DNA of 64,000 bases, from positions 1-64,000 of the forward strand of contig JAFLTX010000001.1 of assembly GCA_022509145.1 (NCBI GenBank), in the 5' to 3' direction. Below are positions 1-64,000 of the stretch, piece by piece. Origin of the DNA: Muribaculaceae bacterium (GTDB lineage: Bacteria > Bacteroidota > Bacteroidia > Bacteroidales > Muribaculaceae). The notes below the pieces were generated by a model. The model had not been told where the DNA came from and ran no database searches. It saw only the letters and a program-made list of their open reading frames with translations. Every line of letters starts with the position of its first letter. Positions within the stretch are counted from its first letter, which is position 1. Made by a program: the position numbers and the translations under genes.

Positions 1-54
<54 letters not shown>

Positions 55-88
55 AGTCTGGAACTCTCTCGTTCCCGTTTTAGCGTTG

Positions 89-119
89 CAAAATTAGTTA
101 TAAATTTTAAACTGACAAA
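89..119 (-). promoter_or_regulatory. Bacteroidetes-type promoter for the tRNA: TTTG-N19-TAATTTTG
   Basis: CAAAATTA at 89-96 and CAAA at 116-119 on the + strand give TTTG-N19-TAATTTTG on the - strand, about 35 bp upstream of the tRNA 5' end. Confidence 0.7.
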
Positions 120-219
120 ATTTTTTGCAGTTTTTTATTCAACTTTCTGCAAGTTTTATAAATTTTCCCCTCCACCCACAGTGAGACGCTATCTGAAAAG
201 GGTCTTTTGAAGCCTATAG

Positions 220-1284
220 TCAACGAGCGCTGAATATCCAAGCTCCGGGGTAGGAGGTGCGGATCAGCGGCATCGACTCTTCCATTTTATCTTTATCCGT
301 CGATGAGGACACCGTGATGAGGTTGTAGTTTTTATTCTTAACTACCTTGAATTTCCCAGCATCTGCGGGATGCTGAGAGATATATTTCTCCACCTGGGCT
401 TGACTCTTGAAAGCGGCTACTACGGCGTAGTATTCCTTAGTTTCTTCGGCTTTTATGATGAGACGCTCTTCCGGTTCGGCTTTTACCGGTTGGGTAGAAA
501 CCGCTGAAGCCTCTTCTTGAGTTGCAACTGGTTGTGATTTCTCAGCAGGAGCTTCTGCAGCAGTCTCCATCAATTTGAAATCGGAACCGGCTGTTGTGTT
601 CTCTTTCTTTACCGGAGTTTCCTTTACTTCCATCGGAACGATGGAGGCAGTGGATGAAGAATGAGTGGTAGGGTTAAAGGTCTGGAAGGCCGATATCCCT
701 ACAACCAGCACCAGCATTATGCAGGCTGCAATCTTGGCAAATCCTTTATGAATGGGAAGATAATAGTAGCGCGGATTGCGGTAACTATTATATTTGCGAT
801 CAGGATCGTCGTTGGTCACTGTTTCCGGGATGGATTCCGTCACAGCAGAATCGTGCTCCTGCTCCTCCGATACTGTCTCAACCATTTCAGGCTTAAAGAT
901 CAGTTTGGGGAGGAAAGATAAGGATTCAGCAGCGGGTATAAATTCCATTTCCCCGTCGAACTTGCGGAGCGTTCCGATACCCGGTAGATCCACTTCGCCG
1001 CAAAGCAGCAGCTCGCTTTGAAGCGAACGCATATCGGCTTCCACAAGGTTGGCGGCATCTTCCTGGCTGCTCTGCTCTTTGCGGGCATAGGAATATGTCA
1101 AAAGCCCGTCGCGTATCTCCTCATTGGCGATGAAATCTATCTCGTCGGTGGGAGGATAAAGCAAGCCTGCTTCCTTGTCGAAGACGGAATTGATATGACG
1201 CATCCTCAGCATACCCAACCCGGGAAGCACGACGGCGCCGTACTGCCTAAGTAATAACATGATATGGGATGCGAGTCTTGTCAT
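220..1284 (-). CDS. HU/CCDC81-like N-terminal and SPOR C-terminal domain protein, single TM
   Basis: ORF 354 aa; N-terminal 'HIMLLLRQYGAVVLPGLGML' typical of Bacteroidetes HU-CCDC81-SPOR proteins, central TM 'IAACIMLVLVVGISAF', C-terminal 'EEYYAVVAAFKSQAQVEKYI...' SPOR-like. Confidence 0.75.
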   Translation of the reverse strand: MTRLASHIMLLLRQYGAVVLPGLGMLRMRHINSVFDKEAGLLYPPTDEIDFIANEEIRDGLLTYSYARKEQSSQEDAANLVEADMRSLQSELLLCGEVDLPGIGTLRKFDGEMEFIPAAESLSFLPKLIFKPEMVETVSEEQEHDSAVTESIPETVTNDDPDRKYNSYRNPRYYYLPIHKGFAKIAACIMLVLVVGISAFQTFNPTTHSSSTASIVPMEVKETPVKKENTTAGSDFKLMETAAEAPAEKSQPVATQEEASAVSTQPVKAEPEERLIIKAEETKEYYAVVAAFKSQAQVEKYISQHPADAGKFKVVKNKNYNLITVSSSTDKDKMEESMPLIRTSYPGAWIFSAR

Positions 1285-1669
1285 GTGCTGATTTTTGGCT
1301 CTGATTTAAGAGCAATTGAATTGCAAAATTAAAAATAAATTTGGATTAAAAAAATCTGAAAATGAAGAAAAATTGGTGAAATAATCGCTTTCATCTCATT
1401 ATTAGGGAGATAAAAATTCAACCTTAAAATGTTAAAAATTTTAGATATCTGGAAGATGAAATTTAAAGTTAAGATGAGGGCACTCCAGAGTCTGAGTGAG
1501 ATGGTTTCGTGCGATTATATGCCGTCAAAAAGAAAGGTTGAATGTCTACAGGGGAGAATGACAAGAGCGACCCTGAGGCCGCTCCTGCTATTTTTGATTC
1601 AGTCTTTTAAGCCTTGAAAATCCTCTTGTAAGGATAGAAGGCATTAAAGGCTTTCTTGTTGAAGACGTT

Positions 1670-3685
1670 TTATTTTGAACGCTTCTTGTAGTTTTCAAGA
1701 CCCTGGTTGAGGAAGGCCTTGTAGCCCGGCACGTCTTCTTTGTAAACGAACGGAGCTGCAAGCGGATGTCCGTCGCCGTCTACAAGCACGTGGAACGGCT
1801 GAGCGTTTGCACCGAATTTGGATCGCTGCAGGAAGCTCCACTTGTCGCCGTAAGTGCGGAGAGTACGCTGTGTGCCGTCTTTCTCAATAACCTTGATGGG
1901 CTCGGGAAGGGCTTTCTTCTCGTCGACCATAAGAGTTACGAGGATGTAGTCGTTGTCGATGGTCTGCTTGATGTCGGGATCTGTCCAGACTGCGGCTTCC
2001 ATCTTGCGGCAGTTCACGCAGCCGTATCCCGAGAAGTCGAGCAGAATCGGTTTGCCGAGCTGACGGCTCAGAGCTATACCTTCGTCGAAATCGTCTACCT
2101 GCGCTGCCACATCGCCTTCATACAGCGAGAAGTCCTGGGTGCTCAACGGGGGAGAGAATGCGCTTATCGCCTTGAGGGGAGCGCCCCAGAGGCCAGGCAA
2201 CATATAGATTGCAAACGCGAAGGAGATGCATGCCAGCATAAAGCGGGTCACACCTGTCTTCTCCACTTTGTCGTCGTGCGGGAAACGGATCTTGCCGAGC
2301 AGATATACACCGAGGAGCGCGAAAATCACGATCCAGAGCGAAACGAACACTTCTCTGTCGAGAATTCTCCAGCCGTAAGCCAGGTCGGCCACGGAGAGGA
2401 ACTTGAGCGCGAGGGCAAGCTCGAGGAAACCGAGCACCACTTTCACAGTGTTCATCCAGCCGCCGCTCTTCGGCATGGCCTTGAGCATCGTTGGGAACAT
2501 TGCAAAGAGGGTGAACGGGATTGCAAGCGCCAGGGCGAAGCCAAACATGCCCACCGCCGGCGAGATAAAGTTGCTGGTCGAGGCTGCCTCTACCAGCAGG
2601 GTGCCGATGATGGGGCCGGTGCAGGAGAATGAAACAAGCACCAAGGTGAAGGCCATGAAGAAGATGCTCAGCAGACCCGTGGTTGAGTCTACCTTTGAGT
2701 CCATCTTGTTGGTCCAGGAAGCGGGGAGGGTGAGCTCGAAACCGCCCATAAACGAGATGGCGAATACCACCAGCAGCAGGAAGAATATGATGTTGAAGAG
2801 AGCGCTGGTCGAGAGTTCGTTCAGTGCCGAGGCGCCGAAGATGGCGGTTACAGCGAGTCCGAGCGCCACATAGATCACGATGATCGAGCAACCGTATGTA
2901 GCGGCCTTTTTGATAGACTCTTTCTTAGTCTTGTTCTGCTTCAGGAAGAAAGATACCGTCATCGGGATCATAGGCCACACGCAAGGGGTAACCAGAGCGA
3001 TGAGACCGCCGATGAAGCCGGCTATGAAGATCCAGAGAAGAGAACGTCCCTGCTCCTCGGGATCATCTGAAAAAACCTTGAATTCAGCCTCTACGTTGTC
3101 CCAATAGTTGTCAGCGTGTACTCCCGACAGGTTCGGTTCCGGGAGGAGTGTTTCCTCGCTTTGGAGCTCGTCGGTCATCTCGGCTATCTCGTCAGCCTTT
3201 GTGGGCTCTTCCACGGTCTCCTCAGTGCCGCCGAAGGCGTCAAATTTACCTTTGAGCGGGGTTTCCGAAGCGAGCTGCACACATCCGCTGTCGTTGCACG
3301 CCTGCCCTTTGATGTCAACGGTCAGACTCCAGTTCTTGGCCGTCGGTTCGAGCTTTTGGGTAAACTTCACCTTGCCGGCATAGAAATATTGATCCACGCC
3401 GAAGATGTCGTCAAACTCTTTTTCGTAACTCTTGTTTGCCTTGAAACCGCCCACTGGCTTCACGCCTTTGGCGTCATAAATGGTGAATACCAGAGGGTTG
3501 CTGCCGCCGGCAGGGTTGTTCGGGGCATACATGTGGTATCCGGCGTCGATAGTGGCTTCAGCCTCGATGGTAGGATGGTCGGTGTTGTCGTTGACAATTT
3601 TGACTGTCCATTTCACCGGCGATTGGGCCATCATTGCGGCGAAGCAGCAGATGGAGACGCCGAGCGTCAATAAAAATCGTTTCAT
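1670..3685 (-). CDS. Thiol:disulfide interchange protein DsbD-like (periplasmic N domain, TM cytochrome c biogenesis domain, thioredoxin-like C domain)
   Basis: ORF 671 aa; signal peptide, multiple TMs with 'TPCVWPMIPMTVSFFL', C-terminal 'LDFSGYGCVNCRKME' CxxC. Confidence 0.9.
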   Translation of the reverse strand: MKRFLLTLGVSICCFAAMMAQSPVKWTVKIVNDNTDHPTIEAEATIDAGYHMYAPNNPAGGSNPLVFTIYDAKGVKPVGGFKANKSYEKEFDDIFGVDQYFYAGKVKFTQKLEPTAKNWSLTVDIKGQACNDSGCVQLASETPLKGKFDAFGGTEETVEEPTKADEIAEMTDELQSEETLLPEPNLSGVHADNYWDNVEAEFKVFSDDPEEQGRSLLWIFIAGFIGGLIALVTPCVWPMIPMTVSFFLKQNKTKKESIKKAATYGCSIIVIYVALGLAVTAIFGASALNELSTSALFNIIFFLLLVVFAISFMGGFELTLPASWTNKMDSKVDSTTGLLSIFFMAFTLVLVSFSCTGPIIGTLLVEAASTSNFISPAVGMFGFALALAIPFTLFAMFPTMLKAMPKSGGWMNTVKVVLGFLELALALKFLSVADLAYGWRILDREVFVSLWIVIFALLGVYLLGKIRFPHDDKVEKTGVTRFMLACISFAFAIYMLPGLWGAPLKAISAFSPPLSTQDFSLYEGDVAAQVDDFDEGIALSRQLGKPILLDFSGYGCVNCRKMEAAVWTDPDIKQTIDNDYILVTLMVDEKKALPEPIKVIEKDGTQRTLRTYGDKWSFLQRSKFGANAQPFHVLVDGDGHPLAAPFVYKEDVPGYKAFLNQGLENYKKRSK

Positions 3686-3759
3686 AAAAATCCTTTCTTC
3701 AAAAAGAGGGATGAGTCAGGTGATAAATTTAGATTCGTTGCGAGGGGAGAGTTATAGGG

Positions 3760-3786
3760 ATGAGATGCCCTGGGAGGGCATCTCAT
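3760..3786. other. 12-bp perfect inverted repeat with 3-nt loop (ATGAGATGCCCT-GGG-AGGGCATCTCAT)
   Basis: Read directly; between the DUF6029-like gene stop and the dsbD-like gene start; no following T-tract. Confidence 0.8.
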
Positions 3787-3795
3787 GATAGTTCG

Positions 3796-5667
3796 TCAGA
3801 ATGTATAGTTGTAGGTCAGCGAGAGGCCGTTGGTTGCGGGCACAAGGCGGCAGACACCACCCGAACAGTCATAACCGCTGCGGGTACGGCCGTAAGAGAG
3901 CGAGAAGCGGTTGGCCTTATAAGTATAGGTAACCATCGCCTTGTAATAGTTCTTGCGGTCTGAGAGCCATGCGCCGTCTACCTTGCGGCTGTTGTTGTAG
4001 GTGTCAGTGAGGGTCACCATCCAGTGGGGGGCGAACGAAATCTCCACCAGAGCTCCCATCCAGTCGCCTTCGTCGGCTTTTGTGGCCAGATATTGGAGCT
4101 CCCATCTCAGCTGCACCTTTTTTGCCATTTTCCATTGTCCTTCCACTACGGCCACGTTGGTGGTCATCATGCCGCCGTGTCCCTGCAGTACGTAAAGATT
4201 GAATTTCTGGAAGAGGTAGAAGAGTGAAAGCGAGAAGTCTTTGGTGAGTTTCTTTTTGATCTCCACATTGGCGTCGGCATAGTAAAGAGAACCGATCTGC
4301 CAGTAAGCGGGGCGATATCCGTCGCTGCCGGGAGCCGCCTTCTGATAAGCTACGGAAGGCATGTGACCCAGTCCGGAGATATAGCTTGCCGAGACGCGTA
4401 CGTTGGTGCCGTACTTGCCGCCGAGAGCTGTTCCGCGGGGGAAGAGATGTCCAATTTCAGCCTGGAAGGCCCATTCGCCGTCGCTTTGGGTAGCATACGA
4501 GTAGAGGGCTGCCAGAGTGTAGGTCTGCGTCATCGAGAAAGCCGGCAGGTGGTTGATGTTGCCGTTTCCTTGAAGGTCATTCTGCATACGGTCTGAGAGG
4601 AAGCGCATGTTCTGGCTTCTCTTTGCCTGCACGAAAGCCGACGTACCTTTCTTGGCATAAGATACGGTGAGGAGCTCGGCATGGCCGTTGCCGTAGGTGA
4701 AGTTGTTGTAGGCGCAGGGATCTTCGCTCTTGTATGCGCCCTCGGCAAGTATGTTGACGTTTTTGAGGCGCAGTTTCAGGCGGTAGTCGAAGGCTGCCAC
4801 CGTCTCGGGGAAGTAGAGCTTCATCAGCTCGTCGGCATCCCAGAGGTAATAGTTGGTCTGCGACTGCGATTTCCCTACATACGAGACCCCTACGTTCACA
4901 CCATAATTATAATTGAATGCCTTTGAGAAAGTCTCGTCGATCGACCATTCTGCATCGCCGCCCCAGATGATGGCGGGGTTGTGGTGCCAGTAGTAACGCT
5001 GGGTACCGCCGAGAGCCGTTAGATAAAGACCGGAAACGGGGTTGAGCTTCAGTCTGCCGCCGCGTATCGAGTTGTCGATACCCATGTTGCGCTCGTTGTA
5101 GGCGCGGAGGATAAGTCCGGAGCCGAACTGCTCGTAGAAGTCGCCGGCGGTGAGCTGGAACCATTTATATCTACCGGTTGCCCAAAGGTATGGAACGCCC
5201 CATCCTGCATATCCGGGAGTGTCGTAGAACGCCGGCAGCGGCCATTTGGCAAACTCGAAGCGTCCGCCCAGAGAGAGGTAGGGAGCTGTGATGGCCAGGT
5301 CGAAATAAGTGTTGTTGAGCACCTTCTTTCCGGCGTATCCCTGGTCGGCTGTTAGGTCGTCTTTAATCGGGAAATGGAATTCAGTCTGCACGGCTCCGTT
5401 CACTCTTATCTGTTTCCACCAGCTCGGAGCCTTCTCGGCCTGTGCTGAGGCGGTGGAGTAGCCGTCTACCGATATTTGGGAAGCAGGGGATTCGGCTTCA
5501 GATGATGCCTGGGCTATCGCTTGCGATGCAGCTTCGGCAGCGACAGGCGCCGTTGCCACACCCTCGGCGTTGCTTTCTGCTTCCGTCTCTGCTGCGGAAG
5601 CCGGTAAAGCTACAAAGGCGGCCATAAGCATGGCCGCCATTATATGTCTGTCTGTCAGATGTTTCAT
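3796..5667 (-). CDS. DUF6029-like outer-membrane beta-barrel protein
   Basis: ORF 623 aa; signal peptide, Ala/Glu-rich linker, then long beta-barrel-like sequence ending 'LSLTYNYTF' (C-terminal aromatic). Starts with ATGA overlap onto the tlpA-like gene. Confidence 0.7.
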   Translation of the reverse strand: MKHLTDRHIMAAMLMAAFVALPASAAETEAESNAEGVATAPVAAEAASQAIAQASSEAESPASQISVDGYSTASAQAEKAPSWWKQIRVNGAVQTEFHFPIKDDLTADQGYAGKKVLNNTYFDLAITAPYLSLGGRFEFAKWPLPAFYDTPGYAGWGVPYLWATGRYKWFQLTAGDFYEQFGSGLILRAYNERNMGIDNSIRGGRLKLNPVSGLYLTALGGTQRYYWHHNPAIIWGGDAEWSIDETFSKAFNYNYGVNVGVSYVGKSQSQTNYYLWDADELMKLYFPETVAAFDYRLKLRLKNVNILAEGAYKSEDPCAYNNFTYGNGHAELLTVSYAKKGTSAFVQAKRSQNMRFLSDRMQNDLQGNGNINHLPAFSMTQTYTLAALYSYATQSDGEWAFQAEIGHLFPRGTALGGKYGTNVRVSASYISGLGHMPSVAYQKAAPGSDGYRPAYWQIGSLYYADANVEIKKKLTKDFSLSLFYLFQKFNLYVLQGHGGMMTTNVAVVEGQWKMAKKVQLRWELQYLATKADEGDWMGALVEISFAPHWMVTLTDTYNNSRKVDGAWLSDRKNYYKAMVTYTYKANRFSLSYGRTRSGYDCSGGVCRLVPATNGLSLTYNYTF

Positions 5668-6152
5668 TTTTTCATAGCCTTTTTAACGGCCTCCAAAATT
5701 TCTTCTTCACTTCCGTCTACGTAACCTTGGTGGTTCCAAACGATGTTGCCGTCGCCGTCAACCACGAATACGTGGGGAGGATCGCTAACGCCCATCTGGC
5801 GCTTGAACTCGCTGTTGGCATCGAGCAGAACGTCGTAGTCCCAGCCCATGCGGCTCACGATCGGTTTTACCTTCTCTACGTCTTGAGCCTGGTCGATGCT
5901 TACGGCCACTACCTTTACGCCGGTTTCATCCTGCCAGTCGTCATAGACTTCCTTGATTGCGTTGAGCTCTCTGATACACGGCTTGCACCATGATGCCCAG
6001 AAGCTTATCACTATGGGATTGCCGTCGTTGTAAAGCTCGGCAGTGTCTATCGAACGTCCGTCGATGTCTTTCAGCATCACCGAGGGGATTGCGGCCGAGG
6101 CCGTCATCGCGCCGGCCAGCAACATTGCGCAAAATAATAGTTTCTTTATCAT
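5664..6152 (-). CDS. TlpA-family thioredoxin-like protein
   Basis: ORF; likely start at MIKKLLFCAML (signal peptide); 'VISFWASWCKPCIREL' thioredoxin WCxxC motif. Confidence 0.88.
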   Translation of the reverse strand: MIKKLLFCAMLLAGAMTASAAIPSVMLKDIDGRSIDTAELYNDGNPIVISFWASWCKPCIRELNAIKEVYDDWQDETGVKVVAVSIDQAQDVEKVKPIVSRMGWDYDVLLDANSEFKRQMGVSDPPHVFVVDGDGNIVWNHQGYVDGSEEEILEAVKKAMKK

Positions 6153-6423
6153 AATCTTTGATATTAGATTTATTTCATTTTTAATAATATGACTTCCCGC
6201 GGGCTGCAAGGTTTAAAGTCAAATTCACATTTGTAGAGCGATCCGATTACAAATTTATGCAAATTTAGAAAAAAATCCTAACATTTTAAATAAATATAAT
6301 TCCAAAACGTCACAAAATCGCCGAAATCAGGATTTATTCGTCTACCTCCATGGAGCTGCAGCGAAATGAGGGGCCATCGTTATAGAGGCTCGTCGCCTTT
6401 GTGTGGAGGGCGAGGGGGAGAGG

Positions 6424-7404
6424 TCAGAGCCATTTCTTGTATTTGAAAAACCAGAGGGTCAGCACCGAGAAGATGAGCATCAACGTTATGGCGAAGATGT
6501 AGCCGAGAGGCACGATTGCTCCGCTTTGGAGAGTCATCTCCCAATCCAGCTCAGGCATGTATTTGAAATTCATGCCGTAAAGAGAAGCTACCAGAGTGGG
6601 AGGCATGAACACCACGGCCGCCACCGACAAAATTTTTACAATCTCGTTCTGCTCGATGTTGATGAGGCCCAACGCGGTGTCTTGCAACGAATCCAATCGC
6701 TGAAAACTGAAATCGGAATGGTTGATGAGCGAATCGATATCTTTCAAAATCAGCTGGAGCCTGTGTTGCAATTTTTGCGGAAAACGTGCCGAACGCCTTA
6801 TCGAGATAAGCACTCGCTGGAGGTCGAAAATATTCTCTCTCAAGGTTATGATCTGCTCTTGCAACTGGCTGATCTTCTTGATTATATATTTCCCTATCCG
6901 GTCAGACTCGCTGATCTCTTGCGACAGTTGTGAAATCTGGGCTGCCATCAGTTCCACCATGTCGGCCTCGCGGTCGATATGGGCTTCAGTCAGAATCACA
7001 AAGATGTCGAATCCTGACGAATTCTTATCCTTCTCTATCTGGATTCGCCGAGCAGTCTCGGTGAAAACGTCGCAATCGGTATGCCGAATGGAGACCAAAA
7101 TCCCATCGTCGGTCACCACAAACGAAATAGGCTCAACAGTCAGTTTGTCTCTGTTTCGCTCGATGAAATTAAGGTTGGCCACAATGCCGCTTTCCGTCTC
7201 GAAATATTTGGAAGAAGACTCAATCTCCTGGGCTTCCTCCTTTGAAAGAAGCTTGATGTCGAGCACTTCCTCTACGGCCTCTTTCTCACCGTCGTATTCA
7301 GTGAAAACGTCGACCCAAAGCATATCATCGCGCTTTGCTTCTCGCAGAGCGGCTTCACTGACGTCTGTGGCAAATTCGTTATGCCGTAGATAAAGATTGA
7401 TCAT
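6424..7404 (-). CDS. corA: CorA-family magnesium/cobalt transporter
   Basis: ORF 326 aa; C-terminal 'YGMNFKYMPELDW' GMN motif followed by a TM. Confidence 0.93.
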   Translation of the reverse strand: MINLYLRHNEFATDVSEAALREAKRDDMLWVDVFTEYDGEKEAVEEVLDIKLLSKEEAQEIESSSKYFETESGIVANLNFIERNRDKLTVEPISFVVTDDGILVSIRHTDCDVFTETARRIQIEKDKNSSGFDIFVILTEAHIDREADMVELMAAQISQLSQEISESDRIGKYIIKKISQLQEQIITLRENIFDLQRVLISIRRSARFPQKLQHRLQLILKDIDSLINHSDFSFQRLDSLQDTALGLINIEQNEIVKILSVAAVVFMPPTLVASLYGMNFKYMPELDWEMTLQSGAIVPLGYIFAITLMLIFSVLTLWFFKYKKWL

Positions 7405-7412
7405 TTCGCAAC

Positions 7413-8414
7413 TTATTCAAGCAGCAGCGCAGCCGAGAGCTCCAAGCGCGGATAATTCAGCAGTTCCTTGAGCTCGTCTTCAGCGCCGCGGTAATGAGGA
7501 TGTCGCAAAATTACATCAATTATTTCATTCTCAGTATATCCCTCGAACATTTTTTTGTCGGTGCACCCGATTTTCTCCAAAATATCGTGCACGTTGAAAA
7601 TCCGCACCATTCCGTAAGAATAGGCCGATGCAGCGGAATCGTATGGAGAACTGCAAACCGTAACCCCTCTTTCAGGCCAGCGGTGCCCTAACTCAGAGAG
7701 CATCGCATCAGCCGCTTCTGCATTTTCGGCAAGAATCTTCTTAACGTATACATTCTCATGGATATCGGGGTTCACTTCCGCCATAAAGAGCACACCCTTG
7801 ACGATGCCGTTTGCGAGAGCCACAAACACCGGCTCATTAGAAATAGAAGCTTCCCGCAGAACGACCTCCCAATCGCGCCGAGAATGATAGAGCGTAAAGA
7901 GCTCCGAACCGTTGCGGGAACGTTCCTGAGCTTCAAGAAGATAATTCACAATCTCCTTGGTTTCAGCTCCTTCCAAGCGCTCTACCGCCACGCCAGTGTT
8001 CTCCGGGCCGAATTTATGCCCCGTGACATAATGATTCAGCGAGCAATAGAAGCCGTCTTTATACCCCCGCGCACGATAATAGGCACGCAATTCATCGCTT
8101 TGCGGGAGCAGGAAGGTGAAGTCGTAGCCCATCTCCCTCGCCCTGCTGTCGATCTCCTGGAGAAGACCGGTCATAAGCCCTCTGCGGCGCCCTTGCGGAA
8201 CGGTGGCCAGTCCGCACAGATAGAGGCCTCGCAGCGTGTCGCGGTCATTCTTGAATTCATACGGCACGCCCATCAGCGCTGAAGTCAGCGATTTTTCACC
8301 GGCCTTTGCGCTAAGAGCCTCGTTGAAATAGCTGTCAAACACCAGCGACACGTATTGCTCCGTGTCGCCGAAGGTTGCGGTCCAAAGCCGCATGTATTCT
8401 TCCTTAAATTTCAT
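7413..8414 (-). CDS. GNAT-family N-acetyltransferase
   Basis: ORF 333 aa; 'GLATVPQGRRRGLMTGLLQEI' acetyl-CoA binding motif. Confidence 0.8.
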   Translation of the reverse strand: MKFKEEYMRLWTATFGDTEQYVSLVFDSYFNEALSAKAGEKSLTSALMGVPYEFKNDRDTLRGLYLCGLATVPQGRRRGLMTGLLQEIDSRAREMGYDFTFLLPQSDELRAYYRARGYKDGFYCSLNHYVTGHKFGPENTGVAVERLEGAETKEIVNYLLEAQERSRNGSELFTLYHSRRDWEVVLREASISNEPVFVALANGIVKGVLFMAEVNPDIHENVYVKKILAENAEAADAMLSELGHRWPERGVTVCSSPYDSAASAYSYGMVRIFNVHDILEKIGCTDKKMFEGYTENEIIDVILRHPHYRGAEDELKELLNYPRLELSAALLLE

Positions 8415-8435
8415 TCTTTTTCCGTTACATAAAGC

Positions 8436-9746
8436 CTATACCTTCTTGGTGCGCAGAAAGGAGTATCCGAAGCGCTCCGTGGCGGCGCGTTCGAGTTCCT
8501 CCCTGAATTGAGGAGCGGCCACGGATATCAGCAACCGTGCGCGCTCCCCGAGGTCTTTCCCGCGAAGGTCCACGCAGCCGTATTCCGTCACCACATAATT
8601 GGTCTGAAAACGAGTGGTGACCACACCGGCTCCCGGGGTGAGGGTGGGCACGATCTTATTCACGCCTTTGTTGGTAGTCGAGAGCATGGCGATGAACGAG
8701 CGGCCTCCCTCGCTGCGCGACGAACCGTATACGAAGTCGTGCTGGCCGCCAACGCTCGAGAAGATATAAGTGCCGATCGAGTCGGCGCAAATCTGCCCGG
8801 TGAGGTCTATCTGAAGCGCCGAGTTTATCGACATCACTTTCGGATTCTGACCTATGATAAAGGGATTGTTGGTCCATGCCACATCCTTGAACAACATGTT
8901 TTTGTTGTAGTTCATGTAGTCATAGAGGCGTTTGGAACCCAAGGCCAGGGCAGCCACAGAGACTCCTGGCATAACCTTCTTCTGGCTGTTGTCTATGACG
9001 CCCGACTCCAGAAGGGGCATCACACCGTCGGTCATTGCCTCGGTATGGAGGCCGAGATGGCGATGGTTTTTGAGCGCGCCAACTACGGCGTTCGGGATGC
9101 CGCCCACGCCGATCTGCAGCGTGGCTCCGTTGGGAATTCTCTCAGCTATCGCCTCGCCGATGGCCGTTTCCTCAGGCGAAGGAGCCACGGTGGGCACCTC
9201 CACCAGCGGTTCATCCACCCAAACGCAGGCGTTGAGCCGGCTTATGTGGACAGTGCTGTCGCCGTAGGTGAAAGGCATGTTGGGGTTGATCTGAGCTATC
9301 AGAACGCTGGCACATTCCACAGCCGAAGTGGCAATGTCGCCCGAAACGCCGAAGCTCACAAGTCCCTCTTCGTTGGGCTCCGAGCAGTTGAGCAGCACGG
9401 CGTCGATACGACACGTGCCGTCTCTGATCAGTTCGGGCACCTCGCCGAGAAACCGCGGGATGAGCGACCCATATCCGTCGTTGATATACTGGCGAACGGA
9501 GTTGTTGGTGAAAAACGATTCCACCATGAAACTCTCCTTGAGCGCCGGGTTGCAGTAGGGGGCTACTCTCTTGGTAACGCCGAAACCGCTGTAGAGCGTG
9601 ACGTCTCTCAGTTCGGGCGCACGCGCCGTCAGAGCGTCAATAAGCGTCTCGGGTGTCGACGTCGACCCTTGGATATACACGTGGTCGCCGCTCTCAATCA
9701 ATTTTACGGCCTCTTCGGCGCTTACAAATTTTATTCCGGGTGTCAT
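8436..9746 (-). CDS. Acetyl-CoA hydrolase/transferase family (4-hydroxybutyrate CoA-transferase-like)
   Basis: ORF; 'GVGGIPNAVVGAL', 'VTEYGCVDLRGKDLGERARLLI' typical of the family; start chosen at MTPGIKF, almost abutting the aminotransferase stop. Confidence 0.88.
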   Translation of the reverse strand: MTPGIKFVSAEEAVKLIESGDHVYIQGSTSTPETLIDALTARAPELRDVTLYSGFGVTKRVAPYCNPALKESFMVESFFTNNSVRQYINDGYGSLIPRFLGEVPELIRDGTCRIDAVLLNCSEPNEEGLVSFGVSGDIATSAVECASVLIAQINPNMPFTYGDSTVHISRLNACVWVDEPLVEVPTVAPSPEETAIGEAIAERIPNGATLQIGVGGIPNAVVGALKNHRHLGLHTEAMTDGVMPLLESGVIDNSQKKVMPGVSVAALALGSKRLYDYMNYNKNMLFKDVAWTNNPFIIGQNPKVMSINSALQIDLTGQICADSIGTYIFSSVGGQHDFVYGSSRSEGGRSFIAMLSTTNKGVNKIVPTLTPGAGVVTTRFQTNYVVTEYGCVDLRGKDLGERARLLISVAAPQFREELERAATERFGYSFLRTKKV

Positions 9747-9747
9747 C

Positions 9748-11052
9748 TCAATGCGTCTGTTTGAATTCCTTAAGCCGTTTTCCAAGAAGGTCGAAGTGCT
9801 CTTTGTCAGAGACTGTCGACACGGTGATTCTCACTCCCTGCTGGCGGCTGCCGGTGCTCGGAAGCGATATGGTGGAGACGCCGTGGCGAAGCAATTCCTT
9901 CTGGAGCTCCTCGCCGGACATGTCGCCGTAAGAGGCAGTCAGGAAGAAGCCGTCGGCTATCTCTCGGTCGCCGTCGTATTTGTATACGAGTTCAAAACCG
10001 TTGTCGGCCAGAAGCTGCTTGATGAGGCCTCCGCGACGCCCGTATTCGCTGCAGTGGTCCACGAAGTTGAGCCTTCCGGCCACAGCCTCGCCCATCATCT
10101 TTGCAAGCCCGTGCTGGGCCGAATGGGTGGCACCCGACGAGCAACAGTAGAGCACACCATATATATAGGCGTCGCCAAACTTAGGCATCTCGAAAAACTT
10201 CTCGAAGTAGTCGTAGCGCCTCTCGTAAACCTCCTTGCTCATGCACACCACGGCAATCCTCTGCCCTGCGTAGCTGAAGATTTTCGAGGCGGAGATAAGA
10301 AGGATATAGTTGTCGGTATATTTAGCTACCGTGGAGATGTAGGGAGGCTCGTAGGGGTGACCGAAATCCTGCCTGAAGTCCATTCCCATATAGGCGAGGT
10401 CTTCAAGGATTATCACATCGTATTTGGTTGCCAGACGGCCTATGATCTCCAGCTCTTCGTCGGTGAGGTTGGTCCATGCCGGGTTGTTGGGATTTGAATA
10501 CAGCATTGCCGTAATGCGGCCGGTCTTGAAATACTCCTCGAGTTTCGCCTCCAGCTTTTTACCGCGATAATTATAGATGTCAAACCCCTCGAGATTGATG
10601 CCCAGCAGTTTGGCTTGATGTCTTTGTGCCGGAAATCCCGGGAAGAGCATAAGCAGGGTGTCTTTCCCCGGCAGGCGCATCTTGAGGAGCTGCAGCAGGG
10701 TGAAGCTGGCCTGCATCGACCCGACTGTCGGAACGATGCAATGCGGCGGCACATCTACGTCTAAGAAGGCCTTGACGAATTCCGAGGCGTTCTTGGTAAG
10801 CTCCGGCAGCCCTGCGATGTTCGGGTATTTTGAGGCCACGCCGCTCCTCAGGGCTTCGATTTCGGCCTCAATTCCCACTTGCTCGGCAGGGAGGCCGGGA
10901 TTGCCCAACTCAAGGTGTATCATCTCCTCGCCGGCTTCCTCCTGCAGCATCCAGGCCAAAGAATTGATCTGCCTGATGGTGGCGCTGGTTATGTCGGGGA
11001 TGTCGAGCCTGCGCAGCGACTCCTCCAATATCTCTTTACTTATGGGAAACAT
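9748..11052 (-). CDS. PLP-dependent aminotransferase class I/II
   Basis: ORF 434 aa; 'YSNPNNPAWTNLTDEEL', 'LEDLAYMGMDF', 'ISASKIFSYAGQRIAV' (Schiff-base Lys region). Confidence 0.88.
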   Translation of the reverse strand: MFPISKEILEESLRRLDIPDITSATIRQINSLAWMLQEEAGEEMIHLELGNPGLPAEQVGIEAEIEALRSGVASKYPNIAGLPELTKNASEFVKAFLDVDVPPHCIVPTVGSMQASFTLLQLLKMRLPGKDTLLMLFPGFPAQRHQAKLLGINLEGFDIYNYRGKKLEAKLEEYFKTGRITAMLYSNPNNPAWTNLTDEELEIIGRLATKYDVIILEDLAYMGMDFRQDFGHPYEPPYISTVAKYTDNYILLISASKIFSYAGQRIAVVCMSKEVYERRYDYFEKFFEMPKFGDAYIYGVLYCCSSGATHSAQHGLAKMMGEAVAGRLNFVDHCSEYGRRGGLIKQLLADNGFELVYKYDGDREIADGFFLTASYGDMSGEELQKELLRHGVSTISLPSTGSRQQGVRITVSTVSDKEHFDLLGKRLKEFKQTH

Positions 11053-11059
11053 TTTTTAG

Positions 11060-11087
11060 TTGTCAGTTTTCAGTTTTCAGATGTCAG
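11060..11087. repeat. 7-bp tandem repeat (TTGTCAG, TTTTCAG, TTTTCAG, ATGTCAG)
   Basis: Four 7-mers read directly. Confidence 0.85.
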
Positions 11088-11089
11088 AT

Positions 11090-11143
11090 TTTAAGGTGTT
11101 TAAGGTGCTTAAGGTCTTTAAGGTCTTTAAGGTCCTTAGGGTG
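11090..11143. repeat. 9-bp tandem repeat, six units of consensus TTTAAGGTC/G
   Basis: TTTAAGGTG TTTAAGGTG CTTAAGGTC TTTAAGGTC TTTAAGGTC CTTAGGGTG, read directly. Confidence 0.9.
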
Positions 11144-11166
11144 CTGGAGGGGAGATTTCTTCCTCC

Positions 11167-11739
11167 TCAGGATTTGTGGTTGAGGCCTGCGCGGAAGGCT
11201 TTGAGATTGCTCTCCACGATGGCTTCACCCTTGCGGGAAAACACGTTGCAAATCGCCTGCTCGAGTTTCTCCACGGGCATCCCCACATAGGGAGCGGCTG
11301 CGCCCAGAAGCACCATATTGGCTGCTCTCGCCGAGGCCACTTCCTTGGCCACGGCATCCATGTCAAACGCCACCACGTTAGGGAAGCGCCCGAGCTCCTC
11401 TTTTATCGCCTCCATATCGGGGTAATCCGGGATGTTGACAAAAGGAGTGGTGTTGGTTACGATCCATCCGTTTTCTGCCAGATACGGCACATAGCGCAGC
11501 GCCTCCATCGGCTCGAGGCTGATGATGAGGTCGGCCTCGCCAAGCGGTATCAGGTCGCTTGCTATGGGTTTGTCGCTTATGCGGAGGTTGCTCTGCACGT
11601 CGCCGCCGCGCTGCGACATCCCATGCACTTCGGCTTGCTTGAGCCGCAGCCCGTCGGCAAGCGCCGCCGAACCTATGATGGTGGCTATCGAGAGAATTCC
11701 TTGTCCGCCTACTCCTGCGAGAATTATATCTGTTTTCAT
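11167..11739 (-). CDS. iorB: Indolepyruvate:ferredoxin oxidoreductase beta subunit
   Basis: ORF; 'DIILAGVGGQGILSIATIIGSAAL', 'EVHGMSQRGGDVQSNLRI'; start at MKTDIILAG. Confidence 0.9.
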   Translation of the reverse strand: MKTDIILAGVGGQGILSIATIIGSAALADGLRLKQAEVHGMSQRGGDVQSNLRISDKPIASDLIPLGEADLIISLEPMEALRYVPYLAENGWIVTNTTPFVNIPDYPDMEAIKEELGRFPNVVAFDMDAVAKEVASARAANMVLLGAAAPYVGMPVEKLEQAICNVFSRKGEAIVESNLKAFRAGLNHKS

Positions 11740-11759
11740 GGTTTTTTCTGCTTCATGGG

Positions 11760-13421
11760 TTATGATTTCTTGTGGCGACGTGCCGTCTGGATACATTCAC
11801 GCCTGCTTATTATCACTGAAAGTCCTTTATACTCAATTTCCTCGCGGAAGAGCTTCTTCATCTCTTCAACGTTTTTCGGCAGAGACTCGATGGTGCGCAG
11901 ATGCTCCTGCGGCACACCGATGCCGAGGCAGATCTCCTCGAGCTTCCCGGTGCCCTGCGAGTCCTGACCGCCGGTCATGCCGGTGGTGAGATTGTCGGAG
12001 ATGATCACCGTGATGGGCGAATTCTCATTTACGGCATCGAGCAGGCCGGTCATACCCGAATGGGTGAAGGTAGAGTCGCCTATGATGGCCACAGCCGGAT
12101 GCTGCCCGGCGTCGGCTGCGCCTTTCGCCATCGTAATCGAGGCACCCATGTCAACGCAGGTGTCTATGGCGTTGAAAGGCGAGAGGAATCCCAGTGTGTA
12201 GCAACCGATGTCGCCGAATACTCTCGGATTCTCATACTCTTCGAGCACACCGTTAAGGGCGGCATACACATCTCTGTGGCCGCAACCTTGGCAGAGCGCC
12301 GGTGGACGGGGCATCACTACCTGCGATGCAGCCCTGCCGCCATGGCGACGTACGCCAGAGGCATCCACTCCGAGCCGTTCACTAAGCGTTGAAATTGCCT
12401 TCGAAACAATCTCCGGGTTCAGCTCTCCGCTCAGCGGGAGCTCGCCGGTCATCTTTCCGTAGATCTTCGCTCCACGGTCGAGTGTGCCGCGTAGCTGACG
12501 CTCGATCAGAGGTTGACCCTCTTCCACTACCATCACGTTCTCGCATTCGTCAAACAGGCGTGCCACCAGTTTCCCCGGCAACGGATATTGCGATATTTTC
12601 AGCACGCTCACGTTCGGCTCGCCTTCGTATGCCTCTTTTACATAATTGTAGGCTATGCCGTTGGTGATGATTCCGAGGCGCTTCTCCTTACCCTCCTTAT
12701 ATATATTAAAAGGTGAGGATTCGGAATCTGCCTCGAAATCTTTCAGATCTTTGAGGAGCTGCTTGTATCGCGCGCGCGACATCGCGGGCATCAATACCCA
12801 CTGCTTCGGATTCTTGGGGTAGTGGAGCTGGTTTTCGGGTGACGCCGTCTCGTCGGTTTCCACCACGGCTCGAGAATGGCTCAGACGCGTAACGAGCCGG
12901 AGAAGCACCGGTATGCCGCGCTTCTCGGAAAGCTCGAACCCGTAGCGGGCCATGTCGTAGGCTTCCTGCTGATCCGAAGGCTCCAGCACGGGGATCAGGG
13001 CGAAGTCGCCATAGAATCGGGAGTCCTGCTCGTTTTGCGAGGAGTGCATCGACGGGTCGTCGGCAGCCACTACGATCAGACCGCCGTTGGCGCCAGTCAT
13101 CGCTGCGTTCACAAAAGGATCGGCAGCCACATTCAGGCCCACATGCTTCATACAGGCTATGGCTCGCTTTCCACAGAACGACATGCCCAGAGCTTCCTCA
13201 ACGGCCGTCTTCTCATTGGTGCTCCAATGGGAGTGGATGTCGCGCTCCGAAGCTACAGGATGCGCCTGAATAAACTCTAAAATCTCGGTGGAGGGTGTGC
13301 CGGGGTATGCATAACCGCCAGACAACCCTGCATTGATTGCTCCCAGGGCAAACGCTTCGTCGCCCAACAGCAATTGTTTTCTTTTCATGGTATGGTTAGA
13401 TTTGCTGAGCCTCCGGGGCAT
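11760..13421 (-). CDS. iorA: Indolepyruvate:ferredoxin oxidoreductase alpha subunit
   Basis: ORF; 'LLLGDEAFALGAINAGLSGGYAYPGTPSTEI', TPP region 'ALCQGCGHRDVYAAL' and 'GDSTFTHSGMTGLLDAV'. Likely start at MKRKQLLLGDEA (13388). Confidence 0.92.
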   Translation of the reverse strand: MPRRLSKSNHTMKRKQLLLGDEAFALGAINAGLSGGYAYPGTPSTEILEFIQAHPVASERDIHSHWSTNEKTAVEEALGMSFCGKRAIACMKHVGLNVAADPFVNAAMTGANGGLIVVAADDPSMHSSQNEQDSRFYGDFALIPVLEPSDQQEAYDMARYGFELSEKRGIPVLLRLVTRLSHSRAVVETDETASPENQLHYPKNPKQWVLMPAMSRARYKQLLKDLKDFEADSESSPFNIYKEGKEKRLGIITNGIAYNYVKEAYEGEPNVSVLKISQYPLPGKLVARLFDECENVMVVEEGQPLIERQLRGTLDRGAKIYGKMTGELPLSGELNPEIVSKAISTLSERLGVDASGVRRHGGRAASQVVMPRPPALCQGCGHRDVYAALNGVLEEYENPRVFGDIGCYTLGFLSPFNAIDTCVDMGASITMAKGAADAGQHPAVAIIGDSTFTHSGMTGLLDAVNENSPITVIISDNLTTGMTGGQDSQGTGKLEEICLGIGVPQEHLRTIESLPKNVEEMKKLFREEIEYKGLSVIISRRECIQTARRHKKS

Positions 13422-13521
13422 ATCCCCGAGGGGCCGGTAATATCTGCAAAGATAAAAATTTTTCTTTGAATTGACAAATACCCCCTCAACCCCGCCTTTT
13501 TATAAAGGAGTGTTTAGCTTT

Positions 13522-14583
13522 CTATTGCTTCAATTTCACAATCCAGCCTCTTTTCTTCCCCTCAGGTCTTGCTATATATCCCTTCCTTTCCAGATTCTTG
13601 ACCTGTTTCTGAATTGCCGATCGATTCATATTGAGCTGTTGAGCTATTTTAGTCAAAGAAGCAGTAGGGTCTGTTTTTAGAATATTTAAAATCCGCGAGG
13701 GTGTGGGAGTTGAAAATTCAATAATCTCTCCATCATACCACCATTTCAACTCCTTGTTGCCGGATAAAAATTCCATAATGTCGTAAATATGCGACACCAT
13801 TGCTTTCTCCAGATAATCGGCAAAAGGTTTTACCTGAGATAAAGTGGCGTGCGCGCCTTCAGAAGGAATCGGTCCGGTAATGGTATCTGTCAGCGCCAAA
13901 GCATTCAGATAACCTTGCTTCTTTGAAGAGCGGATTACCAGCATCGGCCACCCATGACGTCGTAAGATGAAATTAACCATCAGACGCGCGATACGGCCGT
14001 TGCCGTCTTCAAACGGGTGTATCCTGATATAGCGGTAATGAAACAGGGTGGCAATCTGGATCGGTGTCAAACTTTTCTCCTCCACGGCGCGATTATACCA
14101 CTCAACCAAATCGGCCATCAGCGCCGGCGTCTCTTCCGGAGAGGCATATTCAAAGCGTTCTCCGGTGGGTGTGATTACGGAATTGGGACGTGTTTTGTAG
14201 CTTCCGGCATGCACCACGTAACTCGAGGTTTCGCCCCCGGGAAGTGTGCGGTAGACAGTGAAATCTTCACGAAGCATCACTCGATGCACCTGTCGAATAA
14301 AGGTCTCGGTAAGCGGGGTGTCAGCGTCCGCCTCCTGCTCAATCATATTGAGGCAGATGTTATGAGCCTTCATCTCCTCAAGGTCTCTCATTCTTGCCTC
14401 GCCTATAACTTCACCCAAAAGCAGGAGCACTTCTGTCTGCCCGTAGGTCAGCGTATTCCCTTCGATGTGATTGCTGTTGTAATTAAAATCCAGCATAAAT
14501 TTTTGCCTCAATCTCTTGGCATCTTCTTGTGAAAGAGGTTGAAGCGCCAGCCACTCATTATATAGTTTCTCTAATTGTGTCAT
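13522..14583 (-). CDS. Fic-family protein with N-terminal inhibitory motif and C-terminal winged-helix
   Basis: ORF; Fic core 'HPFEDGNGRIARL', N-terminal 'SNHIEGN' matching (S/T)xxxE(G/N), C-terminal 'SLTKIAQQLNMNRSAIQKQVKNLERKGYI' HTH. Confidence 0.92.
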   Translation of the reverse strand: MTQLEKLYNEWLALQPLSQEDAKRLRQKFMLDFNYNSNHIEGNTLTYGQTEVLLLLGEVIGEARMRDLEEMKAHNICLNMIEQEADADTPLTETFIRQVHRVMLREDFTVYRTLPGGETSSYVVHAGSYKTRPNSVITPTGERFEYASPEETPALMADLVEWYNRAVEEKSLTPIQIATLFHYRYIRIHPFEDGNGRIARLMVNFILRRHGWPMLVIRSSKKQGYLNALALTDTITGPIPSEGAHATLSQVKPFADYLEKAMVSHIYDIMEFLSGNKELKWWYDGEIIEFSTPTPSRILNILKTDPTASLTKIAQQLNMNRSAIQKQVKNLERKGYIARPEGKKRGWIVKLKQ

Positions 14584-14599
14584 ATAGAAGAATTTTTTG

Positions 14600-14631
14600 C
14601 AAATATACAAAACGTACCACCAACTACCAAA
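14600..14631 (-). promoter_or_regulatory. Promoter of the Fic gene: TTTG-N20-TATATTTG
   Basis: CAAATATA at 14600-14607 and CAAA at 14628-14631 on + strand; 20-nt spacer; ATG of Fic at 14583. Confidence 0.75.
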
Positions 14632-14715
14632 TATACCACCAAATTAGTGGTATCAATTGAGTCTATAATTAAAACGTACCACCGACTTAAGAATGTACCA
14701 CCGGATTGGTGGTAC
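14614..14715. promoter_or_regulatory. Duplicated composite operator: two units of [GTACCACC-N11-(G/A)TACCACC-N5-(G/A)GTGGTA(C/T)]
   Basis: Boxes at 14614-14621, 14633-14640/14646-14653, 14676-14683, 14695-14702/14708-14715; same internal spacing in both units (19 bp box to box, 5-nt palindrome spacer). Confidence 0.85.
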
Positions 14716-15493
14716 GATAACGAACGAGGGGGAAAAATGGCCCCTTGGGTTGGAGGAGGATTTCTTAGGAATGGGGGAGGGTTGCGGATGAGGTCGGAAA
14801 AACGCAAAATATGCTACAAAAATAGATGCCAGGAGGACTAAAATTCTATTTGAGAATGTGCGGAGAGGTTTTTTAGGAGGGCGTTGTTTGTTGAATGATA
14901 GGGTATTGGATAGAAATTTTACGTAATTAAGGGGTTCGAAAATTTAAAATTCGGAATCATTTGATAGATTGGTGGGCGAAAAATTAAATTTCGCAAAATT
15001 TCGCAAAAAATTTTGACTCCAGAAAAGGGGAGGGTAGACGCGAAAAATCAAGTTTACAAATTTAAACAGCAAATTTTGGTTCGTTTGTAAATTTTTAAAA
15101 AAGCAAATTGGCAATCTCAAACTCTCCGATGTGCACCGGCAAATTTGCAATTCTTCCCAGGATGAAATTTGAAAATCGGAACAGCTCTGAAATTCCCAAA
15201 TCGATACGCAAATAATTGAGAAAAATAGGCATTAACAAATTTTAAGAATTAATATAATACTACTGAAAATCAATAAAATAAAGTCTTAAATTAAAGTGGT
15301 GGTGTAAGAAAATCGGCTATTTGATTAGGATTGCAAATCATCAAGAATGTAGTTATTGCAACGTTCAGAATATTAATGAATTGCCTACGAAGCTTCAAGT
15401 ATAGATGTTAGATTTTAGTTAAGATTTGCATCGGTTTTTCTTGGCCTTGAAAGAGGTGATATTTAAATATAAATTCGCATTATGCAATTAATA

Positions 15494-15525
15494 TTTGGAA
15501 ATTTAAATTTAAATATTTAATTTTG
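15494..15525 (+). promoter_or_regulatory. Promoter of HTH gene: TTTG-N20-TAATTTTG
   Basis: TTTG 15494-15497, TAATTTTG 15518-15525, 20-nt AT-only spacer apart from one G; gene start at 15568. Confidence 0.75.
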
Positions 15526-15567
15526 CATATCGTTGAATTTTGACCTAATTGCAATTTTAAATCCGGT

Positions 15568-16122
15568 ATGAACGACTCAAATGTAGCGGAACGACTGAAA
15601 TCCTACATTGAATTCAAGGGTTTGAGCTACGCGCAGTTTGCAGACACCTGCAAAATTCCGCGTCCGTCGTTGTCGCAGCTCCTTACAGGTCGCAACAAGA
15701 AGATCAACGACATTATGGTAGGTCAGATTCATAATGCCTTCCCCGACCTATCGATTCTTTGGTTGCTCTTCGGAGAGGGTCCGATGGAAAACTCGGCCAG
15801 TGAGAATTCAGAATCGGGAGTCGATGCCGGCGCCGGTTTTAGCGATGGGCTCTTTGCCTACCCTTCCAATGACAATTTTAGCGGCGGGAAAAGAAATTTC
15901 CCGACCGGAGCAAGGGATGAAAATGAAATTTTGAAGGAAAACGGCCTTAGAGGGGGTATAAATGGCTCGCAAATCTCTGATGCAGAAGAAGAAAAGCTCC
16001 GGAATATGATAAAGGAATTGCGAGGCAGAATAGACGAAATGAAGAAAAATCCAAGAAAAGCCGTGCAAATCACCGTCTATTACGACGATTCAACGTTTGA
16101 GACATTTTTCCCAAGAACATAA
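15568..16122 (+). CDS. Helix-turn-helix (Cro/CI-type) transcriptional regulator
   Basis: ORF 184 aa; 'LSYAQFADTCKIPRPSLSQLLTGRNKKIND' HTH followed by 'LSILWLLFGEGPM'. Confidence 0.85.
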   Translation: MNDSNVAERLKSYIEFKGLSYAQFADTCKIPRPSLSQLLTGRNKKINDIMVGQIHNAFPDLSILWLLFGEGPMENSASENSESGVDAGAGFSDGLFAYPSNDNFSGGKRNFPTGARDENEILKENGLRGGINGSQISDAEEEKLRNMIKELRGRIDEMKKNPRKAVQITVYYDDSTFETFFPRT

Positions 16123-16139
16123 GATTATTATAAAAAGTA

Positions 16140-16178
16140 GACCCGATTGCCTGAAAAGACAATCGGGTCAAATTTTTT
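16140..16178 (+). terminator. Rho-independent terminator after the HTH gene
   Basis: GACCCGATTG (16140-16149) N10 CAATCGGGTC (16160-16169) followed by AAATTTTTT. Confidence 0.85.
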
Positions 16179-16238
16179 AAATAGGAGAGCTGTCTCTTTG
16201 TTTCGCGTTGGAAATAGGGGATACAGCCCTCAGAACGA

Positions 16239-16781
16239 TTAATAGTTCTTGGCTTCGATTTCGAAGTAAGCCTGCGGGTGCTTGCAAACGGGGCAAACGG
16301 CCGGAGCTTCCTTACCAACGTGGAGGTGACCACATTCCTGGCACTGCCAAACAACGTCTTCGTCACGTTTGAAAACGATACCTTCGTTGATGTTGGAGAT
16401 GAACTTGTTGTAGCGGGCTTCGTGCTGCTTCTCGATGTCGCCTACGAGGCGGAAGAGAGTGGCGATGTCGTTGAAGCCTTCTTCTTCAGCGTCTTTTGCG
16501 AAGCTTACATACATATCGTTCCATTCGTAGTATTCACCTGCAGCTGCAGCCTGGAGGTTTTCAAGAGTGTGGGGCACGCTGCCGCCGTGAAGCTGTTTGA
16601 ACCAGATCTTAGCGTGAGCCTTTTCGTTGGAAGCAGTTTCTTCAAAGATTTGCTGTATCTGCTTGTAGCCATCTTTGTTAGCCTGCTTGGCGTAGAAAGA
16701 ATATTGAGTGAACGCAAGACTTTCGCCTGCCATCGCTTTTCTGAGATTCTCCTCAGTTTTTGTTCCTTTAAGGTCTTTCAT
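16239..16781 (-). CDS. Rubrerythrin
   Basis: ORF 180 aa; ferritin-like domain plus C-terminal rubredoxin-like 'WQCQECGHLHVGKEAPAVCPVCKHPQAYFE'. Confidence 0.95.
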   Translation of the reverse strand: MKDLKGTKTEENLRKAMAGESLAFTQYSFYAKQANKDGYKQIQQIFEETASNEKAHAKIWFKQLHGGSVPHTLENLQAAAAGEYYEWNDMYVSFAKDAEEEGFNDIATLFRLVGDIEKQHEARYNKFISNINEGIVFKRDEDVVWQCQECGHLHVGKEAPAVCPVCKHPQAYFEIEAKNY

Positions 16782-17137
16782 TTTGTTTTAAATATTTAGT
16801 ATAGAGTTAATTATCGTGTAACCGTATTCTTAAGTGAGAAAAAAGTATTAAATCAATTCCAAAATTACAAAAAATTGTCGTATCAAAAAATAATTTCACA
16901 TTTTTTCTAATTCGAAAATACCAGCAACCCCGCCATTCCTCCCGTTCCAACTCCAGCAATTTCAGTTCATATTGAAATTGCAGGTTGCTAACGAACCTTG
17001 AATCCCGTTTTGCCAAAGAGGTCAATACTTAAATAAAATTCTTAAATTTGCAGGCGGAAAGATGCATTACCGAACACTGAAAACTCCTCTACACATATCA
17101 ATACCCGCTAAAAGATAGATTTTATATATAATAAGGT

Positions 17138-17719
17138 GTGGCTATTATGCTGAAGGACTTCAATACATATCTTGAAACCATCGACGCAGATTTCTGGAAA
17201 GATCTGATTACCAACCACGGCACTCTCAGAAAATTCAGAAAGGGTGAGGAATATATCCCCATAGGCACCGTGGCTACTTCCATCGGTTTGATTAAATCCG
17301 GCTCGGTGAAATATGTGGCCTACACTTCGGATTTTGATGAGAAGATAGTAGGATTGGAGACGATAGGAGGGTTTGCAGCGAGTTGGCCGTTCTGCCTGCA
17401 TGAAATACCGTCGGTTGTTTCAATCATAGCAAATTCGGATGTGGAGATGTATTGTCTCTCAATCTACAGGATTAGGGAACTGGCAAAAGGGAACCCGCAA
17501 CTTGACCAAAAAATAGCACACGCTACCGAACAGGTATTCTACACAGCCTACCAACGGCTCATAAGTTTCTATACCCAGACGCCGAAGGAAAGATATGAGG
17601 CCCTCATGGAAAAATCGCCCAAAATATTTGAAGTTTTTGATTTGAAAGACGTTGCATCTTTCCTTAACATCACACCCCAACACCTTAGCAGACTGCGTCG
17701 AAATGTTAAAAAATGTTAA
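17138..17719 (+). CDS. Crp/Fnr-family transcriptional regulator
   Basis: ORF 193 aa; cyclic-nucleotide-binding-like N-terminus 'RKFRKGEEYIPIGTVATSIGLIKSGSVKY' and C-terminal HTH 'DLKDVASFLNITPQHLSRLRRNV'. Confidence 0.85.
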   Translation: MAIMLKDFNTYLETIDADFWKDLITNHGTLRKFRKGEEYIPIGTVATSIGLIKSGSVKYVAYTSDFDEKIVGLETIGGFAASWPFCLHEIPSVVSIIANSDVEMYCLSIYRIRELAKGNPQLDQKIAHATEQVFYTAYQRLISFYTQTPKERYEALMEKSPKIFEVFDLKDVASFLNITPQHLSRLRRNVKKC

Positions 17720-17722
17720 AAC

Positions 17723-17734
17723 GGGGGGGGGGGG
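17723..17734. repeat. G12 homopolymer tract
   Basis: Twelve consecutive G, four nt after the Crp/Fnr gene stop codon. Confidence 0.9.
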
Positions 17735-17813
17735 TAAAATTCCTCTTACTTAACATTTGTTCAGCGTCAAGCCATTTTTAAAACCTAATTTTGCGTCAGA
17801 AAAACCATGACGC

Positions 17814-19907
17814 ATGAGAAAAAAAGCAACTTCCTTATTGTTGCTCCTGCCAATCACAGCGACGGCGTTCGCTCAGGAGCAGACCAACGACAGCATCGAC
17901 ACCAACGTATTAGATGAAATCGTAATCGAGGCACCCAAGGTGATCAGAAAATCCGACATGGATGTTTATTATCCGTCGAAGAGCGCGGTTGATAACTCCA
18001 AAAACGGGATGCAGCTCCTCAACAACCTGATGATACCTGCCCTGTTTGTTAACGACGCGCTCGGGTCGGTAACGGCGGCTGGACAATCCGTGCAGGTACG
18101 AATCAACGGACGCCAGGCCACAATCGACCAGGTGCGGGCGCTTCTGCCGGAAACGATAAAGAGGGTGGAATGGATGGAAAACCCCGGCCTTATTTACAAC
18201 GGCGCTAATTACGTATTGAATTTCATCGTGGCCAATCCCACGCTCGGCGGCTCGTTGATGCTTCGCGCCGTGCGTTCTCTGAACGCAAATTTCGGCAACT
18301 TCGACGGCAATGTAAAGTTAAACAACGGACGCTCGCAATGGGAGGTGGGACTGCATTACAATCCCTCATACAACATAAAGATTCACAGGGATTACTATGA
18401 GTTGTTCAATTATCCCGACGGCAGGAGCATCACGCGGACGGAGAAACCACTGGGCGGACATTTCGACGACACTTCAGGCAGAGCGAACGTATCTTATAAC
18501 TATGTGAAACCCGACACGACCATTCTCGTGGTTGATTTCAATTTGCTGCGTGCATTCCCGGGTGTGGTGGAATACAACGGTCTACTTTCCGTAAGCAATC
18601 TCCCGGAACAAGTCCGGCTGAAAGATGCCGTCGGAGCGGAGGGATACACACCCTCGCTTTCGATGTATCTCCAACAAAATTTCACGAAAAACCAGACTCT
18701 GGTGGTAGATTTCAAAGCTTCCTACTATTCGGGTCGCTCATGGTCCGACTATGTTGAGACTCCTTTTGAAGAATTAACGCCCGGAGAAAAATTAACCGAT
18801 ATCTACACCAATATCAAGGATAGAAACCAGGTTTATTCCATTGAGGCCGACTACATCAAGAGATGGCAGAACGGTAGGTTCAGCGCTGGCGCCACTTATA
18901 CCGCCAATCGCAACCGATCGCAGTATGAGAACCTTGACGATGAAATTTTCCATCAGCGTCAAGACAAGGTCTACTTCTTCGCCGAGTATTTCAGGCGCTT
19001 CGGCAAGTGGACGGCAACGGCCGGAATGGGATTGCAATACACCAACTTCCTCTTCAGGGAAACAAACCAGGGGAATCACTCATGGAGTCCGCGTCCTCAA
19101 GCCTCCGTCACCTATTCTTTGAATCAAAATCATAACTTCAGGTTGAGTTTCACATCCTGGCAATCCGCTCCCTCGTTGGCCGAGACAAACATCGTTCCGC
19201 AGCAGATCGACAGTTTCCAATGGAGGGTAGGCAACCAGAATCTCAAGACGTCGAGTTCTTACATGCTCACCTTCATGTATGGATTCAATCTTCCATACGT
19301 CACCGGCTCGTTCGGTATCAGGGCATACACTTCGCCAGACGCCATCACGCCGTTGCTGTATTGGGACGACAACAAGCTCATCACAACCTATGAAAACAGC
19401 ACCGGCGGCCTGCAGAATCTTTCGTTCTTCCTTGCTCCGAGAGTCGAAATTATAAAAGATTGGCTCATGCTGAGCGCCTACGTGCAGTATCGTATGGAGC
19501 ACATGCGCGGCACAGGATACGATTTGCGTCACAACGCTTGGAGCGGAGAGGGGAGAATCGCGTTGCAGCACTGGGGGTTTGTGCTCAGCGCGCAGTATCG
19601 CTACGCTCAACGGGACCTCTGGGGTGAAAAAATCTCATGGGGTGAGGATTTCAACATAATCGAGCTCTCTTACAACTGGAAACAATGGCAATTCGGAGTA
19701 GGGTGCATCATGCCCTTCGGCAAATATGACCATGGCAGCAAGTCGCTGAGCAAGTGGTATAAAAACGAGCAGCATACCCGCATGGACATGCGCATGGGTT
19801 ATCTCCAGATCAGCTACAACCTTCAGTGGGGACGTCAGAAGCGAGGCGTGCAGAAGCTGATAAACACCGATGCAAACGTAGATAAATCAACCACCGGAGG
19901 CCGATAA
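17814..19907 (+). CDS. TonB-dependent receptor-like outer-membrane beta-barrel protein
   Basis: ORF 697 aa; signal peptide, 'LDEIVIEAPKVIRKSDMDVYYPSKSAV', plug-like region 'VQVRINGRQATIDQVRALLPETIKRVEWMENPG', long barrel. Confidence 0.8.
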   Translation: MRKKATSLLLLLPITATAFAQEQTNDSIDTNVLDEIVIEAPKVIRKSDMDVYYPSKSAVDNSKNGMQLLNNLMIPALFVNDALGSVTAAGQSVQVRINGRQATIDQVRALLPETIKRVEWMENPGLIYNGANYVLNFIVANPTLGGSLMLRAVRSLNANFGNFDGNVKLNNGRSQWEVGLHYNPSYNIKIHRDYYELFNYPDGRSITRTEKPLGGHFDDTSGRANVSYNYVKPDTTILVVDFNLLRAFPGVVEYNGLLSVSNLPEQVRLKDAVGAEGYTPSLSMYLQQNFTKNQTLVVDFKASYYSGRSWSDYVETPFEELTPGEKLTDIYTNIKDRNQVYSIEADYIKRWQNGRFSAGATYTANRNRSQYENLDDEIFHQRQDKVYFFAEYFRRFGKWTATAGMGLQYTNFLFRETNQGNHSWSPRPQASVTYSLNQNHNFRLSFTSWQSAPSLAETNIVPQQIDSFQWRVGNQNLKTSSSYMLTFMYGFNLPYVTGSFGIRAYTSPDAITPLLYWDDNKLITTYENSTGGLQNLSFFLAPRVEIIKDWLMLSAYVQYRMEHMRGTGYDLRHNAWSGEGRIALQHWGFVLSAQYRYAQRDLWGEKISWGEDFNIIELSYNWKQWQFGVGCIMPFGKYDHGSKSLSKWYKNEQHTRMDMRMGYLQISYNLQWGRQKRGVQKLINTDANVDKSTTGGR

Positions 19908-20068
19908 CCAACCACCATCCCCGACATCTTCAGTTCGAAATTAAATGTTCTTGAGGAATAAAACATTGATAATCAATGTTGTGTTGTTTTCGATGAGAAG
20001 GCGACTGGATGAGGCGGTTTGGAGAAAGTGGTAATATCCAATTTTTGAGAGCAAATTGTCGGGGGTGG

Positions 20069-21085
20069 TCAGGGCTTTTTGCGGGTGATTTTCTTGAGGG
20101 GGTTGGTGATGACGTCGGTGCGCTTGCGGCGCGGATGATAGGGCTCGATGTGGGTGGAAGGGTGGATTATCAGATCGGTTACCGACACCCGCATATTGTG
20201 CTCCGCGTTGGTGGCAATCTGATGGGCTTCTCTCACCGTGATTTCAGGATCCACCTTGATATGCACCATCACATAGCCGTCGTTTCCGCTTTTGAATGTC
20301 TTGAATTCCGTATAGCTGAGCACGCCGGGAGTGTTTTTGAGCGCTTTCAGAATCTGGCGTTTCTGCTCTTTGGGGAGTGAGGCGCCGAGCATCTCCCTGA
20401 GGGCCGGCTTGGCCAGCTGTATTCCAACTATTATGATGAATACGCCCACCACAATGGCAGCGACGGGGTCTAAAATTCGCCATTTTTCGCCAAGAAACAT
20501 CGAGCCGCCCACGCCGATGAGAGTGGCTACAGAGGAGAAGGAGTCGCTGCGGTGGTGCCACGCGTTGGCTATAAGCGCTTCGCTTTTTATCTTCTCTCCG
20601 GCGCGACGCGTGTAGTGGTAAAGCCACTCTTTCGACAAGATCGAGACGACTATTATGATCAGGGCGAGCCATCCCGGACGGGGGAGGATTTCACCATCGA
20701 TGCATCGGATGATATTGACTACTCCCTCATAGAAGATACCGAGGGCAACGATAAGAAGAATAAGCGAAAGCAACACCGTGGCCAGGGCTTCAAAGCGTCC
20801 GTGGCCGAACTGATAGCGCCCGTCGGGTTTCTTGTTGGCTATCCCGACCATCGTGATCACGATGATGTCGCTGAAGAAGTCGGAGAAGGAGTGGATACCG
20901 TCGGCCACCAGTGCCGAGCTGCGGCTGAAAATACCGCCCAATACCTTGGCCACACCCAGAAAGGCGTTGACCCAGAAGCCAACCCACGTCACGTTGCGGG
21001 CGATTGCCACCGCCCTGTCGCCGGTAATGAGTTTCTCTTTGGGCTGCAGGTGATTCGTCTCGGAATGCCGTGCTGACTTAGCCAT
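20069..21085 (-). CDS. Cation diffusion facilitator family transporter
   Basis: ORF; 'SSALVADGIHSFSDFFSDIIV', 'SEALIANAWHHRSDSFSSVATLIG' CDF signature; start at MAKSARHSE. Confidence 0.92.
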   Translation of the reverse strand: MAKSARHSETNHLQPKEKLITGDRAVAIARNVTWVGFWVNAFLGVAKVLGGIFSRSSALVADGIHSFSDFFSDIIVITMVGIANKKPDGRYQFGHGRFEALATVLLSLILLIVALGIFYEGVVNIIRCIDGEILPRPGWLALIIIVVSILSKEWLYHYTRRAGEKIKSEALIANAWHHRSDSFSSVATLIGVGGSMFLGEKWRILDPVAAIVVGVFIIIVGIQLAKPALREMLGASLPKEQKRQILKALKNTPGVLSYTEFKTFKSGNDGYVMVHIKVDPEITVREAHQIATNAEHNMRVSVTDLIIHPSTHIEPYHPRRKRTDVITNPLKKITRKKP

Positions 21086-21168
21086 ATACGCCGCAAAATT
21101 ACGCAAAAAATCCCATACCGCAAGCAGCACGGGATTATTTGAAAATCGTTCAGACGGCACGCTTGGCG

Positions 21169-22533
21169 CTACATCCCGTCTTCGTAATAACCGTCGCCGG
21201 AAGAGGTGCCGTAATTGATGGAATTGATGATGTTGATGTCGCCACTCTTCTTATATTTTTTCCCGTCGGCGCCGGTGGCGATTATCACGTAATAATACAC
21301 CCCGGGTTTCACCTTCTTGCCATGCCAGGTGCCGTCCCAGCCGTCGGTGGGATCGGTGAAGGAGTAGATTCTCTGACCGTTGCGGTTGAAGATTTCGCAA
21401 TTGAAATCGATGAGAGAACGGTAACTCACCTTCCAGATGTCGTTTACACCGTCGCCATTGGGAGAGAAGGCATTCGGACATTCAAGCGCAGAAGCTCCGA
21501 TTGCAACGGTATAGGTGTCGCTGAAGGTCTCGCAGGTGCCGTCGGCGTTGCTCCCGATGAAGCGGAGATAGAAGGTCCCCTCCTCGTTGAAGGTATAGTC
21601 GAGGTCTTTCTGATAGAAACGATAGTCGGGATTGTCGAAGTCAGGAGTGTCGTCGAGCTGCCATTCATAGTGGAGCACCCCTTCTGTGGTGTAGGCTTTG
21701 AACGTGATCTGGGCCGGGGCGCTGCCGCCGAGAACGGAGTCGTCGCCATTCATCACGTTGGAGCCCTCCTCCTTGTCTATGAAATCCTGCACGGCCTCGG
21801 TAGAACATTCCACGGCCACGGGCTGCGCCGTTGAGGTCTCGGCCACTTGCTCCATACCCCATTGACGCAGGAACCGGTCGCCCGAGATGGTGAAGAATGT
21901 GGAGCAGTAAGCCGGGGGAGTGATCGAAAGGACCATCCCGATGCTTTCATACTCCTTGACGGCATCCACGGTCTTGTAAGCCTGCATGTCGGAGTCGAAT
22001 TCCTGGGTTAGATATTCCACCTTCAGCTGTCGGCTGAGAGTGCGCGGCTGCCCGTTGATGGTGTAATAAGTGATGGGGGAGGCATCGCCGTCGATGGTGA
22101 TGATGGAGTAGGAGCAATCGGAGTCGGGCGATACGGCGGCGCTGTTGAGATGAAGGTAGTGGTTGGCATAGTTTACCACCCAGCAGTAGTATCTCGAAGT
22201 GCCTTCCTCGAAGATGTATCCCATGTCGTCTTTCTGGAGGGGGAGGGATACGGCGTCGGTGCTCCTGTCAAGGTTGGTAACCTCCTCTGCATATCCGCCT
22301 CCGAGATTGGAGAAACGAAAAACGTTGGCTGTATAGCCATTTTGAGCTTTGAAGCTCAGGCTACAGCCAACGGTATTGTAGACTGTGAAAATATTGTCAA
22401 GACCGGTGTTTGCCTCCGGAGAGATCTCTATCACTTGATAATCGCTCCCCGAGATTTGCGCCGTGGAGTCGGCGAAGGCTGTGGCTGAGACAACAGCCGG
22501 GAGACTCAACAATAAAATTCGCAGATGTTTCAT
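21169..22533 (-). CDS. Secreted protein with gliding-motility-associated (T9SS type B) C-terminal domain
   Basis: ORF 454 aa; signal peptide; C-terminal 'CPNAFSPNGDGVNDIWKVSYRSLIDFNCEIFNRNGQRIYSFTDPTDGWDGTWHGKKVKPGVYYYVI' is the CHU_C/TIGR04131-type signature. Confidence 0.85.
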   Translation of the reverse strand: MKHLRILLLSLPAVVSATAFADSTAQISGSDYQVIEISPEANTGLDNIFTVYNTVGCSLSFKAQNGYTANVFRFSNLGGGYAEEVTNLDRSTDAVSLPLQKDDMGYIFEEGTSRYYCWVVNYANHYLHLNSAAVSPDSDCSYSIITIDGDASPITYYTINGQPRTLSRQLKVEYLTQEFDSDMQAYKTVDAVKEYESIGMVLSITPPAYCSTFFTISGDRFLRQWGMEQVAETSTAQPVAVECSTEAVQDFIDKEEGSNVMNGDDSVLGGSAPAQITFKAYTTEGVLHYEWQLDDTPDFDNPDYRFYQKDLDYTFNEEGTFYLRFIGSNADGTCETFSDTYTVAIGASALECPNAFSPNGDGVNDIWKVSYRSLIDFNCEIFNRNGQRIYSFTDPTDGWDGTWHGKKVKPGVYYYVIIATGADGKKYKKSGDINIINSINYGTSSGDGYYEDGM

Positions 22534-23015
22534 TTATTCTCTTTTTTCTCTCTTTGTTTTTTCTCTCCGTGCATCCTGGCTTTTCTCTTGTTCATTTTGT
22601 TGGCCTTGATGCTGTCGCAATTAGCCTGGTATTGGGCCAGCTGCTCGGGGGTGAGGATCTGGGCAACCTTTTCGCTGTAGGCCTTGCGGCTTTGCTCGCG
22701 GGCTGCAGCCTTATCCTTCTTGTCAGCTTCGCGCTGCTTCTTCTGCTCGGCCTTGAGTTGCTCGAGCTGCTCCATCTGGGCGGGAGTCAGCTGGATGCCG
22801 GCGAAAGGATCCATGCGACCTTCTCCATGGCGCTTGCCGTGCTTCTTGTCGCCTTTCTTGTCACCTTTCTTGCAATCTTTCTTCTCTCCCTTCTCGCTCT
22901 TGCAGCATTTTTCGGTTTGCTGTTTGGCAGAAGCAGAAGCTTCAGTCTGCGCCATCGCGCCTATCGAACAAAATGCAAACATACCCAATGCGAGTGCTAA
23001 TACTTTCTTTCTCAT
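22530..23015 (-). CDS. Small secreted Lys-rich protein, Spy/CpxP-like (DUF4890-like)
   Basis: ORF 161 aa; signal peptide, Cys/Lys-rich segment, two LTPxQ motifs ('LTPAQMEQLEQL', 'LTPEQLAQYQ'); stop overlaps start of 21169..22533 (ATGA). Confidence 0.65.
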   Translation of the reverse strand: MRKKVLALALGMFAFCSIGAMAQTEASASAKQQTEKCCKSEKGEKKDCKKGDKKGDKKHGKRHGEGRMDPFAGIQLTPAQMEQLEQLKAEQKKQREADKKDKAAAREQSRKAYSEKVAQILTPEQLAQYQANCDSIKANKMNKRKARMHGEKKQREKKENK

Positions 23016-23167
23016 AGTCTTATAAGTTTAATTGATTTTTTTCTTATACTCCTTTGATAGGAAAGGTTTCTTTTAGTTTAATTTCGTATTGGGCTTTTAA
23101 TTTATTTTAAGATTCAAATTAATGAATGTTAACGGCATTTTGCATTCCATAAGGCATCGCGGAAGCG

Positions 23168-24625
23168 CTAAATCTCGGGCTTCAGATCGAGCCGGCAGAC
23201 GTTTTCCACATGCTGCGTATGCGGGAACATATCCACGGGTTGCACGTCTGTAACCCTGTAACGCTCCCCGAGGGCTTCCAGGTCGCGTGCCTGTGTGGCC
23301 GGATTGCAGCTGATGTAGACTATCACCGGGGGGAGAGCCTCGAGTATCACCTTCACCACGTCGGGGTGCATGCCGGCTCTCGGAGGGTCGATGATCATCA
23401 CTTCAGGAGCTCCGTTTTGGGCGATAAACTCTTTCGAGAGCACGTCTTTCATATCGCCGGCATAAAAGACGGTGTTGTCGATGCCGTTGATGGCCGAATT
23501 GACCCTGGCATCCGCTATGGCCTCCTCGACATATTCAATCCCGACCACCTTGGAGGCGTAACGGGCCACATAGTTCGCTATCGTGCCGGCACCGGTATAG
23601 AGGTCGTAGACCACGGGTTTCCGCTCCTTCCGGCTGTCGGCGAGGCCTGAAAACTTCAGCGCCACGCCGTAGAGTTTCTCCGCCTGGCGCGAGTTGGTCT
23701 GATAAAACGATTTCGGATTGATGCGGTAGGTGAGGGCGTCCATGCGCTCGGTGATGTATTCCTCCCCTTTGGTTATCACCACTTCCTGGTCGGCAAACGA
23801 GTCGTTTTTCTTAAGATTCACGATATAGCCGAGCGTGGTGATTTCGGGGAGCGCCGCTTCAATGTCGGCCATTATTCCGGGTATGGCGTCAGACTCTTCG
23901 CCGAAAATCACGATCAGCATCACCTGGCCTGTGGTGGTGATGCGAATCATGATGTTGCGCATCAGCCCGACGTTTTCCTTTATATTATAGAAGGAGAGGC
24001 CCTTCTCGACCGCATAGTTGTAGAGGAAATTGCGGATTCTGTTGCCGGTGTCTTCCTGCAGGAAACATTCGTCGATTTGGAGCACCTTGTCAAACGAGCC
24101 GCCGATGTGGAACCCCAGCGCGTCGGAAGAGTCGGTGAACTCTTCGCCGGAGCGCAATTCCTCTTCGGTGCGCCACTTTTTGCAAGAGAAGGTGTACTCC
24201 ATCTTGTTGCGATATTCCCAAGGCGAATCGCAGGCTACGATCGGCGAGACCGGAGGGAGCTCCACCTTCCCGATGCGGCGAAGGGTCTGCTCCACCTGCT
24301 GCTGCTTGCACCGAGCCTGGGCGGCATATTCCATCTGCTGCCACTTGCAGCCGCCGCAGATACCGAAATGGCGGCAACGCGGCGTCACCCTCAGCGGGGA
24401 CGGCTCTATAAGACGAACGATTTTCCCTTCGGCGTAGGAATGTTTTTTACGCGTAACCTGAATGTCGGCCACATCGCCCGGCACTGCGTAAGGCACGAAG
24501 AGCAATATCGGCGTTTCGTCGTCGGGGCGCAGTTTTACGCGGCTCACACACTTACCTTCGGCGGCAAAATCCTCTATTCTGACGTCGGTGAGCAGCGGCA
24601 GCGGTTTCCTTTTTCGTGAACTCAT
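23168..24625 (-). CDS. rlmD: 23S rRNA (uracil-5-)-methyltransferase RlmD/RumA family
   Basis: ORF 485 aa; TRAM region, Fe-S 'CRHFGICGGCKWQQMEY', 'VYDLYTGAGTIANYVA', 'IIDPPRAGMHPDV', 'YISCNPATQARDL'. Confidence 0.9.
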   Translation of the reverse strand: MSSRKRKPLPLLTDVRIEDFAAEGKCVSRVKLRPDDETPILLFVPYAVPGDVADIQVTRKKHSYAEGKIVRLIEPSPLRVTPRCRHFGICGGCKWQQMEYAAQARCKQQQVEQTLRRIGKVELPPVSPIVACDSPWEYRNKMEYTFSCKKWRTEEELRSGEEFTDSSDALGFHIGGSFDKVLQIDECFLQEDTGNRIRNFLYNYAVEKGLSFYNIKENVGLMRNIMIRITTTGQVMLIVIFGEESDAIPGIMADIEAALPEITTLGYIVNLKKNDSFADQEVVITKGEEYITERMDALTYRINPKSFYQTNSRQAEKLYGVALKFSGLADSRKERKPVVYDLYTGAGTIANYVARYASKVVGIEYVEEAIADARVNSAINGIDNTVFYAGDMKDVLSKEFIAQNGAPEVMIIDPPRAGMHPDVVKVILEALPPVIVYISCNPATQARDLEALGERYRVTDVQPVDMFPHTQHVENVCRLDLKPEI

Positions 24626-26490
24626 CTCTTATTGAATGCGGTCTTAAACTCAAAGCCACCCAGCATATTGAAGCCGGGCATATCATATCCTCTATTTATT
24701 ACGTATTTCACGTCGGTTATATTGTTGAAACGCAGAAAAAGAGCCAGCCATCGGGTGATGGAATAGTCGATTCGGGCGTTTACCAAGGCATAATTCTGGA
24801 GCGGAATGCCGTCGGCTACGTAGAGACCGCCCACTCCTTTGAGCTCGGCACTGATCGAGAGCGATTTCATCGCCTGCCAGTTAAGGCCGAAATAATATTG
24901 GTTCACGGGAGCTCCGGTAAGGTTGTGGAGCGAGGTGTGCAGCCAAGAATAGGAGGCAGAGAGGGTCAGAGACTTGAGAGGCATGCTTTGGGCGCTTACC
25001 TCTATACCCTTGTTGATGAAGCGGCCGGTGTTTTGGTTTTTCATGTCGACCACCTGTATGATGTTGGAACCGCGGCTGTAATAGCCGGTGACGTCAAACT
25101 GAAAATAGCGTGAGAAACGTTTCCCCACGGATATCTCATAGTTCCACATCTCCTCGGGTTTGAGGTCAGGATTGGCCATGCGATAGAGATAAAGGTCTTT
25201 GAAAGAGGGATTTCTGTACCCCTTTGAGGCTGACAGCTTGATTGTGAGGAGATGGGCCGGATTGGCCACTACGCCGGCCTGGGGCACAACTTCAGTGCCG
25301 AACATATTGCTGTTGGCCATTCTCAGCCCGGCAGAGAAAATCAGCTGGTTGTCGAAGAGGGACTGAGCCGCGGTGACATAAGGGGAGTATTCCGTTATCC
25401 TCTTGCGCGAGATGGTGCTCATGGAGCCTTCGGTGTGGGCCGAGCCGCCTGAGTAGGGTATCTCGCCGGCGTAGGTGTTGAAGTCGAAGCCTACGGTCAG
25501 GTCGGTTTTGGATTTGAACGCGATGTTCTGGTAAGCCAGGATGCCGAAACGGTCGTCGAGGCTGTGAAAATATCGCGGGTCGTGGACGAAATGATTTCCC
25601 CAGCTGTAGTAGATGCGCAGGGCGCCGTCGGTGCGCCCGTAATTGTTGAAGACAGCAAGCGATGTTTCCCCTCGGGTAACGTCCTGACGGTAAACGGCGG
25701 TGCTCTCGGGGTCTGACAGGCGCGGATAGACCGGATCCTCACCTTTGAAGTTCATCAGGGTGAAATCGAGCGCGGCTTTCCAGCGTTTCGAGAGCTCATA
25801 CCCTACCTTTGCATAGCCGTCCCATTGATTGAACTTGAGGCCTTTGATTTGGCCGTCGGTTCGGTCGTAACTCACGTTGGCGAGGGCCGAGAATTTGCCA
25901 TAATTGGCCGTTGCGCTGGCCGATGTCAGCCAAGTGTTGTAGCTGCCGTATTGCGTCGACAGAGAGGCGTTGAAACCCCTTCGGTCGGCATTTTTTGTGA
26001 TTATATTGATCACGCCGCCCATGGCATTGGAGCCGTAAAGCACCGAGCCGGGGCCGCGGAGCACCTCCACTCTCTCCACATATTCCTTGGCATAGAAGTC
26101 GGCGATATGGTGGGAGTAGATACCGGCAAACTGCGGCTGGCCGTCCATCATCATCAACACGGCACCGCCGCCGTCGCCGCCCACGCCGCGGAGCTTGATC
26201 CCTCCCGAGCCGCCGTTGCTTACGCCGAATCCCATCGGGCCGCGCTCAGTAACGAAGAGGCTCGGCACCAATCCCGAGATGGAGTTGAGCAGCTGGTTGG
26301 AGCCGGCGTTTTCAAGTGTCTTTTCATTGACTGTGCTCACGGTGTAGGGTATGAGATTACGCCCTACAGCGGAGTTGGAACCTGTGACCACCACTTCGCT
26401 AAGCTCGTTGACAAGCGAGTCGGCCGAGGTCTGTGCGGAAAGGGAGAGGACGGTAATGAGACTGCAGAAGGTCGCTGTAACCTTTTTCAT
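24622..26490 (-). CDS. TonB-dependent receptor
   Basis: ORF 622 aa; plug 'LSEVVVTGSNSAVGRNLIPYTVSTV', 'VERVEVLRGPGSVLYGSNAMGGVINIITK'; ATGA overlap with rlmD. Confidence 0.93.
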   Translation of the reverse strand: MKKVTATFCSLITVLSLSAQTSADSLVNELSEVVVTGSNSAVGRNLIPYTVSTVNEKTLENAGSNQLLNSISGLVPSLFVTERGPMGFGVSNGGSGGIKLRGVGGDGGGAVLMMMDGQPQFAGIYSHHIADFYAKEYVERVEVLRGPGSVLYGSNAMGGVINIITKNADRRGFNASLSTQYGSYNTWLTSASATANYGKFSALANVSYDRTDGQIKGLKFNQWDGYAKVGYELSKRWKAALDFTLMNFKGEDPVYPRLSDPESTAVYRQDVTRGETSLAVFNNYGRTDGALRIYYSWGNHFVHDPRYFHSLDDRFGILAYQNIAFKSKTDLTVGFDFNTYAGEIPYSGGSAHTEGSMSTISRKRITEYSPYVTAAQSLFDNQLIFSAGLRMANSNMFGTEVVPQAGVVANPAHLLTIKLSASKGYRNPSFKDLYLYRMANPDLKPEEMWNYEISVGKRFSRYFQFDVTGYYSRGSNIIQVVDMKNQNTGRFINKGIEVSAQSMPLKSLTLSASYSWLHTSLHNLTGAPVNQYYFGLNWQAMKSLSISAELKGVGGLYVADGIPLQNYALVNARIDYSITRWLALFLRFNNITDVKYVINRGYDMPGFNMLGGFEFKTAFNKR

Positions 26491-26692
26491 ATATCTGATT
26501 TTTGAAAAAGCTGAAATAAATATGGTGCAAAATTAATCAATTTTTATTGAATGCGGCTTACCCATAAGGAGTGCCCGATTACCTAAATTTAAGGGGAGCT
26601 ACGGTTCAAATCAAAAAAATGAGGGGAGAGGTGGAATTTTTGTGGATTATAGTTAATTTTGCAGAACAGAAGAAATTAAAGAGGAAAAAGTT

Positions 26693-27502
26693 TTGAAAAG
26701 ATACATTAGGAGAAGCATCCGCGTGACGATAGCGGCAATAGTGGCTGCCACGGGTTTGATGATGCCGGTTCAGAGCAGGGCGGCTGAGTTTGACTGGCTG
26801 CGGGCTGCCGTGGCCGGCTATCAGGCCTACCAGGCCTACAGCCTTACGGATGAGCAGGTAGTGGCTTACGTAAAGCAGGCCGTAACTTATATGGATCAGA
26901 AAAACAAGGTGCTCCCGGAGAGCAGCCCCTACACCCAGCGGCTCAGGCGTCTCACAGCCGATTTGAAAAAAGTAGACGGCGTACCGTTGAATTTCAAGGT
27001 CTATGAGGTGAAAGACGACGTCAACGCCTTCGCTTGTGCCGACGGGAGCGTGAGGGTCTACACTTCGCTGATGGACCTGATGACTGACGACGAACTGCTC
27101 GGGGTAATCGGCCACGAAATCGGCCACGTGGGGAAGCATCATTCACGCAAGGCCATCAAGAACGAGATGCTCACCAATGCTCTGCTGGAGACCGTAAGCT
27201 CGTCGAGCACCACCTTGGGACGTCTGGCCGATTCGCAGCTGGGAGCCTTGGGCCAGGTGCTCCTTACGGCCAATTATTCCAAAAGCCAGGAGAAGGAAGC
27301 CGACGACTACGGCTACGATTTCTTGAAGAGGTCTGGGAAGAATCCCGTAGGGATGGTGAAGGCACTTCAAAAGCTGCAGTCGCTCGAGAAGCAGTCGTCT
27401 AAGATGGCCAAATATATCTCCTCGATGTTCTCTTCCCACCCCGACACCTCCGAGCGCATTTCGCGCCTTAACAAGCGCCTGAAGAAAGACGGATATAAAT
27501 AA
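26693..27502 (+). CDS. M48-family metallopeptidase (TTG start inferred)
   Basis: ORF 269 aa; 'LLGVIGHEIGHVGKHHSRKA' zinc motif and 'EKEADDYGYDFL'. Confidence 0.9.
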   Translation: MKRYIRRSIRVTIAAIVAATGLMMPVQSRAAEFDWLRAAVAGYQAYQAYSLTDEQVVAYVKQAVTYMDQKNKVLPESSPYTQRLRRLTADLKKVDGVPLNFKVYEVKDDVNAFACADGSVRVYTSLMDLMTDDELLGVIGHEIGHVGKHHSRKAIKNEMLTNALLETVSSSSTTLGRLADSQLGALGQVLLTANYSKSQEKEADDYGYDFLKRSGKNPVGMVKALQKLQSLEKQSSKMAKYISSMFSSHPDTSERISRLNKRLKKDGYK

Positions 27503-27610
27503 AGATTTGCACGGAGTTGCGAAAATGGTTTTGACGAAAGTGGAAGGATAAGAGGGGAGATTAAAAAAATTTTTTTAATTTTGTAACTTGTTAAGACCCT
27601 CCGAAAGAGA

Positions 27611-28360
27611 ATGGCACTGCTGCAGAATTATCAACCGAAGAAATACGCCATATTAATCAACATATTGATTATCCTGGCGGTGGCTGTTATCGGCATCGCG
27701 ATAGCCTATTTCTCGGCGGCGCTCTTCACCAAGCATGGCCAGGAGACCGTGGTGCCGAGAGTGGAGAACATGAGCTACACCCAAGCCATCAAGTTGCTTC
27801 ATTCCAAGGGGTTCAACGTAGACATACGCGACTCTCTTTATCGCGACGACTATAAGCCGGGCTACGTGATCGAACAGTTCCCGAAGGCCAGATCCGTAGT
27901 GAAGCCCGGCAGGAAAATCTTCCTGTATATCAATGCTGTTCACCCGAAGGAAGTGGTGATCGACGACAGCGGCGACCGCACTGGACTGGCGCTGAAAGAC
28001 TGGTCGTTCCGCCAGGCAAAGGCGCGCCTTACGGAGCTCGGGTTTAAAAACCTGCGCAGGGTGACCGTGCTCGGAGCGGAAGACAGGGTGATAAAACTGC
28101 TTGCCAACGGGAAGCCGATTTATCAGATGGAGAAGGTTCCCGTCAACGCGCAGATACTCATCGAGGTCAGCGACGGACGCCTCTCGGCCATCCGCGACTC
28201 CCTGTATGAGGCAGAACGCGTGCAGGAATTCAATATGATGAACTTCGGAGACTATCCCGGCGGTGAATATTACGAAAGCGGCGTGGTGATTCCGGAAGAA
28301 GAGTCGAACGACGAGCCCGACTATTTTGAAGAGCCCGACTATTTCTTGCTCAATGAGTGA
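27611..28360 (+). CDS. PASTA-domain membrane protein
   Basis: ORF 249 aa; N-terminal TM then PASTA repeats 'VVPRVENMSYTQAIKLLHSKGFNV...PGYVIEQFPKARSVVKPGRKIFLYI'. Confidence 0.87.
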   Translation: MALLQNYQPKKYAILINILIILAVAVIGIAIAYFSAALFTKHGQETVVPRVENMSYTQAIKLLHSKGFNVDIRDSLYRDDYKPGYVIEQFPKARSVVKPGRKIFLYINAVHPKEVVIDDSGDRTGLALKDWSFRQAKARLTELGFKNLRRVTVLGAEDRVIKLLANGKPIYQMEKVPVNAQILIEVSDGRLSAIRDSLYEAERVQEFNMMNFGDYPGGEYYESGVVIPEEESNDEPDYFEEPDYFLLNE

Positions 28361-29426
28361 CGCAGCTGAAGAATACCTTGAAAGAGACCTCGAAGAGGCG
28401 TCTAACGCCATCCCGACCTTCATCGACGAGAACGGGAGGGAACTCTACGAGCACTTTCGGTTTGTGGCCGAGAAAGGGCAGACACTCGTAAGGGTCGACA
28501 AGTTTTTGGTGGTGCGGATGGAGAAGACCTCCCGCAACCGCATTCAGCAGGCAGCCGAAGCCGGATGCATCTGGGTGAACGGCAAGCCCGTGAAGTCCAA
28601 CTATAAAGTGAAGCCCGACGATGAGGTGGTGATCGTGATGGACCGCCCGCGTTACGAGTGCGAAATCATAGCCCAGGACATCCCGCTCGACATAGTGTAT
28701 GAAGACGACGCGCTGCTGGTGGTCAACAAGCCGGCAGGGCTGGTGGTGCACCCCGGGCACGGCAACTACTCCGGAACTCTTGTCAACGCCCTGGCATGGC
28801 ACTTCCGCGACAATCCGGACTACGACGTATCCGACCCGAGGCTCGGCCTCGTGCACCGCATCGACAAGGATACCTCCGGGCTCCTCGTGGTGGCAAAGAC
28901 GCCGGAAGCGAAAACGGATCTCGGAAAGCAGTTTTACGACAAGACCACGCGCCGGGAATACGTGGCCCTCGTGTGGGGCGATTTCAAGGAAGATAAAGGA
29001 ACGATAGTAGGCAACATAGCCCGCAACCCCAAAGACAAGCTCCAGATGATGGTGTTTGACGATCCTGAAATCGGGAAGCCGGCCGTGACCCACTATGAAG
29101 TAATCAAGCGCTACGGATATGTAACGCTTGTGAAGTGCCGACTGGAGACGGGGAGGACCCACCAGATACGCGTGCACATGCTGAGCCAGGGACACCCTCT
29201 CTTCAACGACGCGCGCTATGGAGGCGACAAAGTGCTCCGCGGCCTCACCACCGGGAAATATAAGAAATATATCGACAATTGTTTCGAGGTTTGCCCCCGC
29301 CAGGCGCTGCATGCGCGTACCCTCGGGTTCCGGCATCCCGTCACAGGCCAGGAGATGGATTTCGAGGCCGAGATTCCGGCCGATATGAAAGCCCTGCTCG
29401 CTAAATGGGACGGCTATGCCGATTAG
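28353..29426 (+). CDS. RluA/RluD-family pseudouridine synthase
   Basis: ORF; S4-like N-terminus, 'LGLVHRIDKDTSGLLVVAKT' catalytic HRLD-type motif, 'RTHQIRVHM'. Start at MSDAAEE, overlapping PASTA stop. Confidence 0.93.
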   Translation: MSDAAEEYLERDLEEASNAIPTFIDENGRELYEHFRFVAEKGQTLVRVDKFLVVRMEKTSRNRIQQAAEAGCIWVNGKPVKSNYKVKPDDEVVIVMDRPRYECEIIAQDIPLDIVYEDDALLVVNKPAGLVVHPGHGNYSGTLVNALAWHFRDNPDYDVSDPRLGLVHRIDKDTSGLLVVAKTPEAKTDLGKQFYDKTTRREYVALVWGDFKEDKGTIVGNIARNPKDKLQMMVFDDPEIGKPAVTHYEVIKRYGYVTLVKCRLETGRTHQIRVHMLSQGHPLFNDARYGGDKVLRGLTTGKYKKYIDNCFEVCPRQALHARTLGFRHPVTGQEMDFEAEIPADMKALLAKWDGYAD

Positions 29427-29547
29427 GTCCATACCGACGCCAAAGCGATTCCCGAAAAGCGATGAAAGCATAAGAGTTGCCGGAACCGATAACAAAGAAG
29501 AAAGAGACGAGAAATAGAGCCCAAAGACTAAAAAAGTTGACAATATC

Positions 29548-30723
29548 ATGGCTGAACTGATTGATTTTAGCGACATAGCTCCATACGAGGATTCTCAGTT
29601 TCAGGAGAAGATAAAGGCACTTGTGAAGGAGCCGGGGTTTCTTCATGCCGTAGGTTACACCATGCCGGCTGAAGACGTTCCCGTTCTTCTCGATGAGTTG
29701 CTCAAAATCACCAATACCGACGATTTCCAGAGAGAGGTGATGATCCCCTTCCTCGAGGTGATAGCCAAGACCACTACCTCGGGCATCTCCCTGGGCGGTG
29801 TGAAATATCTCAACCCGAATCTCTGCTACACTTATATCACCAACCACCGCGACATAGTGCTCGATGCCTCGTTTCTCAACCTGGCGCTAAACCGTCGCGG
29901 CATCCCGACCACAGAGGTGGCGATCGGCAACAACTTGCTGGTGTTTGACTGGATAGAAGACCTCGTGAGGCTCAACAAGAGTTTCATCGTAAAGCGAAAC
30001 ACGGGTGTGCGCGAGGCTCTCACGGCAGCCAAGCAGCTCAGCGCCTATATCCACCATACTATCCTCGACAAGCGCGAATCCGTATGGATTGCCCAGCGCG
30101 AGGGACGCGCCAAAGACAGCAGCGACCACACTCAGGAATCCCTGGTAAAGATGCTCGCGCTCAGCGGCGACGGGGCCTCCTTTATCGACAATATCAAGGA
30201 GATAAACCTGATGCCGGTGTCGATCAGCTATGAGTTTGACCCCAACGATTACCTGAAGGCCCGCGAATTTCTGCTCAAGCGCCGCGACCCGAACCATAAG
30301 AAGAGCCAGCGCGACGACCTCTTCTCGATGGAGACCGGTCTGCTCCAATTCAAGGGTAGGGTGCACTTCCAGCTCACGCCGCGCATAAATGCCAGGATAG
30401 ACCAGATAGGCGAGACGCGCGACCGCAACACTGCGGCCCGTTGGATTTGCCGGATGATCGACCAGGCGATCCACCGCTCCTATGAAATTTTCGACATAAA
30501 CTATGTGGCCTTCGACCTTCTCCACAACACCAACCGTTTTGAAAAATATTATACTGAGGAGAAGAAGCTGGAGGTGCAGAACTATTTCAATACTCAGATC
30601 GATAAGGTAGACCTTCCCGATGTGTCGCTTGAGGAGCGCGATTTTATGATAAATCAGATGTACGTGATGTACGCCAATCCGCTTAAGAACAAACTGCGCA
30701 CTATCATAGGATCTGAAGATTGA
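29548..30723 (+). CDS. Glycerol(-3-phosphate)/1-acyl-G3P acyltransferase-like protein
   Basis: ORF 391 aa; 'YITNHRDIVLDASFLN' and 'KSFIVKRNTGVREAL' resemble acyltransferase motifs I and II. Confidence 0.7.
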   Translation: MAELIDFSDIAPYEDSQFQEKIKALVKEPGFLHAVGYTMPAEDVPVLLDELLKITNTDDFQREVMIPFLEVIAKTTTSGISLGGVKYLNPNLCYTYITNHRDIVLDASFLNLALNRRGIPTTEVAIGNNLLVFDWIEDLVRLNKSFIVKRNTGVREALTAAKQLSAYIHHTILDKRESVWIAQREGRAKDSSDHTQESLVKMLALSGDGASFIDNIKEINLMPVSISYEFDPNDYLKAREFLLKRRDPNHKKSQRDDLFSMETGLLQFKGRVHFQLTPRINARIDQIGETRDRNTAARWICRMIDQAIHRSYEIFDINYVAFDLLHNTNRFEKYYTEEKKLEVQNYFNTQIDKVDLPDVSLEERDFMINQMYVMYANPLKNKLRTIIGSED

Positions 30724-30797
30724 TATCCAATTATTTAGGCGAAAGAGGAACAGACGATTGAAAGCGTCGCCGAGGCGCCAGTAAGAGAGGAGAGAAG

Positions 30798-32093
30798 ATG
30801 CGACTTCCGTTGTTGATGGTATTGCTCAGCTATCTTGTGCTTGTGGGCACAGACTTGCTGATACTGCACGATATCCGCAAATCGTGGTGGCCTGAGAGGG
30901 GTAACTCTGATAAGAAAGAAGCCAAGCGGAAGAAGGCGGGAAACTCCGATAGGAAAGAAGCCCGGGAGAGATTCCGCAACTGGGCGTTTTGGGGGTTTGC
31001 GACGGTAGCCGTTCTTGTGCTGGCGTTGCTCACAGTGGCTATCTGTTTGCCGAAACGAGACGTAACCTCCGACATCACTCCGCTGATGTGGATGCTCTAT
31101 ACGGTGATGACGTTTGTCATTCCGCAGCTGATTTATTGCATCATCTCGTTGATAGGGTATATCCCTAACTTATGGCGAGGGAGAAGGTGGCCGCTCGGCT
31201 TGTGGGTCGGTTTGCCCGTGGCCGCGATAGTCTTCATCCTTATGTGGTGGGGAGCGCTGGTGGGCCGAAAGAATATCCAGGAAGTGAATGTGGATTTCAG
31301 TTCCGAGGCGCTTCCGGAAAGCTTTGAAGGTTATAAGATAGTGCAATTCAGCGACATCCATCTCGGCACGTGGGGAAACGATACGGCGTTTGTATCGCGG
31401 TTTGTCGACCGGATCAATGCCCAAAAGCCGGATCTGATCCTCTTCACCGGCGATGCCGTAAACCGGGTGTCAGACGAATTCAAGCCGTTCATTCCGGTTC
31501 TTTCGCGACTCAAGGCGAAAGACGGCGTCTATACAGTTTTGGGAAATCACGACTATGGCGATTATATCACGTGGAGCTCCGAGGAGCGGAAGCGGGCCAA
31601 CCTCGATTCGCTGAAGTCTTATCAGCGCAAGACCGGATGGAAGATGCTTGACAACGCCCATACCTTCATCAAAAAACAGGCCGGCGACTCGATAGCGCTT
31701 ATCGGTGTGGGGAATTGGGGCGAACCGCCATTTTCGGTGTATGGCGATATGGCGGAGGCCTACCCTGAGGAGAATTGGAACGACGAGAATTTCAAGATAT
31801 TGATGTCGCACAATCCCGAACATTGGAATCGCGAGGTGAAGAAGAATACCAACGTTGACCTTACCCTTTCGGGACATACCCACGCGATGCAGATGGTTTT
31901 CAAGTTGCCGGGGTGGCGCTGGTCGCCGGCCGAGTGGCGCTACAAATATTGGGGCGGCCTTTATGATAAGGAGAAGGAAGCCGGGGCAAACGGAAGCCTG
32001 TATGTAAACATCGGGGCCGGCGAGGTCGGCATACCGATGCGCATCGGTGCAGACCCCGAGATCACCGTCTTCACCTTGCACAAGAAGAGATGA
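30798..32093 (+). CDS. Membrane-anchored metallophosphoesterase
   Basis: ORF 431 aa; several N-terminal TMs, 'IVQFSDIHLG', 'GDAVN', 'LGNHDYGDY', 'LSGHTHAMQ'. Confidence 0.92.
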   Translation: MRLPLLMVLLSYLVLVGTDLLILHDIRKSWWPERGNSDKKEAKRKKAGNSDRKEARERFRNWAFWGFATVAVLVLALLTVAICLPKRDVTSDITPLMWMLYTVMTFVIPQLIYCIISLIGYIPNLWRGRRWPLGLWVGLPVAAIVFILMWWGALVGRKNIQEVNVDFSSEALPESFEGYKIVQFSDIHLGTWGNDTAFVSRFVDRINAQKPDLILFTGDAVNRVSDEFKPFIPVLSRLKAKDGVYTVLGNHDYGDYITWSSEERKRANLDSLKSYQRKTGWKMLDNAHTFIKKQAGDSIALIGVGNWGEPPFSVYGDMAEAYPEENWNDENFKILMSHNPEHWNREVKKNTNVDLTLSGHTHAMQMVFKLPGWRWSPAEWRYKYWGGLYDKEKEAGANGSLYVNIGAGEVGIPMRIGADPEITVFTLHKKR

Positions 32094-32638
32094 CTGCCGG
32101 TAAGCCAATCGCAGAACGAAAGCTTGATAAGATGACAGAGGCAATACTTTCGATAGGGAGCAACTGCGGCCGACGCGAGGAGTTGGTGGCGGAGTCGTTG
32201 CGATTCTTGCGAAAGATCTGCAGTGTGGAGGGTTGCAGCCCGCAGTTTGAGAGCCCTGATATGAACGGTGGCGAGAGGCGCTATCTCAATATGATACTGC
32301 GGGTGCTGACCGGAAGCTGCGAGGAGGAGCTCAACTCGGCCATCAAGGCTTTCGAGCGTGAGTGCGGTCGCGACGAGGCTGCACGTAAGCGCGGCGATGT
32401 GCCCGTCGACATCGATATAATCGTATGGGGAGGCGAAATCAGGAGGCCGAAAGATTATAACTCTAATTTTGTGAGGAGAGGTCTGAACCTTTTGGACGGC
32501 ACCGGCGTTAAGATTACAAAGCGCGAGAGATATGATAACGGCCACAGCAATGATAATAGGGAAGATAATACTGATGCTCCTGATAATCGGGGGTATGGTG
32601 ATGATTCTCTTGGGTATAGGGATGCTCTTCCGCAATGA
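32090..32638 (+). CDS. HPPK (FolK)-like 2-amino-4-hydroxy-6-hydroxymethyldihydropteridine diphosphokinase, divergent
   Basis: ORF; 'ILSIGSNCGRREELV' and 'RGDVPVDIDIIVWG' HPPK motifs; likely start at internal MTEAILS (32132). Confidence 0.7.
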   Translation: MTAGKPIAERKLDKMTEAILSIGSNCGRREELVAESLRFLRKICSVEGCSPQFESPDMNGGERRYLNMILRVLTGSCEEELNSAIKAFERECGRDEAARKRGDVPVDIDIIVWGGEIRRPKDYNSNFVRRGLNLLDGTGVKITKRERYDNGHSNDNREDNTDAPDNRGYGDDSLGYRDALPQ

Positions 32639-32771
32639 TGATTTGAACACGCGCGACGACGATGTGCGGCTGCGCGACGAGGTGGAGAACGAGGAGAATG
32701 TGGTTGGAGAGAAGAGCGTTTTTTATAACTTCCTGGTGAAATCGGATAAGCCGAAAAGGCGCGATGATTGA
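32532..32771 (+). CDS. Small single-pass membrane protein overlapping the HPPK-like gene in another frame
   Basis: 79-aa ORF with hydrophobic 'MIIGKIILMLLIIGGMVMILLGIGMLF' followed by charged tail; overlaps 3' end of 32090..32638 by 107 nt. Confidence 0.5.
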   Translation: MITATAMIIGKIILMLLIIGGMVMILLGIGMLFRNDDLNTRDDDVRLRDEVENEENVVGEKSVFYNFLVKSDKPKRRDD

Positions 32772-32866
32772 AAGCCCCGAGCCGCTCAGAAGCTCGAGCC
32801 GCTCAAAAGCCCGGGCTTAAAGATAAAACAAGCAGGGGAGATTCTCGAAAGTGACTTTAAGAAGAT

Positions 32867-32900
32867 ATAAAAAATGACCGCCGCGGCGGTCATTTTTTAT
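32867..32900. terminator. Perfect 34-bp palindrome, probable bidirectional terminator
   Basis: ATAAAAAATGACCGCCG|CGGCGGTCATTTTTTAT between convergent genes; A-tract and T-tract flank a GC stem. Confidence 0.85.
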
Positions 32901-32936
32901 TTACGGTGGAAATCCCGCAAGGGATTTACCAAGGAT

Positions 32937-35219
32937 TTAGCGAACGATGAGCTTTTTGCCACCTACGATATAGAGACCCGGAGTGAGCGAGCTTCTTACT
33001 GCATTGAAGTCAACGCCTGAAGCAACTTTGACGCCGGAGAGTGTATAGATGTCAACGAGGCCCTCAGCCATTTCTTCCACCTTGACAACGTTGGTAAGCG
33101 AGTCGCCTACGGTATAATTGATCGCGGGTGTAGTGTAAGCGGCGCCATTATACGGGCAGAATAATTCTATCTGCAATTCATCGCCTTCCTGGTAGGTCTG
33201 ACCGGTTGTTGCAGTGTAGGATACTGAACGGGTGTCTACTTTAGTGAAAGGAGTGAAATCGGCACCTATCTTAAGTTGGAAGTTCATACCGACAATCTTT
33301 GAGAAGTTATCGTTGTCAACATCTACGTCAACGGTGAGTGTCTGGTCGTTGTTGTAAGTGATGCTGTAAGCAAATGCTACTTCTACGTCTTCTCTTGTGT
33401 CGTTAGTATTCACGCCGTCAATCCAGCAGTTGGGGAGAGTGCCGGCAACTGAACCGCGATATACGGGTTCGGGCTGAGTGGCGTCGCGGAGGGTGTTGAA
33501 CGTAACCACAACTTCTGACGAATTGTAATCCTTCCCATTGAGAGACGCAGTTGCGGTGAGGGTATATGAGTAAGAGGTCGAGGGAGTGAGCTGGCTCAGA
33601 ACGATGGGAGAGGCTGAAGCTTGCATACCGTCGATGTAAACGAATACGTCGGCACCTTCGAGCTCGTCAGGAAGAGTAACCAGATAGTTGATCTGAGCTG
33701 AAGTGGAAGTGATTTCTGAAGCATCTGCAGTCAGCACGGGAGCGGGAGCAGGTTGCTCGTTGGAACTTCCATATACATAATCAACATCTACGCGAGCTGC
33801 AGCGCCATCGTATGCGATATAAAAGAAGAGGCCAGTGTTGTCGCCATCCTTGAATGTAGCGCTGGAAGTGCCCATATAGGAGTAATTGGAATCGGTAGAA
33901 GCATCCAAAGGTACTATACCACCGCCGTTGTAACCCCACTGGGGAACGACACCGACTTTATTGTCTGTGTTGATAACATTGGCATAAACTGTGAAAGAGC
34001 CGTCGCCGTTTGAAACAGCTTTAAACTCAACTGTGAAGTTGGCGGGAGAGGCACAGCTGCCCGAGCCGTACCAGGTAGCGCCTGGTTCGCTGGGAGTGCC
34101 GGGATCGGTGTTCCCTGAATCGTCAGCTTCGCCCCAGAAATAAACATTGGCAAGATAACCCTGAGCACCGCCGCCGTTGTCGAATTTAATCTGGTTGATC
34201 ACGGCAAGGTCTACACCGCCGCCGGCAAAATAGGAGAGTTCCACGTCATATTGGTTCCAGGCTTCCTTATTGACAGTTGAAGCGACCCATCCATACTCTT
34301 TCGTGCCTCCGTCGGTTGTAATAGGAGTGAAGCCGAACCCTGTTCCGTCAGGAGTCCAGTAGTCCACGTGCATATACTTGTAGGCCGAGATATCGATAGG
34401 TTTAGTAGTAGGGAGTTGCCAGCCTAAGTAATTGAAAGCTTTGAGGTCATAAACCTGAGAGCCGTCGATAGATGTCAGAGTAGCCACAGTGCTTTGGCCC
34501 CACTCACCTATGCTGAAAGAGGAGCCGGCCGGATATTTCGAGCTGAAGAGGGAGAATACCTCGTCGGCGTTCTGAGTGGGAACGGGAACTGTTTTGGGAG
34601 CTGGGAGAACCGGTACGTCGGGTGCTTCCACGTCGGTTTTGATGTTGTTATAGACGATGTCGTTGAAATAGAAAACGGCACCTTCTGCACCATCGGATAA
34701 AACGGGGGCGAAAACGTAACCACCGCCGTTGTTGTTGTCAGAAGTCCAAGCCCCGGAGGTTGTGGGGAACGTCTGACTCACGTTGACTGTGGCTGTGTTC
34801 CATTTGTTCAAATCCGCGTCGGTAATGGTGAGGATATTGATTTCTTGAGATTTACTTTCATCTTCTGCCCCATTCAATCCGGTAGAGGTCATTTTGAGGG
34901 CAATTTTCCCTGTGCCGGTAGCATACCATTTGAAAGTGAGGGTAGATTCTGCAAGGGCGGCAACATAAGGTTTCCCGTCAAGCAGCAGACCGAAAGAACC
35001 TACGGCAGTGTTAGCGGCGCCTGCGTTGAAGCTCATTACTTGGTTTGAAGATCCGGCGGGATCGTTAGCATCGAAGCTATAGACAGCGTTCCACCAACCG
35101 TATGGTGTGGTGTTTTGGGCGAGTGAACCGTTGCTGTAGACGGTCCAGTTTTCTGCATGCAGGGAGCCTGCAAAGAGGAAGGCACCTGCAGCAGCCATCA
35201 TTAGTTTGGTAAATTTCAT
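32937..35219 (-). CDS. Large secreted multidomain protein with CBM-like regions, Fn3-like domain and T9SS type A-like C-terminal domain
   Basis: ORF 760 aa; signal peptide, C-terminus 'VDIYTLSGVKVASGVDFNAVRSSLTPGLYIVGGKKLIVR' resembles Por-secretion type tail. Confidence 0.7.
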   Translation of the reverse strand: MKFTKLMMAAAGAFLFAGSLHAENWTVYSNGSLAQNTTPYGWWNAVYSFDANDPAGSSNQVMSFNAGAANTAVGSFGLLLDGKPYVAALAESTLTFKWYATGTGKIALKMTSTGLNGAEDESKSQEINILTITDADLNKWNTATVNVSQTFPTTSGAWTSDNNNGGGYVFAPVLSDGAEGAVFYFNDIVYNNIKTDVEAPDVPVLPAPKTVPVPTQNADEVFSLFSSKYPAGSSFSIGEWGQSTVATLTSIDGSQVYDLKAFNYLGWQLPTTKPIDISAYKYMHVDYWTPDGTGFGFTPITTDGGTKEYGWVASTVNKEAWNQYDVELSYFAGGGVDLAVINQIKFDNGGGAQGYLANVYFWGEADDSGNTDPGTPSEPGATWYGSGSCASPANFTVEFKAVSNGDGSFTVYANVINTDNKVGVVPQWGYNGGGIVPLDASTDSNYSYMGTSSATFKDGDNTGLFFYIAYDGAAARVDVDYVYGSSNEQPAPAPVLTADASEITSTSAQINYLVTLPDELEGADVFVYIDGMQASASPIVLSQLTPSTSYSYTLTATASLNGKDYNSSEVVVTFNTLRDATQPEPVYRGSVAGTLPNCWIDGVNTNDTREDVEVAFAYSITYNNDQTLTVDVDVDNDNFSKIVGMNFQLKIGADFTPFTKVDTRSVSYTATTGQTYQEGDELQIELFCPYNGAAYTTPAINYTVGDSLTNVVKVEEMAEGLVDIYTLSGVKVASGVDFNAVRSSLTPGLYIVGGKKLIVR

Positions 35220-35371
35220 ACAGTTAATTGTTATTTAGTTTGTAGTAATTACATAAAGTTATAGACCATTTCAGCTCCCGGATAAGGAGATAAAATAGTC
35301 TCAGCTTCTCTTATAGGTGCAAATTTAGCAATAAAAACGCAATTACAAAAAATATTTCGTAAATTTGCATT

Positions 35372-35923
35372 ATGTTTATAGCATCTGAGAAAAAAAGAGA
35401 GAACATTGCGGAATATCTGCTGTATATGTGGCAGATAGAAGACCTTATACGTGCCAACCAGCTTGACATCGAGAAGATAGAGCAGACCATTATCAACAAT
35501 TATTCTACTCTGAATGATGAGCAGAAGCGCGAACTGAAGGGTTGGTATGAGAGCCTGATTGATATGATGAAACGCGAAGGCGCAGCCGAAAAAGGGCATA
35601 TCCAGCTTAACAAGAACGTCATAATTCAGCTTGACGACCTCCACAGGCAGCTCCTCTCCAACCCCAAGTTTGCCGATTATGCGACGGAATATTACCAGAC
35701 CCTCCCATATATAGTGGAACTCCGAGCCAAAGCCGGGGAGAATAAGGCCGACGAGATAGAAACAGCCTTCAATGCCCTCTACGGCCTGATGCTCCTCAGG
35801 ATGCAAGGTAAGGAGATTTCGGAGGAAACGAAGCGCGCAGCCGCCCAGATTTCCCGCTTTTTAGCCGTCCTGGCAAAATATTACAAGAAAGATTACAACA
35901 ACGAACTGGACACCGAGGAGTAA
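35372..35923 (+). CDS. DUF4924-like protein
   Basis: ORF 183 aa; 'MFIASEKKRENIAEYLLYMWQIEDLIRA' Bacteroidetes-conserved helical protein. Confidence 0.75.
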   Translation: MFIASEKKRENIAEYLLYMWQIEDLIRANQLDIEKIEQTIINNYSTLNDEQKRELKGWYESLIDMMKREGAAEKGHIQLNKNVIIQLDDLHRQLLSNPKFADYATEYYQTLPYIVELRAKAGENKADEIETAFNALYGLMLLRMQGKEISEETKRAAAQISRFLAVLAKYYKKDYNNELDTEE

Positions 35924-35924
35924 G

Positions 35925-36782
35925 ATGCAGCTCATAGTGACAGGCGCAAACGGGCAGCTCGGCAGTTATCTGCGCGAACTCGTGCGCGGAAAAGAGGGGA
36001 TAGAGGCGGAGTTTATCGATGTCGATACCCTTGACCTTACCGATGCGGGCGCAACCGGGCGCTATTTCGATGAGCATAAGTGTGATGCCGTGGTGAATTG
36101 TGCCGCATATACCAACGTGGACGGTGCTGAAAAAGACATTGAAGCGGCTCGGAGAGTGAACGCCGAAGCGGTGAAGAATCTCGCCGAAAATGCTGTAAGA
36201 CGGGGCTTCAGAGTGATTCATATATCGACGGATTACGTTTTCGACGGAACGAAAGGGGTGGCTTATGATGAAGAAGACTCTCCGAACCCGTTGAATGCTT
36301 ACGGAGCCTCCAAGCGCGAAGGGGAGGAATTGCTGCTGTCGACGGCCCCGGACAGCATCGTGATACGCACGGCGTGGCTATATTCAAACGTGGGGAGAAA
36401 TTTCTATCTAACGATGCAGGATCGCGCCCGGAAAGGGTTGGCATCGAGTGTGGTGGAGAATCAAATAGGATCGCCCACTTTTGCAAGGGATCTGGCGCAA
36501 ATCATCTTGCTCGTTGCGGAGAGAGGCGACGCACCCGGGGGTATTTATCATTGCGTGAACGCCGGAAGCGCAAGCTGGTATGATTTTGCACGCGAGATAT
36601 ATGCTCTCAACGGTGCAGACCCGGAGCTCGTGACGCCGGCTTCAGATTATCCTTCGGCAGCCAAGCGCCCGGGGTTCAGCGCGTTGAATACAGATAAGAT
36701 TAGAGATACGTTCGGAATCCGGATGAGAGATTGGAAAGAGGCGTTGCGCGAATGCGTGGGCGAAACCTCCAAAAATATGTGA
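35925..36782 (+). CDS. rfbD: dTDP-4-dehydrorhamnose reductase
   Basis: ORF 285 aa; 'MQLIVTGANGQLGSYLREL', 'VNCAAYTNVDGAE', 'HISTDYVFDG', 'YGASKREGE'. Confidence 0.93.
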   Translation: MQLIVTGANGQLGSYLRELVRGKEGIEAEFIDVDTLDLTDAGATGRYFDEHKCDAVVNCAAYTNVDGAEKDIEAARRVNAEAVKNLAENAVRRGFRVIHISTDYVFDGTKGVAYDEEDSPNPLNAYGASKREGEELLLSTAPDSIVIRTAWLYSNVGRNFYLTMQDRARKGLASSVVENQIGSPTFARDLAQIILLVAERGDAPGGIYHCVNAGSASWYDFAREIYALNGADPELVTPASDYPSAAKRPGFSALNTDKIRDTFGIRMRDWKEALRECVGETSKNM

Positions 36783-36844
36783 AAGTCCCGGGTGAATAAG
36801 CAGGAGAGATTCGGGAGAAAGAAAGATAAAAGTAAAGAAACAAG

Positions 36845-38422
36845 ATGGATATAAATAAAGAGATAGAGAGAAGGCGGACCTTTGCCATCATCTCACACCC
36901 GGATGCGGGCAAAACTACTTTGACGGAGAAACTTCTGCTCTTCGGCGGGGCAATCCATGTGGCCGGCGCCGTCAAGAGCAACAAGATAAAGAAGACAGCG
37001 ACCTCCGACTGGATGGAGATCGAGAAACAGAGGGGTATCTCCGTAGCCACCTCCGTAATGGGATTTGAATATGACGGATATAAAATCAATATTCTTGATA
37101 CCCCCGGTCACCAGGATTTCGCTGAAGACACCTTCCGAACTTTGACCGCCGTTGACTCGGTAATAATCGTGGTAGACGCGGCCAAAGGCGTGGAGCGGCA
37201 GACGCGCAAGCTGATGGAGGTGTGCAGGATGAGAAAGACTCCTGTGATAATCTTCGTCAACAAGATGGACCGCGAGGGGAAAGACCCGTTTGATCTTCTC
37301 GACGAGCTTGAGAAAGAGTTGCAGATCAGAGTGAGACCGCTGTCGTGGCCCATCAACGGGGGCGCGAAGTTCAAGGGCGTCTTCAACATCTTCGAGCATA
37401 CTCTGGATCTCTTCACACCGTCGAAAGAGACCGTGACCGAACGCGTGCAGATCTCCGACATCAACTCGCCAGAGATAGAGAAGATTGTAGGCGAGGAAGA
37501 TACAGCCAAGCTGCGTGAGGATATGGAACTGATTGACGGGGTATATCCGGAATTTGACAAGGAAGAGTATCTCCAGGGGGAGGTGGCGCCGGTATTTTTT
37601 GGCTCTGCGCTCAACACTTTCGGGGTGAAGGAGCTTCTGGATTGCTTCATAAGGATAGCGCCGTCGCCCAAACCGGTCGAGACCGACGAGAGGGAAGTGA
37701 AGCCCACGGACCCGGGTTTTTCGGGATTCGTGTTCAAGATACACGCCAACATGGACCCCAACCACCGTTCGTGCATCGCCTTTGTAAAGATATGCTCCGG
37801 GAAGTTTGAGAGAAATGTGAACTACAAGCATATCCGCAGCGGCAAGATGATGCGTTTCAGCGCTCCTACGGCCTTCATGGCTCAGAAGAAGAGCGTGGTC
37901 GACGAGGCTTACCCCGGCGATATAGTGGGGTTGCCCGACACAGGAAACTTCAAGATTGGCGACACTTTGACGGGTGGCGAGAATCTGAATTTCAAGGGAT
38001 TGCCCTCGTTCTCGCCTGAGATTTTCAAATATATCGAAAACGACGACCCTATGAAAGCGAAGCAACTCGAGAAGGGTATACGCCAGCTGATGGACGAGGG
38101 CGTGGCCCAGATGTTTGTGAGCCAGTTTAACGGTCGCAAGATTATCGGCACAGTGGGGCAGTTGCAGTTTGAGGTGATTCAGTACCGGCTTCTGCATGAG
38201 TATGGCGCCCAGTGCCGGTGGGAACCGTTGTCGCTCTACAAGGCTTGCTGGATCGAAAGCGACGACGAGAAGGAGCTTGAGAACTTCAAGAAGCGCAAGC
38301 ACCAGTTCATGGCCACCGACAAGGAAGGGCGAGACGTGTTTATGGCCGACTCTAACTATGTGTTGCAGATGGCCCAGAAAGATTTCCCAGCCATCACCTT
38401 CCATTTTAGTTCTGAATTTTAG
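36845..38422 (+). CDS. prfC: Peptide chain release factor 3
   Basis: ORF 525 aa; '[31 protein letters not shown]', '[12 protein letters not shown]', '[16 protein letters not shown]'. Confidence 0.96.
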
Positions 38423-38489
38423 CCCGGATGCACGCGCTTTTTCAAAGTGCGGAGCATCGGGCAGAACTCTATTCGGTCTTTTTCTGCTT

Positions 38490-39275
38490 TCAGGAATGGG
38501 CGAAGATGAGGGCTGAATCGAGAATCTGATTCTCGGCAGTCGAGAGGCGGAATATTATCTTTTCAGCTTCCCAGGTGGTATCCTCGCCTGATTCGGAATT
38601 GTTTACGGTAACAGCCTCGGCGTGGGAGTCGATGGTGACCGTTTCGCCGTATTTGGCTTCGTGGAAGAAAGCTATCTCGAAGCGCGAGAGACGGTGGGTG
38701 CGGTAGAAGTCGAGGGAGAATTGATTCTGGAGGATGGAGATGTAGCGCACGGTATTTACGTGGCAATAGTAGTCCAGATCAGTGAATTTAAAAGTATAAT
38801 CGCGTGTTTCTTCAGGCTGAAACGGGCGATTTTTCGCGTTGCGGGTAATAGGGCAGAACCCTTTTCCGCGGATGCACTCTTCGTCGAGATTCAGGGAGGC
38901 GGTGCCGAGGCCGCGATGGGAATTGAGGTCGATTATCATCCAAACCGAACGAACGTATCCGAGCGTTTCTCCCGACTCGGAAACCACTGAGAAACAGCGC
39001 TCCGAGAAGTGCGGATTCCAGTCTTCCACCCAGGTTGAAAGCGTGTAGTGCTCGCCTGTTGACGGCCATCTCGACATCTCTACGGCCAGACGCGAGAGCA
39101 CCCAGCCTTTCCCTTCCGGCTCGAGGTTCAGGAATCCTATGCCGAGGAGGTTGGCATGGTCGGTAGCCACATCTATTATCTGCGATACCAGAAGGGTGAG
39201 CGGCAACTGCCTAAGGGCATTGCTTTCGCTCGGCTTCACCATAAATTCACGACTGAAAACTTTGATGGATTCCAT
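38490..39275 (-). CDS. Acyl-ACP thioesterase-like protein
   Basis: ORF 261 aa; double hotdog-like, 'FTDLDYYCHVNTVRYISIL' typical. Confidence 0.82.
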   Translation of the reverse strand: MESIKVFSREFMVKPSESNALRQLPLTLLVSQIIDVATDHANLLGIGFLNLEPEGKGWVLSRLAVEMSRWPSTGEHYTLSTWVEDWNPHFSERCFSVVSESGETLGYVRSVWMIIDLNSHRGLGTASLNLDEECIRGKGFCPITRNAKNRPFQPEETRDYTFKFTDLDYYCHVNTVRYISILQNQFSLDFYRTHRLSRFEIAFFHEAKYGETVTIDSHAEAVTVNNSESGEDTTWEAEKIIFRLSTAENQILDSALIFAHS

Positions 39276-39302
39276 AAACTTAGAATTAAAGGAGACTGAG
39301 AA

Positions 39303-40550
39303 TCAGGCAGGAGTGTAACGGGTGAAATTAAGGCCTATCTCGACTGTAGTGGTGTCGAGAAGAAGCTGCTTGAGTTGTGGGAGCAGCTCTTCAATGGCTG
39401 CCAAAACTTCCTGATCCGGAACAACTTGGCCTAATTTCTGGAGCAACCCTTGGAGAATCTGCGGGTTGGCCTCTATCGCCTCCACCACCTGTGAGAGCAA
39501 TCCGAGGATTACCGGCGTGGAAACGTAGATAGAAAGGTTGTTGTCAGATAGCTGATAGGTGAGGGGAATCCCGTCGGTGCACATTTTCAGCACCCCGGGA
39601 ATCATCCCTTTGAGAATCAGCAGTAAGTCTTGTTGAAGGCCGTCTTCGCTGTCGGAGCGGAAAGAGATGTCGGGGTTGTCGCCCGGGTCAGACTGCGCCA
39701 CGAGCCAACGGCCGGCAAGTGTGGTCGGGTTGGGGAAAAGCAGGAGGTTCGAGCCTCCGGCAGCCACGTATTGCAAGGTGTTGCCAACGGATGTCATAAG
39801 CTGGGTGGCGCCTCCCACCGACGAGTAATAGCGAACCACGATGTTGCCGTTTTCAAGGAAGGCCACCGTCTGCAGCGCCGATGAATAAAGCTGCTCGATC
39901 GAGCTGTAAGCGGTGTCGTGATAGGTCGGAATAATCGGAACCAGGGATAGGAGGTCAAGCACCTGGGAGAGGTCTACATGGATGGCAGAAGAGGGGTTGA
40001 GCTCCCATACGAGGTGGAAAGGCGATTCGAGGATTTGAGCCCCTTCGCGCTTGAGCTTCACGGGCACCCACACCGAACCTGCCAACACCTCAGAACGCAG
40101 CTTAACGTCGGAGATGTTGAGCACCAGGCTGTCGGCCTGGAGTTTTCCGCTGTAGTTGAAAGAGGAGACATAATCTGATTGCGACGAGCCTTGGAATGCG
40201 TAATAATCGCCGGCGTCGCGCAGAGTAATCGGGAGTGATATTTCCGGAGAACCCGGTATTACACCCGGAGCCGGGCCGGTGCCGGAGAGACCGAGCGAGG
40301 AGAGGAGGCTGAGGTCGGTAAGGCCTTTGCACTCCAGCTTCGCAGCCGACACGCCGTCGGCGGGAATGAAGGTTACTTCCTTGGCCGGCATGAGCTCCGA
40401 GGCGTAGCGGAGTTTCAGCTTTGAACCGCTGTAGACGTGGCTTTCTGACACATCCGGCAGCGGAATGGCTTCATCCTTGCTGCACGCCCCCAAAATCAGG
40501 GCTGTGGCGCAGAGAAGGAGAAGCTTGCGGAAAGAAGTCATAAGCTTCAT
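39303..40550 (-). CDS. Secreted lipoprotein (possibly DUF4925-like)
   Basis: ORF 415 aa; lipobox 'LILGACSKDE'. Confidence 0.65.
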   Translation of the reverse strand: MKLMTSFRKLLLLCATALILGACSKDEAIPLPDVSESHVYSGSKLKLRYASELMPAKEVTFIPADGVSAAKLECKGLTDLSLLSSLGLSGTGPAPGVIPGSPEISLPITLRDAGDYYAFQGSSQSDYVSSFNYSGKLQADSLVLNISDVKLRSEVLAGSVWVPVKLKREGAQILESPFHLVWELNPSSAIHVDLSQVLDLLSLVPIIPTYHDTAYSSIEQLYSSALQTVAFLENGNIVVRYYSSVGGATQLMTSVGNTLQYVAAGGSNLLLFPNPTTLAGRWLVAQSDPGDNPDISFRSDSEDGLQQDLLLILKGMIPGVLKMCTDGIPLTYQLSDNNLSIYVSTPVILGLLSQVVEAIEANPQILQGLLQKLGQVVPDQEVLAAIEELLPQLKQLLLDTTTVEIGLNFTRYTPA

Positions 40551-40840
40551 ATTTCAAAATCTACGCAGGCGCGGTTATCCTTGAAATCCTTGATGATGGC
40601 AGCGGCCGCGAGATGGTCGGGATGCTCGGCATAACGCTTGAGGTCTTCCCAGTTGTCTACGTCGGCTATCAGCACGATGTCCCACTCTTCGTCGGGATTG
40701 GCGTTGATGCCCACCTGCATGTTGCGCAGGAAATCAAGTTTCTCGGGGAGGGCGAGCAGAGCGTCGCGGAAGCGGGAGGCGGCATCCAGTCGCTCCTTGG
40801 GAGTTCCTTTCAGTTTGAAGGATACGATATGGCGAAGCAT
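40547..40840 (-). CDS. Dabb-family stress-responsive A/B barrel protein
   Basis: ORF 97 aa; 'MLRHIVSFKLKGTPKE...LPEKLDFLRNMQVGINANPDEEWDIVLIADVDNWEDLKRYAEHPDH'. Confidence 0.9.
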   Translation of the reverse strand: MLRHIVSFKLKGTPKERLDAASRFRDALLALPEKLDFLRNMQVGINANPDEEWDIVLIADVDNWEDLKRYAEHPDHLAAAAIIKDFKDNRACVDFEI

Positions 40841-40877
40841 AGGCTTTTGACTGTTAGATGTTGGATGTTATCGATGT

Positions 40878-43918
<3,041 letters not shown>

Positions 43919-43929
<11 letters not shown>

Positions 43930-44734
43930 CTGTCAGTTGTTTGAAGAAATCAGAAATAGCATTCGCGTCTTCGTCGAGATTTTCGTGGAAGAGGATGGGT
44001 ATGCCTCTCGCCTTTGCTCTCTCCAGAAGATTGCGGGGAGGGAAGGGGAGGTGGAAAATCACGGCGTCGGCATTGTCGATAGCCATAAAGTGGAGAAGGT
44101 CGGTATTGAGCGGGAGCTTCTCGTATTGGGCTATCACCTCCTCGTCGAAACCTTCGTCACGGAGCTTGAGGAGGAAATCTTTTGCGAGACGTCCGGTTAT
44201 TTCGCCGGGGAGCACGGAATATACCACCTTGCTGGTGAGATAGGTTGATTCTCTGGCGTAAAGTTTTTTGAGGTAGAGGGGGAGAAGCGCCGAGATCCAG
44301 CCGGATACGTGGACAATCGAGGGGTCCCAGAGCAGTTTTTTCACCGTGTCGGCTGTGCCGTGGGCAAAGTAAATGGCACGTTCGTCGTTGTCCGGACGGT
44401 TGCTTCCAAGCTCGTCCACATCGTCTTTGCTTTTTGTGAAATAGTCGTCGTTGTCAACGAAATAGACCTGAATGCGGGACGGTTGGAGCGAAGCCACCTT
44501 GATCACGAGAGGGTGGTCGTTGTTATTGATGGAAATATTTACACCGCTGAGCCGAATCACTTCGTGGAGCTGGTTTCTGCGTTCGTTTACCACTCCGAAT
44601 TTCGGCATAAACGTGCGCACCTCATAGCCCTTTGCAGCCAGTCGCTGCGGGAACATCTTGCCTAAAGTAGGCTCTTCCACCGGGAGATACGGGAAGATTT
44701 TATGGGTTACCAACAATAGTCTCTCTTTTGCCAT
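43919..44734 (-). CDS. Glycogen/starch synthase GT5 N-terminal domain-like protein (single domain)
   Basis: ORF 271 aa; 'LPVEEPTLGKMFPQRLAAKGYEVRTFMPKFGVVNERRNQLHEVIRLSG', 'VHVSGWISALLPLYLK'; no C-terminal GT1 domain. Confidence 0.8.
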
Positions 44735-44995
44735 TTTAAGAAAATTTTGTACCCTACAGGGGCGCCGGGAGTCGCGGGTTTCTTACCGCCCGAAGGGGCT
44801 CCCGCCGTTAGCCCAGAATAATCACGCAAAGTTACAAAATTTTTGCGACATAAGCAAGTGCCACCACCCTCCGCCCTCCTAAATTCTGCCAATACCCCGC
44901 AACTGCCACTCTATGAGGTAGTAGTGCCCACACGGGTATGCCTCTCATTCTTTGCAAATTTTCGATTAAAAAGTGAATTTGCAAATCTGGGGGGG

Positions 44996-47326
44996 TTATT
45001 TGGGGGCTAAGGCGAGGTTGAGGACTTCCGGAATGGTGGAGGCGTAGAGGAAGGTAAGGCCGGAAGTGTACTTGGCCGGTATATCTTCTATGTCAGGGCG
45101 ATTTTTCTCGGAGAGGATTATGGTGGAGATGCCGGCTCGTTTGGCCGCAAGAATTTTCTCCTTGATCCCTCCCACAGGAAGCACTTTTCCTCGGAGCGTA
45201 ACCTCTCCGGTCATTGCCAGGCTCCCCTTCAACGGACGGTCGGTGAAGGCGCTGATCATCGAAGTGACCATCGTGATCCCGGCTGAAGGACCGTCTTTCG
45301 GCACAGCTCCTTCCGGCACGTGAAGGTGAACGTCGGTTTTTGGGAAGCACGACGGGTCGATGTCGAGCGAAGCGGCGTTGGCCTTGATCCATTGAAGGGC
45401 GAGTGTGGCCGATTCTTTCATCACATCACCCAGGTTGCCGGTGAGAGTGATGTTCCCCTTACCTTCCGACAGCGACGACTCGAAATATAGAATCTCGCCG
45501 CCCACGGGAGTCCACGCCAACCCCGCCACAACACCTACGGGAAGATCGGTTTCGTAAACCTCTTTCATCACATCTTCCTTCCCGAGAAGGCTGCGCAACT
45601 CTTTCTCGTTGATTTTCTTCGGGAACGGGCTGCCGCTGACTTTCTTGACTGCAATCTTGCGGAGCACCTTTGCGAGCACCTTCTCGAGGCCGCGCACACC
45701 GCTCTCGCGCGTGTAGTTCTCTATAGCGGCACGTATCGCACCGTCGGTAAACTGCACCTCCTTTTTGGCAAAGCCGTGGTTTTCAAGAAGTTTTGGGATA
45801 AGATGACGCTTTGCAATCTCCAGTTTTTCCTCCAGAATATATCCGGAGATATCGATGAGCTCCATCCTGTCGCGCAGCGGGGCCGAGATAGTGGAGATGT
45901 CGTTGGCCGTAGCTATGAAGAACACCTTCGAGAGGTCGTAATCGATATCAAGGTAATTGTCGTGGAAACGGCTGTTCTGCTCAGGGTCAAGTACTTCCAG
46001 GAGAGCTTGCGCCGGATCTCCGCGATGGTCGTGACCTATCTTGTCAATCTCGTCGAGCACGAAGACGGGGTTGTTGGTTTTGAGCTTCGAGAGGGAGGTG
46101 ATTATACGGCCGGGAAGGGCACCGATGTATGTGCGCCGGTGGCCACGGAGCTGAGTTTCGTCGTGCAGGCCGCCCAGTGAGATCCTGGCGTATTCGCGGC
46201 CTATAGAGTCGGCGATCGACTTGCAGAGCGAAGTCTTCCCCACACCGGGAGCACCGTAGAGGCAAAGGATAGGCGAACGCATGTCGCCGCGAAGTTTCAA
46301 CACGGCGATATGCTCAATGATGCGCTCCTTTATCTTTTCGAGGCCATATTGGTCTTTCTCAAGGTCTTTGCGGAGTTTGACAAGGTCGATTTCGGCTTCT
46401 GAAACGTTGTTCCACGGCAGGGAGAGAAGCATCTCGAGATAAGTGTATTGGAGGGCGTAGTCGGGACTTGTGGGATTGTAACGACGCAGTTTGCCGAGCT
46501 CCTTCCGGAAAGCCTCCGCGGTCTCAGGAGACCAGTTCATAAGATCTGCCCGCTCTTCCAGGCGCACGATATCTTCCTCCTCGCCTTCGCCGATTTCATT
46601 TTGAATGGTGCGCATCTGGGCGCGCAGGAGATGGTTGCGTTGCTCGCGGTCCATTTCCATAGACGCTTTGGTGAAAATCTCGCGGCGCAGATCGATTTCG
46701 CGCTTTATCTGGTCGAGGGCCATGAGAGCTTTCTCTCCGCGCTTGTAGAGATCCTGCTCCAGCGCCATATCGAGTTTCTTGTCATACGGGATAGGCGAAG
46801 TGACTATCAGGAAGTTGAGATAGATTTCAGGGTCGTCGGTGATCTCCTTGGGGGCGGCGAGATGCACGTTGGTGTTTTCGAGGAAGAATTCTTTGAGTTC
46901 GTCATAGACCCGTTCCACCAATTTCAGCATCATCAGATACTCCTCCCGCTTGTTTTTTCTTACCTTGTCGGGACGAGCCACGAAATTTCCGTAGAAGAAA
47001 TTTTTATCCCGGTTGTCGTCGGGGAATACCTCTACTGCCTGTTCGCAAGCCAGGAATGCGCTCTTGGCACCGTCGGGAAGGTCTATGATTCTCAGCACCT
47101 TGGCAAAGACGCCGACACCGCTTAAATTTTCTACAAACAGTCCTTTCGAAGGATCCTTCACCGGGGAAATCACTACGAAGCCGTCCATGTTCAAAACTTT
47201 GGTCAGGATGCGTTCCTGGTCTTCGTTTTCCACGGGAACGGGGAGCGGAACTCCCTGGAAAGGTACAACTTGAGATGTCGGTATGATTATGGTGTCAAGA
47301 GCAGATCTGTTCCTTGTCTTTGGCAT
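44996..47326 (-). CDS. lon: ATP-dependent protease La
   Basis: ORF 776 aa; 'YGAPGVGKTSLCKSIADSIGREYARISLGGLHDETQLRGHRRTYIGALPGRI', 'PKDGPSAGITMVTSM'. Confidence 0.97.
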   Translation of the reverse strand: MPKTRNRSALDTIIIPTSQVVPFQGVPLPVPVENEDQERILTKVLNMDGFVVISPVKDPSKGLFVENLSGVGVFAKVLRIIDLPDGAKSAFLACEQAVEVFPDDNRDKNFFYGNFVARPDKVRKNKREEYLMMLKLVERVYDELKEFFLENTNVHLAAPKEITDDPEIYLNFLIVTSPIPYDKKLDMALEQDLYKRGEKALMALDQIKREIDLRREIFTKASMEMDREQRNHLLRAQMRTIQNEIGEGEEEDIVRLEERADLMNWSPETAEAFRKELGKLRRYNPTSPDYALQYTYLEMLLSLPWNNVSEAEIDLVKLRKDLEKDQYGLEKIKERIIEHIAVLKLRGDMRSPILCLYGAPGVGKTSLCKSIADSIGREYARISLGGLHDETQLRGHRRTYIGALPGRIITSLSKLKTNNPVFVLDEIDKIGHDHRGDPAQALLEVLDPEQNSRFHDNYLDIDYDLSKVFFIATANDISTISAPLRDRMELIDISGYILEEKLEIAKRHLIPKLLENHGFAKKEVQFTDGAIRAAIENYTRESGVRGLEKVLAKVLRKIAVKKVSGSPFPKKINEKELRSLLGKEDVMKEVYETDLPVGVVAGLAWTPVGGEILYFESSLSEGKGNITLTGNLGDVMKESATLALQWIKANAASLDIDPSCFPKTDVHLHVPEGAVPKDGPSAGITMVTSMISAFTDRPLKGSLAMTGEVTLRGKVLPVGGIKEKILAAKRAGISTIILSEKNRPDIEDIPAKYTSGLTFLYASTIPEVLNLALAPK

Positions 47327-47401
47327 TGCGTTTATTAATTTTTGGAATCTGAAATCGGTTGCAAAATTAATAAAAATTATGCTTAAATTTGCATTGAAAA
47401 G

Positions 47402-48136
47402 ATGTCAAGGATGGTTGAAAAGGGAGTATTCAGATTCAAGAAATTCTCAGTGAGACACACCCGGAGCAGCATGAAAGTAGGTGTTGACGGGGTGCTTCTC
47501 GGAGCGTGGGGAGGAGTCGAGGGTAATATCGGACTTGACATCGGCACAGGTTGCGGTCTCATCGCGCTGATGGCAGCCCAACGGAATCCGGAAGCTGAAA
47601 TCACGGCTATCGACAATCATCAGCCGTCGGTAGAAGAAGCCGCAGAAAATTTTAATGAAGCCGACGCCGCTGGACGGTTGAAGGCTTTCTACGGCAACGT
47701 GTTGGAGTTTGGGGAGAAGGAAGAGAACGCCGGGCGATTTGATTTTATATTGAGCAATCCGCCATATTTCGATTCCGGCATCGACCGGCCCGTCACGGCC
47801 AGGGAGCAGGCACGCCATCAGGGAGAATTGACGTTGGAGAAGTTGGCGACGGTAGCGGCAAGGATGTTGAAGAAAGGGGGAAGATTCTCGCTGATAATCC
47901 CGTTTGAATTCAGAGAAAGGATCACGCTTGCCGCGGCGGACTGTGGGCTATACCCTACACGCATATGTACGGTGGCCGACAAACCCGGGAAGAAGCCTAA
48001 ACGGATTATGGTTGAATTTGAAAAAAAAAGCGGTGCCACGTGCGCTGAAGAGCTGCTCTATCTCCGGGAAGAAAACGGCTCGTACTCCCAAGCTTACAAG
48101 AGCTTGACCGACGATTTCTATTTAGGCCTTCCCTGA
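47402..48136 (+). CDS. tRNA1(Val) (adenine(37)-N6)-methyltransferase-like
   Basis: ORF 244 aa; 'KVGVDGVLLGAWG', 'DIGTGCGLIALMAAQR', 'ILSNPPYFDSG'; start may be 47411. Confidence 0.88.
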   Translation: MSRMVEKGVFRFKKFSVRHTRSSMKVGVDGVLLGAWGGVEGNIGLDIGTGCGLIALMAAQRNPEAEITAIDNHQPSVEEAAENFNEADAAGRLKAFYGNVLEFGEKEENAGRFDFILSNPPYFDSGIDRPVTAREQARHQGELTLEKLATVAARMLKKGGRFSLIIPFEFRERITLAAADCGLYPTRICTVADKPGKKPKRIMVEFEKKSGATCAEELLYLREENGSYSQAYKSLTDDFYLGLP

Positions 48137-48197
48137 CACTCAGAAAAGGCCTTGTTTCATATCGAGAAAAGATTCGGGTAAAAATTGCCCGTCTGTA

Positions 48198-48980
48198 TCA
48201 GTCGTCGTTGATTTCGTCTTGAGGCTCGTATCGGTTGAGCAGCAGGTTGATGAGCATCACGATGGCATGGTTTGTTGCGCTCTCTATCACCTGGTTGCGG
48301 TCTCCTTCGAAATGTCTACATTCAGAAACAAGCTGGTCACGGTATTTTGCTGCGATCCATACCGTGCCTACGGGCTTGAACTTCGAGCCGCCGTCGGGCC
48401 CTGCGATGCCGCTTGTGGCGATGGCGCAGTCCGACCGCATCACCGCCGAGACACCTTCCGCCATTGCTTCGACCACCTGCCGGCTTACCGCTCCGTATTT
48501 CTGGATCAGGCCGCCCGAAACGTTGAGCACACGCGTCTTCACCTCGTTGCTGTAGCTCACCACGCTGCCGAGATAATAGTTGGATGAGCCTGCCACCTGG
48601 GTAATCTTATGGGCTATGTTGCCGCCCGTGCAGCTTTCGGCGCTGCTCACCGTCAGTTCCTTTTCGCGCAGAGAATCGCCGAGAACTTCTGCGATGCTCT
48701 TGTCTTCGGTCGATACGGTTTCGTGCGAGAAGATGCCGCTCAGGGTCTGATGAAACTTGTTCATCTTGAAACGAAGCAGCTCCACACCGGTGTTGACGCC
48801 GGTGAGAGTGATTTTGGTAACCAGACCGGAGTTGTCTACCGAAATCTTCACATATTCAGGGAGTTGAGCTTCGAAATGCCTGATGATTTTGGTGAGTTCC
48901 TGGCGCGTGTAGCCGTAGATAACCACGTGGCGTTTCTCTTCGTGGGCTGTGGCTCCGTCTTTATTGGTAAGCTTAGTCAT
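48198..48980 (-). CDS. CinA-family protein (nicotinamide-nucleotide amidohydrolase domain) with N-terminal extension
   Basis: ORF 260 aa; 'LTVSSAESCTGGNIAHKITQVAGSSNYYLGSVVSYSNEVK', 'ATSGIAGPDGGSKFKPVGTVWIA'. Confidence 0.9.
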   Translation of the reverse strand: MTKLTNKDGATAHEEKRHVVIYGYTRQELTKIIRHFEAQLPEYVKISVDNSGLVTKITLTGVNTGVELLRFKMNKFHQTLSGIFSHETVSTEDKSIAEVLGDSLREKELTVSSAESCTGGNIAHKITQVAGSSNYYLGSVVSYSNEVKTRVLNVSGGLIQKYGAVSRQVVEAMAEGVSAVMRSDCAIATSGIAGPDGGSKFKPVGTVWIAAKYRDQLVSECRHFEGDRNQVIESATNHAIVMLINLLLNRYEPQDEINDD

Positions 48981-49999
48981 AATTTGGCAGCAATTTTAGC
49001 GTAAGGTGTTTCGTCGAGAGAGGAGAAATCTCCGTCGAGGAATTTATAATAACCCACCGTGGCCACCATTGCGGCATTGTCGGTGGTGTATTTCAAAGGA
49101 GGAATCCAGGCCTTGATGCCGTGTTTGGCAGCAAGCTTCTCCACGGCGCCGCGCACGCCGCTGTTGGCCGAGACTCCGCCGCCGATGGCTATGTCGGCCG
49201 GCTTGTAGATGCCGATGCTTTTCTCGAGCTTCTCCATCAGAATCTCGATGATTACATTCTGAAGGGAGGCGGCAAGGTCTTCCTGGCGCTCTGCGATGAA
49301 GTTCGGATTGGTCTTGAGCTCGTCGCGCAGAGTGTAGAGGAAAGAGGTCTTTAGGCCGGAGAAACTGTAGTCGAGGCCGGGAATGTGGGGTTTGCTGAAG
49401 CGGAAAGCCTTGGGGTTGCCGGTCTTGGCCAGACGGTCGATTACCGGGCCTGCGGGATAGGGGAGATTCATCACCTTTCCGCATTTGTCGAAGGCTTCGC
49501 CTGCGGCGTCGTCGATCGTTGAGCCAACAATTTCCATCTCGTTGGCGCTTTTCACCACAATGATTTGGGAATTTCCACCCGAAATGAGAAGGGTGAGATA
49601 AGGGAAAGGAGGCACGGAATCCTCTTCCGATTCGCGGATGAGCGGAGAAAGCGCGTGTCCCTGCAGGTGATTCACCTCTACGAGCGGAATGTCGAGAGCA
49701 AGAGAGAGGCCTTTTGCAAAACTGCTCCCTACCAGAAGCGAGCCGATGAGACCGGGGCCACGGGTGTAGGCAATGGCCGACAGCTCGTCTTTGGACACTC
49801 CCGCCTGCCGGAGCGCTTCGGCAACAACGGGCACGATGTTCTGCTGGTGGGCGCGGGAGGCAAGCTCGGGTACCACACCGCCGTAAGATTCATGCACTTT
49901 TTGTGAGGCAATCACATTGCTCAACACCACTCCGTCGCGCACCACGGCTGCCGAAGTGTCGTCGCATGAAGACTCGATTCCTAATATAACTCTGCTCAT
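48977..49999 (-). CDS. tsaD: tRNA N6-adenosine threonylcarbamoyltransferase
   Basis: ORF 340 aa; 'ILGIESSCDDTSAAVV', 'EVNHLQGHALSPL', 'GGNSQI', 'GGVSANSGVR'. Confidence 0.97.
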   Translation of the reverse strand: MSRVILGIESSCDDTSAAVVRDGVVLSNVIASQKVHESYGGVVPELASRAHQQNIVPVVAEALRQAGVSKDELSAIAYTRGPGLIGSLLVGSSFAKGLSLALDIPLVEVNHLQGHALSPLIRESEEDSVPPFPYLTLLISGGNSQIIVVKSANEMEIVGSTIDDAAGEAFDKCGKVMNLPYPAGPVIDRLAKTGNPKAFRFSKPHIPGLDYSFSGLKTSFLYTLRDELKTNPNFIAERQEDLAASLQNVIIEILMEKLEKSIGIYKPADIAIGGGVSANSGVRGAVEKLAAKHGIKAWIPPLKYTTDNAAMVATVGYYKFLDGDFSSLDETPYAKIAAKL

Positions 50000-50060
50000 T
50001 TTGCTACAAATTTACTAAAAATTCCGCGAATTTTGCTAATTTTGTGCAAAACCACTGAGT

Positions 50061-53000
50061 GTGGGTGAAAATAAAACTAAGGTAAAGACCACGCTTCTAT
50101 GGACCTATAAGGTGCTGAGAAGCTTGATATTCAGCGCTATAGTTCTGGCTGTGGTGCTGGTTGCCTTGGTGTATACATCCCTGTCGATTCCGCCCGTCCA
50201 AAATTGGATCAAAGGTAAAGTAAAGGCAGAATTAGAGACCTTCTTCGGAAATCATATCGAGATCGACAGGTTGAAGATCATTCCTCTCAACGAGATAATC
50301 ATCGAAGGCGCCGACATCCACGACCTCAACGAGGAAAGTTGTCTGAAAATCGAGCGCCTCGGAGCCGGGATAAATCTCTGGCGGCTCGTTTTCGGCGGTA
50401 AAATAGAGATAACCTATGTGGAGCTCATCAACTTTTCGGCCAACGTGTATCAAACAGCTGAAGGAGAACCTCTGAATATCGATTTCATCATCAAGGCGTT
50501 GACCAAAAAGGATGAAAACAAGCCTCCGGCCAGGTTTGACCTCAAGATACGCAACATAGTGCTTCGCCAGGGGAGCGCCAGGTTCTCACGGTTATGGAAG
50601 CCCGAGACAGCAGGGGATAAGATTGATTTCAATCATCTTGAGATCACGGACCTGGCAGCCGACGTCACCATCCCGCGCCTGTCGAACGACCACTCCGTGA
50701 TCGACGTGAGACGCCTGTCGCTGAACGAGAAATCGGGACTCTCGATCAAAGAGATAGGCGGCGTGTTCAAGCTTGAGCCAGACCATCTTGAAGTGCAAGA
50801 TTTCGTGGTGAGACTCCCCGAAACCGAACTTCATACCTCGGATTTCACCCTTCCTCTGGATCTCGCCTCCCTCGGCGACCGGATGGTGGAGGTAAAGATA
50901 GAGAACAGCCGCATCACACCCTCGAATCTCGCGGCCTTTTATCCGCCGCTTGCGAACTTCGACACCCCGATGGCATTCCAAACCGAAGTGGGAGCCAATC
51001 TCAGCGACATCAGAATATCGGAACTGACACTCTCGTCGGCCAATGATTTCCAGCTCTCGCTCTCGGGCGCGGTGAGGAACTATTCAGACCTGGAGTCAGC
51101 CGAAATAGACGTCAATTCGTTGGCTGCCCATATCTCGCAGGCACAACTGCAACAGGCTGCTGGCACATTTATGAAAGGCGCCTCGCCTTTGGCCGATATT
51201 ATAATGTCTGGCATCGGAGCCGTAAATCTCGATATGAACGGGATGTATCGGTTCAAGACCGGTGAGCTGGGCGCATCCACCACCTTGCAGACTGCGCTCG
51301 GTGAGATCGAACTCACCACCGCCGGACGCCTCACGGAGAACGGCTTTGAAGGAGATATCAATGTCGGAGTGCCGCAGCTGAGGCTCTTTGATATCCCCGT
51401 CGGGAAGTATCTTTCATATATCGCCAACTCGCTGATCGGATTCAGAGGTAAGCTCAATTTCAAAGATTTTATGGCCTCGTCGGGGAATCTGGATTTTCAG
51501 TTCGAGGAACTCGACGTGCTCAACCGGAGAATCTCGAACCTGTCGGGACGCGTGGCCAAAGAAGGCGCCCTCTGCACCGTGGAGCTCGCTGCCGACGATT
51601 CCGACCTGAAATGCGAAATCGATGCCGAAGCCTTGTTGGCGGGAGAGGACTCTCAATGGAGACTCACAGCCGACATTGAAGATTTCGACACCTACAATTC
51701 ATTATTAACCGAGACCAACACTCCCCGTTACGAGATAAAAGGTATAATCGAGCTTGACGCCGTAGGGAACAACCTTGACAACATCACGGGCCAACTCTCG
51801 TTGAATGATTTCAGGATAACCAACTCAGAGGGGAAAAGCCTGGATGTGGACAGGCTAACCGTCTCCGTAGATGAAACCGCGGGCTACAAGTCCATAAGGC
51901 TTGCAAGCGATATGGTAGACCTGTCGCTGGAGGGAGATTATGTGCTCTCGAAAGTGCCGGTAATGATACATCAGACGTTGGCGAGTGTCTTCCCCGGCCT
52001 GGTTAGGGACGACCGTGAGAAAGCGGAATGTGGAAGCGGAGAGTTGCTCGTCAGTGTGAAAGACGCTCAGCCTCTCATCGACTTTTTCAAGATACCCGTA
52101 ATCCCGCTCACAGCCCTCAATGTAAAGGGTAGTTTCGACGGAGAAGACGGCACAGTGAGTCTCTCTACCGAGATTCCCTTCATTCAGCAGGGTAAAAATC
52201 TGATAACCGACACCTATCTCGATCTGAGTCTCGACGGGCTTCAGCAACGGGTGGCCTTGCAAGCCGGCACGGTATATCCCACCAAAAAAGGACTTCTGCA
52301 ACTCGACGCCGATCTGACAGGGCACGACAACAACTACCGCCTTGAGCTTGATTTCAACAAAGACCGCGACGTGGCTTTCCGGGGGAGAGCGGCGCTCGAT
52401 ATCCTGGCGGAATTCGACGGCGCGGAAGGAGGGATGCTGCTGGGTGTGGATTGGGAGCGCTCCACGTTGATGCTCAACGGCGCGGAATGGGTGATTGAAG
52501 ACTCGGAGATGACCTTTGACGGCCGCGCTTTGAGAATAAAGGACTTCTGCGTGCGACACAATGAGCAGTTTGTCCTCATCTCTGGCTATAACGATGTGGA
52601 GGATAACGGCGAGATAACCCTTACGCTTTCCGACATCAACCTCGACTATCTTTTCGACACCCTCAACATCCCGCACGTCAACTTCGGAGGGCAGGCCACC
52701 GGCGGCGTAACAGCAAGGAGTATCTTCAGCGGCGATCCGCAGGTTGCCACCGACAAGTTGACCATTGAAGACTTCAGTTATAACGGGGCGGTACTGGGTC
52801 ACGGCGACGTAACCGCGAGACTGAACCTGCCTAAAAAGATGGTGGCCATCGGAGCAGATATCACAAAAGGAGACCATACCGTGGCAAAAGCTGACGGGGG
52901 AGTGTGGTTCGGAAGAGATTCTCTGGCTTTCAACTTCCTGGCCGACAGGGTCAACGTCGGGTTCATGCAACCTTTTATGAAGGCTTTCTCATCTGACGTA

Positions 53001-54662
53001 AGGGGAGAGGCCAGCGGCGAAGCGCTGCTTTACGGCACCTTCTCCGACATAGATATGGTAGGAACGATAACGGCTCACGACGTTTCCATAAAAATCGACT
53101 ATATAAATGCCTATTACTCCGGCAGCGACACCGTATATCTGACACCGGGGCGAATCGATATCCCTCATTTCAAGGTGGCCGACACCTACGGGCATACGGC
53201 AGTAGTGGAAGGTCTACTGACCCACCGGTATTTCCATGAGCCCGCATTCCGTTTCCGCATCAACGATATGGACCATCTGATGGTCTACAACACCGACAGC
53301 CGCATTAACCCCCGTTGGTATGGAAAGATCTTCGCCTCCGGGCGAGGCGAGGTGGTGGGCGAGCCGGGAAGCGTGACTATAAGTGCCGATGTGGTGACGG
53401 ACTCCGGGAGCGACTTCACTTTCGTGCTTTCCGACCAGCAGGAGGCCCAGAAATCGCACTTCCTGACCTTCACAGACCGCCGCAAGGAGGAAGAGGAACG
53501 CAACCGAGAGGCCGACGAGCGGGAGAAGATACTCAACCGATTCAACTACAACGTTGTCAATTCTCAGGAGGAGGAATCCGATGTCTTCACTCTTGACCTG
53601 CGCGCCTCCGTGACAAACGACATCAAGCTCAACCTCATAATGGACCCGATTGCCGGCGACAAGATAACCGCCTACGGCGACGGCGCCATGACGATGACAT
53701 ACAGCTCACTCACAGACGAACTGCTCCTATACGGGAAATATACTCTGGAGAAGGGAACGTATAATTTCTCGTTGCAGGACATCATCCTCAAAGACTTCAT
53801 CATCAAGCCGGGGAGCTCCATAGCATTCACGGGCGACCCCTACACCGGTATCCTTGACATCACAGCCGCCTACAGGGTAAACACCAGCCTGACGGAGCTC
53901 GACAGCAGTTTCGCCACCGACCGCGAGCTCAACCGCACGAGTGTGCCGGTGGAGGCTTTGCTGATAGTAACCGGAGTGCTCACTTCGCCGAACATCGATT
54001 TCGACATAGCTCTCCCAACCGTCACCGAAGAGACCGCGAGAAAGGTGAAAAGCATCATCTCGACAGACGATATGATGAGCCGGCAGGTGCTCTATCTTGT
54101 GGCGCTCAACAAGTTCTATCCGCCTGAATATATGGCCACGACCAATTCGGGAGGCGAGTGGGCGTCGATAGCCTCTTCGACCATCTCTTCTCAGATTCAA
54201 AATGCGTTGGGCCAGCTCACAGACAAGGTCACGATAGCGCCGTCGATCCGCAGCGACAAGGGTGATTTCTCTGATATCGAGTTCGACCTGGCGCTGAGTT
54301 CCCAGCTATTTAACAACCGGCTACTGATCAACGGTAACGTGGGATATCGCGATCCTTCAAACTCCAACACCACTTTCGTGGGCGATTTCGATCTGGAATA
54401 TCTTTTGACTAAAAAAGGTAATTGGCGCCTGAAAGCATACAATCATTTTAACGATCAGAATTATTACCTGAAGTCGGCGCTCACCACTCAGGGGCTCGGT
54501 ATCGTATGGCGGAAAGATTTCGGATATCCGGCTTCGGCAGTGCAGACACCGAAGAAAGAGCCCGTGCGCTCTAAAGAGGAGGAGCCGGCGCCTCAGCCCG
54601 AGCAGCCCACCCCAGAACCGGAGCAGCCCACTCCGGTGCCCGAGCAGGCTGACATCGAATGA
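50061..54662 (+). CDS. tamB: TamB/DUF490 translocation and assembly module protein (GTG start)
   Basis: ORF 1533 aa; N-terminal TM, long beta-helical repeats, C-terminal DUF490-like 'GDKITAYGDGAMTMTYSSLTDELLLYGKYTLEKGTYNFSLQDIILKDFIIKPGSSIAFTGDPYTGILDITAAYRV'. Confidence 0.88.
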   Translation: MGENKTKVKTTLLWTYKVLRSLIFSAIVLAVVLVALVYTSLSIPPVQNWIKGKVKAELETFFGNHIEIDRLKIIPLNEIIIEGADIHDLNEESCLKIERLGAGINLWRLVFGGKIEITYVELINFSANVYQTAEGEPLNIDFIIKALTKKDENKPPARFDLKIRNIVLRQGSARFSRLWKPETAGDKIDFNHLEITDLAADVTIPRLSNDHSVIDVRRLSLNEKSGLSIKEIGGVFKLEPDHLEVQDFVVRLPETELHTSDFTLPLDLASLGDRMVEVKIENSRITPSNLAAFYPPLANFDTPMAFQTEVGANLSDIRISELTLSSANDFQLSLSGAVRNYSDLESAEIDVNSLAAHISQAQLQQAAGTFMKGASPLADIIMSGIGAVNLDMNGMYRFKTGELGASTTLQTALGEIELTTAGRLTENGFEGDINVGVPQLRLFDIPVGKYLSYIANSLIGFRGKLNFKDFMASSGNLDFQFEELDVLNRRISNLSGRVAKEGALCTVELAADDSDLKCEIDAEALLAGEDSQWRLTADIEDFDTYNSLLTETNTPRYEIKGIIELDAVGNNLDNITGQLSLNDFRITNSEGKSLDVDRLTVSVDETAGYKSIRLASDMVDLSLEGDYVLSKVPVMIHQTLASVFPGLVRDDREKAECGSGELLVSVKDAQPLIDFFKIPVIPLTALNVKGSFDGEDGTVSLSTEIPFIQQGKNLITDTYLDLSLDGLQQRVALQAGTVYPTKKGLLQLDADLTGHDNNYRLELDFNKDRDVAFRGRAALDILAEFDGAEGGMLLGVDWERSTLMLNGAEWVIEDSEMTFDGRALRIKDFCVRHNEQFVLISGYNDVEDNGEITLTLSDINLDYLFDTLNIPHVNFGGQATGGVTARSIFSGDPQVATDKLTIEDFSYNGAVLGHGDVTARLNLPKKMVAIGADITKGDHTVAKADGGVWFGRDSLAFNFLADRVNVGFMQPFMKAFSSDVRGEASGEALLYGTFSDIDMVGTITAHDVSIKIDYINAYYSGSDTVYLTPGRIDIPHFKVADTYGHTAVVEGLLTHRYFHEPAFRFRINDMDHLMVYNTDSRINPRWYGKIFASGRGEVVGEPGSVTISADVVTDSGSDFTFVLSDQQEAQKSHFLTFTDRRKEEEERNREADEREKILNRFNYNVVNSQEEESDVFTLDLRASVTNDIKLNLIMDPIAGDKITAYGDGAMTMTYSSLTDELLLYGKYTLEKGTYNFSLQDIILKDFIIKPGSSIAFTGDPYTGILDITAAYRVNTSLTELDSSFATDRELNRTSVPVEALLIVTGVLTSPNIDFDIALPTVTEETARKVKSIISTDDMMSRQVLYLVALNKFYPPEYMATTNSGGEWASIASSTISSQIQNALGQLTDKVTIAPSIRSDKGDFSDIEFDLALSSQLFNNRLLINGNVGYRDPSNSNTTFVGDFDLEYLLTKKGNWRLKAYNHFNDQNYYLKSALTTQGLGIVWRKDFGYPASAVQTPKKEPVRSKEEEPAPQPEQPTPEPEQPTPVPEQADIE

Positions 54663-54693
54663 GGCCAACAGAAGAATGAAACCATAAAAGAAG

Positions 54694-54727
54694 GGCCCCT
54701 GAGGCGATGAAAGTCGCGCCAGGGGCC
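54694..54727. terminator. Hairpin between convergent tamB and prs, probable terminator
   Basis: GGCCCCTG (54694-54701) ... CAGGGGCC (54720-54727) with inner GCGA/TCGC pairing; weak T-richness on both sides. Confidence 0.6.
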
Positions 54728-54752
54728 TTCGTTATCTTTGTTAAGACAGGTG

Positions 54753-55703
54753 TCAGAATTTCTTGAACAAATATTGCGAGGAGATGGATTGGTTGTTGTG
54801 GATGCGACGGATCGTGTCTGCAAACAACTTGGCAACTGGGAGGACGATAGCCTTCGGGTTCTCTTTTCCGTAGGGGATTGAGTCGGTGAAAATCATCTCC
54901 GTAAGCTTGCTCTCGATGACTCGAGTTGTGGCGGGGTCGCTCATCACCGCGTGGCTGCAGAGAGCCCTTACGGTTTTTGCACCCTTTTCGATCAGAAGGT
55001 CGGCAGCTTTAGTGATGGTGCCTGCAGTGTCTGATATGTCGTCGATCAAAATCACGTTTTTATCTTTCACATCGCCAATCACCGTCATAGTCTCCACCAC
55101 GTTTGCTTTCGCGCGGTTTTTATGGCAGAGCACCAGGGGCACATCGAAATATTTGGCATACGAGTTTGCCCTTTTTGCACCGCCGGCATCCGGAGAAGCT
55201 ATTACCATGTCGGGGATATGTTGGCTTTCGATATAAGGGATGAAGATGGATGAAGCGTAAAGATGGTCTACGGGAACGTTGAAGAAGCCCTGGATCTGGT
55301 CGGCATGGAGGTCCATAGTGATGAGGCGGTTGATGCCGGCCACGCTAAGAAGATCAGCCATCAGTTTGGCCGCAATGGAGACGCGAGGCTTATCCTTGCG
55401 GTCCTGACGCGCCCAACCAAAGTAGGGGATTACAGCCACGATTGTGGCGGCCGAGGCACGTTTGGCAGCGTCGATCATGAGCAGGAGCTCCATGAGGTTG
55501 TCGCTGTTGGGGAAGGTAGACTGTACGAGATATACCTCGGCGCCACGGATTGACTCCTCGAAACAAACCTCGAATTCACCGTCGGCAAAACGTTCGATCT
55601 TCATCTTGCCCATCTCGATGCCTAAATCTTTACAGATAGCTTCACCAAGGTAGTGACTTTTAGTGCCTGCAAATACTTTGATTGGCGGTAAATAGCTATT
55701 CAT
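54753..55703 (-). CDS. prs: Ribose-phosphate pyrophosphokinase
   Basis: ORF 316 aa; 'KVFAGTKSHYLGEAI', 'YFGWARQDRKDKPRVSIAAK', 'VILIDDISDTAGTI'. Confidence 0.96.
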   Translation of the reverse strand: MNSYLPPIKVFAGTKSHYLGEAICKDLGIEMGKMKIERFADGEFEVCFEESIRGAEVYLVQSTFPNSDNLMELLLMIDAAKRASAATIVAVIPYFGWARQDRKDKPRVSIAAKLMADLLSVAGINRLITMDLHADQIQGFFNVPVDHLYASSIFIPYIESQHIPDMVIASPDAGGAKRANSYAKYFDVPLVLCHKNRAKANVVETMTVIGDVKDKNVILIDDISDTAGTITKAADLLIEKGAKTVRALCSHAVMSDPATTRVIESKLTEMIFTDSIPYGKENPKAIVLPVAKLFADTIRRIHNNQSISSQYLFKKF

Positions 55704-55729
55704 GATGCAATTAAAAAAGTTTATTGTGG

Positions 55730-57481
55730 TTAGTGATTATTCTGATTTTGTTCCCGCAGGGGAATCACCACGGCGCTTGAGCCGGGAATTTTGATTTTTA
55801 AGGGTGTATGGCGCGACACCTCCAGATCGAACGTCTCTCCGAAGAGAAGGTCTTTTGCGCGGCCTTTGAATTCCGGAAGCCTCGCCATATCGAAGGCGAG
55901 CTCCGGGATATGGATTTCTGCAAAACGTTCGTCGCGGCTGAAATTGGCCACAATGAGCAGGGCCTCGTCCTCGTCGTGGCGCAACCATGCGAAGAGGGAA
56001 TGCCCGTCGAAACCGGGGCGCCCGTCGTTGGCATACATCAGGTCGAAAAACTCTCCTTCGCGCAGGGCGGATCGGGAGTTGAGCATCTTCAGAACCTTGG
56101 AGAAGAATTTCCGCAGGTTCTTCTCGTGGGGCGTCAAGGCTGATCCGTCGGCCTTCCCGTCGGAATACCATCGGCGCAGGGAGGCCACGCTCCAATAGTC
56201 AAAGATAGTGGTGCGGTTGTTCTGGCCGGCAAAACCTTCGTTGTCGGCGCCCTTTTCGCCGAGCTCCTGCCCGTAATATATCATAAACGGGCCTTTGGAG
56301 ATCATGCTCGAAACCACAAGGTGAGGAACGATACGTGCAGCGTCGCCGGCATATTCGGGCGAGCAGAAGCGCACTTCGTCATGGTTTTCCAGGAAATTGA
56401 GCATCTGCGATCCGATGCCGTCTACGGTCTTCCAGCAGTCGGTGAGGCGGGATGCACTCAGGCCGTGACGCTCAATCCCAACGAGAGTATCATAGAGATT
56501 CACCTTGTCATAGAGGTAGTCGAAGCAGCCGTAACCGAGGAAATCGCGATATTGGCCCACATCATAAATTTCTCCTATGAAGATGAGATGCGGGAAATCT
56601 TTTTTCAATTCGGGTATCACGTAGTGCCAGAAAGGGAGCGGCACCATGAAGACCATATCGCAACGGAACCCGTCAACTCCCATTTCGGCCCAATAACGCA
56701 AGATGGATGTCATCTTCTTCCACGTATCTGGAATCGGGTCGAAATGTTCTGAGCCATCGGAGTAATCTTTGCCGTAATTCAGTTTTACGGTCTCATACCA
56801 GTCAAACTCGGAGCAGACAGCCGAAAAACAATCGTTTCCCGTGGCCTTTGCTGGAATCTCTGTGTAGGAGAATTCTTTTGCACCATTACGGGAAACGTGA
56901 AATTCTTGATTTTGGATGTAATAATAATTGTTGGAGGGGCTGAAAAACTTTTCGCGGTCGTCATCTGCGCCGAAGTCGTGCTCGCCTGCCGGGGCTTTGT
57001 CGGAATGATAACACCGGGCCGTGTGGTTGGGCACGAAATCAATCAAGACCTTAAGCCCTTCCTTATGGATCCTTTTTACCGCAGCTTTGAACTCGTCTAT
57101 GCGTTTCTCCACATTCTCGGCCAAAGCCGGGTCCACGTCGAAATAGTCTTTGATTGCGTAAGGCGAACCGGCCTCTCCCTTCACGATCTCTTTATGATCC
57201 GGCTTGATGCCAAATTCTGAGAAATCTGTCTTGGTGGCGTGTTCGATCACCCCCGTGAGCCAAAGAGCGTTGACCCCAAGATTTTTAATCCCCTTTATAA
57301 CCTTTGAAGTGAGATGGTTAAACTTCCCGGAGCCGTTGCGTTCAAGCGAGCCGTAAGGCATCGGATCGGGTTCCGGGTTGGTAAGTATGCGGGGGAAAAA
57401 TTGATAGACAACCAATCTCTCATTCTTCCGGGGAGAGGAATTGAGATGGCTGTCTACGCTGCTATCAATCCGAGGGGTCAT
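55730..57481 (-). CDS. GH13 alpha-amylase family glycoside hydrolase
   Basis: ORF 583 aa; 'LIDFVPNHTAR', 'GVDGFRCDMVFMVP', 'FIGEIYD', 'NFLENHDEVR'. Confidence 0.92.
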   Translation of the reverse strand: MTPRIDSSVDSHLNSSPRKNERLVVYQFFPRILTNPEPDPMPYGSLERNGSGKFNHLTSKVIKGIKNLGVNALWLTGVIEHATKTDFSEFGIKPDHKEIVKGEAGSPYAIKDYFDVDPALAENVEKRIDEFKAAVKRIHKEGLKVLIDFVPNHTARCYHSDKAPAGEHDFGADDDREKFFSPSNNYYYIQNQEFHVSRNGAKEFSYTEIPAKATGNDCFSAVCSEFDWYETVKLNYGKDYSDGSEHFDPIPDTWKKMTSILRYWAEMGVDGFRCDMVFMVPLPFWHYVIPELKKDFPHLIFIGEIYDVGQYRDFLGYGCFDYLYDKVNLYDTLVGIERHGLSASRLTDCWKTVDGIGSQMLNFLENHDEVRFCSPEYAGDAARIVPHLVVSSMISKGPFMIYYGQELGEKGADNEGFAGQNNRTTIFDYWSVASLRRWYSDGKADGSALTPHEKNLRKFFSKVLKMLNSRSALREGEFFDLMYANDGRPGFDGHSLFAWLRHDEDEALLIVANFSRDERFAEIHIPELAFDMARLPEFKGRAKDLLFGETFDLEVSRHTPLKIKIPGSSAVVIPLREQNQNNH

Positions 57482-57634
57482 AAATAGGATTGAATTTTTA
57501 GCAAAATTAAAAAAAAATTCAAAGAAAACAAAGAAGAGAGCCGCAGGTCAGAAAAAAAATTGTAGACCTTAAAGATTAAGGCCGTATTCAATAAAAATTG
57601 GAATTTTTTGAAATTGAGAGGGGAGACCGAAAAA

Positions 57635-58615
57635 TCAGGGACTCAGGATGGAGAGGAGGGTCTGAAACTTATTGTTTGTCTCCTCCCATTCGGCTTCGGG
57701 AGCAGACTGCGCCGTGATTCCACCTCCTGCAAAGAGAGCTGCCTCGGTTGGTGTAAGAAAGGCGCAGCGCAACGCTACGTAAAAATTGAAATCCCGGTGG
57801 CTCACGGGACCCAAGAAGCCTCCGTAGAGCGCGCGCGGACCTTCGTGGCGTTGAATCAGCTCGAGGGCCAACGTTCGCGGATGCCCTGCCAGAGCCGGTG
57901 TGGGTGCAAGGTCGCGCAAAAGTTCCGCCAGGTTTAAATCGGGACTTACCGAGGCGGAGATGTCCGTTTTTATATGTTCAATTTTTCCTGCCTGCAAAGT
58001 GGTTGGAGAGCCGACTTGCGGTGAGAGTCCTGCATTGCGGAATGCTTCCTCAATATGTGCAGTCACGATGGCTTGCTCAAGCTTGTTTTTGGTGTCCCAC
58101 GGGGTTTGTTGGGGCGATACGAGTCGGGTGCCGGCAAGCGCCACTGACGAGAGCCTCGCGCCGTCGGATTTCAGCAACAATTCCGGCGATGCACCTATCC
58201 AAGACCCGAACTCGCGGGTACTGATAAAGAAAACGAACGCATCGGGGTAAGCCGTGCAAAGATCCCGAAAGGCTTTGTCGGCGTCTATGGGAATTTCCAC
58301 TTTCAGTCTTCTCGAGGCCACCACTTTCTTACCGGGCGAGCCTTCGAGATTTCTCTTGATTTCCTCTATATAGGAGAAATATTCGGGTCTGGAAAGCTCT
58401 TTGAAGTCATAAGTTTTTAGATTCCTCTTCAGAACATCGGCAGGAATTGAAGGGAAAGGCTCAACCAATGAATAGAGTGCCATTCCCTCGATGTCGGCGA
58501 AGGGAGATATTGCGAAATCATTTGCTCCCGGGGCGGAAAGTGAGCCGTCAGAACGTTCTGCTCGGAAAATCCATTTCTCTTGCGCGCCTGGGAGGCGGTA
58601 AGCGATTACGTCCAT
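57635..58615 (-). CDS. menF: Chorismate-binding enzyme, isochorismate synthase-like
   Basis: ORF 326 aa; 'IGASPELLLKSDGARLSSVALAGTR', 'GKIEHIKTDISASV', 'LALELIQRHEGPRALYGGFLGPV'. Confidence 0.88.
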   Translation of the reverse strand: MDVIAYRLPGAQEKWIFRAERSDGSLSAPGANDFAISPFADIEGMALYSLVEPFPSIPADVLKRNLKTYDFKELSRPEYFSYIEEIKRNLEGSPGKKVVASRRLKVEIPIDADKAFRDLCTAYPDAFVFFISTREFGSWIGASPELLLKSDGARLSSVALAGTRLVSPQQTPWDTKNKLEQAIVTAHIEEAFRNAGLSPQVGSPTTLQAGKIEHIKTDISASVSPDLNLAELLRDLAPTPALAGHPRTLALELIQRHEGPRALYGGFLGPVSHRDFNFYVALRCAFLTPTEAALFAGGGITAQSAPEAEWEETNNKFQTLLSILSP

Positions 58616-58617
58616 TC

Positions 58618-59934
58618 TCAGTCTTCCTTTATGGTGGGTTTAATCACCGAAACAGCCACAAATGTTGCGATGGAGGTGACCATTATAAAACTGAAGAAGA
58701 ACAGATATCCGGCGCTCAACGTACCCACATTGTCGAATTTATTGAAAAAATCGAAAATCCAGCCTGCAGCCATTCCCGGAATCATCATGCCAAGCGCCAT
58801 GAACGCCGTGCAGAAGGCGTAATGCGAGGTCTGACTTTCGCCCGCGCTGAAATACATCAGGTAAAGCATATAAGCCGTGAACCCGAAGCCGTAGCCGAAT
58901 TGCTCGATGCCGAGCCCGACGGAAATCCAGAATAGATTGGAGGGTTGGTAGAGGGCGAAAATACAATATACGAGGCAGGGGAGGGTGAGCGACAAGGCCA
59001 TGGGCCAGAGCCACCGTTTAAGGCCACCGCGCGCTACCAGAAGACCCCCGACGATACCTCCGGCAAGAAGGGCCACCACTCCGACGGTGCCGTTGGCAAA
59101 CCCCACCTGGGCCGTCGACAGTCCGAGACCTCCGTTTTCAACGCTGTCGAGCAGGAACGGGCTTACAAGCTTGAGGCACATAGCCTCCGGGAGCCGGTAA
59201 AGCAGAATGAAGGTCAAAGCCAGCCAGATATGTTTCTTCCGGAAGAAGGTGAAGAAGGTGAAGACGAATTCTTTAAGCAGAACCTGGTGGGAGATGTCGG
59301 TCCGAGGTTTGTCGGCTGCGGGTCGGGGCAGGGCAAACCTGTCCCAAAGGAAGATGAGGAGGAATACGGCGGAGAGGAGGATGAATGTGGCCGACCAGGC
59401 TGTGGAGACTTCGGCATATTTTATCTCAAGATACCCAGCAAACATAACGATCAGACCTTGGCCGAGGATGCTGGCGATGCGGTAGAACGTCGAGCGGATA
59501 CCCACGTAAGCGGCCTGCTGCTTTTCATCGAGTGCAAGCATGTAGAAGCCGTCGGCCGCGATATCGTGTGTGGCCGAGCAGAATGCCATGATCCAGAAAA
59601 ATACGAGGGAGATGAAGAAATAGGCTTTCGAGGTGATGGCTATGGCTACCGAAGCCATTGCCACAGCTATCAGCAGCTGCATTCCGAGAGTCCACCACCG
59701 TTTCGTCTTGATGAGATCCACAAACGGGCTCCAAAACGGTTTTATGACCCACGGCAAGTAGAGAAGGCCGGTATAAAATGCCATCTCAGTGGGAGGAATC
59801 CCCATGTTGGTATACATTATCACCGTGAGCACATTCACGGCGAAATAGGGGAGCCCCTCGGCTATATATACAGAAGGAATCCAACCCCAGGGACCGAAGG
59901 AGCTGGCCTTTGCCGGGGTTGGATTCTGGTTCAT
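58618..59934 (-). CDS. MFS transporter, AmpG-like permease
   Basis: ORF 438 aa; 12 TM-like segments, 'SVYIAEGLPYFAVNVLTVIMYTNMGI', 'LPWVIKPFWSPFVD', 'ATHDIAADGFY'. Confidence 0.88.
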   Translation of the reverse strand: MNQNPTPAKASSFGPWGWIPSVYIAEGLPYFAVNVLTVIMYTNMGIPPTEMAFYTGLLYLPWVIKPFWSPFVDLIKTKRWWTLGMQLLIAVAMASVAIAITSKAYFFISLVFFWIMAFCSATHDIAADGFYMLALDEKQQAAYVGIRSTFYRIASILGQGLIVMFAGYLEIKYAEVSTAWSATFILLSAVFLLIFLWDRFALPRPAADKPRTDISHQVLLKEFVFTFFTFFRKKHIWLALTFILLYRLPEAMCLKLVSPFLLDSVENGGLGLSTAQVGFANGTVGVVALLAGGIVGGLLVARGGLKRWLWPMALSLTLPCLVYCIFALYQPSNLFWISVGLGIEQFGYGFGFTAYMLYLMYFSAGESQTSHYAFCTAFMALGMMIPGMAAGWIFDFFNKFDNVGTLSAGYLFFFSFIMVTSIATFVAVSVIKPTIKED

Positions 59935-59965
59935 TTATAGATAGGTTTTAATCTGGAGCGGGTAA

Positions 59966-61999
59966 TTACCAGATGATCACGCGTTCTTCTTCGGTGCGGA
60001 ACATGGGATCGCTTTCTTGGATGCCGAACGCTTCAAAGAAAGGAGCGATGTTGCGCAAAGCAACGTTGACGCGGTTCTCGCCGATTGAATGAACGTCGCT
60101 CACTGTCCTCACCTTGATCTCTTCGGGGCGGATGTTCTGAGCCCAGAGGTTGGCGAAGTTCATATAGAACACCTGAGCCGGTGTGAACCCGTCGATGAGT
60201 GCTTCTTCAGAATTGATGTCAACGCCTTTCTTCTTCTGCGAGTCGAGGAAAGCGGTGTAGGCTATTCTGAGACCGCCCTGGTCGGCGATGTTTTCACCGA
60301 GAGTGTATGCGCCGTTGGCGTGGAGGCCGGGGAGCACTTCAACTGCGCTGTATTGGTCCACCAGACCTTGCGTGAGCTCCTTGAAGGCTGCTGCGTCTTC
60401 TGCGCTCCACCAGTTTTCCATATTTCCCTGAGGATCGAAGAGAGAGCCCTGGTCGTCGAAGCCGTGGGTGAGTTCGTGACCGATTACCACGCCGATGCCG
60501 CCGTAGTTTTCAGCATCGCTCGATTCGGGATCGAAGAAGGGAGCCTGCAGGATTCCGGCCGGGAATACGATCTCGTTGTTCAGAGGATTGTAGTAGGCGT
60601 TGATGGTCTGCGGAGTCATGCCCCATTCGGTACGGTCAACGGGTTTCCCCCATTTCTTGAGATATTCGTCGGAGTGCCACATGCGGGCGTTGTGAATGTT
60701 TGCCCAGTATGAAAGCTCGGGATCCACCTCCATGGTGGTGTAGTCTTTCCATTTGTCGGGATAACCGATCTTGACAGTGATGGAGTTGAGCTTCTTCATG
60801 GCCTGAACCTTGGTGTCGTCGCTCATCCAGGGAAGATGGATGATGTGTTTGCCGAGCGCGTTGCGGAGATTTTCCACGAGGTTTTCCATATAAACTTTGG
60901 AGCTTTCGGGGAAATATTCATTTACATAGAGCTCGCCGATAGCCTCGCCCATGAGGCCTTCAACCACACCCTGCACGCGTTTCCAACGCGGTTGCTGCAT
61001 CTGCACGCCGCTTCTCACCTTGTTGAATTCAAAGTTTGCGTCGGCGAAGGCGTCGGAGAGGAAGGGTGAAGCACCCTGCACGTATTGCCAGAGATAATAG
61101 TCCTTCTTCTCGCGGTCGGAGAGGGAAGCCAGCAGGTTGTCGCCCTGCTTCACGGTGTTCGGTTCAGTCACGTAGAGCTGGGCCGGAGGTTCGATCCCCA
61201 TTGTGGTCTTGATAAACTCGGCGATGGCGATGTTGGGATAGAGAGCCTGAGCCTCCTCGAGGGTCATCAGATTGTCGATGGCCTTGAGGTCGCGGCTTTT
61301 CTCGCGTGTCCAGGTAGAGTCGGCGATAAGGGTCTCGATCTTAAGGACGTTTTTGGCGATGCGTTTGGCGTCTTTCTTGGAATAGCCTGCGTTCTGCATC
61401 TGAGTTTCGATGAGTTTCACGTAAGCATCGCGCACCTTCTTGTTGTCCTTATCCTTGAGCAGATAATAGTCGCGGTCGCCGAGGCTCAGAGGAGCGCCGC
61501 CGATATACATTGCATACTCCGAGCTGTTGTGGAGGTCTTCCTGCGGCATGGCGCTGATGAAGGGAGAGGCGAAATATTTATGCACCCAGAAGAAGAGGTC
61601 CTTCATGTCGGCCGGGGCAGTGTTTTCGATTTTGGCGAGGTCAGCCTTGATGGGGGAGGCGCCGAGTTGGTTTCTCCTTACGCTGTCCATACCGCTTTCG
61701 TAAATCGCGGCAATCTTATATCCGATGGTGCCCGGCTGGGGGTTGGTCTCGCCGATACCCGTAACGATGCGTTTCACTCTCTCGTCGGTAGAGTCGGTCA
61801 GGATGTTGAATTGGCCATAGCGGGCATACTCGGGAGTAAGCGGGTTGGCTTCCATCCATTTCTGGTTCACGTGTTTGTAGAAATCAACACCGGCGGGATA
61901 TTCGGGTGAAATACCCTCCTTGTTGAGGCTCTTCAGGTGTTCCGCGCCGGCGTAGAGTCCGGTGGTGAAGAGCAGGGTCAATAGAAGTAATTTCTTCAT
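59966..61999 (-). CDS. M13-family zinc metallopeptidase (neprilysin/PepO-like)
   Basis: ORF 677 aa; 'VIGHELTHGFDDQGSLFDPQGN', 'LGENIADQGGLRIAYTAF', 'NPLNNEIVFPAGIL'. Confidence 0.95.
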   Translation of the reverse strand: MKKLLLLTLLFTTGLYAGAEHLKSLNKEGISPEYPAGVDFYKHVNQKWMEANPLTPEYARYGQFNILTDSTDERVKRIVTGIGETNPQPGTIGYKIAAIYESGMDSVRRNQLGASPIKADLAKIENTAPADMKDLFFWVHKYFASPFISAMPQEDLHNSSEYAMYIGGAPLSLGDRDYYLLKDKDNKKVRDAYVKLIETQMQNAGYSKKDAKRIAKNVLKIETLIADSTWTREKSRDLKAIDNLMTLEEAQALYPNIAIAEFIKTTMGIEPPAQLYVTEPNTVKQGDNLLASLSDREKKDYYLWQYVQGASPFLSDAFADANFEFNKVRSGVQMQQPRWKRVQGVVEGLMGEAIGELYVNEYFPESSKVYMENLVENLRNALGKHIIHLPWMSDDTKVQAMKKLNSITVKIGYPDKWKDYTTMEVDPELSYWANIHNARMWHSDEYLKKWGKPVDRTEWGMTPQTINAYYNPLNNEIVFPAGILQAPFFDPESSDAENYGGIGVVIGHELTHGFDDQGSLFDPQGNMENWWSAEDAAAFKELTQGLVDQYSAVEVLPGLHANGAYTLGENIADQGGLRIAYTAFLDSQKKKGVDINSEEALIDGFTPAQVFYMNFANLWAQNIRPEEIKVRTVSDVHSIGENRVNVALRNIAPFFEAFGIQESDPMFRTEEERVIIW

Positions 62000-62069
62000 G
62001 ATATTATATTTAGTTTGTTTGTTCTGATTTATTTCTAATTGATTGTAAATATAATTTCTATCTGAGTGA

Positions 62070-63410
62070 TCAATCGGCTGTCATTTCAGCGTAAAGTTCA
62101 TACTCTCCTGCACCGGTCACCACGGCTTCCACCATCTCGCCCGGCCGGGCGTTGCAATTGTGGATGATTACCTCCTGGTCAACTTCCGGAGAGTCGAATT
62201 CGGAGCGCCCGATGGCTGTGTCGCCGTCGTTCTCTTCAATCAATACGGTTATCTTCTTCCCTATCTGGGCAAGATTGTGTGCTTCGGCGATATCCCTCTG
62301 GATGCTCATGATCTCATCGAGGCGCGACTGCTTCACGTCTTCCGGGATATCGTCTTGAAGGTTGTCGGCGGCCAGAGTGCCCTCTTCTTCAGAGTAAGCG
62401 AAACCTCCAAGGCGCTCGAACTTCTGCGAACGTACAAACTCCTTGAGTTCTTCGAAGTCTGCCTCCGTTTCGCCCGGGAACCCGGTCATGACTGTCGTGC
62501 GCAGATGGATGCCGGGCACTTCCCTGCGTATGGCGGCAAGCAGCTCGAGTGTTTCCTCACGGGTGATCTTGCGGTTCATAGCGCGCAACACCGGTGTGGA
62601 GATATGCTGAAGAGCTATATCTATGTAGTTGCAGACGTTGGAGTGCTTTCTGATCACAGGGAGCAGGTCCATCGGGAAATCGGCAGGGTAGAGGTAATGG
62701 AGACGAATCCATCTCACTCCCGGGATTGATGCCAGAGAATCCACCAGCTGTGCCAGTCTTTGCTCGCCGTAGAGGTCGATACCGTAAGACGAAAGGTCTT
62801 GGGCGATGATGTTGAACTCTTTTACGCCTTGGGCAACCAGGCCTTCCACCTCCGCCACAATCTCTTCTATGGGGCGGCTTGTGTGGCGCCCCGTGATCAG
62901 AGGAATGGCACAGAAAGCGCAGAAACGGTTGCATCCCTCCGACACTTTTATGTATGCACTCCAGGGAGGAGTGGTGAGTTTCCGAGTGCTTTTCTCCGGA
63001 TTTCTCGATTCGCGTTTCGAGTCGGGTGTTTGCTCGGTTTCCTGCGTTAGGTCAGGAAGGGTCTCGATGAAGTTTTTCCAATCGAACTTCCCATACCAGA
63101 GGTCCACCTCCTGAAGCTCGTTTTTGAGCTCTTCAAGATATCGCTCCGAGAGGCAACCCATCACCACCACCTTCCCGATGTTTTTTCTCTCCTTCTCGGC
63201 AATGAGCTGGAGAATCATATTGATGGACTCTTCCTTGGCGTCGGCGATGAAACCGCAGGTGTTGACCACGGCATATTCACCTTTTACCTCCGAGGGATTG
63301 TGCACCACGTCATACCCCTTTCTCTCGAGGCGCGAGAGCAGCGACTCGGAGTCAACGAGATTTTTGGAACATCCCATTGTAATGACGTTGACGATGGGGC
63401 GCGCTTTCAA
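62070..63410 (-). CDS. rimO: Ribosomal protein S12 methylthiotransferase RimO
   Basis: ORF 446 aa; 'NVITMGCSKNLVDSESL', radical-SAM 'SEGCNRFCAFCAIPLITGRHTSRPIEEI', C-terminal TRAM-like. Confidence 0.95.
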   Translation of the reverse strand: MKARPIVNVITMGCSKNLVDSESLLSRLERKGYDVVHNPSEVKGEYAVVNTCGFIADAKEESINMILQLIAEKERKNIGKVVVMGCLSERYLEELKNELQEVDLWYGKFDWKNFIETLPDLTQETEQTPDSKRESRNPEKSTRKLTTPPWSAYIKVSEGCNRFCAFCAIPLITGRHTSRPIEEIVAEVEGLVAQGVKEFNIIAQDLSSYGIDLYGEQRLAQLVDSLASIPGVRWIRLHYLYPADFPMDLLPVIRKHSNVCNYIDIALQHISTPVLRAMNRKITREETLELLAAIRREVPGIHLRTTVMTGFPGETEADFEELKEFVRSQKFERLGGFAYSEEEGTLAADNLQDDIPEDVKQSRLDEIMSIQRDIAEAHNLAQIGKKITVLIEENDGDTAIGRSEFDSPEVDQEVIIHNCNARPGEMVEAVVTGAGEYELYAEMTAD

Positions 63411-63416
63411 GGAAGA

Positions 63417-64000
63417 TTAAATTTTAAAGAGACTTTTTACGAATTCTTCGGGATTGAACACCTGCAGGTCGTCGATACCTTCTCCGATGCCGATATACTT
63501 CACCGGAATCTTGAACTGGTCGCTGATTCCGATTACCACGCCGCCTTTCGCCGTGCCGTCGAGCTTGGTGATCGCCAGGGTGTTGACATCGGTGGCTGCC
63601 ACGAATTGTTTTGCTTGTTCGTAGGCATTCTGCCCGGTGGAGCCGTCAAGAACGAGAAGCACTTCCTGAGGAGCGTCGGGGAGAACTTTCTGCATCACCC
63701 GTTTGATTTTGGTGAGCTCGTTCATGAGGTTGATTTTGTTGTGAAGACGGCCTGCGGTGTCGATGATGACCACATCGGCGTTCTGGGCCTTGGCGCTGCT
63801 TACCGTGTCGTAAGCCACTGCCGCGGGATCGCTTCCGGCATTCTGCTTGATCACCTGCACTCCTACACGCTCGCCCCACTTCTCGAGCTGGGGAATAGAG
63901 GCGGCGCGGAAGGTGTCGGCAGCGCCGAGAATCACCTTGTTGCCGGCTTTGGCAAACTGGTAGGCGAGCTTCCCGATGGTTGTGGTTTTACCCACACCGT
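63417..64000 (-). CDS. ftsY: Signal recognition particle receptor FtsY, 5' end cut by window edge
   Basis: Partial ORF; 'GKTTTIGKLAYQFAKAGNKVILGAADTFRAASIPQLEKW', 'IDTAGRLHNKINLMNEL', 'TKLDGTAKGGVVIGI'. Confidence 0.95.
   Translation of the reverse strand, partial: GVGKTTTIGKLAYQFAKAGNKVILGAADTFRAASIPQLEKWGERVGVQVIKQNAGSDPAAVAYDTVSSAKAQNADVVIIDTAGRLHNKINLMNELTKIKRVMQKVLPDAPQEVLLVLDGSTGQNAYEQAKQFVAATDVNTLAITKLDGTAKGGVVIGISDQFKIPVKYIGIGEGIDDLQVFNPEEFVKSLFKI

Follow-up and report, generated by a model that had tools for sequence, protein, structure and literature searches.

CccR (YPK_0951) of Yersinia pseudotuberculosis is a class II FIC protein with a C-terminal helix-turn-helix (HTH) and a T6SS effector, and it represses its own gene through palindromes at the −35 and −10 elements (PMC9755527). 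This autorepression was demonstrated by footprint, EMSA and a lacZ fusion (PMC9755527). Its operator, AGATAATCAT-N26-ATGATAATCT, is one widely spaced pair of half-sites. CbFic2 of Coxiella burnetii (PDB 8cil) is also a class II Fic protein with a C-terminal winged helix; it dimerises and binds DNA, was assayed with random DNA only, and has no known operator (PMC10628234). The SoFic family (SO_4266, PDB 3eqx; E. coli Sofic, PMC12249575) has the same combination of a Fic domain and a C-terminal winged helix. Many Fic proteins carry a C-terminal winged helix; among those that we found, only CccR has a mapped operator, and our search of the open-licence literature brought up no operator described for a Bacteroidales Fic protein.

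Here, we analysed a fic gene and its upstream DNA in a stretch of 64,000 nucleotides from a Muribaculaceae bacterium (hereafter the window). The gene is preceded by two units of short repeated boxes. We predict from the sequence that they are the fic operator, read by the winged helix of Fic itself, which would repress its own gene, with the distal unit as an auxiliary (we give this reading a probability of about 0.8). The features of the locus are as follows.

13522..14583, − strand: fic gene (353 aa), with a Fic domain (PF02661) at residues 90-207 and a winged helix (HTH_24/MarR-like) at about residues 292-347.
13585..13623, − strand: recognition helix of the winged helix, residues 321-333 (AlphaFold model, block pLDDT about 95; covariation).
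13609-13611 and 13618-13620, − strand: codons of Q325 and S322, which covary with the operator.
13984..14019, − strand: Fic catalytic motif HPFEDGNGRIAR, residues 189-200, matching HPFx(D/E)GNGRxxR.
14455..14475, − strand: class II inhibitory motif SNHIEGN, residues 37-43, fitting (S/T)xxxE(G/N).
14600..14607, − strand: −7 promoter element TATATTTG (TAnnTTTG).
14615..14621, − strand: proximal box C, GGTGGTA on the coding strand, within the promoter spacer.
14628..14631, − strand: −33 promoter element TTTG, N20 from the −7 element.
14634..14640, − strand: proximal box B (GGTGGTA), separated by 2 nt from the downstream −33 element.
14646..14652, + strand: proximal box A, reading TACCACT on the coding strand; a half-site inverted relative to B and separated from it by N5.
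14677..14683, − strand: distal box C'.
14696..14702, − strand: distal box B'.
14708..14714, + strand: distal box A', forming a perfect palindrome with B'.
14614-14621, 14633-14640 and 14646-14653: proximal 8-mers as read, GTACCACC, ATACCACC and AGTGGTAT.
14676-14683, 14695-14702 and 14708-14715: distal 8-mers as read, GTACCACC, GTACCACC and GGTGGTAC.

The protein has the hallmarks of a self-inhibited AMPylase with a DNA-binding domain. Pfam models for Fic (1.9e-19) and HTH_24 (3.9e-10) match it, and its sequence carries both the catalytic motif that defines Fic/FIDO AMPylases and the inhibitory motif that defines the self-inhibited class II. Among 56 orthologs, columns 189-193, 195-197, 199 and 200 of the catalytic motif and N38, H39, E41, G42 and N43 of the inhibitory motif are invariant, S37 and I40 being nearly so. 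The AlphaFold model has a mean pLDDT of 83, with the blocks of the winged helix mostly at 92-95, and places three helices in this domain, at residues 294-304, 310-317 and, for the recognition helix, 321-333. The inhibitory motif sits within Fic itself, and no candidate ORF for a separate small antitoxin gene, as found in type II toxin-antitoxin systems (phd-doc, ficTA), lies beside fic on its strand.

The sequence-only reading could name no described system, but CccR is one of the same kind. Foldseek matched the Fic model over its full length, HTH included, to PDB 7xux at 18% identity, an entry that is probably CccR going by its description and length. As in CccR, a C-terminal winged HTH is fused to the FIC domain and a palindromic putative operator overlaps the promoter elements of the gene itself. 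The operators differ: the N26 spacing of CccR is absent, and the window has three 7-bp boxes, combining an inverted pair at N5 with direct repeats 19 bp apart, in a doubled arrangement. Foldseek also matched CbFic2, at about 15% identity. The PADLOC SoFic model PDLC03963 matches residues 35-345 (1e-28), while the score for the NCBIfam SoFic equivalog NF046030 falls far below its cut-off (31.9 versus 550 bits), and no AS1-like small downstream antitoxin gene fits the gap of about 100 bp of the window's fic. The closest solved Fic domain is that of BT_2513 from Bacteroides thetaiotaomicron (PDB 3cuc; E 1e-98, residues 3-266), whose solved chain of 291 residues aligns over the Fic domain only and hence gives no information on DNA reading. 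The solved full-length relatives are CbFic2, CccR (probably 7xux) and SoFic. Autorepression by FIC-HTH proteins is already known from CccR; new are the predicted operators of a large group of Bacteroidales Fic proteins, an arrangement in doubled three-box units and what looks like a specificity code of two residues.

Direct reading of the sequence agrees with what had been described for the upstream region. The two units, at 14614-14653 and 14676-14715, have the same architecture and are offset by 62; the distal palindrome is perfect and the proximal one has a single mismatch. On the coding (−) strand, the unit reads TACCACY-N5-RGTGGTA-N12-RGTGGTA (boxes A, B and C), with GGTGGTA as B and C in both window units. 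The boxes are 7 bp long, B and C being direct repeats and A inverted relative to B. The proximal unit is interlocked with a promoter on the − strand, TTTG (14631-14628)-N20-TATATTTG (14607-14600), upstream of the Fic ATG at 14583; the predicted transcription start is at about 14593-14596. One box lies inside the spacer and the palindrome is just upstream of the −33 element, its next box being 2 nt from TTTG. The distal unit in the window is followed by no −7 element and is without a promoter. Exact TACCACC-N5-RGTGGTA sites were found only in the two window units when the whole 2.06-Mb genome was searched, and the full three-box pattern has 48 sites in 397 genomes of the family, versus none for a reversed control pattern. 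Allowing one mismatch, the single 8-mer GTACCACC occurs 28 times in the window for 23.5 expected, which is no enrichment. Hence, the significance lies in the arrangement of the boxes, not in the word itself, and the 8-mer count was dropped as evidence.

A lack of conservation upstream of orthologs had been set beforehand as the refuting outcome, but the boxes turned out to be kept in position and layout. We defined a close set of 12 sequences, comprising the window's gene and its close orthologs (71-82% identity). The proximal unit is present in all 12, with A at −67 to −72, B at −55 to −60 and C at −36 to −41 relative to the start codon, and B and C are always 19 bp apart. TTTG follows box B in 12/12, and TAnnTTTG closes the unit 14 bp after the start of box C in 11/12. 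Individual boxes show one-base differences in some of these orthologs. The distal copy is found in 10/12 and is never accompanied by a promoter box, as claimed for the window. Orthologs at 55-59% identity (L126, L127, L134, L139 and L054) retain the A-B-C layout, with N6 for N5 and B and C still 19 bp apart. The two-unit layout belongs to the window and the close clade; it is not a trait of the whole family. In the 10 close loci with both units, the distances between units are 57, 60, 61, 62, 62, 62, 63, 64, 66 and 75 bp. We rejected a strict helical phasing of the units, since the spacing is mostly near six turns yet variable; this variation makes looping just a suggestion.

Beyond the close set, we searched mechanically for palindromic half-sites of the form [AG]GTNNNN in 131 non-redundant upstream regions of Bacteroidales orthologs. 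A palindrome matching 6/7 or 7/7 half-site bases was found in 89 of them, when shuffled sequences gave an expectation of 2.5. Another 20 reached 5/7 and 22 had lower matches or none, some of these having no promoter of their own or divergent motifs. Half-sites fall mainly into four classes, GGTGGTA, GGTTGTA, GGTGGCY and GGTATAY. Nearly all palindromes of the GGTTGTA class end 17±1 bp upstream of the −7 box and so cover the −33 region. Those of the convergent GGTGGTA class have the form GGTGGTA-N4-TACCACC, in many cases with N6-RGTGGTA after it, and are placed immediately after the −7 box, over the transcription start. Both are classical repressor positions, which points to repression, as judged from these sequences. 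The use of one half-site convergently, divergently and as direct repeats across classes suggests that the winged helices may be flexibly tethered.

Several Bacteroidales loci depart from these patterns. Two fic genes of a GGTTATA class (L142 in G342 and L136 in G097) combine an operator of their own, close to the start, with a GGTGGTA-class unit farther upstream, which their own helix should not read and which is perhaps the relic of a replaced fic gene. Four Fic orthologs (L042, L046, L047 and L144) lie right behind the end of an apparent restriction-subunit gene, HsdS-like by eye, and have no operator of their own; among them, L144 has a divergent recognition helix (SENAVLK). Fic families from the same genus and order that are more distantly related (L110, L111 and L112, from G031, G004 and G030; L113, L098, L094 and L101) each have repeated motifs of their own directly upstream, for example direct repeats of about 21 bp, AAAAAGTAGGGTGAAAAGATT, in L110, GTAGGGAGAAAA repeats in L111 and L112, and CTTGCCGAT palindromes in L094 and L101. 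Self-regulation of an iteron-like kind may be a general trait of stand-alone Fic genes.

We computed weighted mutual information (effective number of about 30) between each of the four variable half-site positions and the 353 protein columns, using the 89 mechanical palindromes, with L126 and L127 corrected by hand to their evident GGTGGTA unit. Of the 353 columns, S322 scores highest for both half-site positions 4 and 5, as does Q325 for both 6 and 7; the two residues are at the N-terminus of the recognition helix in the AlphaFold model. For position 6, the normalised score of Q325 is 0.63 (next column 0.25, median 0.06); the lead is smaller for position 4, where S322 has 0.28 and the neighbouring N320 has 0.24. 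Glutamine at 325 occurs with T6 in 73 cases, lysine or arginine with C6 in 8, and asparagine with A6 in 4, the exceptions being two Q with C6, one N with C6 and one D with T6. At 322, serine goes with G4 and alanine or threonine with T4. All GGTA-class helices read xxSA(I/V/L/A)Q (35/35) and all TGTA-class helices Sx(A/T)A(I/V)Q (31/31). The pairs are chemically sensible, with glutamine to A and lysine or arginine to G on the other strand. This covariation supports a direct reading of the operator by the winged helix of Fic. To take phylogeny into account, we used a tree of the Fic domain only, with 107 rows, 18 of which were added from weaker calls (8 of these by eye). Column 325 ranks first of the 161 tested with this tree-aware approach. 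There are few transitions in the tree: independent pairs are about 5-6 concordant versus 1 discordant for residue 325 and base 6, and about 4 versus 0 for residue 322 and base 4, leaving 1-2 pairs when only strongly supported branches are used. Sign tests on these pairs are underpowered by the few transitions and are not significant (median p of 0.125-0.22). The covariation thus appears strong in ranking and in chemistry; the phylogenetic contrasts give no independent proof of it.

These results suggest the following mechanism. Fic would bind the three boxes of the proximal unit and thereby cover the −33 element and the spacer, probably in the form of a dimer or a larger oligomer; a dimer could sit on A and B, with a further protomer on C. 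Bound Fic would block RNA polymerase, resulting in negative feedback on its own gene that may keep a potentially toxic AMPylating enzyme at low levels. The distal unit, 62 bp upstream, would act as an auxiliary operator, most likely by raising local occupancy or cooperativity, possibly through a small loop. The sequence-only reading proposed that the winged helix of Fic, or a partner, binds the boxes and autoregulates; for the winged helix, this proposal gains support from the conservation of the boxes and their covariation with the recognition helix.

Alternatively, Fic might bind the boxes and activate its gene or merely position itself there, as in DNA-gated AMPylation, with no repression at all. 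The activity of CbFic2 is indeed induced by DNA binding (PMC10628234). However, the operators of the main classes overlap the −33 element and spacer or the start region, where a bound protein is expected to hinder the polymerase, and CccR is a repressor. The overlap with the promoter and the precedent of CccR lead us to favour autorepression and to regard activation as unlikely. It is a little less probable still that another regulator binds the boxes and that Fic is a mere target. This could be a global factor or the product of the neighbouring gene at 15568-16122, which is on the other strand, begins about 850 bp away and has by eye the look of a phage-repressor-type HTH protein. This divergent gene matches no Pfam, NCBIfam or PADLOC model, and the stretch of about 850 bp before it is AT-rich and appears to be non-coding. 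Against such a regulator, the box sequence follows Fic residues 322 and 325 above any other Fic column, the ORFs adjoining close orthologs vary by locus, and the box is unique in its genome, implying that there is no global regulon.

A further possibility is that the units are parts of a small dispersed repeat or recombination site by which fic genes are carried or attracted; their distribution bears on this. Among the 48 sites in the 397 genomes, 23 are at most 300 bp upstream of a fic gene of this family (22 in the same orientation), and 25 adjoin no intact fic gene, a few sites being at contig ends. Some adjoin toxin-antitoxin-like pairs (two identical copies, L261/L262, in G271:C3; L267 in G294; L268 in G279), with an ATPase-type gene also present in G271. 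In G185, identical 38-bp units in the same orientation lie upstream and just downstream of one fic gene (L223, G185:C4:43498 and 44735). These observations would fit a mobile repeat, but genomes have only 0-2 copies, with none elsewhere in that of the window, the geometry relative to the promoter is fixed, and the units covary with the Fic protein. Moreover, at least four of the 25 loci look like scars of lost fic genes: in L265 (G062:C4), the unit and promoter are followed by a fic pseudogene, its reading frame interrupted by a stop at codon 3, and in L264 (G092:C26), L253 (G297) and L269 (G021) the DNA matches fic upstream regions and breaks off before the gene. We thus find a dispersed repeat improbable. 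The neighbours of the remaining fic-less units are heterogeneous and include toxin-antitoxin-like pairs and ATPase genes, which led us to reject a common regulon of orphan units. Finally, perfect palindromes could also work as RNA, in a hairpin, terminator or attenuator. Yet the changes in half-sites follow the DNA-recognition helix, and the operator switches sides of the −7 box between classes. The units are upstream of the predicted transcription start and so would be untranscribed from the fic promoter, which led us to reject this possibility as extremely improbable.

Self-repression by Fic therefore remains our preferred reading. More tentatively, and at slightly under even odds, Bacteroidales may hold a large family of one-gene self-repressing AMPylase modules, with a specificity set essentially by residues 322 and 325 and several distinct operator classes (GGTGGTA, GGTTGTA, GGTGGCY, GGTATAY and others). 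The diversified operators would insulate such modules from one another, the doubled unit in the close clade would steepen repression, and operator occupancy may gate AMPylation. Operator predictions are now available for about 90 Bacteroidales Fic proteins, together with a two-residue code that is open to swaps of residues and boxes. Our results suggest that these Fic enzymes may limit their own expression without a separate antitoxin.
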